Under the pieces are notes generated by a model. It was not told where the DNA came from. It saw only the letters and a list, made by a program, of their open reading frames with translations, and searched no databases. A program made the position numbers and the translations under genes. 36,795 nucleotides of DNA from Planctomycetota bacterium. GTDB taxonomy: Bacteria; Planctomycetota; Phycisphaerae; Phycisphaerales; SM1A02. The stretch lies in contig JAQCEQ010000026.1 in the NCBI GenBank assembly GCA_027618565.1, positions 1 to 36,795 of the forward strand, read 5' to 3'. Position 1 is the stretch's first letter, and each line of letters begins with the position of its first letter. Shown here one piece after another: positions 1 through 36,795 of the stretch.

Positions 1-54
1 GAGAAGCCGAAGGCCAAGGAAGAGCCGAAGGCCAAGGAAGAGCCGAAGGCTGAG
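1..54 (+). repeat. 18-bp tandem repeat coding for EPKAKE units
   Basis: About three copies of an 18-bp unit (GCCGAAGGCCAAGGAAGA, period visible at 7, 25 and 43), in frame within the tricorn linker. The array may continue upstream of the window. Confidence 0.8.
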
Positions 55-1887
55 GACACGACGCCCACGGAAACGCCAACCCCGGAAGACACCAACCCCG
101 AACAGCCAGAGCCTGCCCCCGCACCAGAGCCTGCCCCCGCACCAGAGCCCGCCCCCGCGACGCCTCCCCAGGAAGCCCCACCGCCCGATGCCGCGCCGGC
201 AGAAGAGTCAAAGCCGGCGGCGGAGGTCGCTCCGACCGATGAATCGAAGGCTGAAGAACCGGCGACACCTCAACGCAAGGGGTTCAAGATCGAGTTCGAT
301 GGCTTTGAGGCGCGTGGCATCCGGCTGCCTCCATCGAATGGATCCTTCGGCGCTCTTGCCACCAACGACAAGGGTGCGCTCATCTTTGCCCGCCGCTCCG
401 GCGGCGAGGGCGGGATCCGCATCTTTGACATTGACTCCTGGGACGGCGGCGAGAAGAAGGTGTGCGATGGAGGCAACTTCGAGATCACCCCGGACGGCAA
501 GAGCCTTGTGATCGGCCGTGGCGGCACCGTGGCGTACGCCAAGGCCAGCGCCGGCGCCAGCCTCAAGAATGTCCAGAACCAGCCGATGATGGCCTCGATC
601 CACCCGCGCGAGGAGTGGAAGCAGATCATGCGCGACTGTTGGGTCATCTACCGAGATTGGTTCTATGACCCGTTCATGCACCAGGTGGACTGGGACGGGC
701 TTCGCGATGAGTACCTGGCACTCGTGGACGACTGCAACACGCGCGCAGATCTCTCGTTCCTCATCGGCGAGTTCATCTCGGAACTCAATGTCGGCCACGC
801 CTACTACAACGGTGGCGGCGGCGGGCGACGAGATCGCGGCAATGGTGGTGGCGATGGCAGCGTGGGTCTCCTGGGCGTGGACTGGGAGTTGGCCACCGAA
901 GTGGTGGACGAAACCACGCACTCGGCGTGGCGCATCAAGCGCATCTACGAGGGTTCCGCCGCCGAAGTGGACGCGCGCAACCCACTTCGGGCACTTGGCG
1001 TTGACATCAAGGAAGGATCGTGCGTGCTGGCCGTTGACTATGCGCCGCTCAGCGTCGACATCGATCCATGGGCCGGATTCCAAGGCCTCGCAGGGAAGAC
1101 TTGCGTGCTCACCGTCAACGATCGCCCCTTCGCCGACGGCAAGGAGCGCAAGGTCCCCGTCACCTGCATTGGCTCAGAGTCCGATCTTCGGTATCGCGCG
1201 TGGGTGGAGATGAACCGCGCGTTCGTGGAGAAGCTGAGCGACGGCAAGGTGGGCTACATCTATGTGCCCAACACCGGAACGGATGGGCAGACGGACCTGG
1301 TGCGGCAATCGCTGGCGGCACGAGGCAAGCAAGCCGTCATCGTGGACGACCGGTGGAATGGCGGCGGGCAGATCCCCACGCGATTCATCGAGCTGTTGGA
1401 TCGACCCGTCACCAACTTCTGGGCGCGGCGCGACTCGGACCCGTGGGTGTGGCCGCCGGACGGCATCTTTGGCCCCAAGTGCATGCTCATCAATGGGCTG
1501 GCGGGCTCCGGCGGCGACATGTTCCCGTGGCTCTTCAAGACCTCCAAGCTCGGGCCGCTCGTGGGCACGCGGACATGGGGAGGCTTGGTTGGCATCTCGG
1601 GGACGCCGAGGTTTGTGGATGGCAGCGGCGTCTCGGTCCCCCAATTTGCCTTCTACGAGACAGACGGCACCTGGGGCATCGAGGGACACGGTGTTGACCC
1701 CGATGTGCCGGTCATCGATGACCCGGCGGCGATGAAGGGCGGGATTGCCCGAGGCGGCACCGATCCACAGCTGTCCAAGGCCGTGGACCTCATGTTGCAG
1801 GCGATCCAGCAATCTCCCTTCAAGGTGATGCCGGTTCCGCCGTACCCTGACCGCAAGGGAATGGGGATCCTCCCCTCCGACCGCTGA
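1..1887 (+). CDS. Tricorn-type protease (S41 family), C-terminal part; 5' end outside window
   Basis: The frame is open from base 1, so the gene starts upstream; 628 residues are visible. Residues 1-92 are a Lys/Glu/Pro/Ala-rich linker, followed by the end of a beta-propeller-like section and then the conserved tricorn core with the PREEWKQI and RDWFYDPFMHQVDW segments. A PDZ-like region lies around residues 285-385. The S41 catalytic part includes His266 in LNVGHAYY, Ser503 in GSGGDMFP and Glu561 in IEGHGVDPD. Known family role: a large oligomeric peptidase that degrades oligopeptides. By recalled alignment, archaeal tricorn has Ser just before this His; here it is Gly265. The stop lies 17 bases before the copper ATPase gene, so the two are probably co-transcribed. 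Tricorn identity is confident; substrate and location are unknown. Confidence 0.88.
   Translation, partial: EKPKAKEEPKAKEEPKAEDTTPTETPTPEDTNPEQPEPAPAPEPAPAPEPAPATPPQEAPPPDAAPAEESKPAAEVAPTDESKAEEPATPQRKGFKIEFDGFEARGIRLPPSNGSFGALATNDKGALIFARRSGGEGGIRIFDIDSWDGGEKKVCDGGNFEITPDGKSLVIGRGGTVAYAKASAGASLKNVQNQPMMASIHPREEWKQIMRDCWVIYRDWFYDPFMHQVDWDGLRDEYLALVDDCNTRADLSFLIGEFISELNVGHAYYNGGGGGRRDRGNGGGDGSVGLLGVDWELATEVVDETTHSAWRIKRIYEGSAAEVDARNPLRALGVDIKEGSCVLAVDYAPLSVDIDPWAGFQGLAGKTCVLTVNDRPFADGKERKVPVTCIGSESDLRYRAWVEMNRAFVEKLSDGKVGYIYVPNTGTDGQTDLVRQSLAARGKQAVIVDDRWNGGGQIPTRFIELLDRPVTNFWARRDSDPWVWPPDGIFGPKCMLINGLAGSGGDMFPWLFKTSKLGPLVGTRTWGGLVGISGTPRFVDGSGVSVPQFAFYETDGTWGIEGHGVDPDVPVIDDPAAMKGGIARGGTDPQLSKAVDLMLQAIQQSPFKVMPVPPYPDRKGMGILPSDR
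106..159 (+). repeat. 18-bp tandem repeat coding for PEPAPA units
   Basis: Three adjacent copies of CCAGAGCCTGCCCCCGCA (106-123, 124-141, 142-159), the last with two changes. They are in frame in the same low-complexity linker of the tricorn-like protein, and the 18-bp period keeps the frame whatever the copy number. Confidence 0.85.
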
Positions 1888-1904
1888 CGCACTCGCCACA
1901 CCCA

Positions 1905-4265
1905 ATGCAGCCCACCGCCGCCGCCAGTTCACTTGAGTTGGCGGTGACTGGGATGCACTGCGCCGGATGTGCATCGGCGATCCAGCGTGCCTGTGAGCAC
2001 GTCCCCGGAGTGCGCGCCGCGCAAGTGAACTTCGCCACGGCCACGGCGCGGGTGGAACTGGAGGCCGGCGTTTCGGCCGATGCGTCACTCCGCTGCGCGG
2101 TCAGTGACGCCATCGTCGACGCGGGCTTTGGCGTGGTAGCGACCGAGGATCCAGCCGTCGCAGGTCTCTCCTCCTCGCCAGCACACGCCAGCACGCACGA
2201 CCACCGCGCGCACGAACTGACGGCAACGATCGACTCGCTTCGAGCGAGGTTCTGGGTCGCCGCCGTGCTTGGTGTCCCGGAGCTTGTGCTGGGAATGTCG
2301 CACGGCGCGCTCTGGCCGGAATCGATCCGGCACACGGTCCTTCCCGGCTGGATTGAGTGTGCGCTCACGACACCAATCGTCCTCTGGTGCGGGTGGCCGA
2401 TTGCCCGGCTGGGACTGGGTGCCCTCGCCCACGGCCGCGCGAACATGCACACGCTGGTGACGGTGGGCGTCTGGACTGCGTACGCCGCGTCGATCGTGTC
2501 GCTGGTGTGGCCGGGTGCGCTGCAGGCGGCCAGTTCGGCGGGCGCGCCGGAGTCAGCCGCACACCCCCCACTCTTCTTTGAAGGCGCGGCGATCATCACT
2601 GTGTTCGTGCTCCTGGGAAGGATGCTGGAGTCGCGAGCGCTCCTGCACACGGGCGACGCCGTGCGCGCGCTTGCGTCGCTGATGCCATCGTCGACGCGCA
2701 TCGTCCGGGGCGGCCAGGAAACGGAGGTCCCGGTGGACCACGTCGTCGTTGGCGACATCGTCTCGCTCCGGCCCGGCGAGCGCATCCCGGTGGACGGGAT
2801 CATTGACGATGGATTCGCGGCGCTGGACGAAGCCAGCCTCACCGGCGAACCGATCCCCCGCGATGTTCGGCGCGGCGACCACGCCCGCTCGGGCGGCATC
2901 GTCCGAGGTGGGGCACTGCGCATCCAGGCCACCGCGACCGGTGCCGGATCCACGCTGGCGGGAATCCTGAACGCCGTGCGCGAAGCACAGGGGTCTCGAG
3001 CCCCGGTCGAGCGACTCGTCGATCGCGTCGCCGCGTGGTTCACGCCAGCGGTCATCGTCCTGGCCGTCGCGTCCGCGGCAGCATGGTGGATCGCTCGACC
3101 CGAGAACCCCGCGATCGCACTAGTGACCTTCGTGACGGTGCTGGTGATCGCGTGCCCGTGTGCCCTGGGCCTGGCCACCCCCACGGCGGTGAGCGTGGGC
3201 GTGGGTCGAGCGGCCCGCGCCGGCGTGCTCTTCCGAGGCGCCAATGTCTTTGAGCGCGCGCGAGCCATCAGCGTCTTGGTCGTGGACAAGACAGGGACGC
3301 TGACGGAGGGTCGCCCCGACATCACGAAGATCACGATGATCACAATGGCACCGGGCGCGATCCCCCTGCCGGGTGCCGGCGATGAATTGAGTCTCCTCGC
3401 ACTCGCCGCCGCCGCTGAGGAGCGGTCAGAACATCCACTGGGCCGCGCCGTCGTGCGGGCCGCCGCCGCGAGAGGCCTGGCCGTCACCACGCCGACTGAG
3501 TTTCGATCCCACGAGGGTGGCGGCGTGGAGGCCGTCGTCGATGGGCGGAGAGTCCTGGTGGGGAACGCACGATTCATGGAGTCGAAGGGTGTGGCGATGA
3601 GTGCCGGCGCTCCCGCCACGCCGGCGACGACGATGCTCTGGGTTGCCATCGATGGATCTCTTGTCGGTTCGATGACCGCAGCCGACAGGATCCGGGGCGA
3701 TGCCCCCGCCACCATGGCGGCACTTCGTCGACTTGGCGTGGAGGTCGTCATGGCCACCGGCGACGCGGCGGCACCGGCCGCGGAGGTGGCTCGCACCCTA
3801 GGCATCCACAGGGTCTTTGCTGAGTGCACGCCGGAACGCAAACGCGCCATCGTGCAGGAACTCCAAGACGGCGGCGTGGCGGTCGCGTTCGCCGGCGATG
3901 GCGTGAATGACGCCCCGGCCATCGCCCAGGCCGATCTGGCGTTGGCGATCGGCGAGGGGGCCGACGCCGCTCGTGCCGGCGCCGGAGTAGTCCTGGTTCG
4001 GGATGGAATCTCCGCCGCCGCTGACGCGCTGGTGATCGCCCGCCGGACCATCCGCACGATTCATGCCAACCTGTGGTGGGCCTTCGCCTACAACGCGGCC
4101 TGCCTTCCCCTGGCCGCAGGGCTCTCCATCGTGCTCTTTGGAACCCCGCTTCCGCCCGCGGTGGCCGGAGCGGCGATGGCCTTCTCCAGCGTGAGCGTGG
4201 TGCTGAACAGCTTGCGACTCGCCCGGCTTCGTCTCCCCGGCACCGACTCGACAAGCGCCCCCTGA
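1905..4265 (+). CDS. copA: Copper-type P1B ATPase (CopA-like heavy-metal exporter)
   Basis: 786 residues, a normal length for a CopA-type pump with one N-terminal metal-binding domain. That domain is at the very start (GMHCAGC, Cys19 and Cys22). Hydrophobic segments follow, then the actuator motif SLTGEP, the ion-site CPC motif (Cys417-Pro-Cys419 in VIACPCALGL), the phosphorylation site DKTGT (Asp461), the SEHPLG motif and the hinge GDGVNDAPA (around residue 665). Family knowledge: CPC P1B pumps move Cu(I), less often Ag(I), across the cytoplasmic membrane. The ATG at 1905 starts just before the HMA domain, 17 bases after the protease stop, with no clear Shine-Dalgarno. The ABC ATPase gene follows after 6 bases. 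No CopZ, CsoR or CueR gene is visible. The metal is inferred from the CPC motif only. Confidence 0.93.
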   Translation: MQPTAAASSLELAVTGMHCAGCASAIQRACEHVPGVRAAQVNFATATARVELEAGVSADASLRCAVSDAIVDAGFGVVATEDPAVAGLSSSPAHASTHDHRAHELTATIDSLRARFWVAAVLGVPELVLGMSHGALWPESIRHTVLPGWIECALTTPIVLWCGWPIARLGLGALAHGRANMHTLVTVGVWTAYAASIVSLVWPGALQAASSAGAPESAAHPPLFFEGAAIITVFVLLGRMLESRALLHTGDAVRALASLMPSSTRIVRGGQETEVPVDHVVVGDIVSLRPGERIPVDGIIDDGFAALDEASLTGEPIPRDVRRGDHARSGGIVRGGALRIQATATGAGSTLAGILNAVREAQGSRAPVERLVDRVAAWFTPAVIVLAVASAAAWWIARPENPAIALVTFVTVLVIACPCALGLATPTAVSVGVGRAARAGVLFRGANVFERARAISVLVVDKTGTLTEGRPDITKITMITMAPGAIPLPGAGDELSLLALAAAAEERSEHPLGRAVVRAAAARGLAVTTPTEFRSHEGGGVEAVVDGRRVLVGNARFMESKGVAMSAGAPATPATTMLWVAIDGSLVGSMTAADRIRGDAPATMAALRRLGVEVVMATGDAAAPAAEVARTLGIHRVFAECTPERKRAIVQELQDGGVAVAFAGDGVNDAPAIAQADLALAIGEGADAARAGAGVVLVRDGISAAADALVIARRTIRTIHANLWWAFAYNAACLPLAAGLSIVLFGTPLPPAVAGAAMAFSSVSVVLNSLRLARLRLPGTDSTSAP

Positions 4266-4271
4266 GGAGTT

Positions 4272-5158
<887 letters not shown>

Positions 5159-5162
<4 letters not shown>

Positions 5163-5914
5163 GCCGGTCCACCACTCGCCGCACTCGCGTGTTCACGATA
5201 TTCCGGCGCGAGCTGGCGGCGTACTTCAACACGCCGCTCGCCAGCGTCTTCCTGGTGATCTTCCTGTTCCTGTCGGGTCTCTTTACCTTCAACATCGGCG
5301 GGATCTACGACCGCGGCCAGGCGGACCTTCGCCCGTTCTTCCAGTTCCTGCCGTGGCTGTTCCTCTTCCTTGTCCCCGCGATCAGCATGCGGCTGTGGGC
5401 GGAAGAGCGCCGGACGGGCACGATCGAGCTGCTCGTGACTCTCCCCTTCACGGTCACCGACCTGGTGCTGGGCAAGTTCCTGGCGGCGTGGGCGTTCGCC
5501 ACTGTCGCGATCATCCTCTCCGCGCCGCTGTGGTTCACGGTGACCTGGCTTGGGTCGCCGGACCACGGCGTGATCATCGCCAGTTATGTGGCCAGCACGC
5601 TGATGGCAGGCGCGTTCCTGGCGATCGGCGGGTGCCTGAGCGCGGTCACCAAGAACCAGGTCATCGCCTTCGTGCTCTGCGTCGTGGCCTGCTTCCTGCT
5701 GCTCATCACGGGGCTCCCCGCCGTCCAGGACTATGTCTCCGGATGGGCACCGCGCGAGGCGGTGGAGGCGCTGGCCTCCATGAGCGCGCTGTTTCACTTT
5801 GACTCGATCCTCCGCGGCGTCCTGGACCTGCGAGATGTCCTCTACTTCGTCAGCGTCATCGTGGCGGGGCTGGCCTGCAACGCGTGGCTCATCCAGTGGA
5901 GGAAAGCAGACTGA
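5159..5914 (+). CDS. ABC-2 type permease, GldF-like
   Basis: 251 residues with about six hydrophobic segments. The N-terminal FRRELAAYFNTPLASVF and the WAEERRTGTIELLVTLP segment are characteristic of ABC-2 permeases of the GldF/NosY kind. The start ATG overlaps the stop of the ATPase gene (ATGA), and the stop overlaps the next start (TGATG at 5912-5916), so the three genes are translationally coupled. In Bacteroidetes the GldAFG complex is needed for gliding. In planctomycetes homologous clusters are common but their role is not established, so only the transporter architecture is claimed. Confidence 0.9.
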
Positions 5915-7818
5915 TGGCTCGATTCCGCCACGCACCGACTTGCGCTGCACCCGACTGCGCCTCGCGCACGGGGCACGCCGCCCGTGGCACGATCCTCGCC
6001 GTCGCCATCGTGATCGTCGCCGTGGTGGCCTTCAATACCGCCGCGGCATTCCTGCTTCGATCGCTCCGCCTCGACCTCACGGAATCCAGGCTCTACACGC
6101 TGTCGCCGGGCGTGGTGAAGATTGTTGATTCGCTGGATGAGCCCGTCCGGCTGGACCTCTACTGGAGTGCGCAGGCCGGTGAGCAGACGCCGCAGATTCG
6201 TTCGTACGCGCAGCGCGTTCGCGAAACGCTTGAGGAACTGACGGTGATGAGTGGTGGCAAGTTGTCGCTCTCCATCATCGACCCCGAACCCTTCAGCGAG
6301 GCGGAAGACGCGGCGCGCGCCGCCGGGCTGGCGAAAATCTCCGTGGACGGCGCCGGCACCACCCTCACGCTTGGCCTGGTGGTCCGAAGCAGCACGGACC
6401 AGCAAGAAGTGCTCCCTTACCTCGCCCCGCAGGACGAGTCCTTCCTGGAGTACGAGGTGGCTCGCGCGATCTTGGCGGTTGGTCGCGAGACCAAGCCAAA
6501 GCTGGCGCTGGTCTCCAGCCTCACCACGGAGAGCACCTTCAATCCACAAGTCCAGCGCGAGCCCATGCCCGCGCCGCTCATCTTTGAGCAATTGCGGCAA
6601 CTGGCCGATGTGGAGACCGTGCCGCTCACTGCGGATGCGCTCCCCGCGGATGCGCAGGCGCTGGTGCTGGTCCACCCGCGCGCGCTGAGCGAGTCGATGC
6701 TCAAGGCGATCGACGCCTTCGCGCTCAGCGGCAAGCCGATCATCCTCTTCTTTGACCCGTGGTGCGAGACGGACCCCAGCGCGCAAGATCCCGGCTTTGG
6801 GGGCAGTCGTCCAGGCACCAGCAGTGAATTGGATCCGCTTCCCGCCGCGTGGGGATGGAACATCAGCACGGATGTGGTGGTTGGCGACCTCAGTTACGCC
6901 ACGCGCGTGCGAGCTCCGGCACCTGGCGGCGGCGTTCGCGAGCTGGACTACCCCGTGTGGCTCTCGCTCACGAAGGGCGCGCTGGTCGCCGAGGACCCGA
7001 TGACCAACGGGCTCAACGGCATCAATCTCATGTCCGCTGGAGCCGTGGAGCCGGTCGAGGGAGCGTCCACCACGATTGAGCGAGCCATCCACTCCAGCAA
7101 GGACTCGCAGCTCATCCAGACGCTCAAGCTGGGCTACTTCGGCGATCCCGAGCAACTCATCAAGGACTTCAAGAGCGACGACACCGAGCGCGTGCTGGCG
7201 GCGCGTGTGACCGGAGCCATCACGACGGCCTTCCCGCCCGCGGATGGGGGATCTCCTCGCACGGGATCGCTCAACCTCTTCGTCATCGCCGACGCCGATT
7301 GCCTGGCCGACCGGACGTGGGTCACCGAAGAGCGCATGGGCAATGTCTCGCTGGGGTGGCGCTCCATCGCCGACAATGGCCCGCTGGCCTACAACGCCAT
7401 CGAGATCATGACGGGCACGGAAGCGCTCTCCGGCCTTCGCGGGCGCGGCGAATACCGGCGACCCTTCGAACGCGTCAACGCCATCCAGCGCGCCGCCGAG
7501 GCGCAGTTCGTGACGCGGGAGAAGGAACTCCAAGAGGAGATCCGAAAGGCGGAGATGCGCATCGCGCAGCTGCAGCGCGAGCGCACCGACCAGTCCAGCG
7601 TGATCCTGACGCCTGAGCAGGAGGCGGAACTGGCTAAGGCCCAGTCGGAAGTGCTCCAGGCCCGAAAGGAACTTCGCCAGGTGCAGTTTGACCTGCGGAG
7701 GGATGTGGCCGACCTGGGCACACGCCTCATGGTGGCCAATGTGGTGTTGTGGCCTCTCTTCGTCGCAGCCGCAGCAGCCTGGTGGATGATGCTTCGGTCC
7801 CGGAGGAACGGCTCGTGA
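5914..7818 (+). CDS. GldG-like ABC transporter auxiliary protein
   Basis: 634 residues. One N-terminal membrane segment (about residues 25-50) is followed by the family-typical LDLTESRLYTLSPGVVKIVDSL, a large extracytoplasmic domain, a charged coiled-coil region (about residues 530-605; EKELQEEIRKAEMRI and neighbours) and a C-terminal membrane segment near the end (VVLWPLFVAAAAAWWMM). This is the layout of GldG/ABC_transp_aux proteins. The start is ATG 5914, not the upstream in-frame GTG 5884: GGAGGAAAG lies at a good distance before 5914 and the TGATG junction couples it to the permease. It overlaps the next gene by four bases. A structural partner of the ABC complex is inferred. Confidence 0.87.
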   Translation: MARFRHAPTCAAPDCASRTGHAARGTILAVAIVIVAVVAFNTAAAFLLRSLRLDLTESRLYTLSPGVVKIVDSLDEPVRLDLYWSAQAGEQTPQIRSYAQRVRETLEELTVMSGGKLSLSIIDPEPFSEAEDAARAAGLAKISVDGAGTTLTLGLVVRSSTDQQEVLPYLAPQDESFLEYEVARAILAVGRETKPKLALVSSLTTESTFNPQVQREPMPAPLIFEQLRQLADVETVPLTADALPADAQALVLVHPRALSESMLKAIDAFALSGKPIILFFDPWCETDPSAQDPGFGGSRPGTSSELDPLPAAWGWNISTDVVVGDLSYATRVRAPAPGGGVRELDYPVWLSLTKGALVAEDPMTNGLNGINLMSAGAVEPVEGASTTIERAIHSSKDSQLIQTLKLGYFGDPEQLIKDFKSDDTERVLAARVTGAITTAFPPADGGSPRTGSLNLFVIADADCLADRTWVTEERMGNVSLGWRSIADNGPLAYNAIEIMTGTEALSGLRGRGEYRRPFERVNAIQRAAEAQFVTREKELQEEIRKAEMRIAQLQRERTDQSSVILTPEQEAELAKAQSEVLQARKELRQVQFDLRRDVADLGTRLMVANVVLWPLFVAAAAAWWMMLRSRRNGS

Positions 7819-8993
7819 GCTGCGGGCCGGCTCGAGGACTGTCCGCTCGCGGGCTCACGGCGAGATCGTTGGTTGGCCTCGTGGCGGGAGCCGCCCTCCT
7901 GGTCGTGCTTGCGGTGTACGGCTTCCGCAGCCGCACGGCGATGCTGCGCACGCAAGATGGCACTGGTCCTGTCTTCCCCGCGCTTGGAAACGCAGCCGCG
8001 ATGAACGCCATTGATCGGCTGGAAGTGGACGACGGCATCGACACGGTTGTGCTGGCACGCACTGCCGATGGCGGCTGGGTCATTGCATCGACTGGCAACT
8101 ACCCTGCCGACGCCAGCGCGGTGAAGTCGGCGCTCATGGGGCTGGCCTCGCTGGAATTTGACCAGCGACTCACCGCCAACCCTGCCAAGCACGGCGCGCG
8201 CAGCCTGGAGTACCCGCGTGTCCCCGATCCCACCGCGGCATCGACAGATGGATCGGGTACGACAACGGAGTCGGCGTCGGGCGGCGCTCCTCCGCGAACT
8301 GGAACGCGACTGCGCGCCTTCGCCGGCGGCGACCAACCAGTGGCCGCGGCCATCGTGGGGCAGTCCACCTACAAGCCCCGGACGCAGGCCATCCGCCTCG
8401 ACGGCGAAGACCAGGTCTGGCGAGTGAAGGGAAGTGCGGAGGCGAAGCCGGACCGATCCACCTGGATGGAGCGGGAGCTCATCGCGATCCCATCCGATTC
8501 CATCCAGCGCATCGAGTTCGAGGGGCTGGAGATTTCGCGCAAGGCGCCCCCTGCCGCTCCCGAGGGAGCCGAGGCCGGAGCCGCGCCAGACACGCTGTCC
8601 GCACCGCCCGCGTCATCCGCCGATTGGGATGTCGTCATCCTCGGTCCCGTGGAGTGGGACGCGTCGGATGCCAACCGCGCGAAGGGTCCGCTGACCTCCC
8701 TCTTGACGCGGCTGGAGATCGACGACATTCGCGTCGCGACGGACATCGCATCGTGCGAGCCGACCGTGCTCCACTACTCACTCTCAGACGGGGCACTGGA
8801 CTTCACGATGTGGGACGAGGACGGCCGCACCTGGATGTCCTTGAGCGGCGACAAGGCGCCGACGAGTGCGGCGGAATTCCAGTTCCGGCTGCCGGAGTGG
8901 AAGGCGAACCAGATCAAGAACCTGCGGCCGAGACCGCGCGTTCCCGAAGAGCCGCTGACGCCACCGGCGCCAGTCACTCTCCCGGCGCCCTAG
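7815..8993 (+). CDS. DUF4340 domain protein of the Gld-type ABC cluster
   Basis: 392 residues from GTG 7815. An N-terminal membrane anchor (about residues 17-37) is followed by repeated DUF4340-type modules (IDRLEVDDGIDTVVLAR, YKPRTQAIRLDGEDQVWRVKG and a third, more diverged one). A Gly/Ala/Pro-rich stretch is present between modules, and the tail is Pro-rich. GTG 7815 is preferred over the upstream GTG 7749 because GGAGGAA lies at 7802-7808 and the start overlaps the preceding stop (GTGA). DUF4340 proteins commonly follow GldG-like genes; their biochemical role is unknown. The stop TAG (8991-8993) lies in a CTAG that is also the stop of the convergent oxidoreductase gene. Confidence 0.85.
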   Translation: MSCGPARGLSARGLTARSLVGLVAGAALLVVLAVYGFRSRTAMLRTQDGTGPVFPALGNAAAMNAIDRLEVDDGIDTVVLARTADGGWVIASTGNYPADASAVKSALMGLASLEFDQRLTANPAKHGARSLEYPRVPDPTAASTDGSGTTTESASGGAPPRTGTRLRAFAGGDQPVAAAIVGQSTYKPRTQAIRLDGEDQVWRVKGSAEAKPDRSTWMERELIAIPSDSIQRIEFEGLEISRKAPPAAPEGAEAGAAPDTLSAPPASSADWDVVILGPVEWDASDANRAKGPLTSLLTRLEIDDIRVATDIASCEPTVLHYSLSDGALDFTMWDEDGRTWMSLSGDKAPTSAAEFQFRLPEWKANQIKNLRPRPRVPEEPLTPPAPVTLPAP

Positions 8994-10730
8994 CCCAGGA
9001 TCTCCGTGACAGCACTGTCGGCGTCGTGGAAACTGTTTTCCCACGCGGGGAGCGCCCAGTTGTCCTGGTTCACGAAGTGAATGCGGCCGTCAATGGACCT
9101 GCGCAGCACCTCGCCGTATCCAGCCGAGAGGAACCCGGGTTGCATGAACGGCATCGCGTGCCCCCACCGCGTGAGGCGGACCTGTTCGACATCCTTCACC
9201 GCCGTGAACCGTGCGGTGTGCCATGGCAGTGGCCAGTACAGAGTGAGGACATCGGCATTGGCCGCCGGACCATTCGTAAAGCTCCCCGCAAGGACATCGG
9301 TGATGCGACGGTCAAACTCCATGTCGGGGCCCGTCTCCGGGAACGAATCGTTGTGGACCAGGAAGATGTCGTAGAAGTCTCGCGGCGCCGGACGGCGCAG
9401 GAGCACATTGGCGACGATGTAGGCCACCGTCGGCACCTGGTGCGTGGCCTGCTCCTTGCCGGAGTCGTAACTGGCCAATTCCGGCATGATGTGGCGAGCG
9501 AGGAACTTGCTGCCGGCGTGCACCGCATGCTGCGCCCGCGTCATGCGTGTCCTTCCAAATCGATCGTTCCAGGTGACACGCACGGCCCTGGAACCGGGCT
9601 CCAGCCGGACATCGATCACCCTGGCAGAGAGTCGCGCCATCGGCAAGGCGTTGACGCCAATCGGTGCGCCGCGCAATCGACGACGCTCCGCCGCCTTCAT
9701 GACCCCCCAGAGGCGTTGCGCCAGCCCAGCGTTCCCCCCGGGGAGCACGATGCGGCCAAACTCCTCGGCCGCCAGGAAGTTCCATCCGGCGGCGGCATTC
9801 AAGATCTCCCAGCCGACGCCAAACGAGGAGTAGCAGTAGGCCTGGATGGCATCCGCGGCCAGCGGCGGAAGCGGGCCGCCGATCGTGGACTCGATGTGGT
9901 CCTTGAGCGTGAATTGGTCCAGTTTCAGGACCAGTGCCTCTGAGGCTGCGTCCAACGGAATGTCGGGATAGGTTTCGTTGGCGTAAGTGTGCACCATGCG
10001 CCGGTATCCCGCCAGCGCCGTCCGCTCGTCCGAGGAGCAATCCGCGCACAAGTCCTCCACGATCTGATTGGCAAACTCGACCCGGAATCCGTCACCCGCG
10101 TCAATGCGGGCATCGTCGTAGATGCCGAGCTCCACGTAGAGCTTGTCCTCGATCGTCCCGCCGTCCGGCACCATGAAGTACGCGCTTCCCAGCGAGTACG
10201 GGATTCCGCGCCACGACTCGCCGATCGCGTTGCCTCCCAGGCGCGGGCGCATGTCAAACATCGCCACATGGACCGTGGGGTCACGCTGAGCCAAGAGCGC
10301 ACCCGTGGCCAGGCCGCTCAGCCCGCCACCGATGATCGCGACATCCACTTCTTCGTCGATCCCAAGCGCGTCACCCAGTTGCGGCGAGTGAAAGGGAAGC
10401 GTGCCCGGCCCAAACCAGTCGCCATGCCACTGTGACCGAAACGGCATGCCATGGATCATCGTGCTCTGGCCGAGAGCGCCATCGACCAGATGGAGAAATG
10501 GATCCGCCGGATCAAGCGTGGTGACGCCACCGGTTGCCGTCCGCTTGCGTGGCGACTGCCCCAGGCACCACTCCATCCCTGCGGGGAGGGACAAGACCGG
10601 ATGCTCTTCGCCCAAGCCATGACGGCGCCACCAACGCCGCCGAGAGTGCGCCGAGGCCCTGCCCGAGGATCGCGCGGCGATCCGACCGCGAATCGCGCTG
10701 TTCTCTGCGGTCATGCGGGGCAAAACCCAT
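8990..10730 (-). CDS. Tat-exported FAD-dependent oxidoreductase, apparently frameshifted near its N terminus
   Basis: The body contains a dinucleotide-binding fold (DVAIIGGGLSGLATGALL) and a following RLGGNA segment, as in amine-oxidase/protoporphyrinogen-oxidase-like FAD enzymes, and reads in one frame up to about 10600. In that frame the N terminus is a featureless Arg-rich stretch. In the neighbouring frame, starting at ATG 10730, a typical twin-arginine signal is seen: SDRRAILGQGLGALSAALVA, then PSWLG. Dropping one base near 10610-10620 joins PSWLG to EEHPVLSLPAGMEW and gives one continuous secreted protein. A -10 box TACCCT six bases before ATG 10730 supports that start. This is either a real inactivating frameshift or a sequencing/assembly error. 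The substrate is not predictable. The single open frame alone runs 8990-10765. Confidence 0.72.
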
Positions 10731-10736
10731 GGGACA

Positions 10737-10742
10737 AGGGTA
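10737..10742 (-). promoter_or_regulatory. -10 box TACCCT, predicted leaderless start at 10730
   Basis: TACCCT read on the minus strand, six bases before ATG 10730. A GTGGCA -35-like hexamer lies 17 bases further upstream. No Shine-Dalgarno is present. Confidence 0.45.
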
Positions 10743-10779
10743 ATCCAGTCCGGGCAAACTGCCACAGAATCGACTCAAC

Positions 10780-10807
10780 TTGCCAGAGCGTTTTTCCGAT
10801 GTATATT
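10780..10807 (+). promoter_or_regulatory. Sigma-70-type promoter of tRNA-Gly
   Basis: TTGCCA (10780-10785), a 16-base spacer and TATATT (10802-10807). Expected start is near 10814, about 50 bases before the tRNA. The leader holds a 7-bp hairpin (CCCAGTC 10818-10824 with GACTGGG 10834-10840). Confidence 0.7.
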
Positions 10808-10863
10808 GCCCGTCTTGCCCAGTCGCCCGAAAGGACTGGGTCCGCAAGTGCCACTTGCCATTT

Positions 10864-10935
10864 GCGGGTGTAGCTCAGTGGTAGAGCGCCACCTTGCCAA
10901 GGTGGATGTCGAGGGTTCAAGTCCCTTCACCCGCT
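10864..10935 (+). tRNA. tRNA-Gly (anticodon GCC)
   Basis: A complete cloverleaf: acceptor stem GCGGGTG with CACCCGC, D arm GCTC-AGTGGTA-GAGC, anticodon stem CCACC/GGTGG with loop TTGCCAA (GCC at 10896-10898), T arm GAGGG-TTCAAGT-CCCTT (one G-T pair) and discriminator T at 10935. CCA is not encoded. It decodes GGC and GGU, the main glycine codons in this GC-rich genome. It has its own promoter upstream and a terminator at 11023. Confidence 0.97.
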
Positions 10936-11022
10936 TCCTGGGTCGCGGCGAACCTAGCGAGGCCGCGGACCAGCCACGGCTGAGCGCCGCAAGTTCGAGC
11001 CTGAGTCTCCGTTGGAGCAATG

Positions 11023-11048
11023 ACCCCCGCCTTGGGGGTTTTTTCTTT
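11023..11048 (+). terminator. Rho-independent terminator after tRNA-Gly
   Basis: Stem ACCCCC (11023-11028), loop GCCTT, stem GGGGGT (11034-11039), running into a T-rich tract (TTTTTTCTTT). Confidence 0.85.
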
Positions 11049-11072
11049 CACTCGCCATACGATGAAGAGCCC

Positions 11073-11765
11073 GTGCCCCCTCCCCGCCTCATCCGCCTTC
11101 GGAGGCCGCCGATCCTTCATGTCGAGCCCGGGCCGTTTCTTCCCCCGCTGCCGTCAGAAACCACGCTGGATGATGTGGACCACGCCTGGCGAGGCCTGTG
11201 CGCCCTCAACCCCCGCTACCACGACGGCGAGATGCTCACGGTCCTGGGCGTCAGCCGAAACGGCTACGGCGGTGTGACCATCAATCTGGCGCAGATTTCC
11301 TACCGATTCCATGCGGTGCGCCACGCTGGGATCCCGCTGGGACTTCAGCCGCTTGGCGTCAAGGCGATGGTCAGCAGCAGTGATGGCGACCGGTTCCTCA
11401 TGGGCCAGCGCTCGCCGAGCGTCTCCACCTATCCCGGTCTCTGGGAGTTTGTGCCAGGCGGATCGGTTGAGCCGGGCATGTCGATTCGTGATGCCCTCCA
11501 TCGTGAGTGGGTCGAAGAGTCCGGGGTCGCAGCCGAGTCGCTTCGAGACCTGGTGCCCGTGGCGGTGCTGTTTGACCCCGATGCGTCAACATGGGAAGTC
11601 GTGCACCGGGCAGAACTCGCAAGCGAGTGTGACCTCCACACGTCCTGGGAACACACTTCGCTGCGTTGGCTCGCCGTCCACGAGATCACTTCGATGCGGG
11701 ATTCCCTCTCCCCCGCCTGCGCGCTCATGCTGGAATTGCTACCACTCCCCCGCGTATTCGATTGA
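11073..11765 (+). CDS. NUDIX hydrolase family protein
   Basis: 230 residues from GTG 11073. The NUDIX box is GGSVEPGMSIRDALHREWVEESGV: the metal-binding REWVEE core is intact, but the Glu normally found after the second conserved Gly (GE) is Met. The preceding FLMGQRSPSVSTYPGLWEFVP segment matches the usual first strands of the fold, and about 100 extra residues lie N-terminal. The open frame extends upstream through the tRNA gene and its terminator, so that part cannot be coding; GTG 11073 is the first plausible start after the terminator, with GAAGAG close by. Substrate is unknown; NUDIX enzymes hydrolyse nucleoside diphosphates linked to another group. It converges on pdxH. Confidence 0.8.
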   Translation: MPPPRLIRLRRPPILHVEPGPFLPPLPSETTLDDVDHAWRGLCALNPRYHDGEMLTVLGVSRNGYGGVTINLAQISYRFHAVRHAGIPLGLQPLGVKAMVSSSDGDRFLMGQRSPSVSTYPGLWEFVPGGSVEPGMSIRDALHREWVEESGVAAESLRDLVPVAVLFDPDASTWEVVHRAELASECDLHTSWEHTSLRWLAVHEITSMRDSLSPACALMLELLPLPRVFD

Positions 11766-11810
11766 GTGCGGCGCAGGGCAGGTGATGGCCCAAAGCCGAC
11801 CTCGATCTCC

Positions 11811-12503
11811 TCATGGTTGGATCCTTGTCGCCCGCCACGAAGCGCGAGGTTCAGTCCTCACCCAGACCGCTCGATCGTGGAGCCTCCCCGAGGCGTTGGT
11901 CCACAACTCCACTCCCGTCGCCACGATCCGAGAACCACCCCAGTGCGGCGGCCGTGGGATCGCCACATCCGGTCCGCCAGCGCACGCTGCCGCCAGCGCG
12001 ACGGGCGAGACTCCGAGTGACCGCATTGCCTTTGCGACCCTCTCAGCCAATGCCTGCCGTGACTCAATCGGTTCGGACTGCTCGCTGGCCCAGGCGCCAA
12101 GCCGCGAGAGCGGGTGACGAGAGGCAAAATAGGCGTCACTCTCGGTATCGCTGACTCGCTCGACGGCCCCCTCGACCCGCGCTTGATGCCCCGGGTGATC
12201 AAAGTGAAACACCGCAGCGGCTCGGGGATTCGCTTCCAACTCGCGCCCCTTGGCGCCGTGGCGATTCGTATAGAAAACAATCGCGCCCGCGTCCGCGTCG
12301 ATCGACTTGCACAGCACGATCCTGACGCGGGGTGCGCCGTCCGGCGACACAGTCGCCAGCGCCATCGAGTCGGGATTGGGGACCCGCTTCTCCCGCTTCG
12401 CGTCCTCGAACCACTCGATCAAGAGCGGGAATGGGCTCGCGGGAAGCGGCTCGGGAAGTCCCGGGCCACCGAGGAGCGAGATCGCCTGCGCGAGGAGGTC
12501 CAT
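11811..12503 (-). CDS. pdxH: Pyridoxamine 5'-phosphate oxidase
   Basis: 230 residues, close to the usual PdxH length. It shows the FMN-binding features in order: RVRIVLCKS (usually RxVLLK), FYTNRHGAKGRELEANPRAA, a strand with RVEGAVERVS, SDAYFASRHPLSRLGAWASEQSEPI, and the C-terminal LHDRAVW and Trp-containing end. The enzyme oxidises pyridoxamine or pyridoxine phosphate to pyridoxal 5'-phosphate with FMN and oxygen, in the cytoplasm. It is divergent from transketolase, with 117 bases between the two starts. The ATG at 12503 has no Shine-Dalgarno but a TAGAAT box seven bases upstream. Confidence 0.9.
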   Translation of the reverse strand: MDLLAQAISLLGGPGLPEPLPASPFPLLIEWFEDAKREKRVPNPDSMALATVSPDGAPRVRIVLCKSIDADAGAIVFYTNRHGAKGRELEANPRAAAVFHFDHPGHQARVEGAVERVSDTESDAYFASRHPLSRLGAWASEQSEPIESRQALAERVAKAMRSLGVSPVALAAACAGGPDVAIPRPPHWGGSRIVATGVELWTNASGRLHDRAVWVRTEPRASWRATRIQP

Positions 12504-12510
12504 GGGGCGG

Positions 12511-12516
12511 ATTCTA
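12511..12516 (-). promoter_or_regulatory. -10 box TAGAAT, predicted leaderless start of pdxH
   Basis: TAGAAT on the minus strand, seven bases before ATG 12503. No Shine-Dalgarno in between. A perfect TTGACA lies at 12538-12543, but its 21-base spacing is too long for a standard -35. Confidence 0.45.
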
Positions 12517-12620
12517 TGACGGCGAGCGTTGGCTTCCTGTCAAGGACGGTTGGCGTCCCGATATGCTCCAAACTCCTCGATTTCAAGGGCGAATCCTGCT
12601 CCACCGAGATCCCGATCACC

Positions 12621-14717
12621 ATGACCATGACCGCCACCCTATCGCTCCTCGAGACCGTCAACGCCGGCACCCCAGCCGGGACCCCCGCCATCGACTCGCT
12701 GGCCATCAACACGATCCGGACGCTGGCGATGGATGCGGTGCAGAAGGCGGAGTCGGGGCACCCGGGCGCGCCGATGGGCCTGGCACCGGTGGCCTACGAA
12801 CTCTTCCAAAGCGAGATTCGATTCGATCCCAGCACTCCCACGTGGGCGAACCGCGATCGCTTTGTGCTCAGCAACGGCCACGCATCGATGCTCCTCTACG
12901 CCACGCTCCATCTCTGCGGCGTGCCCCAACTGGATCGGCACGGCAAACCGACCGGCGAGGAAGCCGTGTCGCTGGACCAGATCAAGCAGTTTCGCCAGCT
13001 CAACAGCCGCACGCCAGGTCATCCGGAGTTTGGCATCACCACAGGCGTGGAGACGACGACTGGCCCACTCGGCCAGGGCATCGCCACCAGCGTCGGCATG
13101 GCGATCGCCGAACGATGGATGGCTGCCCGATACAACAAGCCTGGCTTTGAACTCTTCTCGCATCGAGTGTGGGCGATCTGCGGCGATGGCTGCCTGATGG
13201 AGGGAGTCTCCAACGAAGCAGCGTCGATGGCTGGACACCTTGGCCTGGGCAACCTGTGCTGGATCTACGACAGCAACAAGATCACGATCGAAGGCTCCAC
13301 GGACCTTGCGTTCACGGAGTGCATGCGATCCCGGTTCGTCGGCTACGGCTGGAATGTGCTGGAGGTGGCCGATGCCAATGACTTGCCGGCATTGCGCGCC
13401 GCGTTTGGTGGCGCCAAGAAGGTTACCGACACGCCCACGCTCATCATCGTGCACAGCCACATCGGCTGGGGGTCGCCGCACAAGCAAGACTCCCACTCCG
13501 CACACGGTGAGGCACTGGGCGTGGACGAGATCAAGGAGACCAAGCGCGCCTACGGTTGGCCGGAGGACAAGAGTTTCTTCGTCCCCGATGGCGTGCGCGA
13601 GCGCGTCGCGGAACGGCTGGGCGCACGAGGCAAGGCCGCGCGCGCCGAATGGGACGCGATGTTCGCGAAGTACCGCGCGCAGTTCCCCGACCTTGCCGCC
13701 CAGATCGACTGCATGGAATCCCGCACCCTCCCCAAGGGTTGGGATGCGGCGCTCTGTGCGTTCCCGGCGGACGCGAAGGGGATGGCCACCCGCGCGTCGG
13801 GCGGCAAGGTCCTCAACCAGATCGCGAAGGGAGTTCCCTTCTTGGTTGGCGGTGCGGCGGACCTGGCTCCCAGCACCAAGACACTGATCGACGGCGAGTC
13901 CGGGTTCCAGTCGGCTACGCCTGCAGGGCGCAACATGCACTTCGGCATCCGCGAGTTTGGCATGGGTGCCGCCTGCAACGGCATGTGCCTCTCGGGTCTC
14001 CGCTCGTACGGCGCCAGCTTCTTTTGCTTCACGGATTACGCCCGCCCAGCCATCCGGCTCTCTGCGCTCATGGAGATTCCCGTCCTCTGGATCTTCACGC
14101 ACGACTCCATCAACTTGGGCGAAGATGGACCCACGCACCAGCCGGTGGAGCATCTGGCGTCACTTCGTGCGATCCCCAACCTCCACACCTATCGCCCCGG
14201 CGACGCCAACGAAGTGGTGGAGTGCTTCCGCCAGGCGATGACCCACACGCACATGCCCGCGATGATGGTGCTCTCGCGCGGCAATGTGCCGACACTTGAT
14301 CGGTCGACGGTGGGCGCGGCGAGCGGCTGCGCACGCGGCGCCTATGTGCTCAAGGAGGCCAGTGCCGCTCCCAAGGCGATCCTCATCGGAACCGGCACGG
14401 AACTCCCGCTCTGCGTGAGCGCCGCGGCGACGCTGGAAGCCGCTGGAATCCCGACTCGCGTGGTCAGCATGCCATGCACCACACTTTTTTCCGAGCAAGA
14501 TGCCGCATACCGCGAGTCGGTGCTTCCGCGCGCCGTGACCGCACGAGTGGCGGTGGAAGCGGCCTCACCGCTCGGGTGGGATCGATGGATCGGCGACCGC
14601 GGCGCGTTCATCGGCATGACCACCTTTGGCGCCAGCGCCCCGGCGGGCGATCTCTACAAGCACTTCGGCATCACGCCGGAGCGGATTGTGGAAGCAGCGA
14701 AGCGCCTGGTTGGGTAG
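12621..14717 (+). CDS. tkt: Transketolase
   Basis: 698 residues. The N terminus ALAINTIRTLAMD-like segment (here SLAINTIRTLAMDAVQKAES) and GHPGAPMGLAP are classical. The thiamine diphosphate motif starts at GDGCLMEGVSNEA (about residue 188) and continues to the Asn in YDSNKITIEG. The pyrimidine-domain Glu is in GIREFGMG, and the substrate-contact THDSINLGEDGPTHQPVEHL is complete. The enzyme moves two-carbon ketol units in the pentose phosphate pathway. The open frame continues upstream across pdxH on the other strand; ATG 12621 (or 12627) is the first start that leaves only conserved sequence. No strong Shine-Dalgarno. TATGCT at 12562-12567 could be a -10 box, giving a leader of about 47 bases. 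Confidence 0.95.
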   Translation: MTMTATLSLLETVNAGTPAGTPAIDSLAINTIRTLAMDAVQKAESGHPGAPMGLAPVAYELFQSEIRFDPSTPTWANRDRFVLSNGHASMLLYATLHLCGVPQLDRHGKPTGEEAVSLDQIKQFRQLNSRTPGHPEFGITTGVETTTGPLGQGIATSVGMAIAERWMAARYNKPGFELFSHRVWAICGDGCLMEGVSNEAASMAGHLGLGNLCWIYDSNKITIEGSTDLAFTECMRSRFVGYGWNVLEVADANDLPALRAAFGGAKKVTDTPTLIIVHSHIGWGSPHKQDSHSAHGEALGVDEIKETKRAYGWPEDKSFFVPDGVRERVAERLGARGKAARAEWDAMFAKYRAQFPDLAAQIDCMESRTLPKGWDAALCAFPADAKGMATRASGGKVLNQIAKGVPFLVGGAADLAPSTKTLIDGESGFQSATPAGRNMHFGIREFGMGAACNGMCLSGLRSYGASFFCFTDYARPAIRLSALMEIPVLWIFTHDSINLGEDGPTHQPVEHLASLRAIPNLHTYRPGDANEVVECFRQAMTHTHMPAMMVLSRGNVPTLDRSTVGAASGCARGAYVLKEASAAPKAILIGTGTELPLCVSAAATLEAAGIPTRVVSMPCTTLFSEQDAAYRESVLPRAVTARVAVEAASPLGWDRWIGDRGAFIGMTTFGASAPAGDLYKHFGITPERIVEAAKRLVG

Positions 14718-14730
14718 TTGGGTAGTTGGG
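14710..14730 (+). repeat. 8-bp direct repeat across the transketolase stop codon
   Basis: TTGGGTAG at 14710-14717 and 14718-14725, then TTGGG. The gene's TAG stop (14715-14717) is the end of the first copy. Confidence 0.8.
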
Positions 14731-14773
14731 AGCAGGCGTCCGCCGCGGCGCCGGAGTCGGGGGGCGGCTTCAG

Positions 14774-14965
14774 TCACTCGTCCGAATCAAGGTCCGTCGA
14801 CTCCTGAGAGTCCATCTCGCCCTGAATCTGCGCCGACTCCAGGTCGCGGTCTGACTGAGTGCCAAAGATCGATCCCGAATCCTGGCCACTGTCGCAGGCG
14901 CAGAGGCACGCCACGACGACGATTGCGATGAGTCCCAGTCCAATGGGGGGGCGCGCGCGACTCAT
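14774..14965 (-). CDS. Small predicted lipoprotein
   Basis: 63 residues. A hydrophobic signal (IGLGLIAIVVVACLCAC) ends in a lipobox-like LCAC, giving a mature acidic peptide rich in Asp, Ser, Gln and Glu of about 40 residues. The ATG overlaps the stop of the glycine-zipper gene by four bases (ATGA at 14962-14965), which implies translational coupling and argues that it is a real gene. No known domain is recognised. The likely location is lipid-anchored on an envelope membrane. Confidence 0.6.
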   Translation of the reverse strand: MSRARPPIGLGLIAIVVVACLCACDSGQDSGSIFGTQSDRDLESAQIQGEMDSQESTDLDSDE

Positions 14966-15267
14966 GGGGTCTGCCCCTGCTGGAGGTTGGGTTCGTAGAT
15001 CCCCTGCTGCTCCTGCTGGAGCCGTTGCTTCTCCAGTTCATTCTTGTCCTGCTGCGTGCCGACCAGCGCACCGCCCAGCGCACCGATGCCGGCTCCGATA
15101 GCCGCGCCTTCCCAACCGCCAGCAATCGCCCCGACGCCAGCCCCGACACCAGTGCCAACCAGCGCGTCGGTTTCGGTGTTGTTCTGGCAACCGATGGAGA
15201 TCGCCGTGACGAGTGACGCTGCGCCGAGAGTGACGCGACGAATGGTGTGCGTGGGTCGATTCTGCAT
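14962..15267 (-). CDS. Glycine-zipper lipoprotein
   Basis: 101 residues. The signal sequence ends in a lipobox-like SIGC (about residues 24-27). Then come a glycine-zipper region, GTGVGAGVGAIAGGWEGAA continuing to GALGGALVG (about residues 38-68), and a Gln/Glu-rich tail. Glycine-zipper segments of this type sit in outer-membrane-associated lipoproteins such as the SlyB/YMGG group. It is the first gene of a two-gene unit with the small lipoprotein. Its ATG is 23 bases from the start of the divergent penicillin acylase gene; a TAGCAT box lies six bases upstream and there is no Shine-Dalgarno. Confidence 0.78.
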   Translation of the reverse strand: MQNRPTHTIRRVTLGAASLVTAISIGCQNNTETDALVGTGVGAGVGAIAGGWEGAAIGAGIGALGGALVGTQQDKNELEKQRLQQEQQGIYEPNLQQGQTP

Positions 15268-15271
15268 GCAG
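15262..15271. repeat. 10-bp palindrome CTGCATGCAG at the divergent start region
   Basis: A perfect palindrome covering the first codon of the glycine-zipper lipoprotein gene and lying just upstream of the acylase -10 box. It could be an operator or chance. Confidence 0.35.
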
Positions 15272-15273
15272 CA

Positions 15274-15283
15274 ATGCTACGCT
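15274..15283. promoter_or_regulatory. Overlapping divergent -10 boxes (TAGCAT minus, TACGCT plus)
   Basis: On the minus strand TAGCAT (15279 to 15274) is six bases before ATG 15267. On the plus strand TACGCT (15278-15283) is seven bases before ATG 15291. The two boxes share 15278-15279. Neither gene has a Shine-Dalgarno, so both transcripts are predicted to start at or next to the start codon. Confidence 0.5.
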
Positions 15284-15290
15284 TTGTGAC

Positions 15291-17690
15291 ATGCCACCTC
15301 AGACCTTGGCCGCGCACATTGTGCTGGGAATCGCTTCGATTGGCTGGGGACTCGCCGGGGCCCAGGGTCCGGCCGCGCCTGCGGAGCAGCAACCACTGGC
15401 GGGGCTCACCGCGCCCGTCGAGGTCACGATGGACAACCGAGAGGTACCCACCATCGAGGCCCGTTCGGCACTGGATGCCTTCCGCGTCCAGGGCTTCGTC
15501 CATGCGCAGGCTCGATTTGCCCAGATGGATGCGATGCGCCGATTGTCGGCCGGCGAGACGGCTGAACTCCTGGGGAAGGCTTCCGTCAACCGGGATATGG
15601 CCCTTCGGGAATTCCGGGGTCGCGAGGTGGCACGGGCCTGCATCGAGGCCCTCTCTCCAGAAGAGCGCGCCATGTTGGCCGCGTATGTCGCGGGAGTCAA
15701 CGACGGGATCGCCGCGCTCCCCATGCCGCCGATGGAGCACACCCTGCTTGGGCTCAAGCCCGCAGCGTGGAAGCCTGAGGACTGCGCGCTGGTGTACCTC
15801 TCGATGTTTCACTCGCTCGCGCGTACCGGCCGCCACGACGACACGTTTCAGCGGGTGTTGCAGCAGCTCCCGCCACAGGTCTCGGCGTTCCTGGCCTCCC
15901 CCCTCTCGCGATTCGATTGCCCAATCATTGCCGATGGTGCGGACTGCGTGTTGCCACCGATCCCAGACGGAAGCGTGATCGACCTCCGCGCCACACCGCA
16001 GGCGCACGCCCACTCGCAGGGACTTGACTCCACGGCGCTCATGGACCTGAACTGGCTCGAGTGGCAGATGCGCGGCGCGCTCGCCGGGAGCAATGCATGG
16101 GCCGTCGCGGGGAGCAAGACGGGCGACGGGCAGGCGATCCTGGCGAACGACCCGCACCTGCAAATCACCGCCCCGATCCTCTGGTATCGATGTCGCCTGC
16201 AGTGGCACGGCGTGGACTGGACAGGGCTCTCGATTCCTGGCGTCCCTGGCATCGTGATCGGCACCAACGGGATGGTCGCCGTCGGATTCACCAACACCGC
16301 CGGGGACTTTGAGGATCTGGTGATCGTCGATGTCGATCCCAACGACTCGACGCGATACCTGACGCCGACTGGAAGCGAACCCTTCGGCGAAGTCATCGAG
16401 ACGATTCATGTCCGCGGCGGGAAGGACGTGGAACACCGCATGCGAACGACGAAGTGGGGTGTCGTGTCGGGGACCACGAGGTACGATGACGACGTGGAGC
16501 GCCCTGTCGTGTCACTCTGGGTGGGCGCGCGCGCCGAGGCGATCAACTTTGACATCCTCAAGATGTCGGGGGCGAAGACGGTGGACGAGGCAGCCACGGT
16601 CCTTGCTTCGTGGCACGGGCCCAGCCAGAACGGCCTGATCGCGGATTCGTCAGGTCGCATCGGGTGGGTCATGACCGGGTGGATCCCCGAGCGAAACGGC
16701 CACGATCCTCGGCTGCCATGGCGACCGACAGTGGACGGCGAGCCGTGGGCGACATCCATCCCCGAGGAGCGCCGACCGATGGTGATCGATCCTCCCGAGG
16801 GATTCATCGTGAGCGCCAACCATCGCAGCATCCCCATCGACCGCTGCGCGGACATCGGCTACTACTGGGCCAACCCCGAGCGTGCGCACCGGATCCGCGA
16901 GCGGCTGATCGAGTCAACCGCGGCACCGTCGGCGGCAGCCCCGGTCACCGAGCTTGACATGCTGGACATTCAGCTCGACACGCAGGTCTCTGGGCTGGAG
17001 CCATACCGCGCGATGGTGCTGGGGGCGATTCCGACGGCGGAATCGGACGAGGCACTCGCGCGCGCGCGCGCCCTCGCCGCTGCATGGAACGGGCGAGCCG
17101 ATGCGGACCAGCCGGCCGTGGCGTTCCTGGGCGCGATGCAGCGAGAGGTGGCCAGGTCGATGGAGCAGGCCGTCGCTCGGTGGTGCCGCACACGCACCGG
17201 CCAGGACCTCAAGTTCCGAACGGTGGTGGACGAACCTTGGCTTCGAGTCGTCGAAGCACGTGCGCCCAACTGGCTCCCACCTGAGTTTGCCACGTGGGAC
17301 GAGTGCCTCCAGGACTGCGCGCGGCGTGCGCTCAAGAACGAGCCGGGCGATGCTTCGTGGGGTGAACGCAATGCCGCTCAGTTCATGAGCCCCGTCGCCG
17401 AGGCCGTGCCGGAACCGCTGCGACCCGCGCTCACGCTGGACACCGGTCCGCAAGCCGGACACTTTCGCGCGGTTCGAGTGCAGACGCCTCGCGCGGCGGC
17501 CAGCGCGCGCCTCATCGTGAGCCCAGGCCACGAGGCCGACGGGATCCTGGAGACGCCCGGTGGCCAGTCGGGTGACCCTCGCTCCCCACACTACCGATCG
17601 TTCCACCAGGAGTGGCGCGACGGCGCGCCAACGCCGTTGCTGCCGGGGGCACCTGTGAAGTCGATCGAGTTCGTCCCCCCCGGGAAGTAG
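15291..17690 (+). CDS. Penicillin acylase family protein (Ntn hydrolase)
   Basis: 799 residues, the usual size for a penicillin/acyl-homoserine-lactone acylase precursor. An N-terminal secretion signal ends near AGAQG. The alpha part includes GFVHAQARFAQMDAMRRLSAGE. The autocatalytic processing site is Gly266-Ser267 in AGSNAWAVAGSKTGDG; Ser267 would become the beta-chain N-terminal nucleophile. NDPHLQITAP, GTNGMVAVGFTN and the late YRSFHQEW segment match the beta chain. Expected location is the periplasm. Family members cleave amides of penicillins, acyl-homoserine lactones or lipopeptides; the substrate here cannot be read from sequence. It is divergent from the glycine-zipper lipoprotein, and its stop lies in the left arm of a strong inverted repeat. 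Confidence 0.9.
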   Translation: MPPQTLAAHIVLGIASIGWGLAGAQGPAAPAEQQPLAGLTAPVEVTMDNREVPTIEARSALDAFRVQGFVHAQARFAQMDAMRRLSAGETAELLGKASVNRDMALREFRGREVARACIEALSPEERAMLAAYVAGVNDGIAALPMPPMEHTLLGLKPAAWKPEDCALVYLSMFHSLARTGRHDDTFQRVLQQLPPQVSAFLASPLSRFDCPIIADGADCVLPPIPDGSVIDLRATPQAHAHSQGLDSTALMDLNWLEWQMRGALAGSNAWAVAGSKTGDGQAILANDPHLQITAPILWYRCRLQWHGVDWTGLSIPGVPGIVIGTNGMVAVGFTNTAGDFEDLVIVDVDPNDSTRYLTPTGSEPFGEVIETIHVRGGKDVEHRMRTTKWGVVSGTTRYDDDVERPVVSLWVGARAEAINFDILKMSGAKTVDEAATVLASWHGPSQNGLIADSSGRIGWVMTGWIPERNGHDPRLPWRPTVDGEPWATSIPEERRPMVIDPPEGFIVSANHRSIPIDRCADIGYYWANPERAHRIRERLIESTAAPSAAAPVTELDMLDIQLDTQVSGLEPYRAMVLGAIPTAESDEALARARALAAAWNGRADADQPAVAFLGAMQREVARSMEQAVARWCRTRTGQDLKFRTVVDEPWLRVVEARAPNWLPPEFATWDECLQDCARRALKNEPGDASWGERNAAQFMSPVAEAVPEPLRPALTLDTGPQAGHFRAVRVQTPRAAASARLIVSPGHEADGILETPGGQSGDPRSPHYRSFHQEWRDGAPTPLLPGAPVKSIEFVPPGK

Positions 17691-17731
17691 GCGGGAATCG
17701 GCCCCCTAAGGGGCTGATTCCCACCAACTTC
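17684..17731. terminator. Long inverted repeat between convergent genes (bidirectional terminator candidate)
   Basis: The core stem is 13 bp: GGGAATCGGCCCC (17693-17705) pairs with GGGGCTGATTCCC (17710-17722) around a CTAA loop, with one G-T pair. Imperfect outer arms (GGAAGTAGGC with ACCAACTTC) extend it to 17684-17731 and include the acylase stop codon. There is no T tract. The right-arm 13-mer TCCCACCAACTTC recurs at 26095-26107. Confidence 0.7.
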
Positions 17732-17741
17732 TCTGGAGCCG

Positions 17742-19298
17742 TCACACCAGGATCGGCCGGACCACCTCTCCAGCCACATCGGTGAGCCGGTAGTCGCGGC
17801 CCTGGTGCCGGTAGGTGAGTTTCGTGTGGTCGATGCCCAGCTGGTGGAGCATCGTGGCATGGAGATCGTGCACCGCCACCGGGTTCTCCACGATGTTGTA
17901 GGAGTAGTCGTCGGTCGTGCCGTAGGCGATGCCACCCTTGATGCCGCCGCCTGCCAGCCACAAGGAGAAGCACCGCGGGTGGTGGTCGCGCCCGTAGTTG
18001 GAGGTCGTGAGCGTCCCCTGGCTGTAGGCCGTTCGGCCGAACTCGCCAGCCCAGAGGACCAGCGTCTCGTCCAACATGCCCTTGCGCTTGAGGTCGGTGA
18101 CCAACGCGGCCTGAGCCTGGTCGACGACCTCGCATTGCTTCCGCAGCTCGCCCGGCAAATCGCTGTGCTGGTCCCAGCCTCGCATGTAGAGCTGGATGAA
18201 CCGCACGCCGCGCTCGGCCAGCCGCCGGGCCAGCAGGCAGTTGGCGGCGAATGAGCCAGGCGTGCCCACCTGGGGTCCATAGAGGTCCAGCGTCTCTTGC
18301 GGCTCCTGCGTCAGGTCCGTCAGTTCGGGGACCGACATCTGCATGCGGAAGGCCATCTCGTGCTGCTCGATCCGAGCCTGGGTCTCCGCATCGAAGCTGC
18401 GCGACACTTCCTCGGCGTTGATCAGCCCCAGCACATCCAGCATGCGGCGACGATCCTCGCGCGTGACGCCGTCGGGATCTCGCAGGTACAAGACCGCATC
18501 GCGCCCCGCACGGAATCGGCACCCTTGGTGCTGGCTGGGAAGGAAGCCCGTCCCCCAGAATCGCGAGCTCAGCGCCTGCATGTTGCCCACGCCCTGCGTG
18601 ATGAGCACCACGAACGCAGGCAGGTCCTTGTTCATCGACCCCAACCCGTAGCTGAGCCATGCGCCAAACGCGGGACGGCCGGGCTGCTCGTGGCCGGTCT
18701 GGAAAAAGGTGATCCCGGGCTCGTGGTTGATCGCGTTCGTGTGCATCGAGCGGATCACGCACATCTCGTTGGCGATCTTCTGCGTGTGTGGCAGGAGCTC
18801 GCTCAGGTGAATCCCGCCGGCGTCCGTGGGACAGTGGTCAAACCGGAAGATCGATGGTGCCACGGGGAATCGAGCCTGCCCGCTGGTCATTCCGGTGATG
18901 CGCTGGCCATTGCGCACCGAGTCTGGCAGGTCCTTGTCGTACTGCTTGACCAAGTCCGGCTTGTGATCGAAGAGATCCAATTGGCTTGGCGCCCCCTCCA
19001 TGTGCATGTAGATGACCCGCTTCGCCTTGGGCGCGTGGGTGAGCGCCTGCGTGACGATCGCCTCCGCGGCCGACGCATCCTGCATGCCGGACCCTGGCCC
19101 TGCGCCGGACTGCGCTAGCACCGACCGCGCGAAGAGTGAATCCAGTGCGGCGACGCCAAGCCCTGCGCCAACGGTCCCGGCGGCCGAGGCGAAGAACCGT
19201 CGTCTCGTGAGATTGCGAAGGAAGCGCTCGACCTCGTCGTGCGAGGCGCCGCTCTGGTTGGTGGGTCGATCGCTCACGACAGTGGTCCTTTCACGCAT
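17742..19298 (-). CDS. DUF1501 domain protein with Tat signal
   Basis: 518 residues. The twin-arginine signal is LTRRRFFASAAGTVGAGLGVA (about residues 30-50). The DUF1501 hallmarks follow: HMEGAPSQLDLFDHKP, SELLPHTQKIANEMCVIRSM, NHEPGITFFQTG, RGWDQHSDLP, and the metal-ligand-like DHHPRCFSLWLAGGGIKGG. The fold is related to sulfatases/alkaline phosphatases, but the biochemical role is unknown. The ATG at 19298 overlaps the stop of the upstream PSD1 gene by one base (TGATG). A GTG at 19277 has a better-spaced AAAGGA upstream and is an alternative start. PSD1-DUF1501 gene pairs are abundant in planctomycetes and the two products probably act together outside the cytoplasm. Confidence 0.92.
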   Translation of the reverse strand: MRERTTVVSDRPTNQSGASHDEVERFLRNLTRRRFFASAAGTVGAGLGVAALDSLFARSVLAQSGAGPGSGMQDASAAEAIVTQALTHAPKAKRVIYMHMEGAPSQLDLFDHKPDLVKQYDKDLPDSVRNGQRITGMTSGQARFPVAPSIFRFDHCPTDAGGIHLSELLPHTQKIANEMCVIRSMHTNAINHEPGITFFQTGHEQPGRPAFGAWLSYGLGSMNKDLPAFVVLITQGVGNMQALSSRFWGTGFLPSQHQGCRFRAGRDAVLYLRDPDGVTREDRRRMLDVLGLINAEEVSRSFDAETQARIEQHEMAFRMQMSVPELTDLTQEPQETLDLYGPQVGTPGSFAANCLLARRLAERGVRFIQLYMRGWDQHSDLPGELRKQCEVVDQAQAALVTDLKRKGMLDETLVLWAGEFGRTAYSQGTLTTSNYGRDHHPRCFSLWLAGGGIKGGIAYGTTDDYSYNIVENPVAVHDLHATMLHQLGIDHTKLTYRHQGRDYRLTDVAGEVVRPILV

Positions 19299-22200
19299 CA
19301 GTCCTTCACGATGGCGGCGTCACTGGAGAGCACCGCGTTGGCAAGCATCGCCCACGCGGCCAGCTCTGCGGGTTCAATGGCGCGGTCGCGGGGCATGTCG
19401 CCCACCGACAGCAGCCGCAGGGCATCGTCGGGTGCCGCCGCGAATCGCTCGCGATAGTGTGCCAGCGCGGCAAGCATCGCGCTTCGCACGGTCGGCGTGG
19501 GCACCTTGCAACAGGCGATGGCCCACATCGCGTCGATGCGCGGACCGTCACCCGTCGCCGACCGGTCGTTGAGCACGCGCTCGGCCAGCCCGCGCGCCGC
19601 CTCGACGAACTGCGGGTCGTTCCACAGTGCCAGCGACTGAAGCGGCGTGCTGGTGGGCATTCGCCTGGCGGTGCACGACTCGCGAATGGGCGCATCAAAG
19701 GTCAGCATCGTGGGCGGCGGTGAGGCGCGCTTCCAGTAGGTGTAGATGCTCCTTCGCCAGAGGTCTTCACCTTCACCGCGCACGAAGTTCCGTGTGTTGG
19801 ATGCCGGCATCGCCACCTCGCGCCACAACCCCTCTGGTTGGTACGGCTTGACGGGTGGCCCTCCCACCTGCTCCACCAAGAGGTCCGACACGAAGAGCGC
19901 CTGGTCACGGAGCTGCTCCGCGGCAAGTCGCCTTCGAGGGAAGGACCCGAGCCAACGATTCTCTGGGTCGGCCTCCAGTCCCTCGCTTCCGCGGTCGGAC
20001 GACTGCCGATAGGTCCGGCTGGTGAGGATCGTCTCGAGGAGCCACTGCGTGTTCCATCCACTCTCTCGGTACGCCACCGCGAGCCAGTCCAGCAACTCGG
20101 AGTGCGATGGCCACGAGCCCTGGTACCCGAAGTCCTCGCTGGTCTCCACGATGCCGCGGCCAAAAATCATCTCCCACACGCGGTTGACGACCACTCGCGC
20201 AAGCAGTGGGTTGTCCGCACTCGTGAGCCACTCGGCGAACCCAAGTCGGTTGCGAGGACGCTCGCCCAACATCCCCAGTGCCGCGGGCACTTCGCGGCCG
20301 ACGGGCCTGGTCTCGTCGGCATGGTCGTATTGCCCGCGCTTGAGCACGAAGGTCGGTCGCGGCTCCATTCGCTCGCGCATCACCATGGTCTGGACCCGGC
20401 CGCCTTCCAGTTCCTTCTCGCGGAGCTGCTTCGTCGTGATCGTCGCCGTCGCATCGCCATACGCCGGCGAGTGCAGCGTGCGCCAGGCGGTCAGGAGCGA
20501 CGGGGCCAGCGGTGCGCTCGAATCTGCTCCGACCTCGTCTAGGCCGAGCCACGCCACCTCCGCCGTGCCCAAGATGTCCGTTGGCGGCAGCGACCGGTAG
20601 GCAAACCCAGCGATCCCGCCGGTATTGGTCACTTTGCAGACCACTGTGTTGGCGCCGGCGCGCAGTGAAAGCGTCGCACGATCCTGGTCGGGCGCGGCGC
20701 CGCGCGCGACATGGTTGGCATGGACCAGTTGCCCGTTGAGATAGACATCGATCCCGTCGTCGCTTCCCAGCGAGATGGGAAGTTCGCGCGCGGTGGGTGA
20801 GTACATCGTCCTCCCCAGATACTCCACGCCAACGCCCTGACCCAGCCTCGCCACCTCGCCATCGGCGAATGGCCCCGGGTGCCGCCACGCCAGCTCGTCG
20901 TACTTCGCGGCAAAATTGATCGGCGTCGCTGACTCTGGTCCAAACGCTCGCTCGAAGAGCGACTCCGGCGACGCGCCCGCCTCTGCCTTGAACGGACCGA
21001 TGATCGCCCAGTTGCTCGCGGCGATGGGCCACTCTCCAAGCGCCGTGTCCACGACTGGCGACACGGCTACGCGCACCCTGCCGAAGGAGTGATGTGTATA
21101 CGGCGACTTGAATTCCAGCTGGACATGCAGTTCCGTGCCGCCATCGAAGCCGAAGGGCTCCTGGGCGAGAAAGATCGCCTGGCGATCACCGGGCGGCAGC
21201 ATGTGTGCATTCACGGCCCACACCCTGTCGGCATCGTCGCTGCGGAGCACATTCACGATCCGGAAGTCGTCGTTGGGTTGTTCGACATCCGCCCACGCCC
21301 ACATGATCGGCACTTCGACGCGCAGCGACGGGTCCGCGACCGACACCGCCTCGACCGAGATCGCCGACAGGATTGCGTTGCCGTTCTCCGCACGACCGAC
21401 CTTGCCGCTTGGAAGCGACGCATCTGCGAGCGCGTCCAGCCGCAGGGCGCGAAGGTTTGTGGCATCGGTCCGTAGGACGAGGTCGTACTGGTCATCGTGC
21501 GACAGCACGCCGCTGGCCAGCACCGAGCCGTCGGGCTGCGTGGTCATCGTGGCGCCGGACTCAGCCGTGGCGGTCACCAGGTCGGGAAGCGTCCACTCAA
21601 CGCCGGCGCGGTTGCGCACGCCAGTGCCAAAGTCACGCGCCATCCTTTCGTCGCCAGCGCCTCCAGCGTCTCGCTTCGCGGTCAGCAATGCGATTCCTGC
21701 CTTGACGGTCAGCAACTCACCATCCCGGGCAGGATCTGGGAGCACCATTGCAGGCTCGTACGCCCGCAACGGGTCGGAAAGCTGGGAATAGAGCCCCACC
21801 TCTTCGATGTTGTTGAAGAACGCGATGAGCGAATAGAAATCGTTCATCGTGATCGGGTCGAACTTGTGGTCGTGGCAACGCGCGCACCCAAGTGTCAACC
21901 CCATGAACGCCGTGCCGACCGTCGAGACGCGATCCACCGCGTACTCCACCAGATACTCCTCGTCGATCGCGCCGCCCTCATCAGTGACGACATGCATGCG
22001 ATTGAAGCCGCTCGCCGTGATCTCATCCGTGGACGCCTCGGGAAGCAGGTCGCCGGCGAGTTGCTCGATCACGAACCGGTCGTACGGCTTGTTGTCCCGG
22101 TAGGCGGCGATCACCCAGTCGCGCCACGGCCACGCCGTGCGCCCGGCGTCGGTGTGAATGCCGATCGTGTCCGCGTATCGAGCCACGTCCAGCCACGGTG

Positions 22201-22915
22201 TCGTCAATCGCTCGGCGGTTCGAGTCGCGTACGGCTCGTCCTGCATGAGCGTCCGAACCAGCCGCGCCACCGCATCGGGTGCCGCGTCGGCCTCAAACCT
22301 CGCCACTTCGTCAGGAGTGGGAGGCAGGCCCGTGAGGTCCAGAAAGACTCGACGACAGAGCGTGGCACGATCGGCCTCCGGCGCAAACTGCAGGTGGTGC
22401 GCAGCGAGCCGTTCGCCAACGAACGCGTCGATGGGGTTTGTGACTGACGACGCCACGCCAATTGGAATCGCAGGCGCCACCGGGGCGACGAACGACCAGT
22501 GCGGCTCGTAGCTGGCGCCCTCGCCGATCCACCTCCGGAGCAGCTGTCGTTCATCCTCCGAGAGAGCCTTCCTCCCGCTGTCGGAAGGCGGCATGCGTTC
22601 CTCCAGGTCATGGGTGGAGAGTCGATGCCAGAGCGCACTGGCGTCGGGATCTCCCGGGACGATGGCCGCGCCTGCCTCGCGCGCCGCCAGCGCGGAGTCC
22701 CGTTCGTCTAGTCGCAACTTCGCCTTGCGCTTGGCTTCATCGGGCCCGTGGCAATTGAAGCATCGGTCCGAAAGGATGGGCCGGATGTCGCGGCCGTAGC
22801 GGACACCGTCCTCGACAGTGTCGGCAATCGACCCGCCAGCCAGCGCGGCGACGGGGAGCGCAGCCAACACGAGGCACCATCCCCAGCGGTCACTGGAACT
22901 GTGGGGCGTGCGCAT
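19298..22915 (-). CDS. PSD1 / planctomycete cytochrome c, DUF1549 and DUF1553 protein
   Basis: About 1205 residues. Domains in order: signal peptide ([16 protein letters not shown]), a c-type heme site CFNCHGPDE near residue 55, DUF1549 ([14 protein letters not shown] to [16 protein letters not shown] and on to [13 protein letters not shown], a second CxxCH), an inserted PA14-like segment around residues 715-765 ([17 protein letters not shown]), and DUF1553 ([30 protein letters not shown] onward, from about residue 890). It is exported and probably redox-active. The second ATG (22915) is chosen because TACCGT (22922-22927) is fused to the first ATG (22921) but lies six bases from the second; 22921 is the alternative. 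Function is unknown beyond family association with planctomycete polysaccharide-related gene sets. Confidence 0.92.
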
Positions 22916-22921
22916 GGGCAT

Positions 22922-22950
22922 ACGGTAGACCGGACAGGGTCCGAAGGCAA
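22922..22950 (-). promoter_or_regulatory. Promoter of the PSD1-DUF1501 pair
   Basis: On the minus strand TTGCCT (22950-22945), a 17-base spacer and TACCGT (22927-22922). The predicted transcript starts at about ATG 22915. Confidence 0.5.
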
Positions 22951-22990
22951 CTCCACAAGTGTGATCCGTGACTGATATTGAGGAGCAAAG

Positions 22991-24544
22991 TCACCCGTGG
23001 GTCGCCAGCCAGCGCGGCAGGCGAGCTGCCAGCGTCGACTCCGCCCCCGCAGCAGCCCGCGTGTCCAAAAATCTTGCGCGAGTGCGCCGGCTGAGGATGT
23101 CATCCACTGACAAGGCCATCTCCTGCTCCACCGCCCACTTGGCGCACCGCATAGTCCAGGGGAGCCCCTCCGCGATCGGCTGGTCAAGCGACTCCCCGGG
23201 TGGGGGGCACATTCCCTGCATCGCCCCCCAGTCCGTGCCGTACGCCAGCCGCCAGTCGTTTCGGCCGCCGTCGCGATCGGCGGCGGTGATGGGGGCATCG
23301 GCATCGGGGGCCCCGTGCACTCGAAGCGTCTCGGTGCGGCACGGTGCGCTCTGGAGCAACGACGCGCTGATCGCGGCGTCCACCGTGTCCTGGGCCATGC
23401 GGCGGTAGGTGGTCCACTTGCCGCCCGTGATGGACACCAGCCCGCTTGCGCTCACTTCGACCTTGTGTGACCTCGACAACTTCTTGCTGGGGGCATCGAC
23501 ACCCCCCTCATGGACGAGCGGGCGCATGCCGGCATAGACCGCGCGAATGTCGTCGCGCGTGGGATCTCGCTGCATGTATCGCGCGGCGTTGCGCAGGATG
23601 AAGTCGATCTCCTCCTCGGTCGCCCGCGGCTCCAGCGCAGGCGCCTTCATCGGCGTGTCGGTCGTGCCCACCAGCGTGCGTCCGTGCCACGGGATGACGA
23701 AGAGGACTCGACCATCGTCGGTGTGCGGCACCATGATCGCCTCGCCGCTTGGCGCGAACGACCCGTCAAAGACCAGGTGCACGCCCTGCGCCGGCTCGAT
23801 GATCCGCGGTGTCGCCGGGTCTGCCTGCCGACGAAGCTCATCCGACCAGATGCCGGTCGCGTTGATGACGCACTTCGCACGGATGTCGATCGAGGCCCCA
23901 CCGCCGTGCTCGTCCGTGCACGAGGCGCCCCGAATGCGCCCCTCTCGCATCAGCAGGGAACGCACGCGCACGCGGTTGGCGACCACGGCTCCGTGCGCCG
24001 CCGCCGTCTGCGCCAGCGTGATTGCCATCCGCGCGTCGTCAAACTGGCCGTCGTGGTAGCGCACACCTCCCAGCAGTCCCTCCAGCGACACATTCGGGAT
24101 CGCGGCGATCGTCTCCTCGCGCGACAGGTGCCGGCTGGGGGACAGGTTTCGCCTCCCCGCAAGTGCGTCGTAGAGCTTGAGCCCAACGCCGTAGAAGGGC
24201 GCTTCCCACCAGGTGTAGTGCGGGACGACGAACGGGAGGTCGTGCACCAGGTGCGGCGCGTTGTCGTGCATCGTGGCTCGCTCGGCAAGCGCCTCGCGCA
24301 CCAGGCCGAAGTCCATCTGCTCCAGGTATCGAACCCCGCCGTGCACCAGCTTCGTGCTCCGGCTGCTGGTGCCCTGTGCGAAGTCGTGCGCCTCCACGAG
24401 CGCCGTCGTGAACCCGCGGCTGGCGGCATCCACGGCGCAGCCAAGGCCCGTCGCGCCACCGCCCACGACGAGGCAGTCGAACTCGCGCGCCGCCAGTTCC
24501 TTGAGTGCGGCGGGTCGATCCAAGAGTCGTCGTGCGGTCTTCAT
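22991..24544 (-). CDS. glpD: Glycerol-3-phosphate dehydrogenase (FAD)
   Basis: 517 residues from ATG 24544. FAD-binding start FDCLVVGGGATGLGCAVDAASRG; then GTSSRSTKLVHGGVRYLEQ, typical of GlpD; later WHGRTLVGTTDTPM and SITGGKWTTYRRMA. The enzyme oxidises glycerol 3-phosphate to dihydroxyacetone phosphate and passes electrons to quinone at the membrane. The open frame reaches further upstream (to 24619), but that would overlap glpK out of frame; ATG 24544 follows the glpK stop after one base (TGATATG) and begins just before conserved sequence. With glpK upstream it completes glycerol use. The C-terminal domain looks complete. Confidence 0.95.
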   Translation of the reverse strand: MKTARRLLDRPAALKELAAREFDCLVVGGGATGLGCAVDAASRGFTTALVEAHDFAQGTSSRSTKLVHGGVRYLEQMDFGLVREALAERATMHDNAPHLVHDLPFVVPHYTWWEAPFYGVGLKLYDALAGRRNLSPSRHLSREETIAAIPNVSLEGLLGGVRYHDGQFDDARMAITLAQTAAAHGAVVANRVRVRSLLMREGRIRGASCTDEHGGGASIDIRAKCVINATGIWSDELRRQADPATPRIIEPAQGVHLVFDGSFAPSGEAIMVPHTDDGRVLFVIPWHGRTLVGTTDTPMKAPALEPRATEEEIDFILRNAARYMQRDPTRDDIRAVYAGMRPLVHEGGVDAPSKKLSRSHKVEVSASGLVSITGGKWTTYRRMAQDTVDAAISASLLQSAPCRTETLRVHGAPDADAPITAADRDGGRNDWRLAYGTDWGAMQGMCPPPGESLDQPIAEGLPWTMRCAKWAVEQEMALSVDDILSRRTRARFLDTRAAAGAESTLAARLPRWLATHG

Positions 24545-24545
24545 A

Positions 24546-26057
24546 TCAGTGTGCCTGCGGTGATTCCCACCCCTTGGCGCGCTCGACGGCCCGGCCCCAG
24601 CGTGCGCGCTGGGCGGCACGCCACGCCCGGTCTCGCGCGGGCTGGAACACGCGGTCGATGCCGCGGTGCGCGGCGAGTTGGTCCATCGATCCCCACACTC
24701 CCGCCGAGATCCCCGCCATCAGCGCCGCGCCCAGCGCGGTGGACTCAAGCATGCGAGGGCGATCCACGTTCACGCCGCTCAGGTCGGCCTGGATCTGCAT
24801 CAGCAGGTCGCTGGCGGCCGCGCCGCCGTCCACGCGAATGGAGCTGAGCGGCGCACCGCCGTCCTCTCCAAACGCATCGAACAGTTCCGCGCATTGGAAC
24901 GCGATGCCTTCCAGCGCCGCGCGTGCGATGTGCGCCTTCGTGGCACCGCGAGTGAGTCCACCGATCAACCCGCGTGCGTGCGCATCCCAGTGTGGTGCCC
25001 CAAGTCCCGCGAAGGCGGGGACCAGCGTGACACCGGCGCTGTCCGGCACCGAACCCGCCAGCTCATTCACCTCCGGGCTGGTCGAAATGATTCCTAGCCC
25101 ATCTCGCAGCCACTGGATCGTGGCGCCGCCCATGAAGACGCTTCCCTCCAGGGCGTAGGTCGGTCGCTCACCCTCGCGCTGCCACGCCACGGTCGTGAGA
25201 AGCCCGTTCTTGGAGTGCCGCAGCTCGTGCCCCGTGTTGGAGAGGAGGAAGCAGCCCGTTCCATAGGTGCACTTCGCCTGCCCTGGCAGCACGCACTGCT
25301 GTCCGAAGAGCGCCGCCTGCTGGTCGCCCAGGATTCCAGAGATCGGGACTTGAGCGCCAAGCACCGAGGCGTCGGTGTGCGCCGCGATGCCACCACTGGG
25401 GACGATCCTTGGCAAGATTGCCTTGGGAATCCGAAAGAGCGCAAGGAGGGAATCGTCCCACGCCAGCGTGTGCAGATCCATCAGCATGGTGCGACTGGCA
25501 TTGGAGACATCCGTGACATGAGCAGCCCCCTTGGTCAGCTGCCACACCATCCACGAATCCACGGTGCCCGCGCAGAGTTCACCTCGCTCGGCCCGGGCGC
25601 GGAGAGGCGCCCCACCCTCCGAGAGCATCCACTCGATCTTGCTCGCCGAGAAGTACGGGTCGAGGACAAGGCCCGTCGCCCGATGGACGGCTTCCGCACG
25701 ACCCGGCTCGGCACGCAGCGCGGCCATTCGAGGTGCCGTGCGTCGATCCTGCCACACGATCGCGCGCCCTGTCGGCAGGCCGGTCTCGCGCTCCCACAGC
25801 ATGACCGTCTCGCGTTGGTTGGTGATGCCGATGGCCGAAAGCGCGCCAGCATCGACGCCCGCACTCTTCAACGCTCCATTGATCGCCCGTTGCTGCGACT
25901 CCCAGAGTTCCTGCGGATCATGCTCCACCCAACCGGGCTCCGGGAAGTGTTGCGGGAACTCCACTTGACCCACACCAAGCGTGCGCACGCTCTCGTCAAA
26001 GATGACCGCCCGCGAGGAGGTGGTCCCTTGGTCCAGGGCCATGACGAGTTTCGACAC
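24546..26057 (-). CDS. glpK: Glycerol kinase
   Basis: 503 residues, the normal length. N-terminal [16 protein letters not shown], then [55 protein letters not shown] and the C-terminal [18 protein letters not shown]. It phosphorylates glycerol to glycerol 3-phosphate, the substrate of GlpD encoded directly downstream. The start is GTG 26057: no Shine-Dalgarno is seen, but TAGATT lies exactly six bases upstream. No glpF facilitator or glpR regulator is in the window. A perfect 28-bp palindrome sits just upstream, across the expected -35 region. Confidence 0.96.
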
Positions 26058-26063
26058 GGCTGG

Positions 26064-26069
26064 AATCTA
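26064..26069 (-). promoter_or_regulatory. -10 box TAGATT, predicted leaderless start of glpK
   Basis: TAGATT on the minus strand, six bases before GTG 26057. No convincing -35; the expected position overlaps the palindrome at 26081-26108. Confidence 0.5.
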
Positions 26070-26080
26070 GGCTGCAAGGG

Positions 26081-26108
26081 GGAAGTTGGTGGGATCCCAC
26101 CAACTTCC
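26081..26108. repeat. Perfect 28-bp palindrome between the ABC-F gene and glpK
   Basis: Left arm GGAAGTTGGTGGGA (26081-26094), right arm its exact complement (26095-26108), no loop. It is 13 bases past the ABC-F stop (26122, minus strand) and 24 bases before the glpK start. The right arm shares the 13-mer TCCCACCAACTTC with the inverted repeat at 17684-17731. It may be a terminator, an operator or a dispersed palindromic element. Confidence 0.85.
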
Positions 26109-26121
26109 GGGCGAGATCGCC

Positions 26122-28107
26122 TCACCCCATCCGGCTCAGCCACTCTTCTTCCAACTCAGGGATCTTCTTGGCCAGCCCGGCGTGCTCATTGAGCAGCGCT
26201 GCCGACCGAGCCCGGTCCTTGAACACCTCGGGGTCGGCCAAGAGCGCCTCAACCTCGCCGTTTCGCTTGGTCGCCGCGCCAAGTTGCTTCTCCACATCGG
26301 TGTCGGACAACCGGACGTGTGGCCCCCTGCGCTTGGGTTGAGGCGCAGTGGACTGTGCTTTCGCCTTCTCCTGCGCCCGTTTCGCCTCGGCCGCCTTTTT
26401 CCTCGCCTCGTCCTCGGCCGCGCGGGCCGACGCCTCCCGCGCCTGGACCACCATCTCCTTCTCGCGCGCTTCCCACTCGGTCCAGGAGCCGTCGAAGTCG
26501 ATGACGCCACCCTCTCCATCCAGCACGATAAGTCGATCACAGGTCGCGTCGAGCAACGCGCGGTCATGCGTGATGAGCAAGAGCGTGCCGTCGTAGCCGC
26601 CCTCGTCCGGCGGCAGCGAGAGCGCGGCCTCCAGTCGCTCGGCGCTGGAAATGTCCAGGTGGTTGGTCGGCTCGTCCAGCACCAGCAGGTTCTTGGCGCT
26701 GGCCACCAACCCAGCGATCACTAGGCGCGTGCGCTCGCCGCCGGAGAGATTGCCCACGGCCTTGTCCTGGTCGCTCCCGGAGAAAAGGAACGCCCCGGCG
26801 AGGTTTCGCGCCTCCTGCTCATTGAGCTTGAGCCCGTTCCCGCGCGCCGGCACCGCGCGCTGCAGGTACTCCCACGGCGTGAGCAGCGGGTCCAGATGAT
26901 CGTGCGACTGCCGGAACCACCCCGTCACCAGTCGCGGCGCTGCCTTCACAATGCCAGCATCGGCGTCGATCTCCCCAAGCAGCACCTTCACCAGCGTCGT
27001 CTTGCCCGCGCCGTTGGGTCCGACGATCCCAATCCGCTCGCCCGGCTTCACGCGCAGGTCAAATGGACGAAAGAGCATGCGATCGCCGTACGCCTTGGTC
27101 ACCTGCTCTGCGTCGAAGGCCACATCACCAAGTCGCGGTGCGCGCGGAAGGTCGATCCGCAGCGCCTGCAACTCAATCGGGCGCTCCACCAGGTCGCTCT
27201 GCTTGTATCGCTCCAGCCGGGTGGCTCGACCGCGCGCCTGCTTGGCTCGCTGTCCGGCCTTGTAGCGACGTATGTACGACTCCTCCGCGCGGATCCGGTC
27301 CTGTTGCTTGTCGTGGACGCGTTGCTGCGACATGAGCCGCTCCTCGCGCAGCGTGACAAAGTCCGCGTAGTTGCCGGGGTACTCCCGCAGCGACCCATCG
27401 AAGACTTCGATGATCCGGTGCACGACTCGATCCAACAGCCAACGATCGTGAGACACCAAAATGACCGCGCCCTTGAAGTCGTCCGCGAGGAAGTCCTCTA
27501 GCCACCGGCGACCCACGATGTCCAGGTGGTTGGTGGGCTCATCGAGCAGCAACACATCTGGCGATTCAAGCAGCAATCGCGCCAGTCCCAGCCGGGCCTT
27601 CTGCCCACCGCTGAGCGAAGAAACCAGAATGTGGAATTGCCCGTCCACGAATCCCAGACCGTGCAACACCGCGTCCACCTTGTGGTCGGTCGCGTGACCG
27701 CCGGCGCGGTCGAACTCTTCTTCCAACTTCGCATGCCGCTTCAGGAGGGAATCCAGCTCGTCCGTGGTCAACTCCGGATGCGCCATCTGCTCAAACAGCT
27801 GCTCCATCTCCGCCGCCAACTCACCAAGCCGACCAAACGCCCGGGCCGCCGAGCCTCGTAGCGTGTCGTGCGGGTCCAACAGAGGCTCCTGCTCCAAGTA
27901 CCCCACCCGAGTCCCCCGCTGCAGCACCACGCTTCCCGTGTCCGGCTGCAACTTTCCGCAGATCAGTTTGAGCAAGGTGCTCTTCCCGCACCCATTCCGC
28001 CCCACGAGACCGACGCGCTCCGCAGGGTCTATCGAACAGGTCACGCTCTCCAGAACGATGTGCGTGCCGTGCCCAAATTGCAATGCGTTCGTGGTCAGGA
28101 CGGGCAT
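26122..28107 (-). CDS. ABC-F family ATPase (Uup/EttA-like)
   Basis: 661 residues with two ABC domains and no membrane segment. Domain 1: GRNGCGKST and LSGGQKARLGLARLL, then LLLDEPTNHLDI. A charged interdomain linker (about residues 240-310; RYKAGQRAKQARGRATRLERYK) precedes domain 2: GPNGAGKTT, LSGGERTRLVIAGL, LVLDEPTNHLDI. A Glu/Lys/Ala-rich tail (about residues 540-655) forms coiled coils as in Uup-type members. ABC-F proteins bind the ribosome E site and modulate translation; some protect against antibiotics, but nothing here indicates resistance. The start overlaps the 3' end of the upstream membrane-protein gene by 13 bases. Confidence 0.93.
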   Translation of the reverse strand: MPVLTTNALQFGHGTHIVLESVTCSIDPAERVGLVGRNGCGKSTLLKLICGKLQPDTGSVVLQRGTRVGYLEQEPLLDPHDTLRGSAARAFGRLGELAAEMEQLFEQMAHPELTTDELDSLLKRHAKLEEEFDRAGGHATDHKVDAVLHGLGFVDGQFHILVSSLSGGQKARLGLARLLLESPDVLLLDEPTNHLDIVGRRWLEDFLADDFKGAVILVSHDRWLLDRVVHRIIEVFDGSLREYPGNYADFVTLREERLMSQQRVHDKQQDRIRAEESYIRRYKAGQRAKQARGRATRLERYKQSDLVERPIELQALRIDLPRAPRLGDVAFDAEQVTKAYGDRMLFRPFDLRVKPGERIGIVGPNGAGKTTLVKVLLGEIDADAGIVKAAPRLVTGWFRQSHDHLDPLLTPWEYLQRAVPARGNGLKLNEQEARNLAGAFLFSGSDQDKAVGNLSGGERTRLVIAGLVASAKNLLVLDEPTNHLDISSAERLEAALSLPPDEGGYDGTLLLITHDRALLDATCDRLIVLDGEGGVIDFDGSWTEWEAREKEMVVQAREASARAAEDEARKKAAEAKRAQEKAKAQSTAPQPKRRGPHVRLSDTDVEKQLGAATKRNGEVEALLADPEVFKDRARSAALLNEHAGLAKKIPELEEEWLSRMG

Positions 28108-28685
28108 GTTGGCCCGCTCACCGCAGATGCGTCCGGACCGGCACGGGCGACCGGCGCCTGCAGTTCATCCCTGCGCCCGCGGCCCCACGCGATCGCACCA
28201 ACCATCGCCAGCGCAACGGCGATCGTCTGGACCGCGTACAGGCGCTCGGCGCCCTGGTGGACCGACTGGATGGCTTCGCCGACGGCGTCCGCGGCTGTCT
28301 GGTTGCCGTCAAGGCTGAGCACCCATCGACGATCCGATGCCAACTGGATCGACGCGTTAAACCCGAACTGGACCACCCCAAGCCCAAGGCCCGCCAGAAT
28401 GCACAGGCGCAGGATCCATCCACGCCATCCATGGCGGGGCGTTCCAAGCGCGATGAGCGCCGCGATCCCAAGTCCGACACCTCCCCAGGCCGCTGCAGTG
28501 AATCCGACCCTAGCCACCAATCCGCCAGCGTGGGCCACGACCGCCTCGACAGGAATCTGCGGGTAGCCCGCGGCCGCCACGCCGGCCTCGCGTACGCCAC
28601 GGAACGCCACGACCGCGCCCACCCCGGCACACAGCAGGAGCGCCAGCCATGTGGCGAGGATCGCCGTTATGAGTCGGTCTCGCAT
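28095..28685 (-). CDS. Small membrane protein, possibly DUF4149-like
   Basis: 196 residues with four predicted membrane segments: LITAILATWLALLLCAGVGAVV near the start, a second around AAWGGVGLGIAALIAL, a third ILRLCILAGLGLGVVQFGF, and the last AVQTIAVALAMVGAIAW. The pattern, with a long loop and a SVHQGAERLYAVQ stretch before the last segment, resembles DUF4149 proteins, but this is a weak match by eye. ATG 28685 is preferred over an upstream start (28739) because it lies directly before the first membrane segment; TAGCAT lies 11 bases upstream. It overlaps the ABC-F start by 13 bases, so the two are likely one transcript. Confidence 0.7.
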   Translation of the reverse strand: MRDRLITAILATWLALLLCAGVGAVVAFRGVREAGVAAAGYPQIPVEAVVAHAGGLVARVGFTAAAWGGVGLGIAALIALGTPRHGWRGWILRLCILAGLGLGVVQFGFNASIQLASDRRWVLSLDGNQTAADAVGEAIQSVHQGAERLYAVQTIAVALAMVGAIAWGRGRRDELQAPVARAGPDASAVSGPTCPS

Positions 28686-28739
28686 GAGGGGGCGGGATGC
28701 TACCCGCAGCCCGATTTCCCCGCGATTCTCCGCAATCAT

Positions 28740-28767
28740 TTGCCACGTTCGATGTGCGCCCTACGCT
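28740..28767 (+). promoter_or_regulatory. Promoter of the secreted metalloprotease gene
   Basis: TTGCCA (28740-28745), a 16-base spacer and TACGCT (28762-28767), then six bases to ATG 28774. A leaderless transcript is predicted. The -35 is identical to that of tRNA-Gly. Confidence 0.55.
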
Positions 28768-28773
28768 ATCACC

Positions 28774-31422
28774 ATGCGCCGCCACGCCCACCCTCGAACC
28801 ATCGCCATCGCACTCTTGAGTGCCATTGGCGCCACGACTTCGATCTCCCGATTCGCCATGGCGCAAGGAGCGTTTCCCCAGGCCGACGTCTCACTCGACG
28901 CGCTGGTTCCGGATGTCGGTGCCGAGTCGATCAGCGTCGCCCTCGGATTTCCAGGGGCCACCGACGACACGATCTTCGCCATGCACCGAGGCCAGGTCAT
29001 CGACCCCAACATCCAGATCGACATTCGTGGCCCACGCAGCAAGCCATCGGATTTCACCCCGCTGCGCGATCGCGTCGCCCTCTGGTCCGGCGAGTCGGCG
29101 GATGGCGACTGGTATGCGTTCATTGCGCGATCCGCCGAAGGCGCGATCGGATGGATCGAGGCGACGCCGCACGCCAGCACCGCCGACGCTCGGCGTTTTG
29201 TTCTCGTCGGGGCTGACCCAGAGGCGATCGGCTTGGTCGATGGCCCCTGGCACTTTGAACTTGAGGGACCTGCGGCCGCAAGCCCCGTCGAGCAGTTCTG
29301 CGAGGTTCTCGAACTCGATGGCGCCAACGGCGGCATCGCCGGTTTCAGCCCAGCCCTGCGCCGCGACTTTGAACTTGCGCTGGACTGCGACAACGAGTTT
29401 GCTGCGATCTTCCCTTCCAATGACGCTCTGCTGAACTATGTCGCCGCCCTCTACGGGGCGATCGACGCGATCTATGAACGCGACGCGGGCTTTGGCCTAC
29501 GCCTGGGCTTCATCCGCATCTGGGACCAGGAAGTGGATCCATTCAACGACCCAGACCCGCTCTACCAATTCCGCGACGAGTGGGTCGCCAACCAGGCGGA
29601 GACGCCGCGCGATTTGGCACAACTGGTGAGTGGGCGACGGCGACTTCCGTACGGCGGCGTGGCCTGGCTCAGCGTCGCCTGCAGTACGAACAACGGCTAC
29701 AGCGTGGTGGGCTACATGAATGGTCGGTTCGCTTCAGCCACCAGTTCCAACCCCGGCAACTGGGACATCATCGTGTCAGCGCACGAACTGGGCCACAACT
29801 TCGGCACGCACCACACGCACGCGTACGAGTTGGATTCGTGCAATGCCGGGCAGATCCGCCGCGGCACCATCATGTCCTACTGCCATGTCGTCTCAGGTGC
29901 CAGCGCCAATGTCGACAACCGATTCCATGTGGTCTGCGCCGACAAGATGCGCGAGTTCGTGATGCCAAACGGATGCGGCGTGCTCGACTGCAACAACAAC
30001 GGGCTGGATGACCTCGAAGAGATCGCCGTCGGCGCCGCACCGGACACGAATCAGGACGGCGTGATCGACTCCTGTCAGGACTGCGATGGCGACGGCCTTC
30101 TGGACCCAACGGAGATTTTTCTGGGCGCCCACGACACCGACCTCAATGGCGTTCCAGACAGTTGCCAGTCCGACTGCGACGCCAACGGACTCCCCGATCG
30201 TGCGGAGTGCCTCCTGGACCCAACGATCGACCTGGATGGCAGCGGCCGTCCCGACGCGTGCGACCCCGACTGCGACGGCAACGGCGAAACCGATCGCCGC
30301 CAGACAATCCTTACGCCGAGCGACGATCTTGATCGCGACGGCCGCGTGGACTCGTGCCAGGACTGCGATGGCGACGGCACGCCTGATGGCGTGGAGCTGG
30401 GGAATGCGCTGGGACTTTGGACGGTAGACGGCTCCCCCAACGCCTACGAACTTGATGCGCGCAGCGGCGTGCGCCATCGACTGGTGGCGACGGGGCTTTC
30501 TCAGGCAACCGCGATCTTTGGACTCCCCAATGGTGACATCGTGGTCGGAGGCATCAATCTCCTGTCCACCCCTGCCGTGCGGCGCATCAGCCTTCCAACC
30601 GGAACTCACTCCGCCTTCACGCCCGCCGGTCTAGCCATCCCGGGTCAGCCCGTCCGCATCCGCGAAGTGCCGGGTGAACTGGCCATCGTCACTGTGCGGG
30701 GAGTCGTGCTGGTCGATCCCGGGACGGGCTCGCATATCCGCACCTCGCAGCTAGACCCATCCGCCGGCGCGCTGCGATCGATCGGCAAACACCCCCTGCT
30801 GGACGACCTTTCGCTCCATGTCTTGCATGACGCCGCAGTGAGCCTGCTCTTGACCGATGGCAGCTTTTCCCAGCAGTTCACGCTGCCTGAGGGACTCCGT
30901 GATGCCACGGACTTTGCGTTCCTCGCAAGCGGAGATCTCATCATCGCCAGCCGCGAGGCCGATGCGATCCATCGATACACGCTTGATGGCGTCCTGGTGG
31001 GACAGTGGGATGTCGGCCCCAATCCGGGCTCCAGCATCGCGCTGACCGATCCAGCAGCGATGATCCAAGCGCCGCTGCACGATGACGTCCTGCTGACCGC
31101 CAGCACCAGCTCCAACGCCACGATTGCCGGGTATCGATTGTCCGACGGCTACATGGAGCGCACGCACCGCGTCTACGCGATCGACGCGGGAGCAGCCATC
31201 GATCTCACCGCAACGGCGCCCAGCCCCGCGGACGCCAACCGCAACCTCGTCCCGGACGAGTGCGAAGCAACCACACCCGGGGATCTCAACAGTGACGGCA
31301 TCGTCAACGGCTTGGACCTGGCACTGCTCCTGGGCGCGTGGGGCCTTCCCGGCGGTGACATCACCGGCGACGGCACCACCGATGGCGGTGACCTCGCGGT
31401 GATCCTGGGAAACTGGTCCTAG
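28774..31422 (+). CDS. Secreted zinc metalloprotease (M12-like) with calcium-type repeats and dockerin-like tail
   Basis: 882 residues from ATG 28774. A signal peptide ends near AMAQG. The zinc site HELGHNFGTHH starts at His337 and is followed by a Met-turn, TIMSYCH (about residue 369), as in reprolysin/adamalysin-type metzincins. Residues about 405-540 hold Asp/Cys-rich units (DCDGDGLLDP, DTDLNGVPDSCQ, DCDANGLPD and so on) resembling thrombospondin type 3 calcium repeats. A segment of probable beta-propeller character follows (about 545-820). The end is a dockerin-like pair, GDLNSDGIVNGLDLALLLG and GDITGDGTTDGGDLAVILG. The upstream extension of the frame is rejected because the signal peptide begins at 28774. 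Likely extracellular or surface-held; substrate unknown. Confidence 0.88.
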   Translation: MRRHAHPRTIAIALLSAIGATTSISRFAMAQGAFPQADVSLDALVPDVGAESISVALGFPGATDDTIFAMHRGQVIDPNIQIDIRGPRSKPSDFTPLRDRVALWSGESADGDWYAFIARSAEGAIGWIEATPHASTADARRFVLVGADPEAIGLVDGPWHFELEGPAAASPVEQFCEVLELDGANGGIAGFSPALRRDFELALDCDNEFAAIFPSNDALLNYVAALYGAIDAIYERDAGFGLRLGFIRIWDQEVDPFNDPDPLYQFRDEWVANQAETPRDLAQLVSGRRRLPYGGVAWLSVACSTNNGYSVVGYMNGRFASATSSNPGNWDIIVSAHELGHNFGTHHTHAYELDSCNAGQIRRGTIMSYCHVVSGASANVDNRFHVVCADKMREFVMPNGCGVLDCNNNGLDDLEEIAVGAAPDTNQDGVIDSCQDCDGDGLLDPTEIFLGAHDTDLNGVPDSCQSDCDANGLPDRAECLLDPTIDLDGSGRPDACDPDCDGNGETDRRQTILTPSDDLDRDGRVDSCQDCDGDGTPDGVELGNALGLWTVDGSPNAYELDARSGVRHRLVATGLSQATAIFGLPNGDIVVGGINLLSTPAVRRISLPTGTHSAFTPAGLAIPGQPVRIREVPGELAIVTVRGVVLVDPGTGSHIRTSQLDPSAGALRSIGKHPLLDDLSLHVLHDAAVSLLLTDGSFSQQFTLPEGLRDATDFAFLASGDLIIASREADAIHRYTLDGVLVGQWDVGPNPGSSIALTDPAAMIQAPLHDDVLLTASTSSNATIAGYRLSDGYMERTHRVYAIDAGAAIDLTATAPSPADANRNLVPDECEATTPGDLNSDGIVNGLDLALLLGAWGLPGGDITGDGTTDGGDLAVILGNWS

Positions 31423-31468
31423 GCCGCGCACCAGCGCTGAAGAGCGAGAGAACGAAAGAGTTGAAGGA

Positions 31469-31496
31469 CTGAAAAGATGAATTCAGGCAGTTTTTT
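31469..31496 (+). terminator. Weak terminator candidate after the metalloprotease gene
   Basis: CTGAA (31469-31473) pairs with TTCAG (31482-31486), followed by GCAG and six T (31491-31496). The stem is short and AT-rich. Confidence 0.35.
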
Positions 31497-31533
31497 CGCC
31501 GTTCCTCATCTCTTCACCGCGCGGCAACCCGAC

Positions 31534-31576
31534 AAAAAAAAGACCCAAGCGTAGCCCCACGATGCCACGCCTGGGC
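31534..31576 (-). terminator. Rho-independent terminator of the PAPGA-tailed protein gene
   Basis: Read on the minus strand: CCCAGGCGT (31575-31567), loop, ACGCTTGGG (31552-31544; one mismatch), then a run of eight T (31541-31534). Confidence 0.75.
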
Positions 31577-31657
31577 TCCTCCCTGAAGTCCATGTGAGTC
31601 AACGCCGCAAGGGTGACTCTGAGTTGTCGCCCACACCCATTCGTCATGCGACTCGCG

Positions 31658-32335
31658 TTAGCGACGCCGACGTGAGCCGCTCAGTCCGACCAAGCCGAAG
31701 AGCGCAATCGCACCAGGAGCCGGGATGATCGTGAACTGCACGAATTGCCCGGACTCGCTCGACTGGCCCCAGCCACCCATCGCCATGTCGGACCGCGACA
31801 GGTGATCGACGCCAGCGTCACCCGATCTGCCGCCCGAGGTGGCGACGTCCATTCCGATCACCACTCCAGCGAACGCGATGTCGATCGCAGTCTGATAGTG
31901 CACCGTGTTGTTCGCCCAGTCCACGAAGAAGGGGGTACTGCCTTGGAGAGCCCACCCCCCCGCGCCGACTCCCCAAACCTCGTTACCACCTGAGCCATCA
32001 ATCCAGCCCCCGATGAAGGAGTCAATGCCCTGACTGCCGAAGCTGATCGGTCGACCCCAGGGATTGTTCGGAGCTCCTCCGTTCCCGAAGAAATCGAGGA
32101 ACACCATGTACTTCGTCCAGTCGGACATGCCACGCGTCGTGATCGCCATGTCGATGAGGACGAGGCCACCAGCTGTCATCTGTTGTGTCACAGACACCTG
32201 TGTGATGTCCAGATTGGAAAGCCCGTTGTCGAAGAGGTCGTTCTGTGAGTCGATGAAGGTGTCAACATGCGTGCCTCCGGCCAACGCAGATCCAGACACC
32301 AACATCACGGCACACGAGGTAGCGATTTTGATCAT
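31658..32335 (-). CDS. Secreted protein with PEP-CTERM-like (PAPGA) sorting signal
   Basis: 225 residues from ATG 32335. A signal peptide (MIKIATSCAVMLVSGSALAGG) is followed by a Gly/Asp/Trp-rich mature part with no recognised catalytic motif. The C terminus is IPAPGAIALFGLVGLSGSRRRR: a Pro-x-Pro-Gly-Ala motif, a short hydrophobic stretch and an Arg cluster. This is the tripartite layout of PEP-CTERM/exosortase sorting signals in the form common in Phycisphaerae. It is expected to be exported and processed at the membrane. GGAG seven bases before ATG 32335 fixes the start and excludes the longer frame to 32464. A good terminator lies downstream. Confidence 0.8.
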   Translation of the reverse strand: MIKIATSCAVMLVSGSALAGGTHVDTFIDSQNDLFDNGLSNLDITQVSVTQQMTAGGLVLIDMAITTRGMSDWTKYMVFLDFFGNGGAPNNPWGRPISFGSQGIDSFIGGWIDGSGGNEVWGVGAGGWALQGSTPFFVDWANNTVHYQTAIDIAFAGVVIGMDVATSGGRSGDAGVDHLSRSDMAMGGWGQSSESGQFVQFTIIPAPGAIALFGLVGLSGSRRRR

Positions 32336-32428
32336 GAGGGGTCTCCAAAGACAATGCGGGACACCCTCTTCCCAGAACTCCGACGCAGTTGGATTGTGCC
32401 ACGGGCGCATGAGAAAGCCAGTCCGGTT

Positions 32429-32439
32429 GAGAATTTCTC
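32429..32439. repeat. 11-bp inverted repeat GAGAATTTCTC in a divergent intergenic region
   Basis: GAGAA and TTCTC around a central T, in the region between the PAPGA-tailed protein gene and the sprT-like gene. A short operator is possible; the AT-rich context stands out from the GC-rich surroundings. Confidence 0.35.
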
Positions 32440-32482
32440 TTGAAAAGTGGAAACGCCGGAACACGATGATCGATTATCGGAC

Positions 32483-32488
32483 TAGATT
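32483..32488 (+). promoter_or_regulatory. -10 box TAGATT, predicted leaderless start of the sprT-like gene
   Basis: TAGATT is six bases before GTG 32495 and only three before GTG 32492. The same hexamer and spacing are seen at glpK. Confidence 0.45.
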
Positions 32489-32494
32489 GCCGTG

Positions 32495-32992
32495 GTGAAC
32501 GGCAACCAGGCGGACCTCCATCGCCAGGAACCATGTGATCGGCGGTGGGCGCACGCCCGTTGTTCGGCGTGGTGGCAGCGCCTGAGTGAGATCCACGGCA
32601 TCGACCTCGGCCCAGCCCCCGCCGTCGAGCTGAGCACTCGCCTGAGCACAACCGCTGGACTGGCGATCTCCAAGCAGCGACGAATCAAGCTCTCCGCGCA
32701 CCTGCTCCGCACGGTCGGCCGCGAGACATTTGACCTCACCATCGCTCACGAAGTGGCCCATGTCTTTGTCGATCTTCTCCACGAAGACCACTGCGGCCAC
32801 GACCGCAGGTGGAAGAACGCGATGCGGGCGATGGGACTCCCGCCGGCTCGATGTCATGGCTATCCCGTCACGCGCCGACGCACGCAGCCCGACCAAGCCC
32901 CGCGGACCACGCGCGCCCGGCGCGAGTTGCACCGCAGCCTGGCCAGCCACCTTGCGTCCGCCCTTCGTACGCTTGTGCCGTGGCTGTGCTGA
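32495..32992 (+). CDS. SprT-like zinc metallopeptidase family protein
   Basis: About 165 residues. The SprT hallmarks are LSTTAGLAISKQRRIKLSAHLL, then HEVAHVFVDLLHEDHCGHDRRWKNAMRAMG with the HExxH zinc motif and the third histidine and Trp downstream. The C terminus is basic (Arg-rich). Family members include bacterial SprT and eukaryotic SPRTN, which acts on DNA-protein crosslinks; the bacterial role is unclear. GTG 32495 is chosen from the position of the -10 box; GTG 32492 is the alternative. The 3' end overlaps the start of the MBL gene by 7-13 bases, so the two are probably co-transcribed. Confidence 0.82.
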   Translation: MNGNQADLHRQEPCDRRWAHARCSAWWQRLSEIHGIDLGPAPAVELSTRLSTTAGLAISKQRRIKLSAHLLRTVGRETFDLTIAHEVAHVFVDLLHEDHCGHDRRWKNAMRAMGLPPARCHGYPVTRRRTQPDQAPRTTRARRELHRSLASHLASALRTLVPWLC

Positions 32993-33930
32993 TTCACGAC
33001 ATCGACCTCAACTACCTGGACACTCCCGGGGCAGCGAGCGCGTTCCTGCTCATGGGTGACGCGCCCCTCCTCGTCGAGTGCGGCCCGGCCGCATGCTTCG
33101 ACACACTCTGCGCCGGGATTCGAGCGCACGGCGTCGATCCGACCCGCATCAGCGATGTTGTTGTCACCCACATCCACCTGGACCACGCGGGTGCGGCCGG
33201 ACACTTCGCACGGCACGGCGCCCGCATCCATGTCCATCCGCTCGGCGTCAAGCACTTGGTTGACCCCGCCAAGTTGGTCGAAAGCAGCCGCCGTGTCCAT
33301 GGCGAGCGCTACGACCGCTGGTACGGCGACCTCCTTCCCGTTCCTCAGGCGCAGATACGCGAGTGGCAGGATGGCGAGACCGGAACACTCGCCGGAGCCC
33401 CATTCCGCGCCCACTTCACGCCGGGGCATGCCCGCCACCACATCGCGTGGGAACTCCCCACAGAACTCTTCGCCGGTGATGTCGGTGCGATGGTGATTCC
33501 GGGAACCCAATGCATCAGTGTGCCCACACCTCCGCCAGAGTTTGACACTCCGGCGTGGGGTCAATCACTGACACGCCTGCGCGCGCTCCCTCCTCGGCGC
33601 GTCTGGTGCACACACGGCGGCGCGCAACCAGACGGCGCGGACTACTTGCGCCGCGCCGCGTTCCGCGTGGAGGAGGAGTGCCGGGCTCTGGCCTCCGCGC
33701 TGGCCGCGGGTGACGGAGCTGCCGCGGACTCACACTACAAGTCACACCTCGACCGCATCGAGCACATCGACCGGGTCTCCCCTGATCAACGCGCGCACTT
33801 CCTGGGTCACGCCTTCCGCCAGATGAACTTGCAAGGTGCGGAGCGCGCCCTGGGGAAGGGCCTGCTTGCTCACACCGCGCAGACCGCCGCTCTGACCGCC
33901 GCGCCTACCCCGCCGTCCCCCACGCGTTGA
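32980..33930 (+). CDS. Metallo-beta-lactamase fold hydrolase
   Basis: About 316 residues. The metal-binding motif is THIHLDHAG; a further ligand is in FTPGHARHHIAWEL, the bridging Asp in LFAGDVGAM, and a late His in VWCTHGGAQ. This is the glyoxalase-II-like MBL superfamily; the substrate is not predictable and antibiotic hydrolysis is not implied. The open frame continues upstream inside the sprT-like gene, but homology-like sequence starts at LIHDIDLNYLDTPG, so GTG 32980 or GTG 32986 is the start, overlapping the preceding gene. The last 26 bases overlap the 3' end of the convergent SGNH hydrolase gene. Confidence 0.85.
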   Translation: MAVLIHDIDLNYLDTPGAASAFLLMGDAPLLVECGPAACFDTLCAGIRAHGVDPTRISDVVVTHIHLDHAGAAGHFARHGARIHVHPLGVKHLVDPAKLVESSRRVHGERYDRWYGDLLPVPQAQIREWQDGETGTLAGAPFRAHFTPGHARHHIAWELPTELFAGDVGAMVIPGTQCISVPTPPPEFDTPAWGQSLTRLRALPPRRVWCTHGGAQPDGADYLRRAAFRVEEECRALASALAAGDGAAADSHYKSHLDRIEHIDRVSPDQRAHFLGHAFRQMNLQGAERALGKGLLAHTAQTAALTAAPTPPSPTR

Positions 33931-35560
33931 GCACCATCGCCAGGTCCACCGCATTCACGATGCCGTCGTTGGAGCAATCCGCGGCCGATCCAGACTGCCC
34001 CCACGCGCCCAGCACCGACAGGAGGTCCGCGCCATTGACGGTGCCGTCGCCGTTGATGTCCGAGGAGCTGGGAGCCACGCAAATGTCAGCCACGCTGTCG
34101 CCATCGGTGTCGGCACAGTCCGCTCCGTCGCTCCAGGGCCGTCCCGCGAGTTGCGCCTCGACCTCCACCAGTCGATGACACGGGAAGTCGATCGTGCACG
34201 ACGCCCCAAGCGGATAGAACGCGTCGCGCCATGTTTGGCCGAGGCCCACGCCCTCCATCGGGATCCCAAGGCCTTCCAGCAGCGAGCCGACGAATGCGTA
34301 CGCCAGCATCCTCTGCCCATGCGGCCAATAGTGTGCCAAATCGGCCATGGCCAGATTCAGCGACTCGTCCCATCCGTAGGTCTCTTCCTCGGCGCGTCGA
34401 AGGTTGAGCGCGAGGACGCGCGGGTCACTCATCGCAATGTCTGCCGCCACGGCCGGAAACTCCAGGAACGGTGAATCGGCCGGCACGTCGTACCGAGGCG
34501 GGTCACCCACGATGATGATCGGAAGCGCCGGATCGGAGACGGCAGTCCGAAGGGCCGCGATGGTGTCCAGCAGCGACTGCCTCCACTGCGCCGCCGTTGT
34601 CCAGGACGAATCATTGGCGCCCCAGTGGAGCACCACGATGTGCGGCGCGACAGCACGAAGCGCCTCCCCACACGAACCATGCTGGGAGAGGAAGTCGGTG
34701 ATTCGCATGCCGCCCTTCGAAAAACTGTGGACCACGATGCCGCGCGACGCACCCGTCGATCGGTATCGCACGCCAACGCAATCCACCGGCTGCTCGCCAG
34801 CACCGACGAGTCGCAGTTGCACCTGCTCTCCGCTAGCCGCCTCCAACGGCGGCGTGGAGTACCAGCCGACGCGGTCGTCCACGCCATACGGCGGCACTGG
34901 CCACGACCCACTCGCCGACACCGGGGCCGTGCCATCCGGCACCGTGAGCGATGTCGGCGCCAGTTCCCACGCCAGCGCACTGGGTGCTGCACGGCGCGCC
35001 ACGAGCACATCGGCAACGACTGGCGAGCCCTCCACGAACCACGGTTGGTCCGCAAGCTCCTCGGAGATCGCCTCCTGCGCTCGCGGCAGGAATACGGTCA
35101 CGAATGCACCGCCCCCGGAGGACGCCGGAACCAGTGCGCGCGGCGACATCCCAGGAAGGAGGAGGGAATCGGCCACCTCAGGCTCCGGCGGCGTATCGCC
35201 AAAGGCGGCACTGGTGGCCAGCCACGCGGGAATGCTCCACCACCACTCCGGCGAGAAGATCATCGTCTCGGAGACTGGGCCGAATGTACGAGCCATGAGC
35301 GCGTTGGCCTGCATGATGTAGTGACGGCCCCACTGCCCCGGGCAGGTCTCCTGTGAATCGCCCAGCACCACGATCCTCACCACGCCTGACGAAGACGACA
35401 GCAAGAGGTCGCGAAACGCCACTGGGTCACTGGCCGCCATGATCGGGACCTCGGTGTAGGGAGGCTCCGCGGCACCAGGTTCTGCCCAACTCAGCAGGCA
35501 TCCCAGGCTCGCGACCGGAGCCGCGACCCAAGCAGACAGCAATCTGCCGATGAGTGGCAT
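33905..35560 (-). CDS. Secreted SGNH hydrolase with dockerin-like tail
   Basis: 551 residues. A hydrophobic N-terminal signal (about residues 5-25) is followed by SGNH block I VVLGDSQET (Ser69), the block III-like LHWGANDS, and a late block V-like DLAHYWPHG that supplies the Asp-x-x-His. A large domain (about 80-260) is inserted between blocks I and III. The C terminus has a DTDGDSVADIC calcium-type unit and a dockerin-like pair, INGDGTVNGADLLSVLGAWG and CSNDGIVNAVDLAMVLNAWG. The fold covers esterases, lipases and carbohydrate deacetylases; the substrate is unknown. A TTGACG-N18-CACTAT promoter is possible directly upstream (35594-35565), with the start codon close to the expected transcript start. 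Confidence 0.83.
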   Translation of the reverse strand: MPLIGRLLSAWVAAPVASLGCLLSWAEPGAAEPPYTEVPIMAASDPVAFRDLLLSSSSGVVRIVVLGDSQETCPGQWGRHYIMQANALMARTFGPVSETMIFSPEWWWSIPAWLATSAAFGDTPPEPEVADSLLLPGMSPRALVPASSGGGAFVTVFLPRAQEAISEELADQPWFVEGSPVVADVLVARRAAPSALAWELAPTSLTVPDGTAPVSASGSWPVPPYGVDDRVGWYSTPPLEAASGEQVQLRLVGAGEQPVDCVGVRYRSTGASRGIVVHSFSKGGMRITDFLSQHGSCGEALRAVAPHIVVLHWGANDSSWTTAAQWRQSLLDTIAALRTAVSDPALPIIIVGDPPRYDVPADSPFLEFPAVAADIAMSDPRVLALNLRRAEEETYGWDESLNLAMADLAHYWPHGQRMLAYAFVGSLLEGLGIPMEGVGLGQTWRDAFYPLGASCTIDFPCHRLVEVEAQLAGRPWSDGADCADTDGDSVADICVAPSSSDINGDGTVNGADLLSVLGAWGQSGSAADCSNDGIVNAVDLAMVLNAWGTAG

Positions 35561-35564
35561 CCCG

Positions 35565-35594
35565 ATAGTGTGTCATCGCCCAGCGCCTCGTCAA
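35565..35594 (-). promoter_or_regulatory. Promoter candidate of the SGNH hydrolase gene
   Basis: On the minus strand TTGACG (35594-35589), an 18-base spacer and CACTAT (35570-35565), then four bases to ATG 35560. Confidence 0.4.
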
Positions 35595-35642
35595 GAGAGA
35601 TCCCGAGCGATTCCATTGCAGACCCCCTCCTGGGCGATCGTG

Positions 35643-35648
35643 GATAAT
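35643..35648 (+). promoter_or_regulatory. -10 box GATAAT, predicted leaderless start of the M20 gene
   Basis: GATAAT is six bases before ATG 35655; no Shine-Dalgarno is present. A TTGCAG lies 21 bases upstream, too far for a usual -35. Confidence 0.4.
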
Positions 35649-35654
35649 CCACCC

Positions 35655-36795
35655 ATGACCCCCGTCCAGCTGCTGGCGAGGCTCGTGGGGGTCGAGTCCA
35701 CAAGTCACCTGCCCACCACGGCCATCGAGGCCGTCATCCTGGAGGCGGTCGACCACCCCGGCGTTCGCGTCCAGCGGCTGGACTCCGGCAGTGGGAAGTC
35801 CAACCTAGTCCTGACGACCGGTCCCCACAGCGAGCACGGCGAAGGGCTCACACTCAGCGGCCACATGGATTGCGTCCCGGCTTTGGAGCCAGATTGGGAG
35901 AGCGATCCCTTCACGCTCACCGTTCGCGACGGCAAGGCGTTTGGTCGGGGATCCTGCGACATGAAGGGCTTCGACGCCATCGCGCTCACGCTGCTCCGCG
36001 AAGCGGCCGAGCGAGGCGTTCGCGAACCACTGGCCGTCATCATCACGTGCGACGAGGAGATCGGGGTCCAGGGTGCGCCGCAGTTGCTCAGGCAACTCTC
36101 CCCATCGGTGGGACTCCCGGTTCGAACGATCGTCGGCGAGCCCACCGACTTCCTGCCGGTGCGCGGTCACAAGGGAGTGATGTGCTATCGCATGATCGTC
36201 GCCGGTCGTGAGGCCCACACCAGTCGTCCGATGGACGGCCACAACGCCATCACCGATGCCGGTCGACTCCTCGCGGCGTTGGAAGTGGAGCGGCATGAGA
36301 TGGCGCAGCTTTCTGCCGGGGACGCGACGCTCTTCGCCGATGTCCCGGGAGCCACGCTGACCGTGTCCGGCATTTCGGGCGGGACTGCGATCAACATCAC
36401 GCCGGGGAGTTGCGCGATCGAGGTGGGCGTGCGCCCGTTGCCGGACCAGCGCTTCGGCGATATCACGGCGAGTCTCTCACGGGCGGTCGAGCGCGCGGGA
36501 CTTGTCCCACACACGGCGCGGGCCGGATCTCCAGCGCCATCGCCATCGCCATCGCCCGGGGCGCTCCCCGTGGGTCACTGCTCCATCGAACTCCTCTCAC
36601 ACGCCGAGGGGTACTCGTTGCCGCCGGACAACGCCTGGGTCAGGCAGATGTGCAGGGCCTGCGGCGTGACCCACGCCACGGGTGCGCCTTACGCCACCGA
36701 CGCAGGCGCGCTCAACCGGCTCGGCCTGCAGTGCATCATCTGGGGGCCAGGCCACATCAATCGAGCGCACCGGGCGAACGAGTGGATCGGGCTCG
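35655..36795 (+). CDS. M20-family deacylase, ArgE/DapE-like; 3' end outside window
   Basis: 380 codons are visible without a stop, so the gene runs past the window. Zinc-site motifs of the M20 family are in order: SGHMDCVPAL, then GRGSCDMKGFDAI, the catalytic CDEEIGVQGA, and GEPTDFLP. The dimerisation domain begins near HKGVMCYRMIVAGREAHTSRP. The late TDAGALNRLGLQCIIWGPGHINRAHRANEWI fits the C-terminal metal/substrate segment of acetylornithine deacetylase, which is the best guess; DapE and other M20 amidohydrolases remain possible. A short Ser/Pro repeat (PSPSPSPG) is inserted around residues 293-303. ATG 35655 follows a GATAAT box by six bases. Confidence 0.88.
   Translation, partial: MTPVQLLARLVGVESTSHLPTTAIEAVILEAVDHPGVRVQRLDSGSGKSNLVLTTGPHSEHGEGLTLSGHMDCVPALEPDWESDPFTLTVRDGKAFGRGSCDMKGFDAIALTLLREAAERGVREPLAVIITCDEEIGVQGAPQLLRQLSPSVGLPVRTIVGEPTDFLPVRGHKGVMCYRMIVAGREAHTSRPMDGHNAITDAGRLLAALEVERHEMAQLSAGDATLFADVPGATLTVSGISGGTAINITPGSCAIEVGVRPLPDQRFGDITASLSRAVERAGLVPHTARAGSPAPSPSPSPGALPVGHCSIELLSHAEGYSLPPDNAWVRQMCRACGVTHATGAPYATDAGALNRLGLQCIIWGPGHINRAHRANEWIGL
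36536..36553 (+). repeat. 6-bp tandem repeat GCCATC x3 inside the M20 gene
   Basis: GCCATC at 36536-36541, 36542-36547 and 36548-36553, in frame, coding for alternating Pro and Ser in a probable loop. Confidence 0.8.

Follow-up and report, generated by a model that had tools for sequence, protein, structure and literature searches.

The 23-bp spacer between two divergent genes in a planctomycete genome probably holds one compact bidirectional promoter, located at positions 15274 to 15283 of the 36,795-nucleotide stretch of DNA analysed here (hereafter the window), from which both predicted messages would be leaderless; this reading was derived from the sequence. The spacer (15268 to 15290) runs from the ATG at 15267 on the minus strand to the ATG at 15291 on the plus strand and contains two opposed -10 boxes. 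TAGCAT lies on the minus strand (15274 to 15279), with its first T 12 nt before the ATG of a lipoprotein gene, and TACGCT lies on the plus strand (15278 to 15283), with its first T 13 nt before the ATG of an acylase gene. The bases T15278 and A15279 belong to both hexamers, which corresponds to the reciprocal overlap of opposite-strand -10 elements that characterizes bidirectional promoters. The original prediction of two divergent start codons, a 23-base gap and overlapping boxes sharing two bases was thus confirmed. Together, the boxes form the core ANNNTANNNT (actual letters ATGCTACGCT); since TA is identical to its reverse complement, four fixed bases (A...TA...T) suffice for two boxes. 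A pattern search found ANNNTANNNT twice in the window. The other copy occupies positions 26064 to 26073; a GTG start was called at 26057 on the minus strand, and the minus box of this copy precedes it by 12 nt.

The minus-strand gene (14962 to 15267) encodes a glycine-zipper protein of 101 amino acids (PF13441, E 3.5e-10; PF13488, E 8.6e-8), which is a putative lipoprotein according to its N-terminal sequence. Its stop is overlapped, in a 4-base ATGA, by a second small lipoprotein-like open reading frame of 63 amino acids (14774 to 14965, minus strand), and the two are likely located on one transcript. The plus-strand gene (15291 to 17690) encodes a penicillin amidase family protein of 799 amino acids (PF01804, E 8.8e-143). 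Among named genomes, from which records of the window's own genome may be missing, the acylase matched one distant relative with 31% identity. Both labels under which the genes had been introduced, glycine-zipper and penicillin acylase (amidase), score above the Pfam cut-off. Genes near the pair carry PSCyt1, PSCyt2, PSD1 and DUF1501 domains according to Pfam, names that point to a planctomycete.

Bidirectional promoters in which one symmetrical -10 element is shared have reportedly been described by Warman, Grainger and colleagues, with a founding paper in 2021. In the available text of one article, they are defined by start sites that are 7 to 25 bp apart (PMC10268837). The accessible part of another gives 18 bp as the commonest spacing of the starts, with 10 and 23 bp also being common, and 7 bp as the optimal distance between the -10 element and the start (PMC12825309). 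When this optimum is counted from the box ends, the predicted transcription start of the lipoprotein gene falls on position 15267 (minus strand), the first base of its ATG, and that of the acylase gene on 15290 to 15291 (plus strand), at the ATG or one base before it; the divergent starts at 15267 and 15290 would be 23 bp apart. The overlap of the boxes follows from this geometry, because two leaderless promoters, with boxes 12 to 16 nt from each start, must overlap when the starts are 23 bp apart, in this case by two bases (12 + 13 - 23 = 2). In the proposed mechanism, the TA shared by the opposed hexamers would allow the housekeeping RNA polymerase to load either way without a -35 element. 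The polymerase would melt the core around this TA in either orientation, RNA synthesis would begin at, or within one base of, the start codon on the chosen side, and the ribosome would then start on a leaderless message in each direction. The minus message would encode the glycine-zipper lipoprotein together with the small second lipoprotein, and the plus message the penicillin-amidase-family protein. We infer the activity of both boxes, the start sites, the steric exclusion and any interference between the two directions.

As far as the known bidirectional promoters are described in the available texts, the spacer resembles them in that the opposed -10 hexamers share bases and the predicted starts lie within the range of 7 to 25 bp. 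However, the starts in the window are predicted on the start codons, so that both messages would lack a leader, and just 23 bp lie between the two genes. The spacer further differs in that it has no -35 signal, that the host is neither E. coli nor Salmonella, and that its starts are predicted from sequence alone. Also related to the spacer are leaderless bacterial genes, for which the available part of one study gives the consensus TANNNT around 12 bp upstream of the start codon (PMC3160421). Motif and position are identical at the window boxes; unlike these genes, the spacer has two such boxes fused back to back. For Planctomycetes, leaderless or S1-dependent starts were suggested from one species, according to the accessible text of PMC5397173. 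Planctomycetes are not mentioned in the main text of PMC3160421 or PMC12340547, as far as it was accessible, and the words "bidirectional" and "divergent" are absent from the accessible main text of the latter. Among the matches listed in the open-access literature, no report was found either of leaderless bidirectional promoters or of the mapping of leaderless starts in Planctomycetes. Each kind by itself, the bidirectional -10 promoter and the leaderless TANNNT gene, has been described before; here, the two appear to be fused.

The leaderless-type signal was assessed in a sample of 742,919 bases (0.74 Mb), a third of the window's own genome with the window included. A simple codon-bias caller found 567 genes in this sample, 486 of which had a usable ATG start; these starts come from a crude custom caller rather than a standard program. 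TANNNT with its first T at -12 to -16 was present in 108 of the 486 ATG-start genes, compared to a background of 7.8 per five columns between -45 and -21, i.e., around 1.6 genes per column. The single columns contained 41 genes at -12, 15 at -13, 15 at -14, 27 at -15 and 10 at -16, including the window's own two, and no gene had the motif at -11 or -10. Smaller samples of four relatives gave signals of 6 versus a background of 1.8 (G002), 10 versus 2.8 (G010), 7 versus 0.8 (G018) and 7 versus 0.6 (G014). The signal is of the kind known from leaderless genes of other phyla, as described in the available part of PMC3160421. The window boxes are found in enriched columns, at -12 on the minus and -13 on the plus strand, and agree with the TANNNT about 12 bp upstream by which leaderless genes are recognized. 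Alignment of the 108 boxes on the hexamer showed that the fifth base is preferentially A or C and that a C-rich run precedes the start. Both window hexamers are typical, as TAGCAT and TACGCT each occur 4 times among the 108 boxes, the window's own copies included. The signal has two peaks, at -12 and at -15, and the last three bases before the start are C-rich in the -15 gene set; this second peak may represent another start-site spacing with a 3-nt leader.

A scan with a generic sigma-70 consensus found no promoter between positions 14000 and 16500, and for spacers of 15 to 19 bp, the -35 match of either box is at most 3 of 6, which does not resemble a classical sigma-70 -35 element. In the 108 aligned leaderless-type promoters, neither a -35 nor an extended -10 element was detected, as all columns between -40 and -1 upstream of the box contained less than 0.1 bit. 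The suggestion that each -35 region falls inside the coding sequence of the other gene is therefore geometrically true, but the position is irrelevant because leaderless-type promoters in this genome show no -35 information. The Shine-Dalgarno motifs GGAG, GAGG, AGGA, GGA, GAG and AGG are absent from the 20 nt upstream of either ATG, as is expected of leaderless genes at both starts. The register of the boxes at -12 and -13, in enriched columns, and the lack of a -35 signal suggest that both transcripts are probably leaderless. The palindrome that had been said to adjoin the spacer, CTGCATGCAG, is indeed perfect and is found at positions 15262 to 15271, where it spans the minus start codon; however, it is unremarkable, because the window contains 54 perfect palindromes of 10 bp, this one included, with around 36 expected in a random sequence of equal base composition. 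A function of CTGCATGCAG as an operator is thus unsupported, since such palindromes are ordinary in the window.

An association between the shared box and an opposite start codon was observed among 127 leaderless-type genes, but is suggestive only. CAT or CAC was found at the appropriate distance opposite the box in 6 of 13 genes that carry the shared-box A, compared to 18 of 114 genes without it (Fisher p 0.017), whereby the window contributes two of the six; upon its removal, 4 of 11 genes with the A remain (p 0.10). For CAT alone, the counts are 2/13 versus 6/114 (p 0.19), and the two positive cases with the A both come from the window. Control triplets showed no significant difference between genes with and without the A (TAC, 1/13 versus 1/114; ACT, 0/13 versus 6/114; TCA, 1/13 versus 3/114). 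When five genomes were combined, with the window included, CAT or CAC was present in 8/17 versus 25/161 genes (p 0.004) and CAT in 3/17 versus 10/161 (p 0.11). An A at the shared-box position is not enriched overall and is present in 12 of the 108 leaderless-type boxes.

Recurrence of the layout was addressed with the pattern CAT-N6-10-ANNNTANNNT-N6-10-ATG and the reversed pattern as a control. The pattern matched 6 times in the window's own genome (G000), 4 times in G001 and 6 times in G002, the other two genomes of the genus, compared to 1, 1 and 0 matches of the control. The six matches in G000 represent five sites, since C4:132778/132781 was matched twice; this site is spurious, as its right-hand frame has only 7 codons. 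Two of the four G001 sites (C7:8669 and C23:15529) were likewise rejected because the second gene is missing. Across 151 genomes of the family, raw pattern counts, in which gene pairs were left unchecked, exceeded the control in 135 genomes, equalled it in 7 and were lower in 9. The raw totals are 1903 versus 886 for all 151 genomes and 1073 versus 318 for the 131 genomes with fewer than 10 control matches. Besides the window, five pairs were accepted in its own genome, which according to Pfam encode a GcvT-like protein and an M42 peptidase (L061), an M19 dipeptidase and a DUF2752 protein (C6), an ABC protein and a DUF418 protein (C44), a KDO-transferase and a hydantoinase (C55), and, with a GTG start, a DciA-like protein next to an ABC protein (C4:18529). 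For the last pair, Pfam was run on the G002 proteins, and the G002 relative matches DciA. The C6 and C4:18529 pairs are absent from the list of close pairs produced by the custom gene caller.

The promoter layout appears to be partly conserved, though the lipoprotein/acylase pair is not. The core of the DciA-like/ABC pair, ATCGTATCCT, is kept in all three genomes of the genus, and that of the C44 pair, AGGCTAGCCT, in G000 and G001. In G001, the boxes of the KDO-transferase/hydantoinase pair are separate and share no bases, and the partner in the C6 pair is located around 89 bp away. The M42 peptidase loci were selected by protein, with 81 genomes searched and 54 matching, and all of the best 30 loci were read; the G000 pair that prompted this set had itself been selected for its core. 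A GcvT-like gene is found upstream on the opposite strand in 30 of these 30 loci. A TA-sharing core is present at -16 to -19 of the M42 start in 9 of them, which belong to five genera (g1, g2, g17, g53 and g54), and in these nine, a CAT or CAC located 6 to 9 nt beyond the core opens a frame of 389 to 436 codons. The letters of the core vary by genus (AGTCTATAGT, ATGATAGGTT, ATCATAGACT, ATGATAGGGT), whereas the register is constant. The other 21 of the best 30 loci have no TA-sharing core, including G002, where none lies within 140 bp of the M42 start. If the promoter is confirmed, these naturally occurring loci, 9 of which have shared boxes and 21 of which do not, could be used to probe effects of sharing on expression or noise.

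The original prediction had proposed to check whether the 23-base spacing and both boxes are conserved in related genomes. Among 40 relatives searched, seven have matches to both proteins, and the lipoprotein and acylase genes are adjacent in none of these; they are found on different contigs or, in G010, around 1.6 Mb apart, so that the two genes are not a conserved divergent pair in these relatives. In G002, the acylase gene comes directly after a transketolase gene, to which it is joined by a GTGA overlap (L093), and no glycine-zipper gene was found in this genome. The gene order pyridoxamine-oxidase-like, transketolase, acylase, DUF1501 and PSCyt is common to the window and G002. In the window, transketolase and acylase are separated by two small lipoprotein-like frames on the minus strand (14718 to 15267), which are absent from the G002 locus. 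This block was either gained in the lineage of the window or lost in G002; outgroups do not decide between the two. The acylase genes of G018 and G014, which lie away from transketolase (around 10 kb in G018), have leaderless-type boxes of their own, while most other acylase loci examined have none. The box scan of glycine-zipper relatives, in which loci on the minus strand were left unturned, is unreliable, as is that of the minus-strand acylase loci, and nothing was drawn from either.

Other explanations of the spacer were considered. It is unlikely that only one box works, with the other TANNNT being present by chance and its gene being read from a promoter inside the neighbour. This idea benefits from the fact that TANNNT fixes just three bases, so that around 4% of the matches at -12 and 10% at -13 could be due to chance. 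However, both boxes lie in enriched columns, both hexamers are typical, and neither start is preceded by a Shine-Dalgarno-like motif. Even less probable is a scenario in which neither box matters and the acylase gene is expressed by readthrough from the upstream transketolase gene, with the lipoproteins using another promoter. Such readthrough would fit the joined transketolase and acylase genes of G002, but in the window these two genes are separated by two frames on the minus strand, the acylase box is a typical one, and the acylases of G018 and G014 have boxes without being located beside transketolase.

A regulated switch, in which the overlapping boxes, perhaps together with a repressor on the palindrome, render expression of the two genes mutually exclusive, is hardly to be expected. 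It had been proposed that RNA polymerase can be bound in just one direction at any moment and that expression should hence be mutually exclusive or balanced. The first part is supported as a steric argument, which is also made in the available part of PMC12825309: opposed overlapping boxes cannot hold two polymerases together. The same text reports that in E. coli, one direction could be repressed once the other is substantially activated. The second part is unsupported, as five bidirectional promoters of E. coli were examined there and their basal transcription was too low for competition. Furthermore, the palindrome is an ordinary one, and none of the five window proteins scanned with Pfam belongs to a regulator family. 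As the layout recurs at other gene pairs in relatives, the spacer is probably not an on/off switch but a compact leaderless version of a two-way promoter of known kind. By analogy, the lipoprotein and acylase genes are probably co-expressed at a low level, and interference would require strong activation of one side.

There is perhaps an even chance that this planctomycete family regularly packs divergent genes via minimal two-way leaderless promoters. Such promoters would lack a -35 element and fix only four of ten bases, and their TA-sharing register would be retained between genera, with the remaining letters changing. New pairs such as lipoprotein/acylase could then acquire the layout upon gain or loss of a gene block, because one core serves both sides. 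The fused bidirectional and leaderless core may be nearly the smallest promoter that is able to serve two genes. If true, it would provide a simple promoter rule (TANNNT at -12, no -35) for a group without start-site mapping in the literature searched, and this rule would help to correct start-codon calls.

A related arrangement was seen for the 18-bp class of bidirectional promoters, TANNNTA. It was counted 5, 7 and 2 times in G000, G001 and G002, compared to one control match in each, and many genomes of the family are at or below the control; nothing is claimed for this class beyond orthologous sets. The conserved sets in g16 and g53 are biased, because they were selected for matching the pattern. 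The window contains a further divergent pair whose genes are 34 bp apart (28740 to 28773), with TACGCT at -12 of the plus-strand gene as part of TACGCTA, which is the register of the 18-bp class. In g53, the divergent pairs MutL/metallophosphatase (L141 to L144) and citrate-synthase/rhomboid (L149 to L152), each assigned by Pfam at one locus, have 20 to 24 bp between their starts and similar TANNNTA cores.
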